This document shows, in pieces, positions 1 through 64,000 of a DNA stretch of 64,000 nt; the first letter of the stretch is position 1; every line of letters starts with the position of its first letter. Origin of the DNA: Microbulbifer sp. A4B17. Lineage in GTDB: Bacteria > Pseudomonadota > Gammaproteobacteria > Pseudomonadales > Cellvibrionaceae. Position numbers and translations under genes: made by a program. The stretch is from contig NZ_CP029064.1 of assembly GCF_003076275.1 (NCBI RefSeq), positions 62,001 through 126,000 on the forward strand. The letters run 5' to 3'. The notes under the pieces are model-generated. The model was not told the DNA's origin and did not search any database. It saw only the letters and a list, made by a program, of their open reading frames with translations.

Positions 1-1489
1 AACCGCGCTGGAACTGGTCGTCAGGGATATCGGAAGCCTTCTCCTCGCGATACTCCAAGCCGGCAGCCATGGCAACGGTGCCACTGGAAGTGTCAAATAA
101 ATCGCCATTGATTGAGAAGTCGTAGCTGGTCAGTTCAGACTTACCCTGGCGGACCAGGCTGGTGGTAATGGCATCGATCACGGAATCCGGATTTTGTACC
201 CCACCAAAGGGATTGTAATTACCGGCGTTAATCTGCTCTTGTAACAGGTCCGTGCGTACCCAACCCTGGGAGCGATCACCGGTTTGCTTGGATTCGCTGC
301 GGGAGCGCTGTACAGATGCCTCCCAATCCCAATCGGCGATAGAGCCGCGCAGGCCGAAGACGCCGCGCAGGTTATCGGTTTCTATATCCCACTGACGTGC
401 ACCGGCATCGACCGTGCGATAGCGGTAAATGTCTACATCTTCACCGAATGGGTTATTAGGGTGATCCGCCAGCACATAGAGGCCCGCGTCTCCATCAAGA
501 GGTGTGGGTGCACCTTGAGCTACTGAGGTATTGTGCTGAACAGCAATCTCGCTGAAGAATTCCACACTGTCCGACAACTGGGTATGGCCTAGCATCAATA
601 GGCCGGTACGCTCAGACTCCGGCGTGAGCAGAGTCCAGGGACCGTAATCATAGACACAGACTTCACCGGTATCGCGCTCTTCTGGACAGTTTGGATCGGG
701 AACAATGGTACCATTGACTCTAATAAAGCTTCCGGGGTAGCCTCGGGAGGAGCGGAAGTCCATGCCACCGCGGCCGGATTGATTGGCGGTATCCAAACCA
801 CTGCGTTCTGTACTGGATAGGCTGCTGTTCTTATGATGATCGAAGATAATGGTCAGGTTTGAGTCATCCCCATTGATACCCCAGACAGCAGACGTGGACT
901 GCTCGTCATAGCCATCAGCACCACCGTAATCTACGGATACTTCAGCGCCTTCAAAGTCCTTACGCAGTACCAGATTAACCACGCCGGCGACAGCGTCAGA
1001 ACCGTAAATCGCGGAAGCGCCGTCCTTCAAGACCTCCACCCGTTCAATCGCCGCCAAGGGCACGCTGTTGATGTCCACAAAGCTGGTGGTAATGCTCTCG
1101 GCAAATGCGCTGATTGCGACACGTCTGCCATTCACCAGTACTAAAGTGGCATCGGCGCCCATACCGCGCAGACTTACAGCGGCTGCCCCGTTAGCGGTAG
1201 AGTCCTGGTTGTTGCCGCGGGTTGAGAAAGTGCCGTTACCGGCGGCAGGGTTTTTCTCAAAAAGTTGTTGCAGGTTGGTGTAGCCGGATTTTTCGATGGC
1301 ATCACGATCCATCACCTGGATCGGTGTAGCCGTTTCAAATTCAGCGTTGCGACTAATGCGGGAGCCTACAACCGCAACTTCTTCTATTGCCTGTTCCTCG
1401 GCGGCAAAAAGTGTTTGCGGGCTGGTGGCTACGGTTGCAGCCAGTATGGCAGTAGTTAATGCCTTGCGACGGAGAGAGAATTTTTCCAT
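1..1489 (-). CDS. TonB-dependent outer membrane receptor, N-terminal part (runs off the left edge)
   Basis: Reading down from the ATG at 1489 gives an uninterrupted frame of about 496 codons to the window edge. It begins with a signal peptide (MEKFSLRRKALTTAILAA, cleavage probably after LFA). A plug domain follows, with typical landmarks: a TonB-box-like segment around VAVVGSRISR, then LVLVNGRRV, IERVEVLKDGASAIYGSDAV and GVVNLVLRKDF. The beta-barrel part is cut off, so the substrate cannot be read. An in-frame ATG at 1504 is an alternative start. The gene lies downstream of znuB on the same strand with a gap of about 210 bp, so a role in zinc uptake is possible but unproven; many such receptors take up iron chelates or glycans. 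Confidence 0.9.
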   Translation of the reverse strand, partial: MEKFSLRRKALTTAILAATVATSPQTLFAAEEQAIEEVAVVGSRISRNAEFETATPIQVMDRDAIEKSGYTNLQQLFEKNPAAGNGTFSTRGNNQDSTANGAAAVSLRGMGADATLVLVNGRRVAISAFAESITTSFVDINSVPLAAIERVEVLKDGASAIYGSDAVAGVVNLVLRKDFEGAEVSVDYGGADGYDEQSTSAVWGINGDDSNLTIIFDHHKNSSLSSTERSGLDTANQSGRGGMDFRSSRGYPGSFIRVNGTIVPDPNCPEERDTGEVCVYDYGPWTLLTPESERTGLLMLGHTQLSDSVEFFSEIAVQHNTSVAQGAPTPLDGDAGLYVLADHPNNPFGEDVDIYRYRTVDAGARQWDIETDNLRGVFGLRGSIADWDWEASVQRSRSESKQTGDRSQGWVRTDLLQEQINAGNYNPFGGVQNPDSVIDAITTSLVRQGKSELTSYDFSINGDLFDTSSGTVAMAAGLEYREEKASDIPDDQFQRG

Positions 1490-1716
1490 ATCGTGTGCGT
1501 CCATTTTATTGTCATTATCCGTGACTGGCCTAATGTGGCTGGTCGTCGGGCAACACTAGCAACGACGGAAAATTGACACAATTGGCTAACGGCTAAGCAT
1601 TAGCTTATTGCGATAAACGGTGACAAATCTCTCACAAACTGGTTGATTAATGCGACATATTGCGACAAATAGCATTATCAAATAAGAAATTAGGATGAGT
1701 TTATCTCATAGGAGTT

Positions 1717-2517
1717 TCAGCTGGTACGTACTTGTGAGGTGAGAAAGAACAGCGCTGCTGCCAGAACGATGGATGGTCCCGCCGGCGTATTCCACAAAAT
1801 AGAGGCGAGAAGGCCGAGCACTACCGCCAAGCATCCCAGCAGGGAGGCCAGTACAGCCATGCGCTCTGGTGTGCGGGACAGTTTTCGTGCGGTGGCTGCG
1901 GGGATAATCAACAGGGCGGTAATCAACAGAACCCCTACGACTTTCATTGCGATGGCGATCAGTATTGCCAGCATTAACATCAGTGCAATTCGCAACCGCT
2001 CTACAGGGATACCCTCCACTGAAGCTAATTCTTCGTGCAGGGTGAAAGCCAGTAACTGCTCCCACAGGAAGTAAAGCAGCGCGAGGATTGTGGCAGCAGC
2101 GATGGCCATCAATACCAGGTCCTGGCCACTGACGGCAAGCAGGTCCCCCAGCAACAGTGACAGGAGATCCACCTTAATCTTGAACAAGCTGACGGTGACA
2201 ATTCCAAGCGCTAACATCGAGTGAGACAATATCCCCAGCAAAGTATCCACGGCGAGTTTTTGCCGTTGCTGTAAATACATCAGCAGGAGTGCCAGCAAAC
2301 AACAGGTAATACCGACAGCCACCGTCGGCATAATTTGCAGTACAAAACCCAGGGTTACTCCGAGCAGGGCTGAGTGAGCCAGTGTATCGCCAAAATAGGC
2401 CATACGGCGCCACACAGCGAAGCACCCCAAAGGGCCACTGACGACGGCGACCGTAAGGCCGGCGGCGAGGGCGTACCAGAGAAATTGGCTGTGCAGTAAT
2501 TCGCCGAAATCGACCAC
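1717..2517 (-). CDS. znuB: Zinc ABC transporter permease ZnuB
   Basis: A 266-residue polytopic inner membrane protein of the ABC-3 metal permease family, with about eight hydrophobic segments. It would form the channel of the ZnuABC high-affinity zinc importer. The family-typical region FAVWRRMAYFGDTLAHSALLG sits near residues 32-52. Translation starts with GTG immediately after the znuC stop codon (zero-base gap), which implies coupled translation. The assignment to zinc rather than manganese rests on the His-rich tail of the neighbouring ATPase and the divergent solute-binding protein. Confidence 0.92.
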   Translation of the reverse strand: MVDFGELLHSQFLWYALAAGLTVAVVSGPLGCFAVWRRMAYFGDTLAHSALLGVTLGFVLQIMPTVAVGITCCLLALLLMYLQQRQKLAVDTLLGILSHSMLALGIVTVSLFKIKVDLLSLLLGDLLAVSGQDLVLMAIAAATILALLYFLWEQLLAFTLHEELASVEGIPVERLRIALMLMLAILIAIAMKVVGVLLITALLIIPAATARKLSRTPERMAVLASLLGCLAVVLGLLASILWNTPAGPSIVLAAALFFLTSQVRTS

Positions 2518-3309
2518 TTATTTTTGCTCTTTGTTTTTTGTATTTGAGAGAGAGGATTGATGATTACAGCTGTTCGGAGGTGCAATATCACCACTCAATT
2601 TATGTTGGTGGTTGTGTTGATGGGTATAGGGGGCAACCTTGTCGCCAAATAATTCCAGGTAGGCGGGGTGACGGCTCACTTGTTCAGGGTGTCCGTGACA
2701 GCAAATGTGTTGGTTCAGGCACAGGACCCGATCGGTGGCGGCCATTACCAAGTGAAGATCGTGTGAAACAAGCAACACGCCGCAGCCAAGTTCGTCGCGC
2801 AGAGTGGCTATCAACTGATACAACTCACTTTGACCTCCGATATCCACCCCTTGAGTTGGCTCGTCCAGGACCAGGAGCTTAGGTTTGCGCGATGCCGCAC
2901 GGGCGAGTAGTACCCGCTGCATCTCTCCCCCGGAGAGATTTGCCAGGGAGGCACCAATAAGTTGCTCTGCACCCACCCTCTCCAGCGCTGAACACGCTTG
3001 ATCTCGCTTCATAGTCGAGTGGCCGAGCTGCAAGAAACGCTCAACTGACATCGGCATTGAGCTGTCGATATGAAGTCGCTGGGGCATATAACCAATGCGC
3101 AAACCAGCCTGTCGCCACACATGGCCCTGGCTCGGTTGACTGAGTCCCAACAGAAGGCGAAGTAGGGTGGTTTTACCGGCCCCATTGGGGCCGATTAAGG
3201 TGACTATCTCCCCCTGGGACAATTCGACTGTAATATCTTTAAGTAACTGCCTGCCGCCCACCTGAAGGGCGATATTGTCAGCTGTAATAAGCGGCTGGGG
3301 TGGATTCAG
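2518..3309 (-). CDS. znuC: Zinc ABC transporter ATP-binding protein ZnuC, probable CTG start
   Basis: ABC ATPase that powers zinc import with ZnuB and ZnuA. Walker A (GPNGAGKTT), signature (LSGGEMQR), Walker B (LLVLDEPTQGVD) and the switch His (LLVSHD) are present. The C-terminus is His-rich (THQHNHQHK), as in many ZnuC proteins. The first GTG (3261) would remove the first beta-strand of the nucleotide-binding fold. The frame extends upstream to a TGA with no ATG, GTG or TTG, but a CTG at 3309 lies 7 nt after a GGAGA ribosome-binding site (3321-3317) and restores LITADNIALQV. I therefore place the start at CTG 3309 and treat this as inference. Confidence 0.88.
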   Translation of the reverse strand: MNPPQPLITADNIALQVGGRQLLKDITVELSQGEIVTLIGPNGAGKTTLLRLLLGLSQPSQGHVWRQAGLRIGYMPQRLHIDSSMPMSVERFLQLGHSTMKRDQACSALERVGAEQLIGASLANLSGGEMQRVLLARAASRKPKLLVLDEPTQGVDIGGQSELYQLIATLRDELGCGVLLVSHDLHLVMAATDRVLCLNQHICCHGHPEQVSRHPAYLELFGDKVAPYTHQHNHQHKLSGDIAPPNSCNHQSSLSNTKNKEQK

Positions 3310-3340
3310 AATTCAATCTCCGCAGGGAAGTCTTTAAAGT

Positions 3341-3416
3341 GTATGGTTTCATACGTTATGTGCCGGATATGGGCAGCCAGGCTGGCAGCTTGGCGCTGGT
3401 TGTGATTATATCGCAA
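3341..3416. promoter_or_regulatory. Divergent znuCB/znuA control region with two imperfect palindromes (candidate Zur sites)
   Basis: The roughly 120 bp between znuC and znuA hold two symmetric elements: GTATG-GTTT-CATAC at 3341-3354, and TTGTGAT-TAT-ATCGCAA (one mismatch) at 3400-3416, just upstream of znuA. Zinc importers of this arrangement are normally repressed by Zur from the shared intergenic region. Neither element is a close match to the enterobacterial Zur consensus, so binding is only a suggestion. Confidence 0.3.
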
Positions 3417-3430
3417 TTTTTCGCCGCCTA

Positions 3431-4318
3431 ATGTTTCCGATGTATCCCTTCAAACGTCTTTTTATAATCCCTGCCGTGCTTCTTTCCGGGCTCTGGCTCG
3501 CTGCGTGTAGCAAGCCGGAATCTGGCAGCGGGGGTGAGCTGGTGGTCAGCGTACGCCCATTGGCCCTGATCGCCCGAGAAATTACTAGTGAGGATATACC
3601 GGTACGTGTACTAATTGAGGGCGCCGATCCCCACCACTACGCCCCTACCGTTTCTGATCGAGCCGCACTTGAACGGTCCCTGCTGTTGGTGTGGCTGGGA
3701 CCACAAATGGAGGGTGTACTGGCAAAACAAGCGGCCCTGTTGCCCGCTGACCAGCAACTGCAGTTACTAGATATTGAAGCACTTGAATTTGAGGGGGCCA
3801 GTGTTACCGACCCCCATCTTTGGTTACGTCCCCGCAACGCGGCAATAGCGGCAGCTCAAATCGCAGAGCGCCTGGCGCGATTGCGGCCACAGCAGGCAGA
3901 GTTTTATAAGACTCGTGCCAGAGAGTTTTCCAGTTCAATGGCTAGCCTACAGAAAGTACTTGATCGGGCCTTATATGGATATCGTCAGGTCCCGATCGTT
4001 GTTACACACGATGCCTATGGCCACTTTTTCGGCTCGGCGGGGGTGAAGACCCATGCCCTGGGCGATGGTAGTGGCGGGGGCCATGGTGCCAAGGCGATGT
4101 TGGAGCTGTCAGGGATTGGGGATGGCTGTCTGTTTGGCGACATGCCGGCCAATGACCGCGACCAGCAATTGGCTGAGAATTTAGGGCTGCGCTACGCCGC
4201 ATTGGACCTGCTCGGTGATCAGCTTGGCGAAGATGCCAATTACAGGGACTTGATTGAATCCCTGTTAACCCAGGCCCGTACCTGTTTGAGCCAGGTGCCC
4301 GACCGCAATAAGGAATAA
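3431..4318 (+). CDS. znuA: Zinc ABC transporter substrate-binding protein ZnuA (lipoprotein)
   Basis: A 295-residue cluster A-1 metal-binding protein. The N-terminus is a lipoprotein signal (LLSGLWLAAC, lipobox Cys near residue 26), so it should be tethered to the periplasmic face of a membrane. Metal-site landmarks are present: the first His pair in EGADPHHYAPTVSD, the middle His in DPHLWLRP, the third in VTHDAYGHFF, and an acidic ligand region near LFGDM. The family's charged His-rich loop is essentially absent, with only a short GGGHGAK stretch. It is transcribed divergently from znuCB and would deliver zinc to that permease. A second in-frame ATG lies three codons downstream of the chosen start. 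Confidence 0.88.
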   Translation: MFPMYPFKRLFIIPAVLLSGLWLAACSKPESGSGGELVVSVRPLALIAREITSEDIPVRVLIEGADPHHYAPTVSDRAALERSLLLVWLGPQMEGVLAKQAALLPADQQLQLLDIEALEFEGASVTDPHLWLRPRNAAIAAAQIAERLARLRPQQAEFYKTRAREFSSSMASLQKVLDRALYGYRQVPIVVTHDAYGHFFGSAGVKTHALGDGSGGGHGAKAMLELSGIGDGCLFGDMPANDRDQQLAENLGLRYAALDLLGDQLGEDANYRDLIESLLTQARTCLSQVPDRNKE

Positions 4319-4367
4319 TAGGAAGTGATCCCGCCAACCTGAACAGGGGGCGGGATCTGGTAGGGGG

Positions 4368-4661
4368 TTAAGACCGATTAGTTATCTGCTGCAGTTTCTC
4401 TACCAGTGCAGCATCTCTCTCCGCCTGTTGTTGCAGTTTTTCCAGCTGCTGTCTCTGTCTCTCCAGCAAGTCGTTTTCTCTTTCACGTATCGCTTGCCTG
4501 AGTATCAGTTCGCGGTCCTCTACCTCTGCCTGCTGTGATTGCCTTTTCTCAGCAGTATTGGCTTCAACCGTGTGCTCTGCACTGCAATCCGAGCCGGCAC
4601 TTGCTGAGATAGTAAATAAACTTGCGGCAAACAACAGGGTGGCACGCATCACTCCTCTCAT
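4368..4661 (-). CDS. Small secreted coiled-coil protein of unknown function
   Basis: 97 residues. A signal peptide (MRGVMRATLLFAASLFTISASA) is followed by a mature part made almost entirely of a Gln/Glu/Arg-rich helix (ERENDLLERQRQQLEKLQQQ). This predicts a coiled coil, probably periplasmic. I do not recognise a named family. It is convergent with znuA, with a 49-bp gap, and has no obvious operon partner. The coding assignment rests on the clean signal peptide and the absence of a better frame. Confidence 0.6.
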   Translation of the reverse strand: MRGVMRATLLFAASLFTISASAGSDCSAEHTVEANTAEKRQSQQAEVEDRELILRQAIRERENDLLERQRQQLEKLQQQAERDAALVEKLQQITNRS

Positions 4662-4995
4662 CTTTAGAATCCTTCCTTCAACATCGGGTGGTACAGTTTT
4701 GCGGAAATAAAAGACCCCTAACTGCCGATGGGCAGCCTATGGTGATTTGATTTCCGGGGAATAGCGAACGCATAAGGTCGCTACCGGCAAGACTAGACAA
4801 GTCTGGGGATTTGGTGAGATCGATGCGCCGATAGTTTTTGTTAGAGGGGTAAGCGGAGTGGGCTTTTGTGCAGAGGTTGCTTAGGCTGCCTCAAGGGAAA
4901 ATGTCTGTGAGCAGAAAAACAACGCGAAGGGCGTTATCCTATCGGCCTGCCGCGCGTCCCGAACGCCAAACCAAGCAAGCAAGAATTCATCATCT
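4662..4995. other. Intergenic stretch upstream of polA
   Basis: 334 bp without a convincing gene. It contains short hairpin-forming repeats (for example AGACT-AGACA-AGTCT near 4790-4806) but no T-run terminator and no transcript-like unit. It presumably carries the promoters of polA and of the divergent small secreted protein. No clear ribosome-binding site precedes the polA ATG. Confidence 0.5.
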
Positions 4996-7734
4996 ATGAG
5001 TAAACAAAACACCTCAGCCGTCCCTTTGATTTTGGTGGATGGTTCCTCCTATCTCTATCGCGCCTTTCACGCTCTGCCGCCATTGACCACCAGCCAGGGC
5101 AAGCCCACGGGCGCGGTGCGCGGAGTGATCAGTATGCTGCGCCGACACCTTAAGGAGCACCCGGGCAGCTCAGTAGTTGTTGTTTTTGATGCCAAAGGTA
5201 AGACTTTTCGCGATGAAATGTTTGCCGAGTACAAATCCCATCGCCCCCCTATGCCTGATGACCTGCGCGAGCAGATCCAGCCTATCCACGACATTATCGA
5301 TGCTATGGGATTGCCGCGTTTGGTGGTCGAGGGAGTTGAAGCTGATGATGTGATTGGCACACTGGCACTGGAAGCCCAAAGCCAGGGTCAGCAAGTCATT
5401 ATCTCTACTGGCGATAAGGATATGGCGCAGTTGGTGCGCCCCGGTATTAATTTGGTTAACACCATGTCCAATACCGAAATGGATAGCGAAGGAGTGGTTA
5501 AAAAGTTTGGTGTCGGCCCGGAGCTGATTATCGATTTTCTCGCCCTGATGGGCGATAAATCTGACAATATCCCTGGAGTTCCGGGGGTGGGCGAGAAAAC
5601 TGCGCTGGCATTACTGCAGAACCTGGGAGGACTGGAGACCATTTATGAGGATCTGGATGCTATTGCACCATTGGGATTCCGCGGCTCAAAAACCCTTGGT
5701 AAAAAAATGGCAGAGCACCGCGAGGCTGCAGAACTTTCCTATAAGCTCGCTACGATCAAAACCGATGTGGAGATGCCTTATCACCCGCAGGACCTGCACA
5801 ATTCAGAGCCCAATACCGAGGCCCTGATTGATCTGTTTACTCAGAATGAATTTCGCGGTTGGCTGGAAGAGTTGAGCAGCGAAGAGGCCGAAGAGGCTAT
5901 GTCGGAAGCCGTTGAGCGCGACTACGTCATAGTGAGGGAAATGGCAGAGTTCGATGCCTGGCTGGAGCAACTCAAAGGCGCAGATATTTTCGCTTTCGAC
6001 ACTGAGACCACCAGCCTCAACTACATGCAGGCAAAATTGGTGGGGGTGTCTTTCGCGGTGGAGCCCTATCGCGCTGCCTATATCCCTCTGGCCCATGACT
6101 ATATGGGAGCGCCTGAACAACTGCCTTTTGACGAAGTACTGGCCAAACTCAAGCCGCTGCTGGAAGACGCGCAGCAGAAGAAGGTCGGCCAGAACCTGAA
6201 GTACGACAGTCACATCCTCGCCAACTATGGTATTGAGTTGCGCGGTATTGCACGGGATACCATGCTGGAGTCCTATGTCCTGGACAGCACCGGCAGCCGC
6301 CACGATATGGACAGTCTCGCACTCAAGTACCTCGGGGAGCACACGGTTCACTTCGAGGATATCGCCGGTAAAGGCGCCAAGCAGCTGACTTTTAACCAGA
6401 TCGAATTGGATAAAGCGGGGCCCTATGCCGCTGAAGACGCAGATATCACCCTGCGCTTGCACAATGAGCTGAGCACGCGCTTGGAGCGAGAGCCGACATT
6501 GGTAAAGGTTCTCGATGAGATTGAGATGCCCCTGCTACCGGTGCTCGCACGTATGGAGCGCAATGGAGCCTATATTGACGCCAAGATGCTGGCAGAACAG
6601 AGTGCGGAACTTGAAAAGCGGATGCGAGAACTGGAGCAACAGGCTTATGAGGTTGCCGGTGAAGAGTTCAACCTGGGTTCTACTAAGCAGCTGGGAGCGA
6701 TTCTGTTTGAAAAGCTACAAATCCCGGTGATCAAGAAAACACCCAAGGGTGCCCCCTCCACAGCTGAAGCTGTGTTGCAGGAATTGGCCCACAACCACGA
6801 GCTGCCGGCGCTGATCATGCAGTATCGCGGACTTGCCAAGCTGAAAAATACCTATACCGATAAACTGCCAAAGATGATCGATCCGGGCAGTGGTCGTGTA
6901 CATACTTCCTATCACCAGGCAGTGGCGGCTACCGGGCGTCTGTCTTCCAGTGATCCTAACTTGCAGAATATTCCCATTCGTACCGAGGAGGGGCGCCGTA
7001 TTCGCCGGGCTTTCACTGTCGACCCCAGAATCAATGGTGGCAGTGAGATTATTGCTGCGGACTACTCGCAAATTGAGCTGCGAATTATGGCACACCTCTC
7101 TGGCGATAAAGGGCTGGTCAACGCTTTCGCCCAGGGTGCCGATATTCATCGGGCAACAGCGGCAGAAGTTTTTGAGGTAGCCCAAGACGAGGTGACTGAT
7201 GAACAGCGTCGACGGGCCAAGGCGATTAATTTTGGTCTGATTTACGGTATGTCGGCTTTTGGCCTGGCCAAGCAGTTGGATATTCCCCGCGCTGACGCTC
7301 AAACTTATATCGATCGTTACTTTGAGCGCTACCCGGGTGTGCTGCGCTACATGGAGGACACCCGCGCCCAGGCGGCGGAGAAAGGGTATGTGGAAACCCT
7401 GTTTGGGCGCCGTCTCTATCTACCGGAAATCAATTCGCGCAATGGTATGCAGCGTCAGGCAGCGGAGCGGACTGCAATTAACGCACCAATGCAGGGCACT
7501 GCTGCCGATATTATCAAGCGCGCCATGATCGCTGTGGATAACTGGCTCAGGGATAAGAATCTGGCTACCCGGATGATTATGCAGGTCCACGATGAATTGG
7601 TTCTGGAAGTGCCTAAAGATGAAGTCGAAACTGTGGCCAATGGGATTGTCGAGCTGATGCAGGGCGCGGCAGAACTGCATGTTCCCCTGATTGTGGATCT
7701 GGGCCAGGGCCGAGACTGGGATCAGGCACACTAA
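4996..7734 (+). CDS. polA: DNA polymerase I
   Basis: 912 residues, close to the usual length for gammaproteobacterial Pol I, with all three domains. The 5'-3' flap nuclease spans about residues 1-290 ([40 protein letters not shown]). The 3'-5' exonuclease begins near residue 330 and keeps the catalytic FDTET motif (Asp335, Glu337), so proofreading should be intact. In the polymerase domain, motif A DYSQIELR has Asp689 and motif C VHDEL has Asp866-Glu867. It acts in Okazaki fragment maturation and excision repair. It is monocistronic here and is followed by a small-RNA-like unit instead of another gene. Confidence 0.98.
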
Positions 7735-7873
7735 TTTGACGGAAAAATTCACCTTGGAGAATGGGCATGGTGCCTTCTATGGAATAAGTTGGCGCGCCCT
7801 TGCTGGTATTGATGAATAAAGTGCCAAACTTTGTGTTTTTTTAGGCGTTTTTACATTCTTTTTGAAAATCCGT

Positions 7874-7902
7874 GGAACTGTTCCGGCGACAGCCCCTCTA
7901 AA
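7874..7902 (+). promoter_or_regulatory. Sigma-E (AlgU/RpoE)-type promoter
   Basis: GGAACT (7874-7879), a 17-nt spacer and TCTAAA (7897-7902) match the extracytoplasmic-stress sigma factor pattern GAACTT-N16/17-TCTGA/TCTAA. It points towards the terminator at 7954-7988, with no coding frame of value in between. A start of transcription near 7909 is inferred. Confidence 0.6.
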
Positions 7903-7908
7903 AAGGCA

Positions 7909-7988
7909 AGATTGTTGGAATGCGTCATCATCCCCCAAGGAAGTCAGATGTTTGCCCCGGTACTCCCCCAAGTCCGGGGCATTTTTTT
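7909..7988 (+). ncRNA. Candidate small RNA downstream of polA (ErsA / Spot 42 locus), C-rich seed repeats
   Basis: A unit of about 80 nt between a sigma-E-like promoter and a strong intrinsic terminator. The terminator stem is GCCCCGG (7954-7960) with CCGGGGC (7974-7980), plus an inner ACT/AGT extension, followed by seven T (7982-7988). The 9-mer TCCCCCAAG occurs twice, once single-stranded (7931-7939) and once in the terminator loop (7964-7972). Such C-rich stretches can pair with G-rich ribosome-binding sites. In Enterobacteria Spot 42, and in Pseudomonas the AlgU-dependent ErsA, lie directly downstream of polA; homology here is inferred from position and promoter type only. Confidence 0.6.
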
Positions 7989-8157
7989 GCCCGTAGCTTT
8001 AGTTAGTTGCGGGCACTGAATACTCTTGTTTCTCCTCTATCGATAAATCACTGCCTCTGTGGTTTTCCAGTTCCCAATTTCCACCGTCCATACTTCTATT
8101 AAAACGTGCAAAGCCATTGAGCGAATGAGAATCGCCAAGCAGGGAGCGCTAACCCGA

Positions 8158-8265
8158 ATGGAAGTGACTCACACAATTAGTATCCAGCCGTCATCTCAGC
8201 TGCCGGAGGGTAAGCAACCGGCTGACTTTATTCAGATACTGTGGCGCGCTTATGGGCCGTATTAA
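8158..8265 (+). CDS. Possible 35-residue leader ORF overlapping the PRPP-synthetase-like gene
   Basis: ATG at 8158, preceded by AGGGAG at 8141-8146 (spacing 11). It encodes a short peptide beginning MEVTHTISIQPSS and ending at 8265, 14 nt past the ATG of the next gene. The overlap would allow translational coupling for a downstream gene that has no clear ribosome-binding site of its own. No family is recognised. It may instead be chance open frame in the leader. Confidence 0.25.
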   Translation: MEVTHTISIQPSSQLPEGKQPADFIQILWRAYGPY

Positions 8266-9220
8266 ATTATTCAGTCTTGATGTAGGTGCCGATTTCGCTG
8301 GGCGTGTCGCCGCAAGTCTCGGTGAACCGGTATCCCGCCACGAAGAGCGGCAATTTGATGACGGCGAGTGCAAAATCCGGCCATTGGACGATGTAGAGGG
8401 CGCGGATGTTTTTCTTGTTCAGTCCCTTTACACCGACGCCAGTAGCTGTGTTGACCAGAAGCTGATGCGGTGCCTGTTTTTTATTGGAGCGCTTCGCGAT
8501 GCCGGTGCCGCGAGAGTGACCGCGGTCATTCCCTATCTCTGTTACGCGCGAAAAGAGCGGCGCACTAGGCTGCGCGACCCCCTGCCGAGCCGCTACCTGG
8601 CCAGCTTCCTGGAAGTTGCCGGAGTTGATGTAGTGGTGACAATGGATGTCCACTCTCTCCCGGCCTTTGAGAATGCATTCCGCTGCCGCACTGTTCATCT
8701 GGTTTCCTACCCCCTGATGATCGAGGTGGCGCGAATGCGCCTGTCCGCGGACCCCGGCCCCCTGGTTGTTCTGTCTCCAGATGAGGGGGGCATCAAACGT
8801 GCGGAAAAATTTCGCTTGGCCCTCGGGGATCAGCTGGGTGTACCGGTGTCTAGTGCTTTTGTGGAGAAATATCGCAGCGGTGCCCTTTTGAGTGGGGGAA
8901 CCTTGATTGGGGAAGTTAAAGATGCCACGGTCATTATCGTCGATGACTTACTTGCTACTGGCAATACAGTTGCAAGGGCGGTGGAGGCGGTGACAAAAGG
9001 GGGAGCGCGACGGATTTTAGTGCTTTGTGCTCACGGGCAATTCAATCGCGATGCCCATACGACGATGGCGAGACTGCCGGTGGAATCTATCGTGGTGACG
9101 AATTCCCTGCCTCAGTCACAGCTGCAGGGGAATTGTGAATGGGTGGATTGTGCGCCGCTGATAGCCGAATGTATCCGCCGCCTGCACAGCAATGGCCCAG
9201 TGACAGAGTTAACAATTTGA
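8252..9220 (+). CDS. Ribose-phosphate pyrophosphokinase-like protein (PRPP synthetase family)
   Basis: 322 residues with the PRPP synthetase fold. It has a region like the catalytic flexible loop (YARKERRTRLRDP), TMDVHS where the family has TVDLHA, and the PRPP-binding loop VDDLLATGNT in place of the usual VDDMIDTGGT. The predicted reaction is ribose 5-phosphate plus ATP to PRPP plus AMP. It looks like a divergent accessory paralogue rather than the housekeeping prs, because several consensus motifs are altered. Accessory PRPP synthetases are often linked to nicotinamide phosphoribosyltransferase. One such gene exists in this window (53948-55360) but about 45 kb away, so a shared role is speculation. 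It is flanked on both sides by small-RNA-like units. Confidence 0.8.
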   Translation: MGRIKLFSLDVGADFAGRVAASLGEPVSRHEERQFDDGECKIRPLDDVEGADVFLVQSLYTDASSCVDQKLMRCLFFIGALRDAGAARVTAVIPYLCYARKERRTRLRDPLPSRYLASFLEVAGVDVVVTMDVHSLPAFENAFRCRTVHLVSYPLMIEVARMRLSADPGPLVVLSPDEGGIKRAEKFRLALGDQLGVPVSSAFVEKYRSGALLSGGTLIGEVKDATVIIVDDLLATGNTVARAVEAVTKGGARRILVLCAHGQFNRDAHTTMARLPVESIVVTNSLPQSQLQGNCEWVDCAPLIAECIRRLHSNGPVTELTI

Positions 9221-9332
9221 TAAAAACTAACCGCCTTTATTAATAAGAACGTATGAGGCGCCAAAACACGTATTTTGTTTACACTTATTTACTAAAGGCC
9301 TGGGAACCATCGGGGATAGGGATGTATCCAAG

Positions 9333-9414
9333 ATTACAGTTCATTGTTGCTCCCTAACCCCAAAGCGTTTAGCTTTTTCCACCCCGGTTGGTCCCCAACT
9401 CCGGGGTTTTTTTT
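9333..9414 (+). ncRNA. Candidate small RNA / structured 3' end with C-rich segments (second unit)
   Basis: A strong intrinsic terminator, ACCCCGG (9381-9387) pairing with CCGGGGT (9401-9407) and eight T, is preceded by a small hairpin (AAAGC/GCTTT, 9362-9376). Two CCCCAA motifs occur, at 9358-9363 and 9393-9398. It lies 110-190 nt downstream of the PRPP-synthetase stop codon, so it may be the 3' end of that mRNA or a separate RNA. A weak sigma-E-like GGAACC-N18-TCCAAG (9303-9332) would start it near 9338. Confidence 0.4.
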
Positions 9415-9636
9415 ATGCTTCTACCAATTCGCCTTCGCACCACTTATCAGAAAATATTTGATCTTTTGTTCGTAATAAAAAGCCTTTATTGCATTGGTTG
9501 GAATCTACTTCCGGAATAAACACTTTCCGGGGTTTAAGATAAGCCTATCCCGAGTTGGCAAACATGAGTTTGGGAAGCTCGGGGAACCAGCCTAATATCG
9601 AATTGGGTAAAGAAATTGTGGGTTGTAACGAACCCT

Positions 9637-9729
9637 CAGATGCACCCGTCCCCCTGGGTGCATCTGGCAAGTGCCCCACCCCAAGGGCACTGTCCCCTAG
9701 CCGGCAGGCCCCATCTGCCGGCTTTTTTT
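9637..9729 (+). ncRNA. Candidate small RNA with three consecutive hairpins and CCCC loops (third unit)
   Basis: Three perfect stems in a row. An 11-bp stem (9637-9647 with 9656-9666) has loop GTCCCCCT. A 7-bp stem (9670-9676 with 9685-9691) has loop CACCCCAA. An 8-bp terminator stem (9700-9707 with 9715-9722) has loop GCCCCAT and seven T. The linker 9692-9699 is also C-rich. A weaker hairpin (GGGTT/AACCC, 9620-9635) precedes them. The 5' end is not visible; a -10-like TAAGAT sits at 9535-9540. The repeated presentation of CCCC in loops suggests an RNA that pairs with G-rich translation-initiation sites or sequesters a C-rich-binding protein. Confidence 0.55.
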
Positions 9730-9800
9730 ATCTCCGCAATTAACCCTCCGAGTCACTTACAGCGAAAAAACCGTCCCTGGTTATGAATGCTCTTGCAAAT

Positions 9801-9819
9801 GATAATGGTTCGCATTATC
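9801..9819. promoter_or_regulatory. Fur box
   Basis: GATAATG-GTTCG-CATTATC is a perfect 7-5-7 inverted repeat matching the 19-bp Fur consensus at all outer positions. It lies about 33 bp upstream of the GTG start at 9852, where a repressor would block the promoter. The two following genes are therefore predicted to be iron-repressed. Confidence 0.85.
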
Positions 9820-9851
9820 TTTAACGCAAGTCAAATTTGGGGGGGTTACCG

Positions 9852-10310
9852 GTGAATTTACGTTATTTGTGTGCCAACCATCGCCAATGGTTGACCGCTG
9901 ACACGGATCGTGCCGAGAAGGCGTGGCTCGATTGGATGGAGCGCGGCAAGCTTCTGCTTGAAGAGTGCAACTACGCCGAGGCAATTCCCTATTTGGGGTG
10001 TGCCTTTGATCTGGCCAGCTTCCTGCTGGAGAAACAGTGGCCGACTTATGCCATTTCGGCAACGCGCTTTAGTGAGAGCGCCATCTGGTTAATGGCTGCC
10101 TACCGGGAGCTGGGCGATGAAAAACTTCGAAACTACATACTGGCCGGTGCCAGCTCAGTTCTCGCCCGCGAGTTGGGCGATAGCCACAAGCAAAGGGTTG
10201 CAGCGGATTGCATCAGCTCCCTTTATCCCGGAGATACGCAGAAGCAGGTTCGCGACTTCTCCACAGCCAGATTGTCCGCCTGTATCAACGGCGGAAACAG
10301 CTTGCACTGA
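9852..10310 (+). CDS. Fur-regulated hypothetical protein, similar in layout to Pseudomonas OrfX
   Basis: 152 residues, soluble, no signal peptide. The sequence (RYLCANHRQWL near the start, then EAIPYLGCAFDLASFLL) reads as helical and TPR-like. From memory it resembles the OrfX protein encoded with fagA, fumC and sodA in the Pseudomonas iron-starvation operon; this is unverified. I chose GTG 9852 because it follows a run of seven G (9839-9845) at a spacing of 6; the upstream TTG at 9837 overlaps that run. The Fur box at 9801-9819 predicts expression under iron limitation. A small gene follows 13 bp after its stop. Confidence 0.65.
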   Translation: MNLRYLCANHRQWLTADTDRAEKAWLDWMERGKLLLEECNYAEAIPYLGCAFDLASFLLEKQWPTYAISATRFSESAIWLMAAYRELGDEKLRNYILAGASSVLARELGDSHKQRVAADCISSLYPGDTQKQVRDFSTARLSACINGGNSLH

Positions 10311-10323
10311 GGGGGCTGAAAAG

Positions 10324-10536
10324 ATGAGTGCCAATGGCAATTCCCGTCTGTTGACGATTGCCATACATGAAGAAACCCTTGCCGCTCTTCTCGCGCAGAG
10401 ATACTTACATGCAGAGGAATTGCATTGTTTAACTCCGGGGGCACGCCGGAGGCTGCACCGGGTACTGCTCCGCTCCTTGATCCCCGAACAGAAGCGTAAA
10501 GCAGTGGCAACTGGTGTGCCCGGAGTTCACTTTTAG
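10324..10536 (+). CDS. Small Fur-operon protein, unknown function
   Basis: 70 residues, starting MSANGNSRLL at the ATG 10324 and including a basic stretch TPGARRRLHRVLLRSL. A longer upstream frame exists but overlaps the preceding gene for 200 bp in another phase and has no ribosome-binding site. The 13-bp gap to the preceding gene suggests co-transcription from the Fur-controlled promoter. I do not recognise the family. A GC-rich hairpin (10582-10596) lies between its end and the convergent engB. Confidence 0.55.
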   Translation: MSANGNSRLLTIAIHEETLAALLAQRYLHAEELHCLTPGARRRLHRVLLRSLIPEQKRKAVATGVPGVHF

Positions 10537-10610
10537 GAATTTTCTAATGGCTTGGAAAAATGAAACACTGGTGATTGCTCGGGGGGCGCTGCCCCCGGCT
10601 GCCAGCTGGC

Positions 10611-11270
10611 TCAATCCTCGGTGGAGTTGGCTTCTCCTGAGATAGCCAGCCACCCGTTGAGCTTGCGTTCCAATTTATCCAGGCCAGTTTTCTTAGTCGA
10701 TGAGAAAATCTGCAAAGTGACCCCGCGATTCAGGTTTCGCTCCTTGAGGGCCTTTTCCACCGCGAAGCGGGTGTTATTGGCTGGGCCGTTCTTCAATTTG
10801 TCGGCCTTGGTCAGCAGTATATGCACTGGGAGTTCAGCTTCGACCGCCCAGGTGAGCATATGCAGATCGAACTCTTTAAGGGGTTGGCGGATGTCCATCA
10901 GTAGTACCAGCCCCCGCAAGCATCGGCGCTTCTCAAGGTATGTAGCCAGGTGGCGCTGCCACTCGTCTTTCATACTGCGGGCGACCTTGGCGAAACCATA
11001 GCCGGGTAGGTCGACCAGACGCTGTTGGTCGGAGATACGGAAGAAGTTGATCAACTGGGTGCGTCCCGGCGTTTTGGACGTACGCGCCAGCTTGTTGTTT
11101 TCCGTGAGCGCATTGATGGCACTGGACTTGCCCGCATTGGAGCGGCCGGCAAAGGCCACTTCGGCACCAAGGTCCTCCGGACACTCAGTCAGAGTGGGGG
11201 CGCTGGTGAGGAATTGTATGGAACGGTAGTTCAGTTTTGGTGTTTGAGGTTTAAATTCGGTATCTGACAT
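10611..11270 (-). CDS. engB: Ribosome biogenesis GTP-binding protein EngB (YihA/YsxC)
   Basis: 219 residues when started at MSDTEFKPQ (ATG 11270), the expected size. GTPase motifs appear in order: G1 [10 protein letters not shown]2 TPGRTQ, G3 DLPGYG, G4 TKADK, and the SSTKKTG segment as G5. It is an essential GTPase for 50S subunit assembly in the cytoplasm. The frame can be extended upstream to 11501 but that would run into the cytochrome c4 leader and is not used. It is divergent from cytochrome c4 with a 124-bp gap, the same arrangement as in Pseudomonas. Confidence 0.95.
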
Positions 11271-11394
11271 CGTATAAGTCTGTTTATTCGGTACACTCGC
11301 TTGGCGCGCAAGTATATAATGCCGCCGTTTTCGCGTCGCAGGACTATCGGGGGCGGTGCGAAACGCCATCTCACAGCGCGCAACGGGACGACGT

Positions 11395-12054
11395 ATGAAC
11401 AGCATTATCAAGAACACTGCTCTGGCACTCGGTTTAGTTTTCGGCTTGGGCGCCGTGCCCTTGGCGATGGCTGCGGGTGACGCTGCTGCGGGCAAGGCCA
11501 AGGCCGCTCAATGTGCAGCCTGTCACGGCACCGACGGTAACAGTATTGCACCGGCTTTTCCAAAGATTGCTGGGCTCGGCGAAAAATACCTGTTTAAGCA
11601 ACTTCAGGATATCAAAAGTAAAACCCGCGACGTGCCGCAGATGATAGGTCAGTTGGATAACTTCAACGAACAGGACCTGCAGGATCTTGCGGCTTACTTT
11701 GCTTCTCAGCCTATGCAGCTGTCAGGCTCTGAAGCTATTTCTGTTATGTTGAATAGCGGTGAAAACGTGGACGGCCTAATGCTTGGACGTAAAGTCTATC
11801 GTGCAGGCAATATGGAGACTGGTGTTCCAGCCTGCATGGGATGTCACTCTCCCACAGGATTGGGCAATGCACCGGCTGGTTATCCGCGTCTGGGCGGTCA
11901 GTACCCAGAGTACATTGAGGCCCAGCTGAAAGCGTTCCGCGCAGGCACCCGCAACAATGACGGTGAAGTCCGCACTATGCGTACTGTGGCCAAGCAACTC
12001 TCCGATGCGGAGATCAAGGCCCTGGCCAACTACATCGCCGGCCTGACCGAATAA
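11395..12054 (+). CDS. Cytochrome c4 (dihaem periplasmic cytochrome)
   Basis: 219 residues with a Sec signal ([19 protein letters not shown]) and two CXXCH haem sites, CAACH in the first domain and CMGCH in the second. The two class I cytochrome domains are joined by a linker, as in cytochrome c4. The axial Met candidates are in DVPQMIG and VRTMRT. It carries electrons in the periplasm to terminal oxidases. I chose ATG 11395 because it follows GGGAC and yields a clean signal peptide. The gene ends in a strong terminator. Confidence 0.93.
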
Positions 12055-12078
12055 GCGTCACAGGGCTTGAATAGACTG

Positions 12079-12104
12079 AGGCCGGTCCTAGACCGGCCTT
12101 TTTT
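12079..12104 (+). terminator. Intrinsic terminator after cytochrome c4
   Basis: AGGCCGGTC-CTA-GACCGGCCT followed by six T: a 9-bp perfect stem, 25 bp past the stop codon. Confidence 0.93.
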
Positions 12105-12183
12105 GTGTCTGTCACCAAATTCCAAGACCGTATACCGGGGCAATCTGATGAGATTTTGCAGTGTTTCCTTGCACGAGGGTCTG

Positions 12184-12211
12184 GGAACTTAAATAATCTG
12201 CGTTGTCTATT
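12184..12211 (+). promoter_or_regulatory. Sigma-E-like promoter upstream of dsbA
   Basis: GGAACT (12184-12189), a 16-nt spacer and TCTATT (12206-12211), about 70 bp upstream of the dsbA ATG. The pattern fits envelope-stress sigma factors, which is plausible for a periplasmic folding enzyme. It has the same -35 element as the promoter of the small-RNA unit after polA. Confidence 0.45.
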
Positions 12212-12281
12212 GTGTCCTCAGTGGCTCGACAGCCCGCCGGCTACGGCGTTCGCACCACTAAATAAAAGTTGGAGATGACTT

Positions 12282-12968
12282 ATGAGAGCAGTTCTCGCCC
12301 CGATCACGATGGTTTTGGCTGTAATGTTCAGCCTCGTTGCATGCGCCCAGGAAAGTGGCGAGTTTAAAGCGGGCCAGCACTACGAAGTCCTACCGCAGGC
12401 GGTACCGCAGAAGAGCAACGACAAGATCGAAGTGACCGAGATGTTTTGGTATGGCTGTGCCCACTGTTTCACCTTTGAGCCAACCCTTGAGCGCTGGAAA
12501 GAAAAGATGCCCAGCGATGTGGCACTGCTGAAGCTGCCAGCTATCTGGCAACCGGTGATGGATGTTCACGCTCGTCTGTACTACGTAGCAGATGCTATGG
12601 GTGTCCTGGAGAAGATGCATACCCCTATCTTCAATACCATCTACAGCCAGCGCCAGATGCTGGCTATCCGCGAGGGTCGCAACTGGAAGCCCGATCTGAA
12701 GGCTATCGAAGCTCTGTTTAACAAGCACGGCGAAGATGGCGCCAAAGCTGCCAAGCTGATGAATTCCTTCGCTATCAATAGCAAAGTGAAGCAGGGTATG
12801 GCCAACCAGCGCGCTTACAAAATGACCGGTACACCAGAGGTCGTTGTTGCGGGCAAATACCGTATCAGTTCTTCCTTCCCAGGCTATAAAGGCAAGAGCA
12901 ATGGTCAGGAGCTGATGCTGCAGGTAGCGGACTACCTGATTGCCAAAGAGCGTGCAGAACGCGGCTAA
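12282..12968 (+). CDS. dsbA: Thiol:disulfide interchange protein DsbA
   Basis: 228 residues. The thioredoxin-like active site C59-A-H-C62 (FWYGCAHC) replaces the E. coli CPHC dipeptide; CAHC would be expected to alter redox potential. The cis-Pro loop TGTPEVVV is present. The signal sequence ends in LVAC (Cys21), which fits a lipobox, so this DsbA may be a lipoprotein instead of a free periplasmic enzyme. It catalyses disulfide formation in exported proteins. It sits downstream of cytochrome c4, as in Pseudomonas. Confidence 0.93.
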   Translation: MRAVLAPITMVLAVMFSLVACAQESGEFKAGQHYEVLPQAVPQKSNDKIEVTEMFWYGCAHCFTFEPTLERWKEKMPSDVALLKLPAIWQPVMDVHARLYYVADAMGVLEKMHTPIFNTIYSQRQMLAIREGRNWKPDLKAIEALFNKHGEDGAKAAKLMNSFAINSKVKQGMANQRAYKMTGTPEVVVAGKYRISSSFPGYKGKSNGQELMLQVADYLIAKERAERG

Positions 12969-12985
12969 GCTGCCCGATTGAACAA

Positions 12986-13009
12986 ACCCCGCCTTGAGCG
13001 GGGTTTTTT
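12986..13009 (+). terminator. Intrinsic terminator after dsbA
   Basis: ACCCCGC-CTTGA-GCGGGGT with a run of six T, 17 bp after the dsbA stop codon. Confidence 0.92.
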
Positions 13010-13090
13010 ATTTCTACCCTAGAAGTGGTGCCCTAAAACTCGAAGAGCGGTTCCCTCTCTATCAATTCCTGTTCGACTCGGAAGCTGCTA

Positions 13091-14287
13091 ATGGGACTCA
13101 AATGGATTTTATTACTTTTACTTTCAATTGTTTCGAATGCGCCGGTTTGTGCGCAGGACAATCCCAGCAGTGACACATTGGCGGCCCGCGCGAGCAATCT
13201 TCTCTCCTATATAGCTGTTGACTATGGAGATGCTGTAGAGGGAGGCCAGCGACTGGATACGCCTCTATATGAGTTGCAAAAGCAACAGGTGGAAGAAGTC
13301 CTTCACCTGGTCACACAGCTCCCCGATCGGCCCGGTCGGAAGGGGCTACAGAACAGTCTCTTAGCACTGAGCAAGTTAATCGACGATAAAGCGTCCGCCA
13401 CAGAGGTGCGCCGTCGGGCTAATGCGATCGCCGATCGCCTCGCCGTACTGTATCAATTACAGCGTTCACCGGGTTATTCGCTGCCCTCGCCGGGGTTTAT
13501 GATGCCTGTTTATCAACAGCGATGTGCTGGTTGTCACGGTGGCGCTGGTGAGGGTGGCACCGCGGGTCCGGACCTCAATAATCCAGAGCGAATGGCGGGC
13601 TTCAGTCTTTACGATCTCTATAACACCCTGGACCCGGTGACGGACTCTATCCATAGCGCTGACATTGATGGAGACCTGACGGGCCTGCAGCGCTGGGCGT
13701 TGGCGGTAACGGTAGCGTCTTTCCCGGTTGCGAATCAGTTGCCACCTTCTTCAGATTTAGCTTCCAAATATCCCGGTTTGCTGGGGTTACCCGGCATGGC
13801 GACCACGAAACCGTCGGAACTTGAGGCGCCATTGCAACAGGCACTGATGTGGTGGCGGGGAAATCCACATCTTGTGCGCACGTTGGTACCGCCCCTGGTC
13901 AGAGCTGTCGGTTTGCTGCAGCTGGCGGAAACCGATTATCGAGGGGGGGACACTACCGGGGCATACAGCAAGTTGATGCTGGCCTATAGAGAGGGATATA
14001 GACCGCTGCGACAGCAGTTACTGATACGGGACAGGGAATTGGTGGAACAGCTTCAGATCCAGTGGCAGCAGTTGCGTGGCGATTTGATTGGTGGTGCCAG
14101 CTCTACCGAAGTGATCGCCGGGTTACAAAACCTGCGAGAGAACTTGAATTTAGCTCACTCGAAGTTGGAGCCGCCTGTGGTGAGGGAGCGGCGCTATGTG
14201 TGGGCGGCGGTTCTGTTCGCACTGGCGATAGGGTTAGGGGCATTACTCTGGTGGGGACTGCGCAGACGAAAGCGAACTAAACTTTAA
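13091..14287 (+). CDS. Membrane-anchored monohaem cytochrome with FTR1-like periplasmic region
   Basis: 398 residues. It has a signal peptide (cleavage near VCA), then a region (LLSYIAVDYGDAVEGG near residue 37) like the periplasmic N-terminus of cytochrome c/FTR1 iron permeases. A single CXXCH haem site follows (Cys145, Cys148, His149; QRCAGCHGG), then a long helical segment and one C-terminal transmembrane helix (about 371-388) with a basic tail. The REXXE helices and seven-helix permease of FTR1 are absent. It is therefore probably a periplasm-facing electron-transfer or iron-handling protein and not a transporter. The family resemblance is from memory of the FTR1 N-terminus. Confidence 0.7.
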   Translation: MGLKWILLLLLSIVSNAPVCAQDNPSSDTLAARASNLLSYIAVDYGDAVEGGQRLDTPLYELQKQQVEEVLHLVTQLPDRPGRKGLQNSLLALSKLIDDKASATEVRRRANAIADRLAVLYQLQRSPGYSLPSPGFMMPVYQQRCAGCHGGAGEGGTAGPDLNNPERMAGFSLYDLYNTLDPVTDSIHSADIDGDLTGLQRWALAVTVASFPVANQLPPSSDLASKYPGLLGLPGMATTKPSELEAPLQQALMWWRGNPHLVRTLVPPLVRAVGLLQLAETDYRGGDTTGAYSKLMLAYREGYRPLRQQLLIRDRELVEQLQIQWQQLRGDLIGGASSTEVIAGLQNLRENLNLAHSKLEPPVVRERRYVWAAVLFALAIGLGALLWWGLRRRKRTKL

Positions 14288-14331
14288 AAAGTTTTGTCCG
14301 CCAATTCTTGGCTCAGACGTGAGGCCATGCC

Positions 14332-14796
14332 ATGTCAAAAGTACTTGCCACTGTTTTTCTGTTGTTAATGGTTGTGGATACCCATGGCTCCGAGGCACTG
14401 GATGCATTTCCGGGGGAGGTTGACGGAAAATTGCGCCATGTTATCAATTTGCCCAAAGTTGTCGATGAAAGTCGCTTTAGGGTCGAATTGATACCGGGTA
14501 AGAGCCAAATTGCCGCTTGTAACCTGCAAAGCTTCAGTGCTCCCCTGCGAAAAGAAATTCTTCCTGGATGGGGCTACCCCTTTTATGTCTTGTCTGACCT
14601 CACCCCAACTACTGATACCCAAAAGGTGTGTGCGCAAGCTAGTGAGACCCGGCGATTTATCACCGTGCGTGGCGATGGATTGATGCTGCCCTATAACAGC
14701 AGGTTACCACTGGTCATTTACCTTCCCCAGGGCGTGCAGCTGAAATACCGCGTGTGGAGAGCTGATAAGAATTTCTCCGAAGCAAAATCCAAATAA
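14332..14796 (+). CDS. eco: Ecotin-type periplasmic serine protease inhibitor
   Basis: 154 residues with a signal peptide (cleavage near THG). The ecotin signature is clear: HVINLPKVVDESRFRVELIPGK, CNLQSF, LPGWGYPFYVLSDL, MLPYNSRLPLVIYLP and LKYRVWRADK. Cys63 and Cys100 have the same 37-residue spacing as the Cys50-Cys87 disulfide of E. coli ecotin. The reactive loop reads TQKVC; counting back from the Cys, P1 would be Gln97 and P1' Lys98, instead of Met-Met. It would protect the cell from exogenous serine proteases. It follows the FTR1-like gene by 44 bp and may be co-transcribed. Confidence 0.88.
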   Translation: MSKVLATVFLLLMVVDTHGSEALDAFPGEVDGKLRHVINLPKVVDESRFRVELIPGKSQIAACNLQSFSAPLRKEILPGWGYPFYVLSDLTPTTDTQKVCAQASETRRFITVRGDGLMLPYNSRLPLVIYLPQGVQLKYRVWRADKNFSEAKSK

Positions 14797-14915
14797 TTGG
14801 GCTACCAGTAATACTGACCACCTATTCTCATTGTGAATTTGTCGTAAATTTGAATATTTTTAACGTTTATCCTGCCATCGTTGTAAATTGCGTCTAGCCT
14901 TACTTTTCGAGGGAT

Positions 14916-14945
14916 GTGAAAAATAGCGCCGAAGCGCTTTTTCAC
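14916..14945. terminator. Hairpin with CGAA loop between ecotin and the paralogue pair
   Basis: GTGAAAAA-TA-GCGC (14916-14929), loop CGAA, then GCGC-TTTTTCAC (14934-14945). The T run lies within the descending arm, so it could terminate transcription from the left. It is nearly symmetric and could work in both directions. Confidence 0.5.
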
Positions 14946-15061
14946 GCCGATAAGTGAGGCTTTAGCTCCGTAATCGGAAAGGAAAATTGGCGACTTCTCC
15001 AGTCGTCTTTTGAATAACCCACCCCCTGTATTGCACTGGGGCCGATACCGTAGGGCAGCGC

Positions 15062-15541
15062 ATGAAGTTTTTGCGTCATTTACCGAAGCGGCATTTTATC
15101 AAGCCGGTTGTTTCGTTCGTCACAGCAATATTCCTGAGTATGCCAATGTGGGCCTCGGCAGAGTCCGCCCAGCAAAAGTGGGCGGGAAATTGGCTGGTTG
15201 TGAGTGAAGGCGATGATCAATTAGTGTGGCAACTGCATGCTGATGGCTCCGGATATGCCTATGGATTTAATGCCAAAGGCCTATTGACCCATGGTTTTGC
15301 CATTAACTGGCAGTTGGATGGTGACCGGGTGCGAGTTAAAACGGGAACTTCGGTGCGCTGTAAGGGCGGGGTCGTATCTGTCGCATTTCGGGATTGGAGC
15401 CGTGCCACCCTTCTATTTGCAGTGATTGATGGCCGTCATTGGCTACAGGCGGGCGGTGGGCTTCTGAGCTTCCAGCGTCGGTTGGCTGACTGGCGAACCC
15501 CCAAGGCCGGTGCAAGTTGTCCGGATATTGTCAGTCGCTAG
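15062..15541 (+). CDS. Small secreted protein, tandem paralogue 1
   Basis: 159 residues with a long signal peptide (hydrophobic core PVVSFVTAIFLSMPMWASA). The mature part starts WAGNWLVVSEGDDQLVWQLHADGSGYAY and is rich in beta-strand patterns with regularly spaced Trp. The opening motif W-x-G-x-W-L and the D-G-S/T-G turn recur in the next gene, so the two are tandem duplicates. Two Cys (in RCKGG and SCPDI) could form a disulfide in the periplasm. The lipocalin-like look (GxW followed by strands) is suggestive only; no named family is recognised. Confidence 0.7.
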   Translation: MKFLRHLPKRHFIKPVVSFVTAIFLSMPMWASAESAQQKWAGNWLVVSEGDDQLVWQLHADGSGYAYGFNAKGLLTHGFAINWQLDGDRVRVKTGTSVRCKGGVVSVAFRDWSRATLLFAVIDGRHWLQAGGGLLSFQRRLADWRTPKAGASCPDIVSR

Positions 15542-15585
15542 CAGTTTACTCCGTGCGAACGCTGCTTAATTCGCGTGTGGAAAAG

Positions 15586-16260
15586 ATGAGTAGTAGGCGG
15601 GAATGGATGAAATTCTATCTCTTCCTGCCGCTGCTGTTTTTTGCCTTAACTGCAAATGCCAGCGAAGAGAAAAGAAAAACACTTAATGATGGCTGGCATG
15701 CAAAATCACGCTACGATGCCAGTCAATGGGTTGGGGCCTGGCTGATTTCCCGCGATGGTGAAGCGCGGCATGTCTGGAGTCTTAAGCCCGATGGCACTGG
15801 GAGATCCTACGCTTTTCTAAGGCAAAATGGAGAGATGCAATTCGTATTTGGGTACGATATTAATTGGTATTTTGACCCTTTTACACAAATGGCCAATATA
15901 AAGACCGGGCGCAGAATTATTTGCCGGCGAGGGAAAATTTATCCCTATTTTCTTACCTTAAAATCCTATGAAAGCGACTATGCGGTAAGGGGAAAATTTG
16001 CCTGGCAAACAACATGGACAGAAGTGAGTATTGGACGAAATCGCCTGCATAAATCCCTGGTGGTTTTTGTTGCTCCCCTGTCTGCATGGCATGATCCAGA
16101 TAGAGATTCACCATGTCCCCAATTCCCCCGTGTGCGCCTGGAAAAGGATATTGATGCGGTGCTGAAGAGCTGGGAGGCCGAACAGGAATCATCGGAAATT
16201 GATACGACACCCGCACCCAATGAGCCAGAATTTGATGGTGAAGAGCTGAGAAGTCCGTAA
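15586..16260 (+). CDS. Small secreted protein, tandem paralogue 2
   Basis: 224 residues from ATG 15586; ATG 15607, which gives a tighter signal peptide MKFYLFLPLLFFALTANA, is equally possible. The mature protein repeats the pattern of the preceding gene: WVGAWLISRDG, then VWSLKPDGTGRSYAF, DINWYFD, KTGRRIICRRGK and a late SPCPQFP. It adds an acidic C-terminal tail (EQESSEIDTTPAPNEPEFDGEEL). Probably periplasmic or surface-exposed. It lies 44 bp after its paralogue, so likely the same operon. Function unknown. Confidence 0.7.
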   Translation: MSSRREWMKFYLFLPLLFFALTANASEEKRKTLNDGWHAKSRYDASQWVGAWLISRDGEARHVWSLKPDGTGRSYAFLRQNGEMQFVFGYDINWYFDPFTQMANIKTGRRIICRRGKIYPYFLTLKSYESDYAVRGKFAWQTTWTEVSIGRNRLHKSLVVFVAPLSAWHDPDRDSPCPQFPRVRLEKDIDAVLKSWEAEQESSEIDTTPAPNEPEFDGEELRSP

Positions 16261-16624
16261 CTGCCCGCAGTCACCAGGTCAATCTCTCTCAATAAAAATT
16301 AGTCCTCTCCAATATATTTCTCACTTTTCATGCTTTCAAAAGCCCTCTCCTGAAAGCCCAAGGATAATTACCAAAACTATTTAGTTATTAAATATCCGTC
16401 TCTATTAGGAAAATGATTCTAAAAAAATGCGCGATCTTACCTTGCCCAAATTAAAATATGCTGCCAGGTAATAGAGAATCTATGAAAAATGTAGTTTTAT
16501 ACTTGGGTCATTTTTACCTGAAACACAGGTATTAATCAGCAAGACTGTGCTGAAAACGGTACGACTAAAGAGAAAGCTGTCGTATCAACCAGGCTGGAGA
16601 ATCTTTTCAGGCGGCAATGAAAGC
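16261..16624. other. AT-rich intergenic stretch
   Basis: 364 bp with no convincing gene. It has one small hairpin, ACCTG-AAACA-CAGGT (about 16515-16529), without a T run. It probably contains the promoter of the ACT-domain gene. An open frame from 16547 extends that gene upstream but reads like non-coding sequence. Confidence 0.45.
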
Positions 16625-17035
16625 ATGAAAGCTGACCTACCCATAGTGAGAGCATTGAGAACTTTGTATCCCAAGCTACACGATGAAATCTATGTATTTT
16701 GTCAGGTTTCTGATAATCGGTTTACAGATATTTTGCCAGAGAGTTTATGTTTTTTTCGAGAAGGTGAGGGAATGAGTGTGATACTGCCTCAAAGTTCGGC
16801 CCAGCAATTAGATATTGCGGCGAGTGCCCCCTTTCGCCAGATCACCCTACAGATCCTGGCTGGCCTTGATGCAGTCAGGGTTATTCCCGTGGTCGCCCAG
16901 GAACTGATGGAGGCTGGAATCAATACCAGTGTGGTATCCACTCTACATTGCGACCATATTTTTGTCCCCGAAGATCGTGCGGAGTTTGCGGTAAAAATTC
17001 TTCGCGGTATCCGCAATCGAGTTCAATACAGCTGA
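16625..17035 (+). CDS. ACT-domain protein
   Basis: 136 residues from MKADLPIVRAL. Two beta-alpha-beta-like repeats end in the motif AGINTSVVSTLHCDHIFVPEDRAEFAVKIL, which is typical of stand-alone double-ACT proteins that sense small ligands such as amino acids. Cytoplasmic, no signal peptide. The start at 16625 is preferred over 16547 because the upstream residues are unlike the family. Ligand unknown. The next gene starts 15 bp later. Confidence 0.72.
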   Translation: MKADLPIVRALRTLYPKLHDEIYVFCQVSDNRFTDILPESLCFFREGEGMSVILPQSSAQQLDIAASAPFRQITLQILAGLDAVRVIPVVAQELMEAGINTSVVSTLHCDHIFVPEDRAEFAVKILRGIRNRVQYS

Positions 17036-17049
17036 TATGTAACCTGCCT

Positions 17050-17793
17050 GTGCGTATCAATTATCCCTCCACAGAACCCCACGGTGAGATCCGACAGCTA
17101 CTTCCCAATTTCTTTTATGTGCCCGGTACTATCAAGTTGGCACCCGGGGTCATCATCAATCGAAATATGGGGGTCGCCCGCTGGCAGAACCAGCTTACCT
17201 TGATTAATCCCATTAGACTGCGTCCACAACTTGAGGAAAAGTTACAGGATCTGGGCCGTGTAAGCCACGCGATCCGACTGGGGTACCACCATGGATGTGA
17301 TGATCTCTACTACCGAGACCACTTTAATCTTACTTTTTGGCGGCAGCGGGGTTCGGACTTTTACCCCCCGAAAGCAGATAGGGTGTTGCGTGAGGATGAG
17401 GGCTGCCCAATCCCCGGGGGACGCTTCATTATCTTTTCCCAAAGCCAGTTTCCAGAGTCTGTATTGTGGCTTCCATTTAGTGGTGGACTACTTATCAGTT
17501 GTGACGCCTTGCAGTATTGGCATTCCTGGCATGGCTGTTCCTGGTTTGGCAGAAATCTGTTGAGGTTCTCCGGTATACGCCGAGGCATGCAGATTGCTCC
17601 TGCCTGGAGGGCAAGGATGACACCAAATGGTAAAGACCCGCGGTTATGGTTGAAACATGACTTCGAGCAAATCCTGAGACAGCCCTTCTTGCATTTTCTT
17701 GCCGCCCATGGAGATTTTTGTGCAGATAATGCGTATGAAAAGGTGGCATATGCGGTGGAGCGGGCCTTCCCAGGTATAGGGCGAGCCGCATAG
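17050..17793 (+). CDS. Metallo-beta-lactamase-fold-like protein (DUF4336-type), function unknown
   Basis: 247 residues from GTG 17050 (MRINYPSTEPHGEIRQLLPNFFYVPG). The layout of an MBL-like fold is visible: an N-terminal strand pair, then LTLINPIRL, IRLGYHHGCDDLYYRD in the place of the metal-binding HxHxDH loop, and a late strand GGLLISCDALQYW. The His-His-Gly-Cys-Asp-Asp sequence departs from the canonical motif, so metal binding and hydrolase activity are uncertain. The start could not be fixed by a ribosome-binding site. It is 14 nt downstream of the ACT-domain gene and probably co-transcribed. Confidence 0.55.
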   Translation: MRINYPSTEPHGEIRQLLPNFFYVPGTIKLAPGVIINRNMGVARWQNQLTLINPIRLRPQLEEKLQDLGRVSHAIRLGYHHGCDDLYYRDHFNLTFWRQRGSDFYPPKADRVLREDEGCPIPGGRFIIFSQSQFPESVLWLPFSGGLLISCDALQYWHSWHGCSWFGRNLLRFSGIRRGMQIAPAWRARMTPNGKDPRLWLKHDFEQILRQPFLHFLAAHGDFCADNAYEKVAYAVERAFPGIGRAA

Positions 17794-17971
17794 TCAGGAT
17801 TTAAGATTGCTATTCGAGCAAACTTTAGTGGGCCCGGACTGGGGTCTGCCTGAATCATGTTAAGATAGATAATTGCTCGACGGTCCAATAGCACCTCTAT
17901 TTTGGTGCAATTCCATACGACCTGTCCGTACTAACAATCACGCTTTGTTTTCCTGAGAAGTAGCACTCCCC

Positions 17972-19597
17972 ATGAGAGTTAAGAGTCTATTGGGTGCCTT
18001 GTCTATGGCACTTCTGGTGGCTTGTACCACCTCCAGCTTTAACGCGGCTGGCCCTGTCGCAGATAGTGATTATATCCGGCGGGATATCAATTACCTCGCA
18101 TCTGCTGAACTCGAGGGGCGAGATACCGGCAGCGAGGGCTACCTAAAAGCGGCTCAGTATGTGGCTGGGCAGTTTGCAAAGATCGGACTGATTCCGGCGG
18201 GCAACCAGGGTTATTTTCAGGAAGTGCCTTTTCGCAGCGCCAGCTGGAATGGAGACGAGCCCACATTAGTCCTGCAGGGGCGGGGCGATAAAATTGACAT
18301 GCGGTTTGGTGAAGACTTTCTCGCATCCCCCTCTGCATTGAGTGAGCATTCACAGATCAAGGCGCAGTTAGTATTTGTCGGTTACGGTATCGAAGCTCCA
18401 GGCTACGGTATTGATGACTATGCGAGCCTCGATGTTAAGGGAAAGATAGTGGTTATGCTGGCTGGGCGCCCGAAAAGCTTGCCCAGTGAAGTGGGGGCTC
18501 ACTACTCTTCTCCAAGCACCAAGCGCCAAGTTGCGGCAAAACATGGGGCTGTAGGGAGTATTCGGTTATATACGCCCGAGCGGGAGAAGCGCCGCCCATT
18601 TGACTACTATGCGGAGCATCGTTTTGACGATACTTTCGACTGGGTGAAAAATAACGATATGCCCGGTAGGGCAATCCCGGGAATGTATCCGGGGGTTATG
18701 TTGAGCATTGCTGCGGGCAGCAAACTGTTTAATGGAGCAGAGCGCAGTCTTGAAAATATTTTTGCGGACATCGAGCAAGGAAAGACTCCGAAAGGCTTCC
18801 CCCTTGACTATCGCGCAAGATTAACCAGCAGTTCCAAGCACAAGCGTGTAGTCAGCCCCAATGTGGTGGCAGTTCTGCCGGGGAGTGATCCACTCCTGAA
18901 AGATGAATATGTTGTGTTCTCTGCGCACCTGGATCACATTGGAAAGAAAGAAAGCGGCGAAGTTTTTTACGGAGCCCAGGATAATGCGGCCGGCATTGCA
19001 GTTATGTTGGAGACTGCTCGTCTATTTGTGGAGTCTGGGCAAAATCCCCGAAGATCGCTGCTTTTCGTTGCTGTCACAGCCGAAGAAAAAGGTTTATTGG
19101 GATCGGACTATTTTGCTGAATACCCCACGGTGCCACTGCAATCTATTGTGGCCAATATCAATCTTGATATGCCCATGCTGCTTTATCCATTCCGCGATAT
19201 TATCGCTTTTGGTGCCGAGCATTCATCCCTGGGGCAGGTTGTGGAGCAGGCTGCACACCGCTCAGGACTAAAACTAAGTCCTGATCCCATGCCAGAGGAA
19301 GTTATTTTCGTGCGCAGTGATCACTACAATTTTGTGCGCCGAGGAGTGCCCTCTATTTACCTTATTACCGGCCGCGAGGCTAAAGACCCGAAAGTCGATG
19401 GTACCGCCGCGCAGATGTCTTTTTTTCGTGAGCGCTATCACAAGTCAGGAGATGTCGCCGATAAGCAAATTAACTATGAGGCGGCCAAACAGTTTACCGA
19501 GGTAAATTACCTGGTTGCCAGGCAAGTGGCTGATGCAGATAGTCAGCCCTATTGGTACGAAGGCGATTTTTTTGGAGATTTATTTTCTCGGCGTTAA
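17972..19597 (+). CDS. M28-family zinc aminopeptidase, lipoprotein
   Basis: 541 residues. The lipoprotein signal is MRVKSLLGALSMALLVAC with a lipobox Cys at 18. A PA-type insert lies between about residues 130 and 290, as in M28 peptidases. The dinuclear zinc site is complete by motif: His319 (SAHLDHIG), Asp337 (DNAAG), catalytic Glu371-Glu372 (TAEEKGLLGS), Asp399 (NLDMPM) and His451 (SDHYNF). It should remove N-terminal residues from peptides in the periplasm. It stands alone and is convergent with the phosphopantetheinyl transferase, 28 bp away. Confidence 0.92.
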   Translation: MRVKSLLGALSMALLVACTTSSFNAAGPVADSDYIRRDINYLASAELEGRDTGSEGYLKAAQYVAGQFAKIGLIPAGNQGYFQEVPFRSASWNGDEPTLVLQGRGDKIDMRFGEDFLASPSALSEHSQIKAQLVFVGYGIEAPGYGIDDYASLDVKGKIVVMLAGRPKSLPSEVGAHYSSPSTKRQVAAKHGAVGSIRLYTPEREKRRPFDYYAEHRFDDTFDWVKNNDMPGRAIPGMYPGVMLSIAAGSKLFNGAERSLENIFADIEQGKTPKGFPLDYRARLTSSSKHKRVVSPNVVAVLPGSDPLLKDEYVVFSAHLDHIGKKESGEVFYGAQDNAAGIAVMLETARLFVESGQNPRRSLLFVAVTAEEKGLLGSDYFAEYPTVPLQSIVANINLDMPMLLYPFRDIIAFGAEHSSLGQVVEQAAHRSGLKLSPDPMPEEVIFVRSDHYNFVRRGVPSIYLITGREAKDPKVDGTAAQMSFFRERYHKSGDVADKQINYEAAKQFTEVNYLVARQVADADSQPYWYEGDFFGDLFSRR

Positions 19598-19625
19598 GCG
19601 GGGTTAATAGGCTTGAGGACAGTTT

Positions 19626-20345
19626 CTAATCAGGAGTACTAAATCTTTTGAGGAAGATACTCTCCCCTGCTTTTTCATTGTGGCTCGCTTTATAGGTTCC
19701 CATGGGATATGCGACAGAGCTGGCCTGACTGTGTTTAACAGCAAGGCTGAGACAGGTGCCGGGCTTTGGTTGCCCTGACCAGAATAGGTAGCTGCTGTGC
19801 GGCTGATCCAGTTGTTGATCCCATTGGAGAATAGGGACTGAAGCGAGCAGTTTCCCCAGGTCGATCCCTGAGCACTTCGCTAGTGCTTCTTTACTTGTCC
19901 ATTGGGTAAGGAACCGAATGGCCGCTTGTCGTTTTGGGAGTGAATTTAGTTCGATAAACTCAGCCTTATGGAAGTATTGATTAGCTATGGCCAACCAATT
20001 CCTTTGGCGATTCTCATGTTCGCAGTCAATACCCACGGGATTTTTAGCTGCTGCCACGGCTATAAAGCTTGCTGAATGACTTATGGATACATGGCATAAG
20101 GGCTTTCCCTGAGTGCTGGCAACTCTTGGTGCTTCAGCCTCGAGTGCTATTTTGCTGAGTGGGCATCCGTACTGTTCTGCTACCAAAGTGCGCAATAGCA
20201 AGCGCCCGGCTAGAAATTGAGCTCTGCGCTTTGAGTTGTTTATTTTTCCAAGCCGCGAGATTTCGGAGCTACCCAGCAATTGTATGGATTCTTCCTGCCA
20301 ATATCCGGGCCAGTTCTCGAAAGAAGAGCAGGTAAAATAAAACAT
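19626..20345 (-). CDS. 4'-phosphopantetheinyl transferase of the aryl polyene cluster
   Basis: 239 residues, Sfp/AcpT superfamily. Motifs: VSISHS (residues 86-91), VGIDCEH with Mg2+ ligands Asp107 and Glu109, and WTSKEALAK (149-157). It transfers 4'-phosphopantetheine from CoA to Ser41 of the two carrier proteins encoded about 2 kb away. It is divergent from the aryl polyene operon across a 357-bp control region, which ties it to that pathway. Its length and motif order are those of Sfp-type rather than AcpS-type enzymes. Confidence 0.9.
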   Translation of the reverse strand: MFYFTCSSFENWPGYWQEESIQLLGSSEISRLGKINNSKRRAQFLAGRLLLRTLVAEQYGCPLSKIALEAEAPRVASTQGKPLCHVSISHSASFIAVAAAKNPVGIDCEHENRQRNWLAIANQYFHKAEFIELNSLPKRQAAIRFLTQWTSKEALAKCSGIDLGKLLASVPILQWDQQLDQPHSSYLFWSGQPKPGTCLSLAVKHSQASSVAYPMGTYKASHNEKAGESIFLKRFSTPD

Positions 20346-20702
20346 TCAATATCTCTAAGAAAATGTTCTTTTTAAAACTGATGAAATCCGGTTGACTCGA
20401 AAAACTCACACTTTAGCGGTTGGGTGTGCCTAAGTGGTTTAGGTTTCGAATGGCAAATATGTACCATAGTACGAGAGAATATGCTGTGGGAAAAGCCCAT
20501 GTATATCGCTGTAATTTGAGGCTGCAGCCCGGCCTATAATTCAGCGCTTTTACTGGCGGCTATTGGTCATTTTGTGTACCATTCCCGCCCTGTCTCTGGT
20601 CGCGCAATACCTATTAGCTAATTAAAAATAATGGTGGGAAAGGCCAGCTTCAGCTTTTTGATTTTGGGGGATGGAGCTCTGCTCCAGAATTAATGTTTGG
20701 TT
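20346..20702. promoter_or_regulatory. Divergent control region of the aryl polyene cluster
   Basis: 357 bp with no gene. It contains the inverted repeats CCTAA-GTGGT-TTAGG (20429-20443) and GTAC-CATA-GTAC (20461-20472), plus a hairpin GGAGC-TCT-GCTCC (20673-20685) in the likely leader of the first operon gene. The leader also has TTGGGGGA at 20664-20671, exactly complementary to the TCCCCCAA repeated in the candidate small RNA after polA. No regulator gene is adjacent. Confidence 0.45.
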
Positions 20703-21428
20703 ATGGAATTTGTTGTCAGTAATTGGCGAGCTTGGTGCTCGGGAATATCAGATCAATCGGATTGGCAAGATTGGCGTAGAGGAGAAAAGCAGCTTGGTGG
20801 AAATAGCCAGGCGGATGTGTCTTTTCTTCCTGCAATGCAGCGCCGTCGTTTGAGTCCGCTGGCCAAAGCCGTTTTTCATACCGCTTTTCCGCTATTACAG
20901 CAAGAAGATATTCCTTTACTGCTTTGCTCAGTGCATGGCGAAGCAATGAGGACTTATTCATTATTGCAAGGCGTTGCAGCGAGAGAAGACCTATCGCCAA
21001 CTGCGTTTGGACTTTCTGTACACAACGCAATAGCCGGACAGTTCTCTATTGCCTGTAAAACCAGGTCTCCAGCACTTGCGTTAGCTGGAGGAGATTTTCC
21101 TATGCAGTCAGGTCTTATAGAGGCTGCTGGTCTACTCCAGGAGGGCGAGGAGGAATTGCTTTTAGTGTTCTGTGAAGAAACACTACCCGAGATGTACTAT
21201 CCCAGCGCTGAGAGTTCAACATATATTTGTGCAACGGCCCTGCGCTTGTCGAAGCATAAATCTAGTGATACAGATATAAAACTATCGTTAACTGCCAGTG
21301 AATGTGCGGGAGCTGAGTCAGTATTTACAGAGCCTGATTACCAGCTTCTGTTGATTAGATCTTTGATTGATCGCGAGGGGCGTATACCTGTTTCAGAGAG
21401 ATGGGAGCTACAGATCAATGCCAGTTAA
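20703..21428 (+). CDS. Ketosynthase-like chain-length partner (ApeC-type)
   Basis: 241 residues from ATG 20703. It corresponds to the N-terminal half of a beta-ketoacyl synthase (PLAKAVFHTAF, then SVHNAIAGQFSIA and ALALAGGD). The nucleophile position has no TACSS-like Cys, and the C-terminal half with the two catalytic His is missing. It cannot be a complete ketosynthase. Type II aryl polyene systems use such a protein as partner of the true ketosynthase. It is the first gene of the operon and overlaps the next gene by 11 nt. No strong ribosome-binding site is visible. Confidence 0.82.
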   Translation: MEFVVSNWRAWCSGISDQSDWQDWRRGEKQLGGNSQADVSFLPAMQRRRLSPLAKAVFHTAFPLLQQEDIPLLLCSVHGEAMRTYSLLQGVAAREDLSPTAFGLSVHNAIAGQFSIACKTRSPALALAGGDFPMQSGLIEAAGLLQEGEEELLLVFCEETLPEMYYPSAESSTYICATALRLSKHKSSDTDIKLSLTASECAGAESVFTEPDYQLLLIRSLIDREGRIPVSERWELQINAS

Positions 21429-22203
21429 CTTATTGCCGTCAAAGAAAAAAGACAAGTATTGGCTAAGGTTGGTCGCTACGGCGATAGCATTTAGCCTGTT
21501 CGGTATCGGTGGATTGATACTGCGGTTTGTTCTGTTCCCACCATTAAAGGTGATCTATCGGGACACAGAAGTTCGAAAATGCAAGGCTCGTTTGTGTATC
21601 CACAACGCTTTTCGATTGTTTATTGGCTTTATGCATATCACGGGTATTTATACTTATCAATTTCGTGATGAACAAAAATTAGCTAAACCAGGCCAATTGA
21701 TATTGGCAAATCATCCATCGCTTATTGATGTGGTATTTCTAATATCCCGAATACCGAATGCCAACTGTATTGTAAAAGCCAGTTTATTTAGAAACCCGTT
21801 TATGCGCGGCGCGGTAATGACTGCAGGCTATATACCCAATGATGACCCGGAACAGATTATCGAACTGGCTTCGAAATCACTACAAAAAGGGGAATCAGTA
21901 GTTCTCTTTCCAGAGGGAACTCGCTCTGTACCAGGACAACCGTTTAGGTTTCAGCGTGGGGCTGCCTACATGGCGTTACGCTCCGGGGTGACCCCAACTC
22001 TGGTAACAATACGGTGTAATCCACCGATGCTGATGAAAAATATTCCTTGGTACAGTATTCCTCTGAGTCGACCACATTTTAAATTTGATGTGAATGAATC
22101 AGAGAGTTTTATTCAAGTAAAAGAAAAAGATGAAACACCACAAGTAGCCCGAGAGGTTACTCAAGAATTAAAAGCATTTTTTACCGAGGAGTGTGCTGCG
22201 TGA
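21418..22203 (+). CDS. Lysophospholipid acyltransferase (PlsC-like) of the aryl polyene cluster
   Basis: 261 residues from ATG 21418, which follows GGGAG at spacing 9. One or two N-terminal membrane helices (about 17-42). The catalytic H-x4-D is at His99-Asp104 (NHPSLID) and the PEGTRS motif at 165-170. In aryl polyene pathways such enzymes are thought to attach the polyene or a fatty acid to a lipid anchor at the inner membrane. It overlaps both neighbours (11 nt upstream, 4 nt downstream), so it is translationally coupled. Confidence 0.88.
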   Translation: MPVNLLPSKKKDKYWLRLVATAIAFSLFGIGGLILRFVLFPPLKVIYRDTEVRKCKARLCIHNAFRLFIGFMHITGIYTYQFRDEQKLAKPGQLILANHPSLIDVVFLISRIPNANCIVKASLFRNPFMRGAVMTAGYIPNDDPEQIIELASKSLQKGESVVLFPEGTRSVPGQPFRFQRGAAYMALRSGVTPTLVTIRCNPPMLMKNIPWYSIPLSRPHFKFDVNESESFIQVKEKDETPQVAREVTQELKAFFTEECAA

Positions 22204-22457
22204 AAGAGTTAGTTGAAGAGCTCAAAGTTCTGATTATTGATGTATTAAATCTGGAAGATATTACTCCTGAAGAAATTGTAGCAGATGAGCCCCTTTTTGG
22301 AGAGGGACTGGGGCTGGATTCTATTGATGCACTAGAGTTAGGTCTTGCTCTGCAAAAAAAATACAACATATCGATAGATGCAGAAAGTGAAGATACAAAA
22401 TCACATTTTGCTAATGTGAATAGCCTGGCAAATTTTGTAAGCAGCAGCCGCGCTTAA
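22200..22457 (+). CDS. Acyl carrier protein 1 (ApeE-type)
   Basis: 85 residues from GTG 22200, whose start overlaps the previous stop (GTGA). GAGGAG at about 22186-22191 fits that start. Acidic four-helix carrier protein with the phosphopantetheine site GLDSIDALEL (Ser41). It presents the growing polyene or the aryl starter to the ketosynthases. It pairs with a second carrier protein 11 bp downstream; having two carrier proteins is characteristic of aryl polyene clusters. Confidence 0.92.
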   Translation: MKELVEELKVLIIDVLNLEDITPEEIVADEPLFGEGLGLDSIDALELGLALQKKYNISIDAESEDTKSHFANVNSLANFVSSSRA

Positions 22458-22468
22458 TAGAGGTATTT

Positions 22469-22723
22469 ATGTTGAATAGCAGAGAAGAAATTTTACCAAA
22501 ACTGACCGAAATTCTGGTTGAAATGTTTGAGGTTGATGAGGCGGATATAACAGAAGAAGCCCACCTCTCTGATGATCTTGATATAGATAGTATTGATGCT
22601 GTGGACCTAATTGTTCGTTTGAAAGAAGTAACGGGAAAGAAAATTGCACCTGAAGAGTTCAAAAGTGTAAGAACTGTTGGAGATGTAGTTGGTGCAATTG
22701 AAAAGGTAATGGCAGAGAAGTGA
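22469..22723 (+). CDS. Acyl carrier protein 2 (ApeF-type)
   Basis: 84 residues with the site DIDSIDAVDL (Ser41) and strongly acidic helices. It begins with ATG 11 bp after the first carrier protein and overlaps the following membrane protein gene by 4 nt. The two carriers differ enough in sequence to have separate roles, such as starter loading versus chain elongation; which does which cannot be read from the sequence. Confidence 0.92.
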   Translation: MLNSREEILPKLTEILVEMFEVDEADITEEAHLSDDLDIDSIDAVDLIVRLKEVTGKKIAPEEFKSVRTVGDVVGAIEKVMAEK

Positions 22724-23271
22724 GTCGATTCGCGCAGCTAATATTGGTCATTATTCTGACACTGTACCCTATGGCAATTTACTTTGGCATAGAATACTTG
22801 TCTTTAAGTAGTATTCTGTTACTGCTGTTGATGGTTGCGGTTTTAAGGGTATTGTTTGGCGGCGCGAATAAGGCGATTGGCACCAAGTTAATGGCCGTGG
22901 CCTTGGCTTTTGTTGTTGGGGTTTCCTGGTTAAGGGGCGATTCAAACGGACTTCTTTGGTATCCAGTACTTTGTAACCTGATTCTATTTTCACTGTTTTT
23001 ATACAGTTTGAGTCAACCGCAAACATTAGTAGAACGGCTTGCTCGCCTTACGACTCCAGATTTACCACCTGAAGGTGTCCTATATACACGAAAGGTTACC
23101 AAGGCATGGTGTCTTTTCTTTTTAATTAATGGAAGCCTCGCACTGGCAACTGTTTTAAACGGCGATATGAAAGTCTGGACTCTTTACAATGGCCTTGTTT
23201 CATATGTGCTAATGGGAATTATGATGGGTGGTGAATGGCTACTGCGTCGTCGCGTCCAAAATAAGGTGTGA
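22720..23271 (+). CDS. Polytopic membrane protein of the aryl polyene cluster (ApeG-type)
   Basis: 183 residues from GTG 22720 inside the GTGA overlap. About five hydrophobic segments (residues 5-25, 28-45, 57-75, 83-97 and, after a hydrophilic loop, 125-180). No catalytic motif is visible. Small inner membrane proteins of this type sit next to the carrier proteins in aryl polyene clusters; their role is not established. It may help organise transfer of the pigment at the membrane. Confidence 0.75.
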   Translation: MSRFAQLILVIILTLYPMAIYFGIEYLSLSSILLLLLMVAVLRVLFGGANKAIGTKLMAVALAFVVGVSWLRGDSNGLLWYPVLCNLILFSLFLYSLSQPQTLVERLARLTTPDLPPEGVLYTRKVTKAWCLFFLINGSLALATVLNGDMKVWTLYNGLVSYVLMGIMMGGEWLLRRRVQNKV

Positions 23272-23280
23272 GTTAAGGCC

Positions 23281-24987
23281 GTGGACAAAGTACAGTTTGA
23301 ACAGGTGTTTGGTTACTCGAATGACCAAGCAGTAGTTAGCTATTCAAGTCGTGGGGAAATTTCATTCGCACAATTTAAACGTGAATTGGCATTTGTTGAG
23401 CGAAAGCTAAAAAAATCCCTAAACGAAGCCGGGATCAAAAGAGCTGCCATTTTCTGTGAAGATAGTTACGAGTTTAGTTTACTCTTTTTTGCCGCTATGT
23501 CTTGTTGTGAAGTGGTTGTTATTCCGGCAAATAACAAGCGATTTACTCAGCAGACACTTGGTGAGCAAACCCTATTACTGGGCAGCTGGGAAGATAGCTC
23601 GGCATTTAGTATAAATATTCCGGATCAATATAGCGAAGAGCTTTCTGTTCCCAGTTATTTTGATGCTGGTATTCAATTATTCACATCAGGAACCAGTGGT
23701 GAACCACAAACCGTTGATAAAACCTTATATCAATTGCTCAGTGAGGTTAAGGCCCATAATCTGAAGTGGTCATCCCGGGTGGTTAATACAACTACTTTGG
23801 CAACAGTAAGCCACCAGCATATATATGGCTTACTGTTTAAATTACTGTGGCCACTAGCCAGCGGGCGTCGATTTGTTAGTAAGACTTATGTGGATATTGT
23901 GGGATTACTCCAAGACGCCCGGAAATGGGGGCCTGCCGTGTGGGTTGCAAGCCCTGCACAGTTAAGCCGCCGTATTTCTTCCTGGCCATGGGAGTTAGGA
24001 AAGTCCTTAGTGGATATCTTTTCTTCTGGGGGGCCTTTACTGGAAGGAGATGCAAAGGCGATTGATCAGTTGTGTGGAATCCAGCCCATAGAGGTCTATG
24101 GAAGCACTGAAACCGGGGGGATTGCCTGGCGTAATCAATTGCGTCAGAAAAGTTGGAGTCCACTAAAAGGAGTGAACATTGCAAAAAATAGCGATGGGTT
24201 ACTCAAAGTCTCTTCTCCGTGGTTGCCCAAGGAGTTTATTTGTCAGGACAAAGTACAAATAAGTACAGACGGTATGTTCGAACTTAAGGGGCGGGCTGAT
24301 CGCATTGTTAAGATTGAAGAGAAAAGAATTTCTCTTACACAAGTTGAGTCCCTACTAGTTGATAGCTCATATATTGTAAAAGCCAATGCACTTGTCCTGG
24401 AGCGTAAAAGAAAAATAGTTGCCGCTGTTGCCACACTAACGGAATCCGGGAAAGAACTATTGCAAAAGAAAGGAAAGGCTTCTCTTGCTCGTAAACTTAG
24501 AGAAACCCTGGCCAAGGATCTAGATGGCGTGGCTGTGCCACGTTCTTGGCGTTTTGTTGATGAAATCCCCACTAACTTACAGGGAAAAATAACGAGAGAC
24601 CTGCTAATGCAACTTTTTGATGAAATTCCGGCAGCAATGGTGCCACAGATTATTAGCAGCGAAATATTAGATAATACTTGTCAAGTTAATTTTACGGTTA
24701 ATGACGAATTGCCTTGCTTGGATGGTCATTTTGAAGGCTCACCGGTAGTGCCGGGGGTGGTACAGCTGGATTGGGCTATGCATTTTGGCCGTCCACTTGT
24801 AAAAGCCGGCAGTACGTTTACCCAAATGGAAGTGATTAAATTTAAGCAGTTAATGATGCCCGGTGATGCTGTCACTTTATCTTTGGAGTTCAGCCAGGAA
24901 AAGAACAAATTAAATTATTCTTTTCGGAACACTCAAGATGGCAATATAGAATATAGCAGTGGTAGGTTGTGCTTCAGCCATGTCTAA
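23281..24987 (+). CDS. Aryl-ACP ligase fused to a hotdog dehydratase domain (ApeH-ApeI-like)
   Basis: 568 residues. Residues 1-450 form an adenylate-forming ligase: the ATP loop FTSGTSGEPQTVDK (134-147), VYGSTETGG and the hinge LKGRADRIVK. The C-terminal 110 residues (from about 455) are a FabA/FabZ-like hotdog domain with HFEGSPVVPGVVQLDW and the expected active-site His. The ligase would load a 4-hydroxyaryl acid on a carrier protein; the hotdog would dehydrate 3-hydroxyacyl intermediates. The summed length matches separate ApeH and ApeI proteins. GTG start, 9 bp after the previous gene; overlaps the next gene by 8 nt. Confidence 0.88.
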   Translation: MDKVQFEQVFGYSNDQAVVSYSSRGEISFAQFKRELAFVERKLKKSLNEAGIKRAAIFCEDSYEFSLLFFAAMSCCEVVVIPANNKRFTQQTLGEQTLLLGSWEDSSAFSINIPDQYSEELSVPSYFDAGIQLFTSGTSGEPQTVDKTLYQLLSEVKAHNLKWSSRVVNTTTLATVSHQHIYGLLFKLLWPLASGRRFVSKTYVDIVGLLQDARKWGPAVWVASPAQLSRRISSWPWELGKSLVDIFSSGGPLLEGDAKAIDQLCGIQPIEVYGSTETGGIAWRNQLRQKSWSPLKGVNIAKNSDGLLKVSSPWLPKEFICQDKVQISTDGMFELKGRADRIVKIEEKRISLTQVESLLVDSSYIVKANALVLERKRKIVAAVATLTESGKELLQKKGKASLARKLRETLAKDLDGVAVPRSWRFVDEIPTNLQGKITRDLLMQLFDEIPAAMVPQIISSEILDNTCQVNFTVNDELPCLDGHFEGSPVVPGVVQLDWAMHFGRPLVKAGSTFTQMEVIKFKQLMMPGDAVTLSLEFSQEKNKLNYSFRNTQDGNIEYSSGRLCFSHV

Positions 24988-25720
24988 CTTTTGTTTTGTA
25001 ATACCCGTTTATAATCATGAGGGGGCGATCGCAGAGACGCTGGCATCTCTGGATGACTTAAACCTGCCTTACATTCTGATAGATGATGGCTGTGATGAGC
25101 CCTGTAGAATTGAACTACAACGCTTAGAGCAGAGCTACGGTCCGCGGGTTCACTTGGTTGTTCGCCAGGCTAATGGTGGAAAAGGTGCCGCGGTAAAAAG
25201 TGGTCTGCGAGCTGCGAAAGAGCTTGGATATAGTCATGGAATTCAAGTCGATGCCGATGGTCAACACAGCCCAGCTGATATACCTCAATTCCTAGAGAAA
25301 AGCAGAAAGTGCCCTGATTCACTGATTTGTGGCTATCCGCAATACGATAAATCAGTACCTAAAGTTCGTTTGTGGGGACGCTATCTAACTCATGTATGGA
25401 TCTGGATTAATACTCTTTCTCTGGAGATTAAGGATTCCATGTGTGGGCTGCGTTGTTATCCCTTATCTCGAACTGTAGATTTGTTAGATAACGAGTATAC
25501 CGGTGATCGAATGGATTTTGATCCAGAGATCTTGGTACGGTGGTATTGGAGCAAAGGCGGTCTCTGCCAGGTACCTGTTAATGTGAGCTACCCAATAGAT
25601 GGCGTTTCCCATTTCCGGGGATTTGAGGATAACTTCCTTATATCGGCAATGCACACCCGTCTATTTTTTGGCATGTTGGCCAGAACTCTGCGTATTTCGA
25701 CAGTAGGGCGAAAAGCGTGA
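24980..25720 (+). CDS. Family 2 glycosyltransferase of the aryl polyene cluster
   Basis: 246 residues from ATG 24980, which overlaps the previous stop. GT-A fold motifs: VIPVYNHEGAIAETL, LIDDGCDE and the metal-binding DADGQHSP (Asp91, Asp93). No transmembrane tail, so membrane association is probably through partners. It would glycosylate the aryl polyene lipid. In E. coli the corresponding activity is, as I recall, the N-terminal half of a GT2-acyltransferase fusion (ApeJ). Here the two halves are separate genes overlapping by 4 nt. Confidence 0.88.
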   Translation: MSNFCFVIPVYNHEGAIAETLASLDDLNLPYILIDDGCDEPCRIELQRLEQSYGPRVHLVVRQANGGKGAAVKSGLRAAKELGYSHGIQVDADGQHSPADIPQFLEKSRKCPDSLICGYPQYDKSVPKVRLWGRYLTHVWIWINTLSLEIKDSMCGLRCYPLSRTVDLLDNEYTGDRMDFDPEILVRWYWSKGGLCQVPVNVSYPIDGVSHFRGFEDNFLISAMHTRLFFGMLARTLRISTVGRKA

Positions 25721-26640
25721 GTAATTTACACTGGTCAAAATACCGGGAACAAGGCTTTTTCCTGGGTATCAAGTTCTTATTCTGGTTGCATCACTGGTTG
25801 GGTCCGATTGCCTTTAAAGTTGCGGTATACCCGGTAGTTTTATGCTATTACCTAAAAAACCAGAGTGGCCGCAATTCGATTCGTGAGTACTTGGAATTAT
25901 TCGCCAAACGCTACCCATCTAGCGGTATAGAACCGAATTGGAAAACCGGATTTAGAATTTTTCTTAATTTTGCTAACAGCGCTAGAGAAAAGCTTGAAGC
26001 CTGGTTTGTGGGTATCCCGGATAGTCAGGTAAATTTCCCGAAAAGAGCGGGTCTTCACCAGTTGGCAGCTAGTGGCCAGGGTGGATTAATAATTGGCTCT
26101 CATCTCGGGAACCTGGAGGTGTGCAGAGCGCTTGGCAGCCTGACAAAGGTACGGGTAAATGTGTTGGTGCATACAAAGCATGCGGTGAAATTTAATCGCA
26201 TGATGAAGATGCTCAATCCCCTGAGTCAAGTACGGCTTATTCAGGTGACAGAAGTAACTCCCGCTTTAGCGATGCGACTCTCCGAGGCTGTTGAGGCTGG
26301 GGAGCTGGTTGTTATTGTCGGTGATAGAACACCTATTAACTCTATGGGGCGCACCTGCGAGGCAGAATTCCTAGGGCGAAAAGCGCCTTTTCCCCAGGGG
26401 CCCTATATTCTTGCTGCGCTGCTCAAATGCCCGGTGTACACACTTTTCTGTCTGCGCAGTACTTCCGGATACGATATTTATATGGAAAAACTCTGCGATC
26501 GTGTTGTGATGAAACGCGGTGACAGAGAGGGGCATATTCGCTCTCTTGTCGAGGAGTTTGCGCGACGGTTGGAACGCTATTGTCATATAGCACCTTTGCA
26601 ATGGTATAACTTTTACCCGTTCTGGGATCAGCAAAAATGA
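25717..26640 (+). CDS. LpxL/HtrB-family acyltransferase of the aryl polyene cluster
   Basis: 307 residues with an N-terminal membrane helix (about 15-45) and the catalytic H-x4-E at His129-Glu134 (SHLGNLE). A later GDRTPINS segment is typical of the family. It would acylate the glycosylated or lipid anchor. GTG start within the overlap with the glycosyltransferase gene; 4-nt overlap with the ammonia lyase downstream. It is the second acyltransferase of the cluster and belongs to a different family from the PlsC-like one. Confidence 0.87.
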   Translation: MSNLHWSKYREQGFFLGIKFLFWLHHWLGPIAFKVAVYPVVLCYYLKNQSGRNSIREYLELFAKRYPSSGIEPNWKTGFRIFLNFANSAREKLEAWFVGIPDSQVNFPKRAGLHQLAASGQGGLIIGSHLGNLEVCRALGSLTKVRVNVLVHTKHAVKFNRMMKMLNPLSQVRLIQVTEVTPALAMRLSEAVEAGELVVIVGDRTPINSMGRTCEAEFLGRKAPFPQGPYILAALLKCPVYTLFCLRSTSGYDIYMEKLCDRVVMKRGDREGHIRSLVEEFARRLERYCHIAPLQWYNFYPFWDQQK

Positions 26641-28196
26641 ATTCAGCAGTACTACAACGAACCCAAATAGTCTTTGATGGCACAGATCTATCTATTGATC
26701 AGGTAAACACCATTGCAGCTGGCCGTGGCGATATCTCTCTATCTGATGAAGAGGGCTTTGTCGCAAGGATAAATCGCGGTGCAGAGTTCCTGGATAGCCT
26801 TTGGCAGAAGGAAGGTGTGATCTACGGAGTAACCACTGGATATGGTGATTCCTGTACCGAAAGTATTCCTGCAAACCTGGTGGAAGAGTTACCTCATCGA
26901 TTATTTACCTTCCATGGTTGTGGAATGGGGGAAATCTTTACTCTTGAGCAGAGTAGAGCGATTGTTGCTGCCCGGATTGCCAGCCTTGCAAAGGGCAGTT
27001 CAGGGGTCCGATATCGGCTGTTGCAGCAATTGGTTTTGTTACTTCAGAAAGACATTATTCCGGTAATTCCCCAAGAGGGTTCTGTGGGAGCCAGTGGTGA
27101 CTTGACCCCACTGTCTTATGTTGCTGCGGTTTTGTGCGGGGAGCGCAAAGTTTGGTACCGAGGCCATCAGAGAAAGACTGCTGAGGTATTCGATGAATTA
27201 CAGATTGAGCCATTGAAGCTATACCCAAAAGAGGGTTTAGCGATAATGAATGGCACCGCCGCAATGACTGGCTTGGCGTGCTTAGCCTACAAACGGGCAG
27301 AGTATCTAGCACAGCTGAGTGCTCGTATTACCTCCATGATGAGCGTTGCGTTGGATGGCAATGCCTATCATTTCGATAGCGCGCTTTTTGCAGTGAAGCC
27401 TCACCCCGGTCAAAACCAGATTGCAAAGTGGATTCATGACGATCTCAATGTTGGTGCTGCTCCAAGACAAAATAGCCGATTGCAGGATCGCTATTCACTT
27501 CGGTGCGCTCCCCATGTAGTTGGTGTATTACAGGACTCTCTGCCCTGGCTCCAGCAGTTTATTCATAACGAACTAAACAGTGCCAATGATAACCCGATCA
27601 TCGATGGTGAAAACGAGAGGGTGCTTCATGGTGGGCACTTCTATGGTGGGCATATAGCCTTCGCCATGGATAGCCTGAAGAATGCGGTAGCAAACCTCTC
27701 TGATTTACTGGATCGACAAATAGCCCAACTGGTAGATGTTAAGTTCAATAATGGGCTCCCGGCAAACCTATCAGGTTTAACCGGGCCTCGAAGATCGATT
27801 AACCATGGCTTTAAGGCTGTTCAAATTGGTGCGAGTGCCTGGACTGCTGAAGCACTAAAGCAGACCATGCCCGCCAGTGTTTTTTCCAGATCAACGGAGT
27901 GTCATAACCAGGATAAGGTCAGTATGGGCACCATTGCTGCCAGGGACTGTATCAGGGTATTACAGTTAACGGAGCAAACAACCGCAGCGGCACTGATGGT
28001 TGCTTGGCAGGGCATTCAGCTTCGAGTTCGTAGTGGAGGAGTGGATTTGGAAAAATTATCTACCGCTCTTAATACCACAATCAGGCAGATAGGAGATGAA
28101 TTTTCTTTTCTGGAGGAAGATAGAGAGCTTGAACAGCCATTGAGAAAATTCGTTTCGTTAATTCAGCAAAGACATTGGCGCTTATATGAAAACTAA
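26637..28196 (+). CDS. Aromatic amino acid ammonia lyase (HAL/PAL/TAL family)
   Basis: 519 residues. The MIO-forming triad Ala-Ser-Gly is at 152-154 (VGASGDLTPLS). The catalytic Tyr63 region is VIYGVTTGYG, and NSANDNPII and SMGT are present. The enzyme eliminates ammonia from an aromatic amino acid to give a cinnamate-type acid. In this context tyrosine to 4-coumarate is likely, supplying the aryl head. The substrate-selectivity dyad reads Phe92-His93, whereas Ser-His is typical of histidine lyases, His-Leu of Rhodobacter-type TAL and Phe-Leu of PAL, so specificity is uncertain. It overlaps both neighbours and clearly belongs to the operon; histidine catabolism genes are absent. Confidence 0.9.
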   Translation: MNSAVLQRTQIVFDGTDLSIDQVNTIAAGRGDISLSDEEGFVARINRGAEFLDSLWQKEGVIYGVTTGYGDSCTESIPANLVEELPHRLFTFHGCGMGEIFTLEQSRAIVAARIASLAKGSSGVRYRLLQQLVLLLQKDIIPVIPQEGSVGASGDLTPLSYVAAVLCGERKVWYRGHQRKTAEVFDELQIEPLKLYPKEGLAIMNGTAAMTGLACLAYKRAEYLAQLSARITSMMSVALDGNAYHFDSALFAVKPHPGQNQIAKWIHDDLNVGAAPRQNSRLQDRYSLRCAPHVVGVLQDSLPWLQQFIHNELNSANDNPIIDGENERVLHGGHFYGGHIAFAMDSLKNAVANLSDLLDRQIAQLVDVKFNNGLPANLSGLTGPRRSINHGFKAVQIGASAWTAEALKQTMPASVFSRSTECHNQDKVSMGTIAARDCIRVLQLTEQTTAAALMVAWQGIQLRVRSGGVDLEKLSTALNTTIRQIGDEFSFLEEDRELEQPLRKFVSLIQQRHWRLYEN

Positions 28197-28620
28197 TAAA
28201 CCTATGCGCCCTGAAAAATGGACGGCACAAGTTGAACTACAAATTCCTTTCCACGATGTGGATATGATGGAGATAGCTTGGCATGGGCATTATGCAAAGT
28301 ACTTTGAAATAGCCCGATGTGCATTGTTTGATCAGTTGGAATATAACTACCAACAGATGAAGGAATCAGGTTTTGCCTGGCCGGTCATAGATTTGCGCGT
28401 ACGATATGCAAAACCTTTGCGATTTCAGCAATGGATTGTTATTCACGCTGAGGTTTCTGAATATGAAAATCGATTTAAGATCAATTATACGATAACAGAT
28501 AGAGATACCGGTGTACGCTTAACAAAAGGACATACCGTACAGGTAGCTGTCGAAATAAGTAGTGCCGAAATGCTGTTTGCATCGCCTCCAATTTTGCTGG
28601 AAAAATTAGGGGTAAATTAG
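28186..28620 (+). CDS. 4HBT-type hotdog thioesterase (ApeK-like)
   Basis: 144 residues, single hotdog domain. The catalytic region PFHDVDMMEIAWHGHYAKYFEIAR matches the 4-hydroxybenzoyl-CoA thioesterase pattern (Asp followed by a His/Tyr segment). It would hydrolyse aryl- or acyl-ACP thioesters, either releasing product or clearing stalled intermediates. It overlaps the ammonia lyase by 11 nt and is followed directly by the LolA-like gene. Confidence 0.87.
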   Translation: MKTNKPMRPEKWTAQVELQIPFHDVDMMEIAWHGHYAKYFEIARCALFDQLEYNYQQMKESGFAWPVIDLRVRYAKPLRFQQWIVIHAEVSEYENRFKINYTITDRDTGVRLTKGHTVQVAVEISSAEMLFASPPILLEKLGVN

Positions 28621-28622
28621 TG

Positions 28623-29234
28623 ATGACTGCCAAGCGTTTGGTTTTATTTTTTATTTGTTTTCTATTTTCCACAGTAACTTCTGCTTTGACTTCGGAGCAG
28701 CAGGCGGTTTTGCGGGAGATAGAGAAAAACATTGTGTCATCTCCACAGATGCTTGGCACTTTTTCCCAGACAAAGAGCCTGCCCCAGTTGCCCAGGCCTC
28801 TGGTTTCTTCAGGCGTCCTGGCTATTTCTGAAGAGTTAGGATTAAGCTGGCGAATAGAGAATCCAATAGAATCCCATCGAATATTTAAACTAGATGCTGA
28901 TTCTGGAAATCGGGTCAATAGCAATATTGTAGGAAATCATGTAGCTGATCCTCTATTAAAGATTATCAGTGGTGATTTTAGTGAGCTGGATCAGACTTTT
29001 ACGGTGGGACCAGAGATCGCAGAAGAGCAATGGCGAATTAACTTAATTCCCAAGCAAGAGGCTTTTAGAAAGGTTATTGAATCGATAGAAGTCGTGGGAG
29101 ACAAAAAGATTCGGAAAATAGTACTAGCTGAAGCCAACATGGCAATTACTGAAATAGATATTATGCATTTACATTCAGTTGAAGCTAATAATAGTCAACT
29201 ACTGAGTGAATTCTCAGAAGATAACCAGAAATAA
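28623..29234 (+). CDS. LolA-like periplasmic carrier protein (ApeL-type)
   Basis: 203 residues with a signal peptide (LVLFFICFLFSTVTSA). The mature part has the pattern of LolA/LolB-like half-barrel proteins (MLGTFSQTKSLPQLPRPLVSSGVLAI, then LSWRIENP). Members in polyene clusters are thought to ferry the lipid-linked pigment across the periplasm after export by the MMPL protein encoded next. ATG 28623 is chosen; GTG 28620 directly before it is possible. Confidence 0.78.
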   Translation: MTAKRLVLFFICFLFSTVTSALTSEQQAVLREIEKNIVSSPQMLGTFSQTKSLPQLPRPLVSSGVLAISEELGLSWRIENPIESHRIFKLDADSGNRVNSNIVGNHVADPLLKIISGDFSELDQTFTVGPEIAEEQWRINLIPKQEAFRKVIESIEVVGDKKIRKIVLAEANMAITEIDIMHLHSVEANNSQLLSEFSEDNQK

Positions 29235-29238
29235 TCTC

Positions 29239-31503
29239 ATGTCACGTCGAGTTGTTATTTGGCTTTCCTTAGTTAGTGTAATTATTGGGATAACTGTATT
29301 ACGCTATCAATCTAGCTGGCTACAAACAGATATTTTGTTATTAGCTGATAATAACTCCGACTCGGTAAGTAGTGCTGGCATCCAGAAAAAAGTTAGTCAG
29401 CAATTACAGGGAAGTCTAATTTGGGTTTTAGTTTCTGAAGGAAAAGAAGCACAACGTCTGGCCAGGCATACCCAAGAGTTGGCGCAGAAACTAAAGGCCA
29501 CTAAATCTTTAGAGTCTGTTGAATATCGTTGGGCCGATTCTGAAAGCTATAAAGAGGAGTGGGAGCTGCTCTTCCCTCTGCGCCAACAGCTACTCAGCCC
29601 TGAAGATAGGGCGTTATTAGACGCTACGCCAGAGGAACTTATACAGCGTCAATTGAGTAAGTTATACGGACCTGACGGCGCTGGAATCGATTTGGAGAAA
29701 GATACTTTCTCAACTTTTCGCAATTACTTTACCGCTGATATTGGAATTACTCCACAAGTCTTTGATGGAATCCCGGTACATACAGAGGGACATAAAGTCT
29801 TTACCCTGCTTTATACGCTGGCCGCACCGGTGGATTTGACTGGAGAGAGCGATATATCACTTCTTTCTTTACAGTCAGAATTAAAGCAATGGGCCCAAAA
29901 AAATGGTTATTCGCTGCTGGTAGCTGGAGCCCCCCTGCATACAGAGTATGCTGCTGCTATGGCACAGGATGAAATACGCCTGATTGGCTCCCTTTCGATC
30001 CTTGCTATTTGCTGTCTATGTATTGTTGTCTTTCGCTCATTAAAACCTCTACTAGCCTGTACATTCGCAATTCTAAGTGGTGTGGCCAGTGGTATATCTG
30101 GTGTTATTATTATTTTGGGCCAAATTCATATACTGGCTTTTGTATTTGGTACAACGGTTTCTGGATTGGCGATTGACTACGCATTTCACTTTATTTGTAA
30201 TAGATTGAGGCTGGGCAAGCCAAAAGATAAGGATATATTACCTGGGCTATTGCTGGGCTTGATATCAAGCTGCTTGGCATTTTTCTCTCTTGCATTAACA
30301 CCTTTTCCGCTTTTACAACAAATAGGGGTTTTTGTCGGCTGTGGTTTAATAGGGGCTTGGTTGACTGTAATCCTGCTATTCCCAGGCTGGATTAATATTA
30401 AGCATAGGCCTTTATCGTTTTCCAGTCAGTTTCCTAAACTCAATATTAGGTACTACCTGTTTCCATTGGTTGGGCTGTTGATTTTTGGAGCTGTGGCACT
30501 TCAGAAAATTCAATTTAATGATGACCTAAAACTGTTTTACCAGCCCCCAGAATTTCTTAAACAAGATGAAATAAATCTAAATTCTCTGATTAGATCCCGG
30601 CCAGACTCCCGTTACTTTCTGGTTTTTGGTGAAGATGAGCAACAAGTATTAACACGGGAATGGGAACTTAGAAATCAACTGGACTATTTAGTAGAAAAGG
30701 AAATTATTAGTGGTTTTCAGGGGGTAACCAACCGAATACCTCCAAAAGAGGTTCAAGAAGCGGACTGGAAGTTATTGTCGAAGTTTTACAGTGGGGATGC
30801 TGTCAGGTCTTTTTATCAGCAATTGGGTTATTCTGAACAAGATATTAACCAGCAGTTAAGTTCTAAAATACAGCCATTCAAGACTTTTAATTTCTCTGAA
30901 TGGTTGCCAGTTGCAGGTCGGCAATATAAAGGATTATGGCTGGGTTGTGAAAATAATCACTGTTATTCTGTGGTACGTATTTATGGCTTAAAAGAAGATT
31001 TGTCATCTTTAGAGTTACTGCCTGGAGTAACCTATGTTGATACTACCAGAAGTATCTCTAATGTTATGTCACAACAGCGTGATCTGTTGCTGCAATTACT
31101 GCCATTAATATTCATTGTTGTACTTCTGGTAACTGCAACTAAAACAGGAATAAAGCAAGCCTTAAGTATAGTTGCACTTCCATCCAGTGCAGTACTAGGC
31201 ACCCTGGCGATAGTGATTTTACAGGGATCAGCAATTAATTTATTTCATGTTGCGGCTTTATTACTTGTCTTTGGTATTGGTATAGATTACGCAATATTTA
31301 GCCATACAAGCAGAAAGACAGAGCAGCATTATACCCTGCTGGCGATAGCCATGGCTGGGTTAACAACTTTTTTAGGGTTTGGTTTGTTGGCATTGTCTGA
31401 CACACCGGCGATAGCAAATTTTGGGTTAGTCCTGGCTGTGGGCACAGTATTAACTTTGTTGTTGGCATTTTTATTTTTTTGTACACGGGGTAAGGGATAT
31501 TAG
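29239..31503 (+). CDS. MMPL/RND-family exporter of the aryl polyene cluster (ApeM-type)
   Basis: 754 residues from MSRRVVIWL (ATG 29239). Two copies of a unit made of one transmembrane helix, a large periplasmic loop and a five-helix bundle, twelve helices in total. FGTTVSGLAIDYAFHF and GIGIDYAIFSH are the duplicated membrane motifs with Asp residues used in proton coupling. It would export the aryl polyene lipid from the inner membrane. It overlaps the LolA-like frame region only in the rejected upstream extension. The next gene starts 3 bp after its stop. Confidence 0.9.
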   Translation: MSRRVVIWLSLVSVIIGITVLRYQSSWLQTDILLLADNNSDSVSSAGIQKKVSQQLQGSLIWVLVSEGKEAQRLARHTQELAQKLKATKSLESVEYRWADSESYKEEWELLFPLRQQLLSPEDRALLDATPEELIQRQLSKLYGPDGAGIDLEKDTFSTFRNYFTADIGITPQVFDGIPVHTEGHKVFTLLYTLAAPVDLTGESDISLLSLQSELKQWAQKNGYSLLVAGAPLHTEYAAAMAQDEIRLIGSLSILAICCLCIVVFRSLKPLLACTFAILSGVASGISGVIIILGQIHILAFVFGTTVSGLAIDYAFHFICNRLRLGKPKDKDILPGLLLGLISSCLAFFSLALTPFPLLQQIGVFVGCGLIGAWLTVILLFPGWINIKHRPLSFSSQFPKLNIRYYLFPLVGLLIFGAVALQKIQFNDDLKLFYQPPEFLKQDEINLNSLIRSRPDSRYFLVFGEDEQQVLTREWELRNQLDYLVEKEIISGFQGVTNRIPPKEVQEADWKLLSKFYSGDAVRSFYQQLGYSEQDINQQLSSKIQPFKTFNFSEWLPVAGRQYKGLWLGCENNHCYSVVRIYGLKEDLSSLELLPGVTYVDTTRSISNVMSQQRDLLLQLLPLIFIVVLLVTATKTGIKQALSIVALPSSAVLGTLAIVILQGSAINLFHVAALLLVFGIGIDYAIFSHTSRKTEQHYTLLAIAMAGLTTFLGFGLLALSDTPAIANFGLVLAVGTVLTLLLAFLFFCTRGKGY

Positions 31504-31506
31504 CCA

Positions 31507-32736
31507 ATGAAAGAAATTAAGTCTGACGTTGTTATTATTGGTGCCGGTCCTGCCGGAGCTATCGCAGGTGCGTTATTGGCTAAAAAAGGTTGGCAAGTTT
31601 CGATAGTTGAGCGGGAAGAATTTCCTCGCTTTTCTATTGGCGAAAGCCTACTGGCTCAATGTATTGAGTATTTAGAAAAAGCAGATATGTTAGAAGCTGT
31701 GAAATCAGCGGGCTTTCAATATAAAAATGGTGCTGCTTTTGAGTGGGATGGTGCTCGTACGTCATTTGATTTCCGGGAGAAGTTCTCCCCGGGGCATGGC
31801 ACCACCTTCCAGGTACAGCGGGCTAAGTTTGATAAAATCCTGGCTGATGAAGCCGAGCGCCAAGGTGTTAAGGTCTATTATCGCCATTCTGTAGTGTCAG
31901 TTGATATTGCTGAGAATAACGCAAAATTAATCGCCGAGAATGATGGAGAAAACCTGGCTTTCCAGGCGCGCTTTGTATTGGACGCCAGTGGCTTTGGCAG
32001 AGTTTTACCGCGATTACTTGATCTCGATCGTCCGTCAGAATTTCCTGTTCGAGAATCCGTGTTTACACATGTTGAAGACAATATTGATGATAGCCATTTT
32101 GACCGGGATAAAATCTTAATCACTGTGCATCCCAGTGAGCGGGATATTTGGTATTGGTTGATTCCCTTTGCAGATGGAAGAGCTTCTATTGGGGTTGTAG
32201 GTGAGAAAGAAAAGATTTCGACCTGGGGGCAGGATCCGGAACAGATATTGAAAGGGGCTATTGCCTCCGCCCCCGAGTTGGCAAAAACTCTGCGCAATGC
32301 CAAATTCGATACGGAAATACAACGTATTTGCGGATATTCCAGTGATGTGACCAAACTGGCCGGCCCTGGTTTTGCGCTTTTGGGGAATGCCGGAGAGTTT
32401 CTAGACCCGGTATTTTCATCCGGTGTTACCATTGCAATGAAATCCTCAGAGTTAGCAGTTGAGTGCCTGCATCGCCAGCTCTCAGAGGAAGCGGTTGATT
32501 GGGATGAAGAGTTTGTTGAACCCCTGAAGCACGGTGTGGAAGTTTTTAAAACCTATGTCAAAGCTTGGTATGACGGTCGTTTTCAGGATGTAATTTTTTA
32601 TCAAACCGATCAAAAAGAAATAAAAGGCATGATTTCCTCAATCTTGGCTGGTTATGCATGGGATAAAAAAAATCCGTTTGTTGCCGCTGCTGAGCGTCGA
32701 TTGAATACACTGGTAGAAATATGTTCCGCCAAGTAA
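31507..32736 (+). CDS. FAD-dependent oxidoreductase (halogenase/monooxygenase-like)
   Basis: 409 residues. FAD-binding GAGPAG at residues 12-17, then a conserved FPRFSIGESLL segment and a second flavin motif GFALLGNAGEFLDPVFSSGV. The layout is that of geranylgeranyl-reductase/tryptophan-halogenase-like flavoproteins. I did not find the WxWxIP motif of true flavin halogenases (the nearest is WYWLIPF), so ring hydroxylation or reduction is more likely than halogenation. Such genes occur in some aryl polyene and flexirubin clusters. It overlaps the next gene by 16 nt. Confidence 0.82.
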   Translation: MKEIKSDVVIIGAGPAGAIAGALLAKKGWQVSIVEREEFPRFSIGESLLAQCIEYLEKADMLEAVKSAGFQYKNGAAFEWDGARTSFDFREKFSPGHGTTFQVQRAKFDKILADEAERQGVKVYYRHSVVSVDIAENNAKLIAENDGENLAFQARFVLDASGFGRVLPRLLDLDRPSEFPVRESVFTHVEDNIDDSHFDRDKILITVHPSERDIWYWLIPFADGRASIGVVGEKEKISTWGQDPEQILKGAIASAPELAKTLRNAKFDTEIQRICGYSSDVTKLAGPGFALLGNAGEFLDPVFSSGVTIAMKSSELAVECLHRQLSEEAVDWDEEFVEPLKHGVEVFKTYVKAWYDGRFQDVIFYQTDQKEIKGMISSILAGYAWDKKNPFVAAAERRLNTLVEICSAK

Positions 32737-33272
32737 TACTGTTTTTGAGTTTTCTTACCCTGGTGGGATGTATGTCCACAGGGGGGAGGAAAGAAGAGCT
32801 GCAAAGTTGGCCATTGGCCCCTCTATTGAGCGAGGGACCGCGCCAGCTCAATCAACATTTACGCATTGTCTATCAAGGCGATGAGTATGAATTGATGGCG
32901 GCTACTTTCCACACTTTTGAGAGTTTAAAGATATCTCTTCTCAGCCCTGAAGGGATAAGCCTGCTGGATGTTACATACGATGGTAATGAGGTAAGCACCC
33001 ATTACCACATGAGTAGAGCAGAGAGAGTGCCACCAGAGAAATTGCTGGCAGATATCCAGTTTGTATACTGGCCAATTGCCCAGCTTCGTGAAGTATTGCC
33101 CGTAGGCTGGAATTTGGACGAGGCTATTGTCGAGGGAATTTACACGCGAAAACTCTCACGCAATGGTGAAGTGAATTCAGTGGCTCGCTATAGCAGTAAA
33201 GATATTTGGAAGGCCCAAATTGAGCTGGAGCACAAACTACTGGGTTATAGGTTAAGCATTAGGAATTTCTAA
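32721..33272 (+). CDS. DUF3261-type lipoprotein of the aryl polyene cluster
   Basis: 183 residues with a lipobox (LTLVGCMS, Cys17). The mature part is beta-rich with RQLNQHLRIVYQGDEYELMAA near the start and a LolB-like look. Probably anchored in the outer membrane, where it could accept the pigment lipid from the LolA-like carrier. It overlaps the flavoenzyme gene and ends 2 bp before the ketosynthase start, so it is embedded in the operon. Confidence 0.78.
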   Translation: MFRQVILFLSFLTLVGCMSTGGRKEELQSWPLAPLLSEGPRQLNQHLRIVYQGDEYELMAATFHTFESLKISLLSPEGISLLDVTYDGNEVSTHYHMSRAERVPPEKLLADIQFVYWPIAQLREVLPVGWNLDEAIVEGIYTRKLSRNGEVNSVARYSSKDIWKAQIELEHKLLGYRLSIRNF

Positions 33273-33274
33273 GT

Positions 33275-34435
33275 ATGAAAAATTTCTATCTTAATCATAT
33301 GGGGATCATCTGCACCCTGGGAAATACTGCTGAGGCAGTAGCTAATTCCTTGTTCGGTGATGAGAGTTCTCATATGCAGATCGATGAAACCTATTTGCCA
33401 CAATACAGAGGGAATCTGGGTATTGTGCAAGGGAAGCTGCCTGATTTACCGAGTTCGTTGCAAGATTACCACTGCCGCAATAACCAGCTGGCTCTGGCTG
33501 TGCTGGCTCAAATTGAAAGTGCAGTCGCTGAACTAATAGAAAAACATGGTGCGGGCCGAATTGGCGTTGTGATGGGAACCTCAACCTCGGGAATAGACTC
33601 AGGTGAGGCCTACTTAAGTGGTGAGAAAGAGACAGGATATAATTATCGGCTTCAACAGCAAATGGCTGGTTTGAGTACCTTTGTTGCGAAGTACCTGGGA
33701 ATCCAAGGCGTTCAGCTCACCGTCTCCACAGCTTGCTCGTCCAGTGCCAATGCTTTTGCCAGTGCCCGGCGCCTTATCTCAACCGGTACTTGTGATGCCG
33801 TTGTTGTTGGCGGTGTGGACTCCCTCTGTGGCATGACAGTCCGGGGGTTTCATAGCCTGGGGGCACTTAGTGCCGGCCAGACCAATCCTTTCAGCGTTAA
33901 TCGGGATGGTATTAACCTCGGGGAAGCTGGAGCAATGTTTGTGCTGAGCAAAGAGCCTGGTCCTGTGGTTCTATCTGGTGTTGCTGCCACGTCTGATGCC
34001 CACCATATGTCGGCCCCAGACCCAGAAGGACGTGGTGCGGAAGCCTGTATGCGCGGGGCTCTGGAGAATGCTGGCTTGGATACTGCCGACATTGATTACC
34101 TAAATCTTCATGGTACGGGAACGCCACATAACGACTTTATGGAGGCTCTAGCCGTTGAAAGAGTGTTTGGAAGCCAGCTACCGTGTTCTTCCACAAAACC
34201 TTACACCGGGCACACACTCGGTGCTGCCGGCGCTCTTGAAGCGGCTTTTTGTTGGCTTGCCTTACAATATGATCAGCTTCCCCACCATCAGTATGATGGC
34301 CATTATGATCCGGAGATAGTGCGACTGAACCTGTATCAAGGCCACGAGGCTCCTGGAAAATTGCGCTATGTAATGAGTAACTCTTTTGCCTTTGGTGGGA
34401 GTAATTGCTCGGTAATCTTGGGCAGTCAGAGGTAA
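33275..34435 (+). CDS. Beta-ketoacyl-ACP synthase (ApeO-type)
   Basis: 386 residues with an intact FabF-type catalytic triad: Cys154 (STACSSS), His279 (LHGTGTPHND) and His313 (YTGHTLGAAG). It performs decarboxylative Claisen condensation of the carrier-bound chain with malonyl-ACP. Together with the incomplete ketosynthase-like protein at the operon start it would form the KS/chain-length pair of the aryl polyene PKS. It is the first of the O-P-Q-R block (KS, DH, KR, KS), which keeps the gene order known from E. coli aryl polyene clusters. Confidence 0.9.
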   Translation: MKNFYLNHMGIICTLGNTAEAVANSLFGDESSHMQIDETYLPQYRGNLGIVQGKLPDLPSSLQDYHCRNNQLALAVLAQIESAVAELIEKHGAGRIGVVMGTSTSGIDSGEAYLSGEKETGYNYRLQQQMAGLSTFVAKYLGIQGVQLTVSTACSSSANAFASARRLISTGTCDAVVVGGVDSLCGMTVRGFHSLGALSAGQTNPFSVNRDGINLGEAGAMFVLSKEPGPVVLSGVAATSDAHHMSAPDPEGRGAEACMRGALENAGLDTADIDYLNLHGTGTPHNDFMEALAVERVFGSQLPCSSTKPYTGHTLGAAGALEAAFCWLALQYDQLPHHQYDGHYDPEIVRLNLYQGHEAPGKLRYVMSNSFAFGGSNCSVILGSQR

Positions 34436-34440
34436 AATAG

Positions 34441-34887
34441 ATGCACAAATATACTGCTGAAGAACTGGTTCCACACAGTGGAAATATGTCACTCCTCGAT
34501 GAAGTGATCTCTGTAGGCGAGGAGCAGCTACAGGCAAAGTTGCGAGTTCGTGATGATGGAATATTTTCCCGCAACGGTCGTGTTCCCGCTTACGTGGGCA
34601 TTGAATATATGGCCCAATCCATCGCAGCTTTCTCTGGATATCATGCAAAAGAGCAGGGTAAAGACGTTCGCCTGGGTTTTTTACTGGGTACCCGCAAGTT
34701 CCTGTCAAATATCGAGAGTTATCGCTGTGGCGAAGAATTAACAATTGATGTAGAGCGCATTCTGCAGGCTGAAAATGGCATGGCGACATTTGAGTGTGTG
34801 ATAACCGGCTCATCTATCGAGCAGAGTGCGCGACTTAATGTTTTTCAGCCGGATAACGTAGAACAGTATTTGAAGGAAAGAAACTAA
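34441..34887 (+). CDS. Hotdog 3-hydroxyacyl-ACP dehydratase (ApeP-type)
   Basis: 148 residues. Motifs typical of the family: ELVPHSGNMSLLDEV with the active-site His near residue 12, and YVGIEYMAQSIAAFSGYHA. It dehydrates 3-hydroxyacyl-ACP to the trans-2-enoyl form during polyene extension. It is the second dehydratase of the cluster besides the domain fused to the ligase, as expected for aryl polyene pathways that use two. The ketoreductase starts at the base after its stop. Confidence 0.88.
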   Translation: MHKYTAEELVPHSGNMSLLDEVISVGEEQLQAKLRVRDDGIFSRNGRVPAYVGIEYMAQSIAAFSGYHAKEQGKDVRLGFLLGTRKFLSNIESYRCGEELTIDVERILQAENGMATFECVITGSSIEQSARLNVFQPDNVEQYLKERN

Positions 34888-35616
34888 ATGTCAGAGTGGG
34901 TTTTAGTTACCGGTTCCAGTCGTGGTATTGGCCGGGCGATTGCACTGCAGTTAGCTGAAGATGGCTACGATATTGTTTTACATTGCCGCAGCCGCCGTGA
35001 TCAAGCAGAGGAAACTGCAGAAGAGATCGCTAAGTTAGGTCAAAAAAGCAGAATTTTGCAGTTTGATATTGCCGACCGGGAGCAGGCACGGGATGTCTTA
35101 TTGGAAGATGTCGAGAGTAATGGCTGTTACTACGGCATTGTGTGCAATGCTGGTGTTACTGCCGACAATGCTTTTCCTGCGATGCCTGCTGAAGATTGGG
35201 ATTTTGTTGTGCATACCAATCTGGATGGTTTCTACAATGTTTTACACCCCTTAACCATGCCAATGGTCAGGCGCCGAGCGCCCGGCCGTATTGTCGTGAT
35301 GACTTCTGTATCCGGCATTGCTGGAAATCGCGGCCAGGTAAATTACTCCGCATCCAAAGCGGGTTTGATCGGTGCGAGTAAGGCATTGGCGTTGGAGTTA
35401 GCCAAGCGAAAGATTACCGTGAATTGTGTTGCTCCGGGCCTCATTGACACTGATATGTTGGATGAAGACTTGCCCGTTGAAGAAATTTTAAAAATGGTGC
35501 CTGCCCGCAGAATGGGTAAACCAGAAGAAGTGGCGGCAACTGTAGCGTTCCTGATGCACGAACGTGCTGCTTACATCACCCGTCAAGTTATCTCAGTAAA
35601 TGGTGGTCTCTGCTAA
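34888..35616 (+). CDS. 3-oxoacyl-ACP reductase (FabG-like, ApeQ-type)
   Basis: 242 residues, short-chain dehydrogenase. NAD(P)-binding TGSSRGIGRA near residues 8-17, CNAGV at 86-90, and catalytic Ser140, Tyr153 and Lys157 (VNYSASK). It reduces the 3-ketoacyl-ACP formed by the ketosynthases. The absence of any enoyl reductase in the operon explains why the product keeps conjugated double bonds. Its last base overlaps the start of the final ketosynthase. Confidence 0.92.
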   Translation: MSEWVLVTGSSRGIGRAIALQLAEDGYDIVLHCRSRRDQAEETAEEIAKLGQKSRILQFDIADREQARDVLLEDVESNGCYYGIVCNAGVTADNAFPAMPAEDWDFVVHTNLDGFYNVLHPLTMPMVRRRAPGRIVVMTSVSGIAGNRGQVNYSASKAGLIGASKALALELAKRKITVNCVAPGLIDTDMLDEDLPVEEILKMVPARRMGKPEEVAATVAFLMHERAAYITRQVISVNGGLC

Positions 35617-36842
35617 TGAAGCGCGTGGTTGTTACAGGAATGGCCGGAATATCCCCTATCGGCCAGGGTTGGGGCTCGGTTAGTCAGGCTTTACAGAGCG
35701 GTCTGTCAGGCATTTCCTACATGGAAGACTGGGATAAGTATGAGGGGCTTGAAACCCGACTGGGCGCGCCGGTAAAGGACTTCGAAAAACCGGCTCACTA
35801 CAACCGCAAACGTGTGCGCAGCATGGGCCGCGTCTCATTAATGGCGGTTCGCGCCAGCGAGATTGCGCTTGAGGATGCGGGATTATTGGATGACCCCATT
35901 CTCAAAAGTGGTGCTGTTGGTGTCGCTTATGGATCATCTGCGGGAACTCCAGCTGCAATAGCCGACTTTGGCAATATGCTTCTAAATCACCGCACCGATG
36001 GCCTAAATGCGACCAGTTATATAAAAATGATGTCCCACACGGCGGCGGTCAATATTGGGGTATTTTTCGGATTGTGTGGACGGGTTTATACCACCAGCTC
36101 CGCTTGTACCTCTGGAAGCCAGGGGATTGGGTATGCCTATGAGGCGATTCGCAATGGTAGCCAAACCATTATGGTGGCCGGTGGTGCAGAGGAGTTGTGT
36201 GCAACCGAGGCCGCGGTCTTTGACACCTTATATGCGACTTCAACAAAGAACGACACCCCTGAATTGTCTCCACGTCCTTTCGACCGCAACCGGGATGGAT
36301 TGGTTATCGGCGAAGGCGCTGGCACGCTTATTTTGGAAGAGTATGAACACGCGATTGCCCGTGGAGCCAGGATTTATGCAGAGGTCGTAGGATTTGGAAC
36401 CAACTCTGATGGCAGCCACGTTACCCAACCTCAATCGGCAACTATGCAGGTGGCATTGCAGCAGGCAATAGCACAGGCTGGAGTAGAGACCAGTGAAATA
36501 GGTTATGTCAGTGCGCATGGCACAGCTACGGATCGAGGTGATATTGCGGAAAGCCACGCAACCCGTAATGCATTTGGGCGTGCAGTACCCATAAGCTCAC
36601 TTAAGAGCTATACCGGTCATACGCTGGGTGCCTGTGGCGCATTGGAGGCTTGGGCAAGCATTCAGATGATGCGTAACGGTTGGTTCCATCCCACGGTTAA
36701 TTTGGCAGAGGTTGATTCTGACTGTGCGGAATTAGACTATATCCAGGGCAGTGGAAAGCATATCGATACTGAGTATGTGATGAGTAATAATTTTGCCTTT
36801 GGCGGGATCAATACTTCTTTAATCTTTAAAAGACGAATTTAA
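35616..36842 (+). CDS. Beta-ketoacyl-ACP synthase, FabF-like (ApeR-type)
   Basis: 408 residues. Nucleophile Cys164 in SSACTSGSQGIG, with the two catalytic His in SAHGTATDRGD and YTGHTLGACG. It is the last gene of the aryl polyene operon and the second complete ketosynthase; in characterised systems one KS works with the chain-length partner and the other is used early or is auxiliary. It overlaps the ketoreductase by one base. No clear terminator follows before the PagL-like gene 36 bp downstream. Confidence 0.92.
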   Translation: MKRVVVTGMAGISPIGQGWGSVSQALQSGLSGISYMEDWDKYEGLETRLGAPVKDFEKPAHYNRKRVRSMGRVSLMAVRASEIALEDAGLLDDPILKSGAVGVAYGSSAGTPAAIADFGNMLLNHRTDGLNATSYIKMMSHTAAVNIGVFFGLCGRVYTTSSACTSGSQGIGYAYEAIRNGSQTIMVAGGAEELCATEAAVFDTLYATSTKNDTPELSPRPFDRNRDGLVIGEGAGTLILEEYEHAIARGARIYAEVVGFGTNSDGSHVTQPQSATMQVALQQAIAQAGVETSEIGYVSAHGTATDRGDIAESHATRNAFGRAVPISSLKSYTGHTLGACGALEAWASIQMMRNGWFHPTVNLAEVDSDCAELDYIQGSGKHIDTEYVMSNNFAFGGINTSLIFKRRI

Positions 36843-36878
36843 TTTTCCGATCAGAGAGCTTTAATCCAGGGATAGCAT

Positions 36879-37412
36879 ATGAAGTGGGCACTGGCTGTAG
36901 TTTCGACAATTCTTTTGGCTCAGCCAGTTACTGCTGATGAACTTCTAGTGAGTTTTGGCGGTGGCCCGCAGCCTGATTCAAGCCAGAACAATAAAACCTA
37001 CGGGATAGATTACTCCTTTAAAACATTTGAAAAGAGTTACCGTCAGCATATTGATATAGGTGTTAGCTATACTGAGCTAACTACTGATGCCGATGAAAAT
37101 AAACGCATAAGAGCGTTTTCCATCTATCCTCAATTAAATCTATATCCCAGGCAAAGAAGTTGGGGGCAACCTTATTTCTTTGTTAGAGCGTTGGGTCCCA
37201 GCTATATTTCCAGCAATCAATTGGGAAACCGTCGTCAGGATAATAATTTTTCTTTCCAGGCACAGGTTGGATATGCTGCGCGAATCAACTGGAGAGGGAA
37301 AGAAGATCTGGTGCTAATGGTTTCCTGGAAACACTTCTCCAACGCCAATCTGTTCAGTGACAATGATGGAATAGATGTTCCGTTTGTTATTAATTTGGGT
37401 ATAAAAATCTGA
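36879..37412 (+). CDS. PagL-like lipid A deacylase / acyloxyacyl hydrolase family outer membrane protein
   Basis: 177 residues with a signal peptide (ALAVVSTILLAQPVTA). A small beta-barrel pattern ends in aromatic/hydrophobic residues (VPFVINLGIKI). The motif SWKHFSNANL matches the His-x-Ser-Asn-Ala catalytic region of PagL. The acidic third catalytic residue is not obvious; NDGIDVP sits in its place. It would remove a lipid A acyl chain in the outer membrane. It is close behind the pigment operon on the same strand, so co-regulation is possible. Confidence 0.72.
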   Translation: MKWALAVVSTILLAQPVTADELLVSFGGGPQPDSSQNNKTYGIDYSFKTFEKSYRQHIDIGVSYTELTTDADENKRIRAFSIYPQLNLYPRQRSWGQPYFFVRALGPSYISSNQLGNRRQDNNFSFQAQVGYAARINWRGKEDLVLMVSWKHFSNANLFSDNDGIDVPFVINLGIKI

Positions 37413-37466
37413 CTTTCAGTTAAGATAACTCCCCAGTAGTCACAGCTACCGGGGATATAAAAACTA

Positions 37467-37865
37467 TCAAATGGAAAGTTCTTTTATAATCGCGTCATTC
37501 AAATTTCTAACCCAGTGATTGTAGTTTCTGTGAATGGTGTAATATCTTTCGCTATAGTCAAGCATATCGCTGTCTTTATAGGTGATACTATAACTATTAA
37601 GGTTATATATAATATCTGCTTCAGCATGATGCTTACGAACGTTAATAGTGGCTAATATTTTTCCAGGAGCAACTTGTTGGCAAGTCCAGTTTCTCGCGAT
37701 ACACCCTGCAATAATTGATGTTTTAATTGAATCTTGAGTTTGAGCAGACCCATCGAGACGATCGGGAATTAGTCTACTTTCAATATTCATGATTGGATTA
37801 CTTGTGCAGCCAGATATAATTAATGCAAAGGCCGCAATAGATATAGACCTAATAATATAATTCAT
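37467..37865 (-). CDS. Hypothetical lipoprotein
   Basis: 132 residues with a lipoprotein signal (SIAAFALIISGC, Cys20). The mature part carries two Cys (IAGC, WTCQQ) and reads as a small alpha/beta domain with a helix-rich end. No family recognised. Base composition is clearly more AT-rich than in the flanking operons. It shares orientation with the neighbouring secreted protein 23 bp upstream and may form a two-gene unit with it. Recent acquisition is possible. Confidence 0.6.
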   Translation of the reverse strand: MNYIIRSISIAAFALIISGCTSNPIMNIESRLIPDRLDGSAQTQDSIKTSIIAGCIARNWTCQQVAPGKILATINVRKHHAEADIIYNLNSYSITYKDSDMLDYSERYYTIHRNYNHWVRNLNDAIIKELSI

Positions 37866-37888
37866 GAAATTTCCTTATTGGGGTGAGG

Positions 37889-38380
37889 CTAAATTTTATG
37901 GTTTCTAGAGATCCACTTGGCTACGTCGTTGCCAAGGGTATTAACACAACGTTCAAGAACACTGCAGGAGCTTTTGAATTTATAAAATAAGCCTCCGTTT
38001 GAGTTTCTGGTGGTCTTGAAGTTATCTATCAATTCACCGTTTTTGTAAAGTTCAGCCCCAATTGAGACTGATTTTTGATGGCCACCTGAAAAATATCTTC
38101 CGCTATATGCATTGAGAATTGTCAATTTAAGACTGTATCCATCTGATTGAATATTCAGCTCTGGATCTAGTGAGCTGGCAAATCCATGCTTGCCAAGAAA
38201 TTTCTTGGTTGAGCTAGAAAATTGATAACCAAGGTTATTACACTCTTTAACTATATTGGATGCAATTAATTCTTCATCGTGATATTCGGCTTTTTTATTG
38301 ATGGAAATCAGGCCATCTCCATAAGCAGATAGCGAGAGACTGAAAATAGTACCAAACAATAAAATTCCTTTGATTTTCAT
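37889..38380 (-). CDS. Hypothetical secreted protein
   Basis: 163 residues from the ATG at 38380, chosen because AAGAGG lies a few bases upstream and because it gives a clean signal peptide (MKIKGILLFGTIFSLSLSAYG). The mature protein has paired Cys (SSCSVLERC) near the C-terminus. The pattern resembles small periplasmic proteins that pair with the adjacent lipoprotein. AT-rich like its neighbour. Function unknown. Confidence 0.6.
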   Translation of the reverse strand: MKIKGILLFGTIFSLSLSAYGDGLISINKKAEYHDEELIASNIVKECNNLGYQFSSSTKKFLGKHGFASSLDPELNIQSDGYSLKLTILNAYSGRYFSGGHQKSVSIGAELYKNGELIDNFKTTRNSNGGLFYKFKSSCSVLERCVNTLGNDVAKWISRNHKI

Positions 38381-38652
38381 ATAACCTCTTTTAAGTACGG
38401 AATAGATCACTTAAATAAAAATAGATAAAACAATAAGTTGAGGAGGTCGTCTTAGGTTGCGTAATTTACCAAAATAAATAGATGGGTAGTAGATCTTGGA
38501 TTGATGATAGCGGAGGATAAGAATTCATCATATGCAAAAATCAGGGTTAGTCCATACGGCTCATAGAGCGAATGGTGTAAATTTACTGATTACAAGTAAG
38601 CTAGCTAACTCCATGATCTAATTGCAAATTTTCTCAAAGAACTAATCTTTTT

Positions 38653-39534
38653 TTATCCTGCTGAGTCACATAATTCCATCCATCGCTTGATTCCCGCGCT
38701 TCTATATTTTTGCCGATGAAGCACAAAATAGAATTCTCGATGAAAGTCTCTATGTGGTACGGGTAGCTCAATGAGTGAGCCTCGCTTTAAGGCATCAGTT
38801 AATGAAACACGGGAAAGGCAACTAATTCCCAATCCTGCCTCCACGGCTCGCTTGATCGCTTCTGTATGTTGTAATTCCAGTAGGATATGTAGTTGCGGCA
38901 ATAGCCCTGCCATGGCTCTCTCAAAAGTCTGTCGCGTTCCTGAGCCTGACTCCCGGGTAATCCAGGTCGCACCGATCAGGTCTTTATCACCGAGGCGTTT
39001 GCGGTTTGCGAGGGGGTGGCTCGGTGCACAGAAAACAACCAGCTCATCATGGCGCCAGGGGATTATTTCCAGATCTGGGTGATTGATCTCCCCTTCAATC
39101 AGGCCCAAGTCCAACTCAAAATTGAGTACCCTCTCGGCAATCGCTGCGGTATTGGCAACTTCCAGCTGTACCTGTGTTCCGGGCTGCTCTTCCATATAGC
39201 GGGCCATCACGCTGGCAGTCAGGTAGTTGCCAATAGTTAGGGTGGCTCCGATCTTAAGGCTTCCCAGCTCCCGGTGAGTGGCCAGTGTCTGCTCAAGTTC
39301 CTGGGCTCGCTCCAGGAGTTCTTCCGCCCTTGGCCACAACTGCCGTCCCAGTTCATTGAGGCGCAGCCGTTTACCGGTGCGCTCGAACAGGCGCAACTCA
39401 AACTGCTGTTCAAACTCTTTCAGCGCTGTGGAGGCGGCGGACTGGGACATACTCAGGCTCTCCGCAGCGCGACTGACATTCTCGTGATGGGCACAGGCGA
39501 GGAACACCTCCAGCTGGCGCAGGGTATAGCGCAA
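38653..39534 (-). CDS. finR: LysR-family regulator, probable FinR
   Basis: 293 residues. N-terminal winged helix-turn-helix (LRQLEVFLACAHHENVSRAAESLSMSQSAASTALKEFEQQ) followed by a periplasmic-binding-like effector domain. Divergent from the ferredoxin-NADP+ reductase gene 125 bp away. In Pseudomonas the LysR protein FinR is divergent from fpr and activates it under oxidative stress; this arrangement is the main basis for the name. The short intergenic region should hold its operator; AT-rich symmetric sequence lies around 39570-39585. Confidence 0.75.
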   Translation of the reverse strand: MRYTLRQLEVFLACAHHENVSRAAESLSMSQSAASTALKEFEQQFELRLFERTGKRLRLNELGRQLWPRAEELLERAQELEQTLATHRELGSLKIGATLTIGNYLTASVMARYMEEQPGTQVQLEVANTAAIAERVLNFELDLGLIEGEINHPDLEIIPWRHDELVVFCAPSHPLANRKRLGDKDLIGATWITRESGSGTRQTFERAMAGLLPQLHILLELQHTEAIKRAVEAGLGISCLSRVSLTDALKRGSLIELPVPHRDFHREFYFVLHRQKYRSAGIKRWMELCDSAG

Positions 39535-39658
39535 AGGGAAATCTCCACTTGATCGTTAAAATAGATAAGGAATATCGAAATATCCCACTTTGCCAATAGA
39601 TCTTCTAGGGCTAAAATTCAACTATCAAGAGACTCGTGGAATAACCGGTTTTAAGTTT

Positions 39659-40435
39659 ATGTCCAAATTGAATATAGAGAAGGTGTTGGATGTCCACCAC
39701 TGGAACGACACACTGTTTAGCTTTAAGACCACCCGGGATTCGGGCTTTCGCTTTGAGAACGGACATTTTACGATGATCGGTCTGCAGCAGGACAATGGTC
39801 GTCCGCTGCTGCGTGCCTATTCCATTGCCAGTGCCAACTATGAAGATGAGTTGGAGTTCTTCAGTATCAAGGTACCCGATGGCCCCTTGACCTCCCGCTT
39901 GCAGAAGATCAAGCCGGGCGATGAGATTTACGTGAGCCAAAAGCCAACGGGTACCCTGGTGGCCGATCACCTGTTGCCAGGTAAGCGCCTCTGGTTGCTC
40001 TCTACAGGCACTGGCTTGGCACCTTTCATGAGCATCATCAAAGATCCCACGGTCTACGAGCGTTTTGACCAGGTAATTCTCACCCATGGTGTTCGCTACG
40101 TGTCTGAGCTGGCCTACCAGGAGCACATTGAGAATGAGCTTCCTGAGCACGAGTACTTTGGCGAGATGGTGCGCGAGCAGCTGCTTTACTACCCAACCGT
40201 GACCCGAGAGCCCTACCGCAATACCGGTCGCCTGACTGATCTCATGCTGTCCGGAAAGCTGTTTACTGACCTGGGTGTGCCCAAGCCGAGTGTTGAGGAA
40301 GATCGCTTTATGCTGTGCGGCAGCCCGGCAATGCTGAAGGATCTCACCAATATCCTCGATGACTGGGGATTCAAGGAGACCCGCGCAGGTGTGCCTCACG
40401 AGTATGTAATTGAACGCGCATTCGTGGAAAAATAA
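39659..40435 (+). CDS. fpr: Ferredoxin-NADP+ reductase
   Basis: 258 residues from MSKLNIEKVLDV (ATG 39659), the standard Fpr length. FAD-binding RAYSIAS, NADP-binding STGTGLAPFMSI and LCGSPAML, and the C-terminal FVEK characteristic of subclass I bacterial Fpr. It exchanges electrons between NADPH and ferredoxin or flavodoxin, supporting iron-sulfur repair and oxidative stress defence. The upstream extension to 39590 is rejected because it runs through the regulatory gap. An intrinsic terminator follows. Confidence 0.93.
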   Translation: MSKLNIEKVLDVHHWNDTLFSFKTTRDSGFRFENGHFTMIGLQQDNGRPLLRAYSIASANYEDELEFFSIKVPDGPLTSRLQKIKPGDEIYVSQKPTGTLVADHLLPGKRLWLLSTGTGLAPFMSIIKDPTVYERFDQVILTHGVRYVSELAYQEHIENELPEHEYFGEMVREQLLYYPTVTREPYRNTGRLTDLMLSGKLFTDLGVPKPSVEEDRFMLCGSPAMLKDLTNILDDWGFKETRAGVPHEYVIERAFVEK

Positions 40436-40456
40436 GTTGGTCAGCTCAGCGATAAT

Positions 40457-40483
40457 AAAAACCACCCTCGCGGTGGTTTTTTT
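40457..40483 (+). terminator. Intrinsic terminator after fpr
   Basis: AAAAACCACC-CTCGC-GGTGGTTTTTTT: a perfect GC core flanked by A and T tracts, 22 bp past the stop codon. The A/T symmetry would allow function on both strands. Confidence 0.92.
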
Positions 40484-40576
40484 ATGAGTGAAATACAGGT
40501 ACCCGAAACTATCCTGATCTTGTGAAACCCCTGCCTTCTATTCTGACTTGAGGGGGAGCTTGCTGGGAGTGGCTAG

Positions 40577-41140
40577 ATGAAGCTGTTTTCACTGGGTGTA
40601 TTACTGTTTTCCTTTCTCTGGTTGGGTGCCTGTACGCGGGTACCGGAGGGAGTTGAGCCTGTCCAGAACTTTCAGTTACAGCGATATTTAGGCCACTGGT
40701 ATGAAATTGCTCGACTGGATCACTCTTTCGAGCGCGGCCTGAGTCAAGTCAGTGCTGACTACAGCCTCAATCACGATGGCTCTGTCGCGGTGATCAATAC
40801 AGGCTATTCAAAAGCGCGCGATGCCTGGCAAAAGGCGGAGGGGAGGGCCGAGTTTGTCGGCCCGAAAAATGTGGGCCATTTGAAAGTCTCTTTTCTTGGC
40901 CCCTTCTACTCATCCTATATCGTGATTGCTTTATCGGATGACTACCAATACGCGATGGTATCTGGCTACGATAAATCCTATCTGTGGATATTGTCCCGCA
41001 CCCCAACCATACCCAAGGATGTGTTGGAGCAGTTTTTACAGAAGGCCAAAGCTTTGGGGTATCCCGTCGACCAGCTGATATTCCCCAAGCAAGAGGCTAA
41101 GCCGGGAAATAAACCCACGGCGCAGCCCTCAAATTCGTGA
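40577..41140 (+). CDS. blc: Outer membrane lipocalin Blc
   Basis: 187 residues. Lipoprotein signal with lipobox LGAC (Cys19), the lipocalin GxW motif LGHWYEIARLDHSFERGL, and later YAMVSGYDKSYLWILSRTP as in Blc. It binds fatty acids or lysophospholipids at the outer membrane. The C-terminus carries an unusual Pro/Lys-rich tail (KQEAKPGNKPTAQPSNS). Its last 12 bp overlap the end of the convergent membrane protein gene. Confidence 0.92.
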   Translation: MKLFSLGVLLFSFLWLGACTRVPEGVEPVQNFQLQRYLGHWYEIARLDHSFERGLSQVSADYSLNHDGSVAVINTGYSKARDAWQKAEGRAEFVGPKNVGHLKVSFLGPFYSSYIVIALSDDYQYAMVSGYDKSYLWILSRTPTIPKDVLEQFLQKAKALGYPVDQLIFPKQEAKPGNKPTAQPSNS

Positions 41141-42820
41141 TCTGTTCAAAAGCCGGCGTTCCCGCCACCAGCTTATACACACTAGTAACAGCAATATAAG
41201 GGCCGGCCACTGGCGCCCCAGCAATACTCTGCTTGCGTGGTTATTTGCTTCTGGCCCCAAACGTGCGGCAGCCATTAGTTGGGTCTCCCTGGCATTCAGG
41301 GACTGCTGCCATAGGGGCCAGTCCTCTTTGGCAAAGATATAGAAGTCTAGTACCGACTTCCCTCCCAATTCAGTCCAAAGCTGGTGCCAACCTGAATTTT
41401 GGGGCCAGAAGCTGTAGCACTGACCCTGGGAACTATTGCTTGCGGCGATTCCTCTGGTAGAGCGGGAGCTATTTTGAAATTCTGATAAGAATGGACTCTG
41501 ATCAGAAAAAAGTGGGCTGCATAGGGTAATGCGTTCCTGTGTACGCGGTAACTCATTGGAGAGCGTTACTGGCGGCTGACGTCCCAAATGCTTGAGTTGG
41601 TGATCAATAATCGACTTCCACAGGTTGGCAAATTCTGTAGCAAAGCCACTGGTTAGCCATCGGTGGCTGTCGCTAAATAGGATAAATCCCAGGTGTTGGT
41701 TCTCGGTTGAGCGTCCCCAGAAAAGTGGGGACTCTCCATTGCCCAGTAAAAAGTCGTAGGAGCCGGGCTGTGTGACTTTGAAGCCAAGATTACGCAGTGG
41801 GGGAATTTTCGCATTGTCCGCTTTTTGGTAGCCAAAGCCGGAGCGTAAATGGGTAGCTTGCCCCTTTTGCAGAGGCATGGAATGGCCAGCAGCGTATTGG
41901 AGAAACTCTTCAGAGCTATCGTCACTGACTAACCATAACAGTGACTTTGTAGTGGCCAGCTCGTTGAGCTGACGCTTTTGCAGAGCGGAAAGTTGTGGCC
42001 ACAAACTGCTGTCGAGTACCACTAAATCGAAGGGACTTTCATTCGTGAATAAATCCGCAGACTCGTTAAGTGGAAGGCCGTTGAGAGTTTCTTTTCTACT
42101 AATTTCAGGTGCCAACTGGGTCATCACTTGTGCTGTTACACCGGATTGGCGCAGCCAGCGAGAGAGGGCGGCCGTCTCAAAAGAGGGGCGTGCCAGCCAC
42201 AGTAATAACTTGGGCTGGAGCGGTTCTCGCACCAGAATAGGTAAGGGATCTGTATGGGTTTCCCCGGCTTTGCTGTCAATCCGCACCCGGTATAGCTGGG
42301 GGCCTGCGAGTTTTGGAGTGGCAGTGAGTTGTGTCTGAATTGCTTCTCCCACTTTCAGCTCAAGACTGTCTTCAATATGGCCGTAGGGATTGAGCAGACT
42401 AATTTTTACGTTTTCAGTCAGTGGCTGGTTGTTGTGAACCTTTAACTTTAAAGAATCACCCAAGGTAATTTTCCGCTGCCAGTCCAATTCCCAGCGGCCA
42501 TCAGATTCCTGGATCTTCGATAACTCCAGACGCACCGGTGCCAGGTCCCGAAGTTTGTCGCGGCCGAGTGGCTCCCCATTGAGAGAGATATTTTCCACAC
42601 CATTGAGATTTATTGGATGTGAGCTCGCCAGTTGTTTGCTATCGATAGAGATATTGCGCTCGGCGGGAATGATTGCCGGCGGCTGCCAGAGCATCCAGGC
42701 ACTCAACCAAATCGCCAGTTGCAGGCCATAGTCGAACGGCTTGGCACCTCGGCGGCGCAATAGTACGAGTGATGCTAAGCAGGCCAACAGGCACAGGCCG
42801 GGTATCAAGAAATCAATCAC
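41129..42820 (-). CDS. Large membrane protein ending the MoxR operon (periplasmic glutamine-amidotransferase-like domain)
   Basis: 563 residues from GTG 42820, preceded by GGGGAG at spacing 8 and overlapping the previous stop as GTGA. Two N-terminal transmembrane helices (LIPGLCLLACLASLVLL; LAIWLSAWMLW) and one at the C-terminus (WPALILLLLVCISWWRER) enclose a large periplasmic part. The middle (LLWLARPSFETAALSRWLRQSGVTAQ, then FDLVVLDSS) looks like the class I glutamine-amidotransferase-like domain found in membrane proteins next to MoxR and DUF58, without a recognisable catalytic Cys. It is probably a structural partner in the envelope complex made by this operon. Confidence 0.65.
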   Translation of the reverse strand: MIDFLIPGLCLLACLASLVLLRRRGAKPFDYGLQLAIWLSAWMLWQPPAIIPAERNISIDSKQLASSHPINLNGVENISLNGEPLGRDKLRDLAPVRLELSKIQESDGRWELDWQRKITLGDSLKLKVHNNQPLTENVKISLLNPYGHIEDSLELKVGEAIQTQLTATPKLAGPQLYRVRIDSKAGETHTDPLPILVREPLQPKLLLWLARPSFETAALSRWLRQSGVTAQVMTQLAPEISRKETLNGLPLNESADLFTNESPFDLVVLDSSLWPQLSALQKRQLNELATTKSLLWLVSDDSSEEFLQYAAGHSMPLQKGQATHLRSGFGYQKADNAKIPPLRNLGFKVTQPGSYDFLLGNGESPLFWGRSTENQHLGFILFSDSHRWLTSGFATEFANLWKSIIDHQLKHLGRQPPVTLSNELPRTQERITLCSPLFSDQSPFLSEFQNSSRSTRGIAASNSSQGQCYSFWPQNSGWHQLWTELGGKSVLDFYIFAKEDWPLWQQSLNARETQLMAAARLGPEANNHASRVLLGRQWPALILLLLVCISWWRERRLLNRSRI

Positions 42821-45045
42821 AATGATTTCTCCCCTTGCTGGTGCAGCCAACGGCTGAAATGGCCGTCGGCCTCAGTTAGCAAAGGCAATGAAGGCGCAGA
42901 TTCCGGTGCTGACAGTAGCTGATAGAGCAGCTGATTCAGGGAGTTTGTGCAATCAATGCAATTCGGTTGCTGGAGGCGCTGCTGGTATAAACGCAGCTGT
43001 TTGGACAGTTCCAGGCCGAGATCTATTGATTGCTCTGCAGCTAGCTCATTTATCTGCACCAGCAGATCGGTATCGAGTTCGGCGCCAGAGTCTACTTGGG
43101 CCATTAGGGCGAGCACCTGTGCTCTTTGTTTTTGTTCAAAGGCACTGTCGACAGTTTCTGGCGTTACGTCTTCCCGTTCACCGCTAAGCCGGCGGCTTTC
43201 GTCTATGGGGGGCGCCTCGAACCCGACTCTTTGTAAGTAAATACGCGAAGCCTGCTGTACTTCCTTGATAAAGCGCAGAGCCCGGTGCTGGTGGGGCAGG
43301 GAGGCTTGGGGCTCTATAACCGACAGGTCGCGCCAGGAACTCCACATGGCATTCAGCGCGTTGCGCAGTAGCTCCTTGGTTTGGGGGTCGAACAGGGTGG
43401 CATGCTCTGAGCTGTCATGCCGGTGTCCGGCAGAAGCAGCTATGCGCTCTGCCTGTTGGAAATGGGAGTCTCGCTGTGCAAAGGGAGTGGCATTTTCTTC
43501 GCCATGTGCCTGGTGCTCACCTTGTTCTGTATGATCGTGGCCATGGCCGTGTTCGGATTCTTCTTTATCATCGTGCTTCTCGCTTTCTGCTCCAGAATGC
43601 TCCGCTTCCGAATCCTCCTCGCCGAGAAAGCGGCCGTAGCGCATGCGCAGCAAATTCTGTTCATAGGCTAAACCCTCGGAGCGCTTGCGAAACTCCTGTG
43701 GATGCAGCTGCTCTCGCTCGGCTAGTAAGGCCTCGGTGTCAATAATCAGCTGGCGTTGGCTGCGGAAATACTCCGGCAATATTTTAATTGCCATACCCTC
43801 GCTGTCGCTCAGTCCGAAAATCTCCTCTTGTGGCCAGCGCAAGATAAAGTGTTGGCTCTTGGCAACGTTGGCACTGGGCTCGTGGTTATCCCTGGCCTCC
43901 AAATACCAGTAGAGTTCATCTCCCGCTTCCATGGAAAACTGGTGGATGGGCAGGGTGAAATCGTAGCGAGCTGCTTTCTTATCTTCCGAGGTGTTTGTTG
44001 ATAAAGCAGTGGATTGCAAACTGGTGAGTGCAATACGCTCTTCGCGAAAACGTAAATTTTCCCCGGTGCCGCTGGCGAGGGTGACCAATAAATCCACTGA
44101 ACTCACCTGGTAATCATCATTAATGATTACTTTCACGGGAATACTTTGAGCGCTGCCTTGAATGGTATCGACGCGCAAGCTGGGTGCCTCAAAGGTAAAC
44201 TCCGGAGCATTGTCTTTTTGCACCCGAATATTATGAATTTCCGGCAATAGCATTTGGCTCTCCGCGAGTTGCACTGAGAGCTGGTAAAAGTCTGCCTTAG
44301 CGATAGTGCGTTGTAATTGCCATTTTTTACTGGGTAGATCACCTAGTGGAGAAAAGGCGAAGCGTTCAGCTTCGGCCAGCATTTCCAGCCCTTGCACCGG
44401 CTGATTCAATTCAAGTTGCCATTCGACCGCAGACTGCTCCGGCACATCGACTTGTAGGGATTGGCTGTCGGCTGCGAGCCCAGTGTAGGCGGGCGGCTGG
44501 ATATGGGTTGCCGCGTGTGTTATGGCGAGCTTTTCGGCAACGGGAATAGCTGTATTTTGTTGCGTGGTCTCGGTTTTATCCCCAGTGAAGTGAGAATTGC
44601 TCAGCACAAATAACAACAGTCCCAGGCAGGCACCGAAGGCATTTGTCAGGGTACTGCAGAGTTTTTTTGGACCGAAAGACGACCGGTCGCCACTTTCCAG
44701 CAGTTGTTGCAGCTCTGTTTCGATACGCGTGCGCTGTAATTGCTGCAATGGACTTAGGTTGGTTTTCTGTTGGCTAAGCAACTGGCTGCTGTCTTGCAGC
44801 TGTGGATATTGTCCATCCAACTGTCGACATAGGCTTTCAGGGCTTGAGCGCCAGCTGCGATCCAATAGAATTGCTACAACAATAATTCCGAGCCAGGCGA
44901 GCAATAGCCACTGTGGCCAGCCGAATACAAAAATGCCCAAGCCAGCCAGAAGGCTGAGGCCAGTGGCAAGCCAGAGATAGGGCCGCAGGGCTGTCAGTTG
45001 CCAGCGCCTGCGCACAGCGTTAAGGGTGGACTGGTGCTTATGCAT
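42817..45045 (-). CDS. DUF4175-like membrane protein with a His/Glu-rich insert
   Basis: 742 residues from ATG 45045 (MHKHQSTLNAV), preceded by GGGAGG. Two adjacent N-terminal membrane helices (LWLATGLSLLAGLGIFVFG; WLLLAWLGIIVVAILL), a third near residue 145 (FGACLGLLLFVLSN), then a long periplasmic region with beta-sandwich and coiled-coil stretches. In the second half is a very acidic, His-rich segment (encoded about 43390-43625) with GHGHDHTEQGEHQAHGEE, which looks able to bind divalent metals. It overlaps both neighbours in the operon. Function unknown; family assignment is from layout. Confidence 0.68.
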   Translation of the reverse strand: MHKHQSTLNAVRRRWQLTALRPYLWLATGLSLLAGLGIFVFGWPQWLLLAWLGIIVVAILLDRSWRSSPESLCRQLDGQYPQLQDSSQLLSQQKTNLSPLQQLQRTRIETELQQLLESGDRSSFGPKKLCSTLTNAFGACLGLLLFVLSNSHFTGDKTETTQQNTAIPVAEKLAITHAATHIQPPAYTGLAADSQSLQVDVPEQSAVEWQLELNQPVQGLEMLAEAERFAFSPLGDLPSKKWQLQRTIAKADFYQLSVQLAESQMLLPEIHNIRVQKDNAPEFTFEAPSLRVDTIQGSAQSIPVKVIINDDYQVSSVDLLVTLASGTGENLRFREERIALTSLQSTALSTNTSEDKKAARYDFTLPIHQFSMEAGDELYWYLEARDNHEPSANVAKSQHFILRWPQEEIFGLSDSEGMAIKILPEYFRSQRQLIIDTEALLAEREQLHPQEFRKRSEGLAYEQNLLRMRYGRFLGEEDSEAEHSGAESEKHDDKEESEHGHGHDHTEQGEHQAHGEENATPFAQRDSHFQQAERIAASAGHRHDSSEHATLFDPQTKELLRNALNAMWSSWRDLSVIEPQASLPHQHRALRFIKEVQQASRIYLQRVGFEAPPIDESRRLSGEREDVTPETVDSAFEQKQRAQVLALMAQVDSGAELDTDLLVQINELAAEQSIDLGLELSKQLRLYQQRLQQPNCIDCTNSLNQLLYQLLSAPESAPSLPLLTEADGHFSRWLHQQGEKSL

Positions 45046-46243
45046 GGTCGGCCTCCCTATTACTATCGATTGCCATGATGGCTGGGGGGTGAGATAGGGC
45101 AATTAGGCGTTCAAAGGCCAGAAGTAACAGTAGGGCGATAATTAACCAGGGTTGCAGTTGTTCAATACGGCGGTTTTCTACCTCGCTGTCTTCTACAGGA
45201 AGGCCTGCCACTACTTTATTGGCAGACCAGTGGCCACGATTTTGGTGTTGCAGAGCCCAGTCTTGCCCAGACCAGTGCAGCCATAAGCGTTCAGGTAAAT
45301 CTGCGCGGCGATAAAAGGCCTCGCTGTACCAGTCACTTTCGTAGCGCAGCCAACTTCCCCGTCCCATTGAGGCCGCTTGAGCTGACTGGCTGTTATCCAC
45401 AGCAACGAAGTTGAGATTATCGGTAGGGGGGATACTGTTGTCGGTGATTAACAGGCCGCCATCTGAAACAAATTCCAGCACGGCGTGTGGCAGGGGAGCG
45501 GGGCCCGTGTAGATCAACCAATCTGCCTTTTCGGCGCTAGGCGTCTCTTCTCGCTTCAGAGTTTGCACCGATAGTCCCGGCATATTGTTGTGCCAGTCTT
45601 CCAGCACAGGCGCCCACCAACTGGGCGCCTTGCCCATTAAAGCGATACTCGGTAATACCGGGCTCGGAGCTGTGGATGTTTTGTCGAGGCCGTGCCACTG
45701 CCAATGGGGACTGACTCTTAGTGCCTGGTGGGATGCTGGAACCCCGTTGTTTATCAACAGGATATGAGCCCTGCGCAAATCCGCCCGGCGTGATAGTGCT
45801 GATAGAGTTTTCCACAGGTCCACATTTTGTGGTGGGGGTGAGGTTACGGAAGGTGTTTCTGGGGATAACCACAGCACTTTATAACCTTCCCCCACAAGCT
45901 GCGGCAGTGAATTGTGGATAAATTTATTCGCTTCGCCCGCCCCAATTCTGGGGTCTACCAGTATCACGCCCTCTTGGGGATAAATTTCCCGTTTAATCAG
46001 CGGCTGAGCCAATAAACTTGCCAGCAGGGCGACGATTAGCAGGCGCAATAGCAGCAACCACTTGTTATCCACAATAGGGCGGCGCGCGCGACTCTGTGAA
46101 TATCTTTGTACCCATTGCAGCGCAGCAAAGGAGATCTGCTGTGGATTACTTCGGCGCAGCAAATGAATGGCGATAGGGATAATCAGGGCTGTGAATAGCC
46201 ATAGCCACTGTGGGGATTGAAATAAGTTATTTATCCACAACAT
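45038..46243 (-). CDS. BatA-like N-terminal domain membrane protein
   Basis: 401 residues from ATG 46243. The N-terminal 80 residues are the aerotolerance/BatA domain: a hydrophobic helix, LLRRSNPQQISFAALQW, and a second helix LLLLRLLIVALLASLLAQPL. A periplasmic von Willebrand-like region (EGVILVDPRIG, HILLINNG) follows without a clean MIDAS motif, and there is one C-terminal helix (LQPWLIIALLLLLAFERLIA). It lies between the DUF58 gene (1-bp gap) and the DUF4175-like gene (8-nt overlap). The gene contains four perfect DnaA boxes, listed separately. Confidence 0.75.
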   Translation of the reverse strand: MLWINNLFQSPQWLWLFTALIIPIAIHLLRRSNPQQISFAALQWVQRYSQSRARRPIVDNKWLLLLRLLIVALLASLLAQPLIKREIYPQEGVILVDPRIGAGEANKFIHNSLPQLVGEGYKVLWLSPETPSVTSPPPQNVDLWKTLSALSRRADLRRAHILLINNGVPASHQALRVSPHWQWHGLDKTSTAPSPVLPSIALMGKAPSWWAPVLEDWHNNMPGLSVQTLKREETPSAEKADWLIYTGPAPLPHAVLEFVSDGGLLITDNSIPPTDNLNFVAVDNSQSAQAASMGRGSWLRYESDWYSEAFYRRADLPERLWLHWSGQDWALQHQNRGHWSANKVVAGLPVEDSEVENRRIEQLQPWLIIALLLLLAFERLIALSHPPAIMAIDSNREADHA

Positions 46244-46296
46244 CTCAGCACAACCTGCCGTGCAGTTGAATAAATTGCCGCAGTGACTTTTCCACA
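45393..46296. promoter_or_regulatory. Cluster of DnaA boxes inside the BatA-like gene
   Basis: Four perfect 9-mers TTATCCACA occur at 45393-45401 (+), 45913-45921 (minus strand), 46065-46073 (+) and 46231-46239 (+). Three one-mismatch copies lie among them: 45808-45816, 46140-46148 and 46288-46296. I saw no other perfect copy in the window. The copies encode different peptides (VDN, LWIN and, in reverse, IHN), so they are not one repeated protein motif. Confidence 0.6.
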
Positions 46297-47147
46297 GGCT
46301 GCTCGATAAGGTCGGTCTGCAGTGAACACTCCTGTGTGGCAAAGCGTGCTTTTAACTCGCTCTGCGCTTGAGCAAAAGCATCCAGGTAAGACTGGCGTTG
46401 CCGCTCGGCGTCCACTTCTAAAGTAGCGGGAGTACTGGCGCTTACTTCTGGATTGAGCAGCTTTAGCTCTCCGCCAAAAGGAAAAGTCTGTTCTGCCTCA
46501 ATTAACAATTGCAGCGGTAGGCAGGGGCGGCCGGCGGCGTGTAGGCGTGCGGCAAAATCGCCGATCTCATTGCCCTGTTGAAAAAAATCACTCAGTAACA
46601 CCACCTGACAGGGGCGTTCAAAGTATTGCCACAGCGGCGCCAGTTGAGCGCGATCTGGCCAGTGGCCGCTGGCGTCGACGTGTTGTAGCTGAAGGGCGAT
46701 TTGACGCTGGTGGCTCTCGCCCTGGCCTTCGGGTACATAAACCGTCCGGCTGCTGTTAAATGCCAATAGGGAAAAGCTGTCTCCCTGGGCGTTGAGCAGC
46801 CAGCATAGGCTGGCAATCCAGCACTTGGCGTAATGCAGTTTATTCAGACTGGGCTCGACAAAGCTCGCCTGGCCCAGGGAGGCGCTGCTATCGAGTACAA
46901 AGCACACGTGCATACGGCTCTCCTGCTCGGTCTCGCGCACATAGTAGCGATCGCTGCGGGCGAACAGTTTCCAGTCGATATGGCGGATGGAATCACCCGC
47001 TTGATAACCTCGGTATTGGTGAAATTCCAGGCCGGTGCCACGGCGCTGGCTGTGTTGCACACCGAGCATCACGCCCTCGGCAATATGCCGCGACAGCCAC
47101 ACCAGATCGCGACAGCTGGCCAGGGTTTTGGGGGACAGGTATTCCAC
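46245..47147 (-). CDS. DUF58 domain protein
   Basis: 300 residues. The diagnostic DUF58 block is near the N-terminus: RRGTGLEFHQYRGYQAGDSIRHIDWKLFARSD. A VWA-like domain follows (VCFVLDSSASLG, then VVLLSDFF). DUF58 proteins accompany MoxR ATPases and are thought to link them to client proteins in the envelope. It follows the MoxR gene by 5 bp and precedes the BatA-like gene by 1 bp. Confidence 0.88.
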   Translation of the reverse strand: MEYLSPKTLASCRDLVWLSRHIAEGVMLGVQHSQRRGTGLEFHQYRGYQAGDSIRHIDWKLFARSDRYYVRETEQESRMHVCFVLDSSASLGQASFVEPSLNKLHYAKCWIASLCWLLNAQGDSFSLLAFNSSRTVYVPEGQGESHQRQIALQLQHVDASGHWPDRAQLAPLWQYFERPCQVVLLSDFFQQGNEIGDFAARLHAAGRPCLPLQLLIEAEQTFPFGGELKLLNPEVSASTPATLEVDAERQRQSYLDAFAQAQSELKARFATQECSLQTDLIEQPVEKSLRQFIQLHGRLC

Positions 47148-47152
47148 GCTGA

Positions 47153-48151
47153 TTAGCCCTGGCCCGGTTCAGGCACCGCTGCCAGTAATTCTTCAATCAG
47201 CTGTGGCATCTGCACGCCATCGGCCTGGGCCTGGAAGCTGAGCAGCACCCGGTGGCGCAGTACCGGCAGTAACAGGCTGCGGATATCCTCGCGGGTGACG
47301 GCGAGGCGTCGCTGCAACAGGGCCCGCGCCTTGGCAGCGAGAATCAGAGCCTGCCCCGCGCGGGGGCCGGCGCCCCATTTGATCCACTGTTGCAGGGTAT
47401 CGCTGCCGCTGGTTTCCATACGGGTGGCGCGCACTAGTGCCGCCACGTAGCGGTATAAATCGTCGCTTACATGAATTTCCCGCACCAGTTGCTGCATTTC
47501 GCGCAATTGCTCCGCATCCAGGCTGGGGCTGGGTTTGACCCTGCTGGCACCGGTGGTGGAGCGCAGGATTTCAACTTCGTCCCGCTCATCGGGATAGTCG
47601 ATATGAATATTTAACAGGAAGCGGTCCAGCTGAGCCTCCGGCAGCGGATAGGTGCCGGCCTGCTCGATGGGATTTTGTGTGGCCAGTACGAAATAAGGAT
47701 CGGGCAATTTCAGTGTTTTACCGCCCACGGTTACCGAGCCTTCCTGCATGGATTCCAATAGGGCTGCCTGGGTTTTCGGCGGTGTGCGGTTAATTTCATC
47801 GGCGAGCAGGATATTGGTGAAAACCGGGCCCTGCTGGAATTTAAAAAAGCGCTTGCCGGTGCTGTGATCCTCTTCGAGGATCTCACTGCCGAGAATATCT
47901 CCGGGCATTAAATCCGGGGTGAACTGTACCCGCTTAAAATCCAGCGCACTGGCATCGGCGAGGGTTTTTACCAGCAGGGTTTTACCCAACCCCGGCACCC
48001 CTTCGAGTAGGGCGTGGCCGCCGGCCAACAGGCAGATCAGCATCTGCTCCACCACAGGTTTCTGGCCGACAATCACCCGCGCAATTTCCTGTTGAAGATT
48101 GTCGAGGCTGTGCAGTTGTTCTTCGATACTATTTTCCAGGGTGGTCAGCAT
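47153..48151 (-). CDS. MoxR-family AAA+ ATPase
   Basis: 332 residues. Walker A GVPGLGKTLL, Walker B ILLADEINR, sensor region ATQNPIEQAGTYPLPEAQLDRFLL, and the MoxR lid domain. MoxR ATPases act as chaperones in maturation or metal insertion of partner complexes, working with the DUF58 and VWA-type membrane proteins encoded downstream. It follows the DUF4159 gene by 2 bp, so the whole minus-strand set reads as one transcript. Confidence 0.92.
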   Translation of the reverse strand: MLTTLENSIEEQLHSLDNLQQEIARVIVGQKPVVEQMLICLLAGGHALLEGVPGLGKTLLVKTLADASALDFKRVQFTPDLMPGDILGSEILEEDHSTGKRFFKFQQGPVFTNILLADEINRTPPKTQAALLESMQEGSVTVGGKTLKLPDPYFVLATQNPIEQAGTYPLPEAQLDRFLLNIHIDYPDERDEVEILRSTTGASRVKPSPSLDAEQLREMQQLVREIHVSDDLYRYVAALVRATRMETSGSDTLQQWIKWGAGPRAGQALILAAKARALLQRRLAVTREDIRSLLLPVLRHRVLLSFQAQADGVQMPQLIEELLAAVPEPGQG

Positions 48152-48153
48152 AA

Positions 48154-48879
48154 TCAGCTCGTCAGTGCGTAAATAACAATGTTCACCGCAAATTTTGTGT
48201 TATCGATGGCGAGCCAGCGTTTGTTGCGGTAGTCGTAGTCCCATTCGCAGCCGAAATCTTTGTTGCTGTAGAGCACGGCGATACGGCCGTTTACAACAAT
48301 GGCTTTCAGGTAGTCGTGTACCAGATCATCACCCCAGCCATTTAATTCAAAGCTGGTTACTGGCAATTCGTCGAATTGAAAGAAACAGCGGTAGAGGTCG
48401 TGATCGTCCGGGAGCTTTTGCAGGCAGCCTTCGCCAAACAGCTCGACCATTTGTGCTTCGAAGGATTTGGCAAAGAGACCGTCGATATCGTGGTTGCAGT
48501 CGTCGACAAATACAAAGCCACCGCGATTGACGTAATCGCGAAAATTCTTTGCCTCTTCCGTGGTGAATTGCACCAGCTTGTGTCCGGCCAGGTAGCAGAA
48601 AGGCGCCAGCAGCATTTTCTTATCGGCCAGCGGCACTATGTGCTCTTTGGGATCAACCCTGAGATTGGTGTATTCCACCAGTGAATTGAGCAGGTTGGAA
48701 GGCATGCGCTGATCCACATCCCAGTCACCGGACTCGTACATCAAGCGGGTGAAATAGAAATCGTAGTGCTCCTGTGCACTACCCGGTGCGGTATTTTGTG
48801 CGCGTGTGCCCAGAGGCAGCGCTGCGGCGCAACTACCCAGGATCAGGCGCTGAAGAAAAGCCTTGCGGGTGAGGGACAC
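48154..48879 (-). CDS. DUF4159 exported protein, first gene of the MoxR operon
   Basis: 241 residues. The N-terminus MSLTRKAFLQRLILGSCAAALPLG resembles a Tat signal with Arg-Lys in place of twin Arg, then cleavage near TRA. The mature part has DUF4159 features: YDFYFTRLMYESGDWD, RGGFVFVDDCNHD and SNKDFGCEWDYDY. DUF4159 proteins are often a C-terminal domain of, or neighbours to, BatA-like proteins in MoxR operons. Function unknown. Confidence 0.8.
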   Translation of the reverse strand: MSLTRKAFLQRLILGSCAAALPLGTRAQNTAPGSAQEHYDFYFTRLMYESGDWDVDQRMPSNLLNSLVEYTNLRVDPKEHIVPLADKKMLLAPFCYLAGHKLVQFTTEEAKNFRDYVNRGGFVFVDDCNHDIDGLFAKSFEAQMVELFGEGCLQKLPDDHDLYRCFFQFDELPVTSFELNGWGDDLVHDYLKAIVVNGRIAVLYSNKDFGCEWDYDYRNKRWLAIDNTKFAVNIVIYALTS

Positions 48880-48921
48880 GGGATAACTCTGTTACTGCGT
48901 TGGTTTTTATTGTTGAGAGCA

Positions 48922-49027
48922 AAGGAAAGAAGGTGCTCCGTTCGAGACACGCTGTAAATACATCCCTGTACGCTCGTAATCGGCATCCATGCCTCATACG
49001 GTCTCGAACGGAGCACCTTCTTTCCTT
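48922..49027. repeat. Perfect 27-bp inverted repeat with a 52-bp spacer
   Basis: The left arm 48922-48948 and right arm 49001-49027 are exact reverse complements over 27 bp. The spacer itself contains the short palindrome GGCAT-CC-ATGCC (48982-48993). There is no ORF across it and no T run at either end, so it is not a simple terminator. It lies between the TldD operon and the DUF4159 gene. The form is that of a dispersed palindromic element (REPIN- or MITE-like). Confidence 0.85.
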
Positions 49028-49093
49028 CTACCCATTTATTTTCAATGCTGGGAGCTGACTGGTTTGCTGGCCAGCTCCCGCCTGGATCAATGG

Positions 49094-50725
49094 CTAGCCC
49101 AGCTTGCGCTTGGTGTTAATCACATTGATACCGTCGAAGCGTGCAGTGGAACTACCGTGGGATACCGCACTGGTTTGCATCGGCTGTCCCTTACCGTCAA
49201 AGAAGGAACCACCCAGGCGGTAATCATCTTTGTCGCAGACCTGCGAACAGGCATTCCAGAATTCCTGGGTGTTGGACTGGTAGGCGACGTCCTCCACCAT
49301 GCCGGTAATCTTGCCGTCTTCAATCTCGTAGAACAGCTGTCCACCAAACTGGAAGTTGTAGCGCTGCTGATCGATGGAGAAGGAACCGGCACCCACAATA
49401 TAAATGCCTTTCTCCACATCCTTGATCATATCGTCAACACTCAGCTCCTCCTTGCCGGGTAACAGCGAAACGTTGGACATGCGCTGGAATTGCACGCTGG
49501 ACCAACTATCTGCGTAGCAGCAGCCGTGGGATTTCTTTTGCCCTAGCATATGTACCTGGTCGCGGGTGGCCTGGTAGTTCACCAGCACACCGTCTTTTAC
49601 CAGATCCCAGTTACGGGTCTTAACGCCTTCATCGTCGTAGCCGACGGCACCGAGAGAGCCGGGCTGTACCTTATCGGCAAACAGATTGACCTTGTCGCTG
49701 CCGTATTGGAATTTGCCGCTGCGCCATTTATCGATAGTGGCAAAAGAGGTGCCGGCAAAATTGGCCTCGTAGCCGAGTACGCGGTCCAGCTCCAGCGGGT
49801 GGCCGACGGATTCATGGATGGTGAGCCAAAGGTGGCTGGGGTCCAGCACCAGGTCGTACTTGCCTGGTTTGACCGATTTAGCAGTGAGCTTTTCCTTGGC
49901 TTGTTGCGCCGCCAGGCGTGCGTCTTCGGCCATATCGTAGGAATCGCGGTAGAGCACTGTCTGCGCTTGGATCTTGTCTTCGGCGCGGCCATCCAGGTAT
50001 TCAAAGCCGCGTCCTACCGGCTGGCTGAGGCCCTGGCGGGTACGGAAGCCGCCAGTTTTCTTGTCCACTGCGGTGACCGAGAAGGGCGCCCACAAACGGT
50101 GAACATCCTGGTCGATATAGGAGCCGTCGGTAGAGGCAAAATACTTTTGTTCATTCACCAGGTACAGCATGGAGTTGATATAGCTGGCGCCGGCATCCAT
50201 AGCGGACTTGTTCACGTCCATTAACAGGTCCACCTTGTCGGCCAGTGGGATCTGCATAGCGTTTTTCTGGATGGGTGTCTGCCAGCTCACCTCGCCGTGG
50301 CCTTTTACCGGAGCCAGCTGTACGGGCTCCTGCTGGTACTTGGAGTTGGCCTTGGCGGTAGCTACTGCCTGGCGGGTGGCGCGAGCGACGCCATCGGCTG
50401 TCAGGTCATTGGTGGCAGCAAAGCCCCAGGTGCCGTTGGCAATAACCCGAATCCCCATGCCGATAGATTCGGTGTTCACCACGTCCTGCACTTTCATCTC
50501 GCGGGTGATTACGTATTGGTTCAGGTAGCGACCAATACGCACATCGGCATAAGTGGCGCCGAGTTTAGTGGCGGTATTCAGGGCGACATCGGCAAATTCT
50601 TTTTTTACAGAGAGATCAATACCGCTTTGTGTCAGTTTGCTCTCGGCGACCAGATTGCCGGACAGCGGCAACATGGAAACACCCAGGCCGGCACCGCTGA
50701 GCTGGAGAAATTTTCTTCTTTCCAT
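49094..50725 (-). CDS. TldD-family metalloprotease with Tat-type signal, paralogue 1
   Basis: 543 residues. The metal-binding HExxxH is at His304-Glu305-His309 (IHESVGHPLELDRVLG). A C-terminal Cys cluster (NACSQVCDKDDYRLGG) may supply the third zinc ligand. The N-terminus MERRKFLQLSGAGLGVSMLPL is a good twin-arginine signal, unlike classical cytoplasmic TldD, which is about 60 residues shorter. TldD/TldE pairs process peptides such as microcin precursors. Preceded by GAGGAT; 27 bp after the TldE gene. A nearly colinear paralogue of equal length lies on the other side of TldE. Confidence 0.88.
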   Translation of the reverse strand: MERRKFLQLSGAGLGVSMLPLSGNLVAESKLTQSGIDLSVKKEFADVALNTATKLGATYADVRIGRYLNQYVITREMKVQDVVNTESIGMGIRVIANGTWGFAATNDLTADGVARATRQAVATAKANSKYQQEPVQLAPVKGHGEVSWQTPIQKNAMQIPLADKVDLLMDVNKSAMDAGASYINSMLYLVNEQKYFASTDGSYIDQDVHRLWAPFSVTAVDKKTGGFRTRQGLSQPVGRGFEYLDGRAEDKIQAQTVLYRDSYDMAEDARLAAQQAKEKLTAKSVKPGKYDLVLDPSHLWLTIHESVGHPLELDRVLGYEANFAGTSFATIDKWRSGKFQYGSDKVNLFADKVQPGSLGAVGYDDEGVKTRNWDLVKDGVLVNYQATRDQVHMLGQKKSHGCCYADSWSSVQFQRMSNVSLLPGKEELSVDDMIKDVEKGIYIVGAGSFSIDQQRYNFQFGGQLFYEIEDGKITGMVEDVAYQSNTQEFWNACSQVCDKDDYRLGGSFFDGKGQPMQTSAVSHGSSTARFDGINVINTKRKLG

Positions 50726-50752
50726 TTCGTTATCCTCGATGGGTGCTGGCTG

Positions 50753-52084
50753 TTATACGGCGTCGGAAAGGCTGCTGAAGGTGAAGTCGCGCACTTTCAA
50801 CGCGGGAATCATGGCGGACATGCCCCACATACCCACTCGCTGGGGTACGCCCATATCTTCGATATTGTTGAGCATGATTACCGGGCTCTCGTTGAAGCGG
50901 AAGTTCTTCACCGGGTATTTGATCTTGCCGTTTTCGATATAGAAGGTGCCGTCACGGGTGAGGCCGGTCAGGAGCATGGACTGCGGATCGACCATACGGA
51001 TATACCAGGTGCGGGATACCAAAATGCCTCGGCGGGTATTTTTGATCAGTTCTTCGGTGGATTTATCACCGCCGACCATAATCAGGTTGTTGGGCTCAGG
51101 GACCACTTCGCCTTTGCTTTGCTCGGCCCAGTAGCGACTGCGCGCCAGGTTTTTCACTACCCCATCTTTCACCCATTCGGTGCGCCCCAGATGCATAAAA
51201 TCACCGTCGGTCCAGGGTTGAGCCGGCACTTCGAGGCTGGTGGGGTCGGAGTAGAAATTTACTCGCTTGTCGAACATCTTCTCACCGGTACGGTTGCCGC
51301 CACCCTTTTTGCTCATAAAGCTGCGGCCTTCGTCGGCACTGCGCGCATCGAAGCCGCTCATCATGTAACCCACCAGGCCGGACACCGCATTGGGCTCCAG
51401 GATCACGGTGTACTTGCCCGGTTCCAGGGCGCGGGCTTCCTGGGACAGGACCGCCTTGTCGATGGCGACAGAGGAAGTGCTGCCGGTATTCATCGCGCCG
51501 AAATCGGTAACGTCACTTTCAGCCCAACCGGAACCCAGGCCATTCTCGGTGCGCATGGTTACGGTGAAGTTGGCAGAGGTAGAAGCGTGGTAACCGAACA
51601 GGCCTTTGCTGGTGGCGACTGCCGCAAAAGAGCGCTGGTCTTCCAGGTAACCCGCAGCAACCACTTTCTTTTCCTTGGCTGCAATAATGGAATCTGCCGC
51701 AGCCTTGGCGCGCTGGTCTGGAGTGATATCTGCAGTGGACTTGGCGAAGCCGTCTACGCTGACATATTTCTGCGGTCCCAGCATCGGCATGGCTTCCGGG
51801 TTTTCCGGAGATAGCTTGGCCAACTCTTCGGCGCGACGCATCACTTTTTCCAGGGAGGCATCACTGAATTCATTGATAGTGGCCACACCGGATTTCTTGC
51901 CGAAACGGGCCTCTACGGCCAGCTCGATATCGTTGACGATACCACTGGTGGAAACGCTGTTGCGCGCGTAGCGAATATTGCCGGTTTCGCTGCCGGCCAG
52001 CTGCGCGCTGGCTTCATCGGCGCGGCTGTATTTTAAAACCTTGTCGAGAATACGCTTCGCTTCACTTCTACTCAGAATGGCCAT
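50753..52084 (-). CDS. TldE/PmbA-family protein
   Basis: 443 residues, the normal size for TldE. No HExxxH is present, as expected for the non-catalytic partner; the family pattern GLVGYMMSGFDARSADEGRSFM and LGRTEWVKDGVVKNL is clear. No signal peptide is visible (MAILSRSEAKRILDKVLKYS), in contrast to both flanking TldD proteins. It is between them on the same strand, 35 bp downstream of paralogue 2 and 27 bp upstream of paralogue 1. Confidence 0.88.
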   Translation of the reverse strand: MAILSRSEAKRILDKVLKYSRADEASAQLAGSETGNIRYARNSVSTSGIVNDIELAVEARFGKKSGVATINEFSDASLEKVMRRAEELAKLSPENPEAMPMLGPQKYVSVDGFAKSTADITPDQRAKAAADSIIAAKEKKVVAAGYLEDQRSFAAVATSKGLFGYHASTSANFTVTMRTENGLGSGWAESDVTDFGAMNTGSTSSVAIDKAVLSQEARALEPGKYTVILEPNAVSGLVGYMMSGFDARSADEGRSFMSKKGGGNRTGEKMFDKRVNFYSDPTSLEVPAQPWTDGDFMHLGRTEWVKDGVVKNLARSRYWAEQSKGEVVPEPNNLIMVGGDKSTEELIKNTRRGILVSRTWYIRMVDPQSMLLTGLTRDGTFYIENGKIKYPVKNFRFNESPVIMLNNIEDMGVPQRVGMWGMSAMIPALKVRDFTFSSLSDAV

Positions 52085-52119
52085 TGCCTTTTCTCCAATT
52101 ACTTATTCTTGTGCGCCGC

Positions 52120-53751
52120 TCAGGAAATCTTGCGCTTGGTATTGATTACATTAATTTGGTCAAAACGGGTGGTGGAACAGCCGTGGGAGACTGCGCTCAC
52201 CTGGCTGGGTTGGCCCTTGCCATCGAAGAAGGTTCCGCCCAAGCGGTAATCACTGCTGTCGCAAATCGCCGAGCAGGAATTCCAGAACTCCTGGGTGTTG
52301 GACTGGTAGGCGACGTCTTCAACCTGGCCGACGATCTCGCCGTTTTTTATCTCATAGAACAGCTGCCCGCCGAATTGGAAGTTGTAACGCTGCTGGTCGA
52401 TGGAATAAGAACCGCGTCCGACAATGTAAATGCCTTTTTCCACATCGCGGATCATGGATTTTGCCGAGTATTCTTTTTCGCTTGGCGCCAAAGAGACATT
52501 GGGCATGCGCTGGAATTGCACGCTGGACCAGCTATCGCCATAGCTGCAGCCGTGGGATTCCTTTTGGTCGATCATATGCACCTGATCGCGGGTAGCCTGG
52601 TAGTTCACCAGGATGCCGTCTTTCACCAAGTCCCAGCGCTTGGTTTTAACCCCTTCGTCGTCATAGGCGACAGCACCGAGGGAGCCCGGCTGCACCTTGT
52701 CGGCAAACAGGGTGACCTTATCGCTGCCGTACTGGAATTTACCGCTGCGCCACTTATCCAGGGTGGCGAAGGAAGTTCCCGCATAGTTGGCCTCGTAACC
52801 CAGCACGCGGTCCAGCTCAAGAGGATGGCCCACAGATTCGTGGATGGTCAGGCACAGATGCGAGGGTTCCAGTACCAAATCGTACTTGCCCGGATCGATG
52901 GACTTGGCTGATAGCTTGGCCTGGGCTTGCTCGGCTGCAAGCACTGCATCCTCGGCCATATCATAGGAAGCTTTGTAGAGCGTGGTCTGTCCGGGAATCT
53001 TGTCTTTGTCGTGACCGGCCAGGTATTCATAGCCTCTCCCCACTGGGTCACTGAGACCGTTGCGAGTCTTAAAAGCACCGCTCTGCTTATCAACAGCGGT
53101 CACCTGCATAGGTGCCCAGAGGCGATGGACATCCTGGTCAATATAGGAGCCGTCGCTAGAAGCAAAGTACTTCTGCTCATTGACCAGATACAGGGAAGAA
53201 CGGATATAGCTGGCCCCAGCTTTGAGTGCCCCATTGTTAACATCCATCAGGAAATCGACTTTTTCACTGATGGGGACCTGGAGGGCATTTTGTTCGATAG
53301 GTGTCTGCCAGGAAACCTCGCCCACCCCTTTTACCGGTGCCAAACGCACGGGCTCAGTTTGGTACTTCGCATTGGCCTTAGCTACGGCAACTGCTTGGCG
53401 CGCGGCAAGGGCAACGCCATCCGCTGTAAGGTCGTTGGTGGCGGCGAAGCCCCAGGTACCATTGGCAATCACACGAATACCTGCGCCAAGGGATTCTGTG
53501 TTGACGATATTCTCCACGTTGGTTTCGCGGGTCATAACGTACTGGTTTAGATAGCGGCCGATACGTACATCGGTATAACTGGCCCCGGCCTTGCGCGCCG
53601 TATTCAGGACTACATCCGCAAGATGTCTTTTATGGGAGCTGTGCATGCCCTCATTGAGCAGCTGCTCGGCACTGACCTGAATGCCCTGTAGAGGCAACAA
53701 AATACCACTGGAGCCGACACCGGCGATCTTGAGGAATTTTCTTCTTTCCAT
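52120..53751 (-). CDS. TldD-family metalloprotease with Tat-type signal, paralogue 2
   Basis: 543 residues, the same length as paralogue 1 and colinear throughout. HESVGH is at the same position, the Cys-rich end is NSCSAICDSSDYRLGG, and the signal is MERRKFLKIAGVGSSGILLPL with twin Arg. The mature N-termini differ most, which suggests different partners or substrates. It is the first gene of the three-gene set; the promoter must lie in the 196-bp gap up to 53947. Confidence 0.88.
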   Translation of the reverse strand: MERRKFLKIAGVGSSGILLPLQGIQVSAEQLLNEGMHSSHKRHLADVVLNTARKAGASYTDVRIGRYLNQYVMTRETNVENIVNTESLGAGIRVIANGTWGFAATNDLTADGVALAARQAVAVAKANAKYQTEPVRLAPVKGVGEVSWQTPIEQNALQVPISEKVDFLMDVNNGALKAGASYIRSSLYLVNEQKYFASSDGSYIDQDVHRLWAPMQVTAVDKQSGAFKTRNGLSDPVGRGYEYLAGHDKDKIPGQTTLYKASYDMAEDAVLAAEQAQAKLSAKSIDPGKYDLVLEPSHLCLTIHESVGHPLELDRVLGYEANYAGTSFATLDKWRSGKFQYGSDKVTLFADKVQPGSLGAVAYDDEGVKTKRWDLVKDGILVNYQATRDQVHMIDQKESHGCSYGDSWSSVQFQRMPNVSLAPSEKEYSAKSMIRDVEKGIYIVGRGSYSIDQQRYNFQFGGQLFYEIKNGEIVGQVEDVAYQSNTQEFWNSCSAICDSSDYRLGGTFFDGKGQPSQVSAVSHGCSTTRFDQINVINTKRKIS

Positions 53752-53947
53752 TGGCTACCTTTACCCCGCCAAAGCACAAATATTCTCTGGGGGTGTTTAT
53801 TGTTATTGCTACTGACGCTTATGGCTTTGTGTGCACGGAGGTCAGAATTTGGGTATCCACAACTAACAGGTCCAACATGGATTTGTAAAGTAGTTGCTCG
53901 ATAAAGTGAAGCTTGGTAGGGGTAAGTTGTTATCGCTTGGGAGAGGC

Positions 53948-55360
53948 TCAAATGGCGGCGTTCCTACGAACCTCGTCGAAAGTAATATCTTTCAAAAGAA
54001 TACCATCACGATAAACGGGTTTTAGAAGGCTAGTGTCTTGTTTCAGTTCACTCTGCTTTAGAGTTTGGAACGAACCGTCACTTTTGCGAATTAGTGCAAG
54101 GCGGCCGCCTTTAGATTTTTTTTCTGGTCCGGTTCTTGGATCTTTGAAAATATCGTACCAAGTACCATTGATACAAATGGCACTGGCTTTCATAGCGAAG
54201 CCAATCAGATCCCGATCAACTTTTTGAAGTAATCCTCCGCCCATACCAAAGGTAAGGTTTTCAGTGCTTTGTTTGTTTTCTTTCATTGCTTGCAGAATTT
54301 TGGGGATTGTAAAGCGGGTAATGCCGTCACCTTGTATAACCCGAATAAAGGGAGGCAACACTCGATAGCCTTTTTTATTTATTTCAGATCCAAAGATTCT
54401 CATCAACCGCTCTACTGTATCTACTACAATCTTCTCTGGGTCACCAGAGTCAGGTCTGATTACCAGTGTTCCGCCACTGTGAATAATCTGGTTCTTTAAT
54501 TTTTTGCCCCAGATATTCTCTATAGCATTCCATAAGTCGTAACTATCACTGACAACTGCAACAGTTTTCTTGTTTCCAGAAAATTGATTCAGAATATTGA
54601 GATAAGCTTCTTCTTCATTTTCCTGTCCCCAGGCGATAATTGTGCTGTGCTCAGCTGCTGGAATGGAGAACCCTGGCCTAGTTGCGCTGTAGAATTTATT
54701 TGCGGCTAGTATGCCTGAAATCGTATCGGTTCCTTTAAAATTGACTAGGTGGGCCATTCCTCCCAGCATTGCAGTTTCCAGGCTACTGGCCCCCCTTGCA
54801 CCAAAATCATGCAACCGAAGTTCCAGATTATTCTGACTGTCTGCCGTTTCGAATAAATATTTTGAGATGATTTTCTTAATTTCGCGGCTCTGTGTAGCAA
54901 CGGTGGATGGATACCAGATACTACGTAAAAGTGCAGTCTCAATATAAGTGGTAAGCCAAAAGCAGGTGGGACAAGTATTTACTACCTGGGCCATGACATT
55001 TTTCACCGGTATAACTTGGCCTTCCTCTACTGCTGTAATTTCAATGGGCAAGAATCCTTTATGGCTGCTAACAATATGAGTCCACCCATCACGATTAAAT
55101 GGTAATCCGTGAGATTTTAATATGTCTTCTGCCTCATCAACTTGATAGGTACAGACAGGAACACTTAAGTATTGTTTGATAAATGCCTGTAAACCGAAAA
55201 ACATGGCAGCACTAAACTCACCACCACGACATTCAATATAACTACTGATATGAGATGTTCCTGGAGGATACTGAAGATAATGGCTGGTTTTATAGCTATC
55301 GACATTTAGTATTGGATTTCCCGATAATTGAAAAGGCGTATTAGAACTCTGTGTGTTCAT
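53948..55360 (-). CDS. nadV: Nicotinamide phosphoribosyltransferase (NAMPT/NadV)
   Basis: 470 residues, the full length of the family. Landmarks: LNVDSYKTSHYLQYP near the N-terminus, LHDFGARGASSLETAMLGGMAHLVNFKGTDT with the substrate-binding Asp, RPDSGDP, IQGDGI and FGMGGGLLQKVDRD. It makes nicotinamide mononucleotide from nicotinamide and PRPP, a one-step NAD salvage route spread by horizontal transfer in bacteria and phages. The gene is more AT-rich than its left neighbours and stands alone, which fits transfer. Confidence 0.95.
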   Translation of the reverse strand: MNTQSSNTPFQLSGNPILNVDSYKTSHYLQYPPGTSHISSYIECRGGEFSAAMFFGLQAFIKQYLSVPVCTYQVDEAEDILKSHGLPFNRDGWTHIVSSHKGFLPIEITAVEEGQVIPVKNVMAQVVNTCPTCFWLTTYIETALLRSIWYPSTVATQSREIKKIISKYLFETADSQNNLELRLHDFGARGASSLETAMLGGMAHLVNFKGTDTISGILAANKFYSATRPGFSIPAAEHSTIIAWGQENEEEAYLNILNQFSGNKKTVAVVSDSYDLWNAIENIWGKKLKNQIIHSGGTLVIRPDSGDPEKIVVDTVERLMRIFGSEINKKGYRVLPPFIRVIQGDGITRFTIPKILQAMKENKQSTENLTFGMGGGLLQKVDRDLIGFAMKASAICINGTWYDIFKDPRTGPEKKSKGGRLALIRKSDGSFQTLKQSELKQDTSLLKPVYRDGILLKDITFDEVRRNAAI

Positions 55361-56079
55361 ATTTTGAAACCGAATATTGGCGTCTATTTTATGCCGTCAC
55401 TTGCATTCTGTTATAGCGTGTCATTGCTTTTTGACTTGTAAACTAGCCACAATAATAAATTTTTTAAAAGCTATAACTTTCACTTTAGTAAAAGATAAAA
55501 GTAAGAGAGTTTATTTTAGGAGCTTCTCGCTTACTCAAATTATTGACCTTATGCGTTGGTATGTGTACATTTGTCTACATGGCAGGTAAAGGAACGGCAT
55601 GCTCAATTAAACCCAGTAAAGTTCGGCGTGTTTATCGGCTGATGACTAGGCCTACCTGATGTCAATTGTCCGCAGTGGCACTGTCACACAAAGTGAAAAA
55701 AGACGTAGATGGTAGCTGTGACAAGAAGCTCAACTGAGTAAAATAATCTTCCCAGTCATATATTTCTTTCGCAGAACTATTTCTTCTAACAGCTCATTGT
55801 CTGGAAGAGCGTCATCACAGCTTATTAATAGAGGTGCATTGGAGTGGCTCGCCGAGAGTGCTGCAATGATACATTTCAGCATTACTTTTAACACGTTGCG
55901 ATATATTCGATAAACATCTTCTGCAGGCATGTTGATGCCCTCCAGGGAAAATCAGTCATGCGATTGCGGCAGAGGAAATCACGAAGTATCCATCAAGAGA
56001 TAGTGGAGAGCTTCGACATAGCTTGGCGTTGGCAGCTACTGACTAGATAGTGTTTTCTAATAGGAAAAGGGGATAGCTT
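55361..56079. other. Gene-poor stretch between nadV and the pspA-like gene
   Basis: 719 bp, AT-rich at its left end. The only coding candidate with support is the 66-residue frame at 55730-55930 (minus strand), listed separately. The plus-strand frame at 55377-55589 has no ribosome-binding site and reads as non-coding. No terminator hairpin with a T run was found. Confidence 0.4.
55730..55930 (-). CDS. Small protein candidate, 66 residues
   Basis: ATG at 55930 is preceded by TGGAGG at a spacing of 8, one of the best ribosome-binding sites in the window. The product begins MPAEDVYRIYRNVLKVMLK and includes APLLISCDDALPDNELLEEIV. It is soluble, without signal peptide or known motif. The strong initiation site in an otherwise empty region argues for a real gene; no homologue is known to me. 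Confidence 0.4.
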   Translation of the reverse strand: MPAEDVYRIYRNVLKVMLKCIIAALSASHSNAPLLISCDDALPDNELLEEIVLRKKYMTGKIILLS

Positions 56080-56742
56080 ATGAGTGAAGGGTTTATTAAG
56101 CGTATATCGCGCTTAATCTCTGTGTCTGCCAGTGCAGTAGTGGAATCAGTTGAAGCAGCTACCCCAAAATCGGTAATGGAGCAGGCGATTAGGGATGTAG
56201 ATGATGCAATTGCAGATGTGCGAGACCAGTTGGGTAAAGTTGAGGCCTCCAGGTACATTAATAGCAGAGCATTAAACGAGGAGAATACCCGCCACAATAG
56301 GCTGGCTAAACAAATTGATATTGCCGTGCAAGAGAAACGCGATGATTTAGCTGAAGCAGCTATTGCTAAGCAAATGGATATTGAAGTCCAGCTACCAGTT
56401 TTGGAAAGAGCTGTTCGTGAAAATGATAGGGAAATACAAGAACTCAGCTCTTACATTCTTGCTTTACAGGGAAAGAAGCGTGAAATGCGTGAACAGCTGC
56501 AGGAATATATTGAAGTAAATAAAGACCTGAAACGTAGTGCTGTTGATGAAAGATATAGTACGAATGGAGATACGGCAGCTCAGGTGGAGCAAGCTTTAGA
56601 AATATTTAATCAGGCACATGTGAATACTGCTATATCTGCATTGGATTCCGGAATAGACGCCAGCAAATTGGCGGAGCTTGAGGAAATTGCACGTAGTAAT
56701 CTTGTGAAAGAACGTTTGGCAAAAATTAAGTCGGGGGGCTGA
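56080..56742 (+). CDS. PspA/IM30-family membrane-associated coiled-coil protein
   Basis: 220 residues, almost wholly helical. The N-terminal amphipathic helix MSEGFIKRISRLISVSASAVVESVE and the coiled coil PKSVMEQAIRDVDDAIADVRDQL are typical. It is shorter than classical PspA and lacks the linked pspBC genes. PspA/IM30 proteins bind stressed membrane and form rods or rings. It follows AAGGGG and overlaps the next gene by one base (TGATG). The four-gene set with YqiJ-like, flotillin and zinc-ribbon proteins suggests a membrane microdomain or envelope repair unit. Confidence 0.85.
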   Translation: MSEGFIKRISRLISVSASAVVESVEAATPKSVMEQAIRDVDDAIADVRDQLGKVEASRYINSRALNEENTRHNRLAKQIDIAVQEKRDDLAEAAIAKQMDIEVQLPVLERAVRENDREIQELSSYILALQGKKREMREQLQEYIEVNKDLKRSAVDERYSTNGDTAAQVEQALEIFNQAHVNTAISALDSGIDASKLAELEEIARSNLVKERLAKIKSGG

Positions 56743-57395
56743 TGATATTTTTATTACAAGATCAAAATCTGATCTTCACTGGTGCGCTGCTTTTAATGTT
56801 TATGATAGCGCTCCTTGAAGGTGTGATGACATTGATTGGTGTTGGTATCTCAGATCTACTGGATAATCTCATGCCAGATTTTGATGTTGATGTACCAGAC
56901 ACAGGATTGTCGGGTGGGTTGACTAAGCTGCTGGGATGGTTGCGTTTTGGAGAAGTACCTGCGCTTATCCTATTAGTGACTTTTTTGGTTAGCTTCGGTG
57001 TAACGGGCCTGTTACTCCAAATGCTCGTTGAGTCTATCCTTGGGTATTTAGTACCGGGTGGTTTGCTTGCTGTAGCAGTTTTTTTCCTGGCGCTACCCCA
57101 GGTACGTTTTGTCGGAAATATTCTGCGGCGTTTTGCTGTGGGCGATGAGTCAGAAGCGGTTGAGAGAAACTCCTTCGTAGGTCGTATTGCGATTATTACG
57201 ATCGGAAAAGCAGAAGCCGGTTCACCGGCAGAGGCACGTTTTAGTGATGAATACGGTACTACACATTATGTGATGGTGGAGCCGGATAAAAGTGAAGTAT
57301 TTAATCAGGGGGATAAGGTGTTACTGGTGGAAGAGCTGGGAGCACATTTTCGAGTAACTCGCCCCAGCAGCATACATCTTATGGAGACAAATTAA
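56742..57395 (+). CDS. yqiJ: YqiJ-like membrane protein with NfeD-type OB domain
   Basis: 217 residues. Several membrane helices (about 10-35, 70-90, 95-120) come before a C-terminal OB-fold domain (SFVGRIAIITIGKAEAGSPAEARFSDEYGTTHYVMV). This is the YqiJ type that partners with the flotillin YqiK in E. coli. It directly precedes the flotillin gene with no gap. The OB domain of such proteins is thought to stabilise flotillin assemblies. Confidence 0.85.
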   Translation: MIFLLQDQNLIFTGALLLMFMIALLEGVMTLIGVGISDLLDNLMPDFDVDVPDTGLSGGLTKLLGWLRFGEVPALILLVTFLVSFGVTGLLLQMLVESILGYLVPGGLLAVAVFFLALPQVRFVGNILRRFAVGDESEAVERNSFVGRIAIITIGKAEAGSPAEARFSDEYGTTHYVMVEPDKSEVFNQGDKVLLVEELGAHFRVTRPSSIHLMETN

Positions 57396-59105
57396 ATGGA
57401 GAATCCAGCAGTGATAGGAAATCTTCCCGTTGTGGTATTTATTGCCGGCGCCGTATTAGTTGCCTTGATAGTTATTGGAACTATTTTTGCTCGCCTGTAT
57501 ACCCGGGCCTCAAAAGAACGCTCTTTTGTTCGTACCGGTATGGGGGGACAAAAAGTCATAATGAATGGTGGTGCATTGGTACTACCGGTTTTGCATGAAA
57601 TTATCCCGGTCAACATGAACACTTTGCGCCTTGCGGTTTCCCGCAAGGAGCACCAGGCACTGATCACCAAGGATCGTATGCGTGTTGATGTGCTTGCCGA
57701 ATTTTACCTACGTGTAAAGCCGGATGTAGATGCTATAGCCAATGCTGCGCAAACTTTGGGCCTGCGTACTTTAGATCCCGAAGCATTAAAAGAAATGATT
57801 GAGGGTAAATTTGTCGACGCCTTGCGCTCTGTGGCGGCTGAAATGGAAATGGCTGAGTTGCACGAGCAGCGCAGTCAGTTTGTACAAAAAGTCCAGCAGG
57901 TGGTTTCTGAGGACCTATTGAAAAATGGTTTAGAACTTGAGGCTGTATCCTTGACTGGCTTGGATCAAACTCATAAAGAGTTTTTCAATCAGGATAATGT
58001 GTTTGATGCCGAAGGCCTTGCCAGTATGACCCGCTCTATTGAGGCGCGTCGTAAGGAAGTCAACGATGTTGAGCAGGAAACAATGGTACAGATCGAGAAG
58101 AAAAATCTCGAAGCTGAACGCCAGAAGTTAGAGATTGATAAAGAGAAACGCTATGCACATCTGGAGCAGCAGCGCGAGCTGGAAAATCGCGAAGCCGCAC
58201 AGAAGGCAGATATTGCCCGCGAACTCGCTGAGCAGGAGCGCGCTGCTCGCAAGGCTGAGATTGAAGCCCAGCGTGAAGTGAGCCAGTCCCAAATTGCCGC
58301 AGAGCAGGCAACTAAATTATTGGAGATTGAAAAAGAGCGCCGTCTGAAAGAGCAGGAAATTGAGGGTGAGCGTATTCTTGATGAGCAGCGTATTTCCAAA
58401 GAAAAATCTGTAGAGATTGCTGAGCAGGAGCGTGCCATTGCTGTTGCGGAGAAGTCCAAAGAGCAATCCCTGGCTGATCAGCAGGCAAACGTGGCTCGGG
58501 CAGAAGCGGTAAAGGCCGAGGAGCAGGTACGCACTGCTAAGGATGTTGAAGTTGCCGAACGTGATAAGCGCATTGAAATTATTGAAGCGCAAAAAGTTGC
58601 AGAGCGTCAGGCCACCGGTATTAAGGTAATGGCGGATGCAGAGAAGTCTGCTGCAGAGGATAAAGCAGAAGCACTGCGCCTACAGGCTTCTGCAGAAGCT
58701 GAAGCCATTCGTATTAAAGTTGAAGCAGACCGTGAGAAATACGCGGTGGATGCTGAAGGTCAGCGCCTCATGAATGAAGCCTACAACAGCTTGAATGAGG
58801 CTCAGATTGCCCTGAAGAAGGTGATCAGCCTACACGAAAATTTACCCAATATTATCCGTGAGAGCGTCAAGCCTATGGAAAGCATTGAGGGAATGAAAAT
58901 TATTTCTGTTGAAGGCTTGAGTGGTGTTGATGGTCGGGCAAGCAGCGGTATTTTAGATGGTGAAACTGAAACCAAAGGACAAAGCTTGCCGGAAGCACTG
59001 GTAGGTAGTGCCCTTAAGCATCGGGCCATGGCTCCATTGGTAGATTCTTTGTTAAAAGAAGCTGGAGTCGGCGATTTGTGCAAGACCACTGAGATTGAAA
59101 ATTAA
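57396..59105 (+). CDS. yqiK: Flotillin-family protein YqiK
   Basis: 569 residues. One N-terminal membrane helix (VVVFIAGAVLVALIVIGTIFA), an SPFH/band 7 domain to about residue 230 (RTGMGGQKVIMNGGALVLPVLHEIIPVNM), a long Glu/Ala/Lys coiled coil (about 225-465) with EAERQKLEIDKEKR-like repeats, and a C-terminal flotillin domain (LPEALVGSALKHRAMAPLV). It scaffolds membrane microdomains at the inner membrane. Start directly after the YqiJ stop. The coding sequence is less AT-rich than the following genes. Confidence 0.93.
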   Translation: MENPAVIGNLPVVVFIAGAVLVALIVIGTIFARLYTRASKERSFVRTGMGGQKVIMNGGALVLPVLHEIIPVNMNTLRLAVSRKEHQALITKDRMRVDVLAEFYLRVKPDVDAIANAAQTLGLRTLDPEALKEMIEGKFVDALRSVAAEMEMAELHEQRSQFVQKVQQVVSEDLLKNGLELEAVSLTGLDQTHKEFFNQDNVFDAEGLASMTRSIEARRKEVNDVEQETMVQIEKKNLEAERQKLEIDKEKRYAHLEQQRELENREAAQKADIARELAEQERAARKAEIEAQREVSQSQIAAEQATKLLEIEKERRLKEQEIEGERILDEQRISKEKSVEIAEQERAIAVAEKSKEQSLADQQANVARAEAVKAEEQVRTAKDVEVAERDKRIEIIEAQKVAERQATGIKVMADAEKSAAEDKAEALRLQASAEAEAIRIKVEADREKYAVDAEGQRLMNEAYNSLNEAQIALKKVISLHENLPNIIRESVKPMESIEGMKIISVEGLSGVDGRASSGILDGETETKGQSLPEALVGSALKHRAMAPLVDSLLKEAGVGDLCKTTEIEN

Positions 59106-59231
59106 CGTAACTTGAACTTTGTAAAATAGAGTTTATAAGTACTTTATTATTTGTTTATATAGAAATAAATAATTCCCTTAACCCGGATCTAAATATGCAG
59201 ACCCGGGTTAATTGTTTTAAAGGTGAAATAT

Positions 59232-59795
59232 ATGAAGCGCTGTACCAGCTGTAAAAATGGCGTTCTTAAGTCAGGATTTATCGAAGAGTTATTTCGTGCG
59301 TATACTTGTTCTTCCTGTGAGGGTAACTGGATTCTTATTGAAGATTACCTAAGTTGGAAAATACAAAATCCTGAATACAAATTTTCAGAAGATGTTAGTA
59401 ATCTTAATGATGTGATTGCCGAAGATACTAAGCGAGCTATCTTGTGCCCGGTGTCTGGCTCCATAATGCAAAAGATAAAAATTATAGCTAGTAGTGAGCA
59501 TCGTATTGATTACAGCACTGTTGTCGGTGGAGTTTGGTTAGATAAAGGCGAATGGGATCTGCTGAAACTTGAAGGACTTGCTGGCTCACTTAACTTTTTA
59601 GTTACTCATGAATGGCAGAAAAAAATAAGAGAAAGCAAGGCTCATGAAACTTTCTCTGAAAGGTATAGAAGTAAATTTGGTGATGAGCTTTATGGAAAAG
59701 TAAAGGAAGTAAGAAAATGGCTGTATGAAGAAGCGCAAAGGATCGATATTTTGGCGTATTTAAATGCAGAAGATCCTTACTCTGCTGAAAGATAA
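59232..59795 (+). CDS. Zinc-ribbon (TFIIB-type) protein
   Basis: 187 residues from ATG 59232, which follows AAAGGTG. The first zinc ribbon has Cys4, Cys7, Cys26 and Cys29 (CTSCKNG, CSSCEGNW). A second, partial ribbon-like segment (CPVSGSIM, then DYSTVVGGVWLDKGEWDLL) matches the repeated pattern of zf-TFIIB proteins. Cytoplasmic. It lies 126 bp after flotillin with a probable promoter or read-through in the gap. A regulatory or chaperone role for the operon is possible but not shown. Confidence 0.75.
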   Translation: MKRCTSCKNGVLKSGFIEELFRAYTCSSCEGNWILIEDYLSWKIQNPEYKFSEDVSNLNDVIAEDTKRAILCPVSGSIMQKIKIIASSEHRIDYSTVVGGVWLDKGEWDLLKLEGLAGSLNFLVTHEWQKKIRESKAHETFSERYRSKFGDELYGKVKEVRKWLYEEAQRIDILAYLNAEDPYSAER

Positions 59796-60214
59796 ATACT
59801 AATAGATGTCAAGTTTTTGCAGGGGGGGATTAGATTCCTTAGGTAATAAATACAGCAGAACCTATATGCTTATTATGTTTCAATAGATTTAAGGTAAGTG
59901 ATAAGTTCTTTATTTTTCTGTCTCCAAATACTCATTTTTATTATCGATATTATTCTAATAATGCTTGTTGTTAGGGTTGTTTCAGATGTCTCCTGTTTGA
60001 ACTTATTTATTCTTTTTTGTGTAGTGTTAGGCGCTGTTTATAGCGTTTGATATTAATAAATAATAATCGCCTGAAATTGAAGGTTGGTTCATGTTGTTTT
60101 TTTAATTTTCATTTTTTTGTTATGGGAAGCACTTATTGGCGGTGTTAACATCTCTGGTGTTGTTGATTGTTTTGTGAGTGCCAATAAATACATAATATTT
60201 TTAAGGTGATATAC
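59796..60214. other. AT-rich stretch without a gene
   Basis: 419 bp with long T tracts and no coding frame or clear hairpin. A run of seven G (59822-59828) stands out in otherwise AT-rich DNA. The right end holds the promoter and the AAGGTG ribosome-binding site of the next gene. Confidence 0.45.
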
Positions 60215-60583
60215 ATGAACATCAAAAAATTATTAATAATATTTTCTTTGCTAGTAGGTCCGGTAGTTACACAGCCTGCTTTTTCTGCAGACTTGGAATG
60301 CACAATTTATGTTAAGTCTGGGGGATTTGAATTCGGCAATGGGACAAATTTTTGTGGTGGTTTTGATTTCAGTTTTGGATCATCGACTTCTGGAAACTGG
60401 GAAATAACAAATATTACAAAGTCTATAGATTATGTGAACTGGATTGAGGGTTGCAGTTCTGGGTTGTCTTGTTCTGTGACCGTGCGTGCTTATGCTTCAA
60501 ATCCGGCTGAAGTGTATATTCACTATACAGATGGATCTATTGAGTATCTGACTGGCTCAATGACTTATGAGACAGGTTATTAA
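60215..60583 (+). CDS. Small secreted protein of unknown function
   Basis: 122 residues from ATG 60215, chosen for the AAGGTG a few bases upstream and the signal peptide MNIKKLLIIFSLLVGPVVTQPAFSA. The mature protein is Gly/Ser/aromatic-rich, with four Cys (ECTIY, NFCGG, EGCSS, LSCSV) that could form two disulfides. It is predicted to be a small beta-rich domain. It has its own strong terminator, so it is monocistronic. No family recognised; AT-rich and possibly acquired. Confidence 0.65.
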   Translation: MNIKKLLIIFSLLVGPVVTQPAFSADLECTIYVKSGGFEFGNGTNFCGGFDFSFGSSTSGNWEITNITKSIDYVNWIEGCSSGLSCSVTVRAYASNPAEVYIHYTDGSIEYLTGSMTYETGY

Positions 60584-60589
60584 CCTCTC

Positions 60590-60631
60590 ATATTGGCGCC
60601 GTTTATTCGAACGGCGCCAATATATTTTTTT
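60590..60631 (+). terminator. Strong intrinsic terminator
   Basis: A 14-bp perfect stem (60590-60603 with 60610-60623), loop TATTCG and a run of seven T. Only a few bases separate it from the preceding stop codon. Confidence 0.93.
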
Positions 60632-60724
60632 CAGTTAAAATCTTGAATTTCAAATAATATTTTTGCCCGCTATATCGCTATAAATATATGGCGAATATCC
60701 CCGTCATCGGCTTTTATTAAAGCC

Positions 60725-61678
60725 ATGGAATACAAGGACTATTACAAAATACTCGGCCTGGATCGTGGTGCAGATCAGGCTCAGGTTAAGCGTGCCTATC
60801 GAAAGTTGGCGCGCAAATATCATCCCGATGTCAGTAAAGAAGAGGGCGCTGAAGAGCACTTTAAAGAAGTTAATGAAGCTTATGAGGTTCTAAAAGACCC
60901 GGAGAAACGAGCTGCTTACGATCAGCTTGGTAGTGGCTTTCAGTCTGGGCAGGATTTCCGGCCACCACCTAACTGGGATCAGGGCTTTGAGTTCCATGGT
61001 GGTGGATACACCGAAGCTGATCCGGAGGCTTTTAGTGACTTCTTTGAGAGCCTGTTTGGGCGCGGCGGCTTCCGCCAAACTTATGGGCACGGACAACGCC
61101 GTTCCTATAGTGCTCAAGGGGAAAATACCTATGCCCGCATCACCATAGACTTGGAAGACAGTTATCGTGGCGGCACGCGCCAAGTGACCTTAAAGCACTC
61201 AGTGTTGGGGGCAGATGGCCGGCCTCAATTACGTGAGCGAACACTTAATATTAAAATTCCCAAAGGGATCACAGAGGGACAACAGATCCGTTTGGCCGGG
61301 CAAGGCGAGCCAGGTATTGGTGAAGGTAAGCCCGGTGATCTCTACCTGGAAATTGCTTTTAATCCCCATCCCCTTTTCCATACAGAAGGTAAAACCGTTT
61401 ACCTGGACCTGCCTTTGGCGCCCTGGGAGATAACACTCGGGGCCAAGGTTCAGGTGCCTACTCCCGATGGCCCCCTTAAAGTGACAATTCCAGCCAACAG
61501 TACAAATGGTAAAAAGCTGCGCCTCAAGGGCCGTGGTGTCCCGGCAAAGCAGCCAGGTGATTTGTATATAGTGATGCAAACAGTAACACCGCCGGCGACT
61601 AGCGATAAGGAGCGAGATGCATATCGTCAGTTTGGTGATGCATTCAACTTCAATCCGCGCCAGTCCATGGGAGGATAA
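60725..61678 (+). CDS. cbpA: Curved DNA-binding protein CbpA (DnaJ-class co-chaperone)
   Basis: 317 residues. The J domain has HPD at 33-35 (KYHPDVSKEEG). A Gly/Phe-rich linker follows (FQSGQDFRPPPNWDQGF; FGRGGFRQTYGHG), then the two C-terminal substrate-binding domains (TLNIKIPKGITEGQQIRLAGQG) without the zinc fingers of DnaJ, as in CbpA. It works with DnaK and binds curved DNA. The modulator gene cbpM follows 2 bp downstream. Confidence 0.95.
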   Translation: MEYKDYYKILGLDRGADQAQVKRAYRKLARKYHPDVSKEEGAEEHFKEVNEAYEVLKDPEKRAAYDQLGSGFQSGQDFRPPPNWDQGFEFHGGGYTEADPEAFSDFFESLFGRGGFRQTYGHGQRRSYSAQGENTYARITIDLEDSYRGGTRQVTLKHSVLGADGRPQLRERTLNIKIPKGITEGQQIRLAGQGEPGIGEGKPGDLYLEIAFNPHPLFHTEGKTVYLDLPLAPWEITLGAKVQVPTPDGPLKVTIPANSTNGKKLRLKGRGVPAKQPGDLYIVMQTVTPPATSDKERDAYRQFGDAFNFNPRQSMGG

Positions 61679-61680
61679 TT

Positions 61681-62004
61681 GTGATGCCTAAAAAGGTTGA
61701 ACAGCTTAGCGGTGTTCTCCTGGATGAAGAGAGTGAGTTAACCCTGAGTGAGTTGTGTCGGGCCTGTGGTGTGCCGGCGGAGCGGATTATTGCGTTGGTA
61801 GAAGAGGGGGTTATCGAGCCGCGCAGCAGGGAACTGCAATGGCGCTTCAGTGGTATTTGTGTACGTAGAGTACGTCGAGTATATAGCCTGGAGCGAGATT
61901 TAGGGGTAAATCTTGCCGGCGCTGCACTGGCAATAGAGTTGCTGGATGAGATAGAGCGTCTTCAGGCGCATCTGGCACGGCTGGAGAAAGGTCGGAAACG
62001 CTAA
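61681..62004 (+). CDS. cbpM: Chaperone modulator CbpM
   Basis: 107 residues, MerR-like helix-turn-helix fold: LTLSELCRACGVPAERIIALVEEGVIEPR, followed by a helical C-terminus (LDEIERLQAHLARLEKG). CbpM binds the J domain of CbpA and inhibits it. GTG 61681 or ATG 61684 can serve as start; GGAGG at the end of cbpA fits both. Adjacent to cbpA as in Enterobacteria. Confidence 0.9.
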   Translation: MMPKKVEQLSGVLLDEESELTLSELCRACGVPAERIIALVEEGVIEPRSRELQWRFSGICVRRVRRVYSLERDLGVNLAGAALAIELLDEIERLQAHLARLEKGRKR

Positions 62005-62010
62005 CACTAT

Positions 62011-62997
62011 CTACTGCTTTCCTTGCAGGTATGGGCCAATAACCTCAATCTTCTCAATCCAAATAGCCCCGCTGTAACCTTTGGGTAGAAAACTGAGTTC
62101 TTCAGGTGTGTAAATACCAGGCAAGCCTCGCTTGCCATTTTTATTGTCTACTGCCATCACTAAGCTATTGGCTTTGGCTACTCGTTCAGAGTAACGATTG
62201 GGCCAACCCCACAAAGCCCATCGCCAGGTATTGGGTGCAATAACAATGCTGTTGCGGCAAGCCTCGGGAAAGTAACCGCTCCAACCGAACAGTAAATATC
62301 GCAGAGCACATTGTTTGGCACTTGTCTTGCTGAAGGCCAATGCACTTGGCCGCAATTGCCGTATCCTTTTAATTGGACGATCGCCACCGTAGACCATTAG
62401 CCGGGAATTAATAGGCAATTGGTGTTGGCGAAGATAGTTATCCAGTCGATCTGCTTCTGTTGGATTATTACTCTTAATATTGATCAGAAACTGCTTACCG
62501 GGAAAGTGCAGCGAAACCTCTTTTAAAGTGGGAAGTAAGCCCACTCCTTGGCCACGAAAGGGAAATGTCTTGCCGCCATCAAAGGTATAGCCGTAACCAA
62601 TATCCAGCTTCTTTAAATCCTCTATGGATTGTTCCCGGGTGACGCCTTTCCCGTTCGTGCGACAGTCAAGGGTCCAATCGTGAAACACCGCGAAGTCACC
62701 ATCAGTGGTGGGGTGAATATCGATTTCGACAATGTCCGCACCATGGGAAAAGGCGGCCTCCATAGAGGGAATAGTATTTTCCAGGTAGCGGTGTTCCGGG
62801 GGATATATGTGAACTGCTGTGCAGTCGTCACGACCCAAATTATCGCGATTATAAGTTTGATAGACACCGCGATGAGAAATCAGGATGGGCTGGCCTTGGG
62901 GGGGCGGTGCCAGCCAGGAGGCATTAAGTAGGTAAATAGCACCGAGACCGAACAGAGTAAGCAATGCGCTGATTTTGATAATGGCGCTTCTTTTCAT
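62011..62997 (-). CDS. Glycerophosphodiester phosphodiesterase family protein
   Basis: 328 residues from ATG 62997, preceded by GGGAAG. N-terminal membrane helix or uncleaved signal (IIKISALLTLFGLGAIYLL), then a GDPD domain: ISHRGVYQTYN, VEIDIHPTTDGDFAVFHDWTLD, with the catalytic His pair and metal ligands Glu/Asp in place. It would hydrolyse glycerophosphodiesters at the periplasmic face. The C-terminal half has an uncommon Trp-rich segment (NTWRWALWGWPNRYSERV). The upstream frame to 63357 has no support. Confidence 0.87.
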   Translation of the reverse strand: MKRSAIIKISALLTLFGLGAIYLLNASWLAPPPQGQPILISHRGVYQTYNRDNLGRDDCTAVHIYPPEHRYLENTIPSMEAAFSHGADIVEIDIHPTTDGDFAVFHDWTLDCRTNGKGVTREQSIEDLKKLDIGYGYTFDGGKTFPFRGQGVGLLPTLKEVSLHFPGKQFLINIKSNNPTEADRLDNYLRQHQLPINSRLMVYGGDRPIKRIRQLRPSALAFSKTSAKQCALRYLLFGWSGYFPEACRNSIVIAPNTWRWALWGWPNRYSERVAKANSLVMAVDNKNGKRGLPGIYTPEELSFLPKGYSGAIWIEKIEVIGPYLQGKQ

Positions 62998-63136
62998 TTG
63001 GCTTCCCTGCCACTTTTGCCTGAAAGTGATGCCAATATTAGCGGGTTTAGGGACAGAGAACCGGGCGCTGATAAGGTGAATTATGGCGAATTCGGACGGT
63101 GGGTCTGGGGTGGTGCACCCCCCCCCAAAAAAATTA

Positions 63137-64000
63137 TCAGAGTGCGGCTTTGGTAATGGTTCCCACCAGGTAGCCGGTATATACGAGGTAGGCCAATAAC
63201 AGGGCGGCTCCCTCCCAGCGATTGATCCGGCCCTGCCCTTTGAAGCCGTAGGCAAAAATAAACAGGGCAATTGTGAGGCCCAGAACCATCGGCCAGTCGC
63301 GGGACAGCACCTCGTGGGGTACGTTGGCCATGGGAGCAATGGTGCCGGCAATGCCAACTACCGCCAGAAGATTAAACATATTGGAGCCGACAACGTTGCC
63401 GATGGCGATATCGTGCTCTCCTTTTCGGGCCGCCACTAAGGTTGCGGCAAGCTCCGGCAGTGAGGTTCCCAGGGCAACAATAGTCAGGCCTATCACCAGA
63501 TCACTGACCCCCAAAGACTCGGCAATGGTTACTGCTCCCCATACGAGGATTCGGGAGCTGACAATCAATAGCACCAGACCTGCTACCAACCAAAATATGG
63601 CAGTTCCGAGTGGCATAGGGTTGTCTTCCAGCTCAGTTTCTACTTCGCCCTCAAGCTGGTCACCTTTATTGCGCATGGCAGAAAAGATACTCCAGCCGAT
63701 CAAGGCGAAGAAACCGAATAACAGAACAATGCCCTCCCAGCGCTCCAAGCGATCATTCCACAGGAAGGCGCCACTGAGCAGGGTGATCGCCAGCAACAGC
63801 GGTAGTTCCTTGCGTACGATTTTTGAATGAACTGAGAGAGGAATCAGCAGCGCACTGAAGCCCAGAATCAGGCCGGTATTAGCGATATTGGAACCGTAGG
63901 CATTACCCAGAGCCAGGCCGGGGTTGCCATTCAATGCGGCGATGGCTGATACCACCATCTCTGGGGCGGAAGTGCCGAAGCCGACGATCACCATACCAAT
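63137..64000 (-). CDS. Calcium/sodium antiporter (YrbG/CaCA family), N-terminus outside the window
   Basis: At least 287 codons; the frame is open at the right edge. Two alpha-repeats, each with the ion-binding signature: GFGTSAPEMVVSAIAALNG with LALGNAYGSNIANTG, and ALGTSLPELAATLVAARKG with IAIGNVVGSNMFN. The helices between them and the central hydrophilic loop (KGDQLEGEVETELEDN) fit ten-helix K+-independent bacterial exchangers. About 40 residues of the N-terminus are missing. It exports Ca2+ in exchange for Na+ or H+. Confidence 0.92.
   Translation of the reverse strand: MGMVIVGFGTSAPEMVVSAIAALNGNPGLALGNAYGSNIANTGLILGFSALLIPLSVHSKIVRKELPLLLAITLLSGAFLWNDRLERWEGIVLLFGFFALIGWSIFSAMRNKGDQLEGEVETELEDNPMPLGTAIFWLVAGLVLLIVSSRILVWGAVTIAESLGVSDLVIGLTIVALGTSLPELAATLVAARKGEHDIAIGNVVGSNMFNLLAVVGIAGTIAPMANVPHEVLSRDWPMVLGLTIALFIFAYGFKGQGRINRWEGAALLLAYLVYTGYLVGTITKAAL

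Follow-up and report, generated by a model that had tools for sequence, protein, structure and literature searches.

A predicted sX13-type small RNA with C-rich hairpin loops lies downstream of polA in Microbulbifer

The closest described counterpart of the RNA candidate reported here is sX13 of Xanthomonas. In passages of the study that describes it (PMC3771888), this RNA has an unstructured 5′ end followed by three stems whose apical loops carry 4C, 4C and 5C, and its gene is located 175 bp downstream of polA. The same passages report that repression by sX13 in Xanthomonas requires these C loops and G-rich motifs in the target mRNAs, and does not require Hfq. Among its tested targets are hfq and pilH, where a 5G motif at the ribosome-binding site is also required for translation, which is why compensatory changes did not restore repression there (PMC3771888, in part). 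The study describes the RNA as confined to Xanthomonadaceae and raises the question of whether the polA loci of other bacteria encode such RNAs.

Other well-studied small RNAs share this neighborhood. The gene for the enterobacterial RNA Spot 42 sits between polA and yihA (engB) in E. coli. According to sections of PMC3771888, Spot 42 is Hfq-dependent and functions in carbon metabolism, and sections of PMC8395346 and PMC7565897 term the Pseudomonas RNA ErsA its functional orthologue. A full-text literature search, whose coverage leaves most subscription journals outside, returned no paper that joins ErsA and sX13, and none on small RNAs (sRNAs) of Microbulbifer.

We analysed a stretch of 64,000 nucleotides from Microbulbifer sp. 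A4B17 (contig NZ_CP029064.1, positions 62,001 to 126,000), hereafter called the window, in which all coordinates are numbered from the first letter. On its plus strand lies polA, encoding DNA polymerase I (4996 to 7734; assigned with Pfam), followed by a gene of the ribose-phosphate diphosphokinase family (8252 to 9220; TIGR01251, 235.6 bits) that separates polA from the RNAs described below. The far side of the spacer is formed by an engB/yihA-type GTPase gene on the minus strand (10611 to 11246, with a presumed start; Pfam MMR_HSR1); in the order, 226 of 234 genomes contain a relative of this gene. Within the spacer, on the same strand as the RNA, is a gene that has no confident family assignment (9837/9852 to 10310). 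A Fur-box-like inverted stretch at 9798 to 9819 (AATGATAATGGTTCGCATTATC) precedes this gene, and similar stretches occur near the RNA in several relatives.

The strength of its predicted fold, its conservation in the genus and its match to the sX13 model of Rfam (RF02232) indicate that the plus-strand stretch from 9605 to 9729 is very probably a real small RNA of ~125 nt, the transcription of which is predicted from the sequence. A weak 5′ hairpin (9620 to 9635), variable within the genus as judged by fold and alignment, is followed by three stems. Hairpin 1 (9637 to 9666) forms 12 pairs closed by the loop TCCCCC, or 11 pairs with the loop GTCCCCCT if its closing G-T pair is taken as open. Hairpin 2 (9670 to 9691) has 7 pairs and the loop CACCCCAA, and hairpin 3 (9699 to 9723) has 10 pairs and the loop CCCCA, with the alternative count of 8 pairs and the loop GCCCCAT describing an identical stem. 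Together with seven T at 9723 to 9729, hairpin 3 makes up an intrinsic terminator (9699 to 9729). The C runs at 9650 to 9654 (CCCCC), 9679 to 9682 and 9709 to 9712 (CCCC each) are unpaired in the predicted fold with a probability of at least 0.99, and the CCCC of the linker (9694 to 9697) is mostly paired.

A preliminary description of this DNA had noted three successive CCCC-loop hairpins with stems of 11, 7 and 8 bp, a C-rich linker ahead of the terminator and a seven-T end. We find the same stems, of which hairpins 1 and 3 can be extended to 12 and 10 pairs, and the same linker and T run, and the arrangement at 9637 to 9729 is well beyond chance. The folding energy of 9600 to 9729 is -62.9 kcal/mol, compared with -41.6 +/- 3.7 kcal/mol for shuffled sequences (z -5.8), and none of 200 shuffles reached a value as low. 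Three separate CCCC-loop hairpins appeared in none of 5000 dinucleotide shuffles, two appeared in 16 and one in 656. On both strands of the window, this is the sole cluster of three CCCC-loop hairpins within 130 nt when stems of at least 7 pairs are considered.

Transcription would start near nucleotide 9605 if the promoter-like pair on the plus strand at 9572 to 9598 is used, which consists of GGGAAG (9572 to 9577) and TAATAT (9593 to 9598). The pattern GGGAA-N12-20-[CT]TANNNT, which was drawn up post hoc from the alignment already inspected, is found at a matching distance in 41 of 47 loci of the genus. A sigma-70 scan yielded no promoter in this region.

Conservation of the RNA is nearly uniform in the genus: BLASTn matched it in 47 of 48 Microbulbifer genomes, and the single miss is a genome that is 80% complete. 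A first sample of 58 relatives gave BLASTn matches in 36 of 37 genus members and in none of 21 genomes from other families. With a search of named genomes by loop pattern, 35 records were matched, 25 of them from Microbulbifer and 10 scattered over unrelated groups, which we read as chance. For covariation we used an alignment of distinct sequences (A1) comprising 46 of the 47 loci, the omitted one having the same core as another. Two-sided changes are present in 14 of 29 pairs (74 cells), compared with 5.9 pairs and 18.7 cells in shuffles, and sliding the partner by 1 to 3 columns leaves such changes in at most four pairs. These changes fall in 8 of 12 pairs of hairpin 1, 4 of 7 of hairpin 2 and 2 of 10 of hairpin 3, and RNAalifold recovers 27 of the 29 pairs. 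At the stem ends, 19 sequences leave the outermost pair of hairpin 1 open, and 43 do so for the innermost pair of hairpin 3.

The loops behave differently from one another. Loop 1 (GTCCCCCTGG) is invariant in 46 of 46 sequences, and loop 2 keeps CCCC in all 46, one of which carries an inserted A. The linker reads CCCC in 43 sequences and CTCC in 3. Loop 3 has CCCC in 27 of 46; the remaining 19 sequences carry GCTGCAATC instead (A1 columns 97 to 106), with loops 1 and 2 intact, and may belong to a clade in which one loop of the three was lost. The preliminary description had staked its proposal on compensatory stem changes among relatives and on loops that keep CCCC. The former are plentiful, and the latter expectation is borne out for loops 1 and 2 and fails for loop 3.

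It had also stated that no named family has such a layout, which does not hold, given that sX13 shares the layout and that its Rfam model matches the RNA over its full length, below the cut-off. A comparison of the whole window with Rfam at Rfam's own cut-offs produced no match. At lax thresholds, RF02232 matches 9627 to 9728 over the full model with 40.7 bits (gathering cut-off 50; E 7.2e-7 for 151 bases), and the highest sX13 score seen in the genus, 43.4 bits, is still below 50. At E <= 0.01, the sX13 model was found in 2 of 4 Microbulbifer loci and in 0 of 6 loci from other families.

The reciprocal comparison employed a Microbulbifer covariance model built from alignment A1. Run on 22 loci, it recovers each of the three sX13 genes that score above the cut-off (E 7e-5 to 1e-3), within 3 nt of the RF02232 placement, and yields 5 additional matches in 4 loci, each of which adjoins polA. 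It detects nothing in L183, L185, L186, L187 and L033, which are polA-adjacent loci that RF02232 had matched, and nothing in 8 loci that lack polA, in the E. coli Spot 42 locus or in the ErsA locus L121. In 400 kb of its own chromosome, the model scores its own RNA at 120 bits; a further match has E 0.088, and the tandem unit described below has E 0.69. Among 57 engB-upstream loci of the order (Microbulbifer excluded), 7 matches have E < 0.003 and 2 more have E < 0.03, and all 9 are on the strand opposite engB; one of the seven, in L071, is separated from engB by ~3 kb, and polA falls outside the sequence of that locus. Genome searches with RF02232 gave matches below the cut-off, 6 of 12 of which are near polA among 369 genomes of the class, as are 3 of 5 from outside the genus among 244 genomes of the order, with the rest located elsewhere. 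The class-wide search also matched 1 of 14 control genomes, below the cut-off. Both searches are insensitive, since they missed the window's own genome, in which they scored only 14 and 9 of ~320 candidates, and their misses therefore carry little meaning.

A second C-rich small RNA candidate lies in tandem upstream on the plus strand (9335 to 9414, with a presumed start). It is preceded by GGAAC (9303 to 9307), itself downstream of a GTTTACACTTATTTAC box (9277 to 9292), and it ends in a terminator (9381 to 9414) whose loop contains CCCC. A comparable terminator is present in 44 of 47 genus loci. Alignment A2 covers 27 of these 44 (the 17 omitted loci include those with long insertions), and within it neither GGAAC nor the CCCC in the loop of the terminator varies. 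No convincing Rfam family emerged for this unit, the best match of interest being Spot 42 with 18.4 bits over 9305 to 9415 (cut-off 80). In two genomes from one other family of the class (L184 and L189), there are five and four GGAAC-type elements in the polA spacer, and the parts of the spacer inspected show C-loop hairpins in repeated copies. These spacers possibly hold a tandem array of such RNAs, and multiplication of the unit may therefore be recurrent.

A count that does not rely on a covariance model agrees with the crowding near polA. We counted CCCC-loop hairpins in the engB-upstream loci of the order, leaving out 8 of 59 loci that had no engB match. Two entries, L074 (10 bases) and L142 (a 60-base placeholder), were left out of the analysis. 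In the 23 loci where polA lies beside engB, there are 17 such hairpins on the polA strand and 0 on the opposite strand, with 1.1 expected by shuffling; 15 remain in 22 loci when the one Microbulbifer locus is removed. At least two hairpins are found in 6 of 23 loci (5 of 22 without Microbulbifer; 0.05 expected), and 13 of 23 have none. The 28 loci without adjacent polA contain 10, with 3 on the other strand and 1.4 expected by shuffling. An element of the form GGAAC-N16-18-[GT]TC occurs on the polA strand in 8 of the 23 loci and on the other strand in 1; this element resembles sigma-E/sigma-22 promoters. A match to a microRNA family in L068 was taken as chance.

Other known RNAs resemble the Microbulbifer RNA to a lesser extent. 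ErsA (RF01719, 107.3 bits) follows polA in L121 and thus shares the polA-engB spacer, and its terminator loop is likewise C-rich. However, RF01719 has no match at E <= 5 in 9200 to 9860, and ErsA acts together with Hfq and requires sigma-22 (PMC8395346 and PMC7565897, in part). The promoter-like pair of the Microbulbifer RNA is of the form GGGAA...YTANNNT and not clearly of the GGAAC-N-GTC type; a GGAAC-type element precedes the upstream unit. Spot 42 (RF00021) shares the location between polA and yihA/engB, and its model does not match 9605 to 9729. Two further weak similarities over 9638 to 9729 were set aside as likenesses of C- or G-rich stems: on the minus strand SraC/RyeA scores 29.7 bits (cut-off 37), and on the plus strand SdsR/RyeB scores 20.6 bits (cut-off 38).

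To find candidate targets, we compared gene starts across three Microbulbifer chromosomes, using the first 400 kb of each; 122 of 135 ortholog triples were scanned. Within -20 to -2 relative to the start codon, GGGG is present in all three orthologs of 3 of 122 triples and GGGGG in 2 of 122, and one of the latter two encodes a response regulator. Another response-regulator gene precedes it, and genes for a CheW-domain protein, a PilJ-domain MCP and an Hpt/histidine kinase follow. We take this cluster to be pilGHIJ-chpA and the gene to be pilH. In Microbulbifer, where 47 genomes matched, 30 of 30 loci that were read have GGGG at the ribosome-binding site of this gene; among loci read from the order's other families, the run is present in only 14 of 26. 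Among four C-rich pieces of the RNA, loop 1 gives the best predicted pairing with the pilH leader (-13.0 kcal/mol). There are two weaker target candidates: A63 carries GGGG and looks by eye like a glutamate synthase, and A234 carries GGGGG and belongs to the cytochrome c family. Three of the six scan hits (A227, A257 and A265) were rejected, as their G run follows the start codon and by eye reflects coding sequence or misplaced starts. For hfq, a G motif was found within -40 to +45 in 0 of 30 Microbulbifer loci, which speaks against it as a target shared with sX13. Because it is not unusual for a ribosome-binding site to have a G run (15 of 122 in the genome of the window) and hfq lacks the motif, pilH is a lead and not a proof.

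The Microbulbifer RNA therefore resembles sX13 in its three stems with C4/C5 apical loops, its last-placed terminator, its length of ~115 to 125 nt, its position downstream of polA on the same strand, the reciprocal match of covariance models, and a run of G at the ribosome-binding site of pilH. It differs in that its score falls below the Rfam cut-off, its host belongs to another order and not to Xanthomonadaceae, an extra gene separates it from polA, a second C-rich RNA stands in tandem, hfq has no G motif and loop 3 is not C-rich in 19 of 46 sequences. Since anatomy, locus and one candidate target are alike and the cut-off for membership in the Rfam family is missed, we consider sX13-type to be the best designation. 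Common ancestry of the two RNAs is likely.

We assign a probability of roughly 0.72 to the interpretation that 9605 to 9729 is an sX13-type trans-acting sRNA whose C loops pair with G-rich ribosome-binding sites and lower translation. The fold, the constancy of loops 1 and 2, the model matches, the polA locus and the GGGG of pilH are observed features of these genomes, and from them we infer transcription and its start, pairing, repression and descent shared with sX13. In this scheme, the RNA would end at its own intrinsic terminator and display its C4/C5 loops on three stiff stems. Where a target mRNA is rich in G at its ribosome-binding site or close to it, the loops would pair with it over a short length, as a kissing contact or a seed, and a site paired in this manner would be hidden from the ribosome, resulting in less translation. 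Loop 1 (GUCCCCC) would be the leading seed, and the mRNA of pilH, a response regulator of type IV pili, the leading target.

An sRNA with the same action could have arisen independently, with the model matches reflecting the convergence of C-rich loops and a terminator at a locus prone to sRNAs. C-loop RNAs are indeed known from unrelated bacteria, and sections of PMC3771888 list S. aureus RNAIII, H. pylori HPnc5490 and the alphaproteobacterial alpha-r7. The sX13 match below the cut-off and the failure of the Microbulbifer model to detect ErsA and Spot 42 at the same locus also fit this idea. However, convergence accounts poorly for reciprocal full-length matches with the same order of hairpins and a shared linker, or for the intermediates that other families hold at the same locus, and so we regard an independent origin as unlikely.

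More improbable still are two proposals that dispense with mRNA pairing in trans. The repeated loops might titrate a CCCC-binding protein, as Csr/Rsm RNAs do CsrA, and the recurrence of one motif in the loops of freely varying stems is a feature that such a sponge would have. The preliminary description had drawn this analogy. Its view of a regulatory RNA with a repeated loop motif is supported, but the analogy is not, as GGA has 0 occurrences in 9605 to 9729 and nothing in the sequences points to a titrated protein partner; a Csr-type sponge is rejected for its lack of GGA. Loop 3 is moreover dispensable in 19 of 46 sequences, and we know of no CCCC-binding regulator of the kind that sponges titrate, leaving a protein sponge of any type with very little probability. 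We give equally little credence to a cis-acting leader, attenuator or plain terminator of the gene at 9837/9852 to 10310. This gene follows the RNA closely in the same orientation, and hairpin 3 forms a terminator, yet the gene has its own Fur-box-like stretch past that terminator (9798 to 9819). Relatives of the gene were matched only in the window and in Microbulbifer L125 when 59 engB-upstream loci and the window were compared, whereas C-loop hairpins are found in many of the others. A mere terminator is also a poor fit to invariant loops on varying stems.

Beyond the sX13-type reading for Microbulbifer, the polA-engB spacer of Gammaproteobacteria might be a single ancient small-RNA locus, a proposal that we consider less likely than not. 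In this conjecture, envelope stress would have driven a single C-loop RNA that blocked G-rich ribosome-binding sites; sX13, the Microbulbifer RNAs, ErsA and perhaps Spot 42 would be its descendants, and pilH would be an old shared target. Tandem multiplication would have happened more than once, giving Microbulbifer its two units and two genomes from another family their four or five promoter-like elements.

The question of whether other polA loci encode an sX13-like RNA can now be answered with yes for Microbulbifer, and probably so for several other families. The comparison brings RNAs that were named separately to one gene neighborhood, and it points to pilH as a concrete candidate target in a marine genus.
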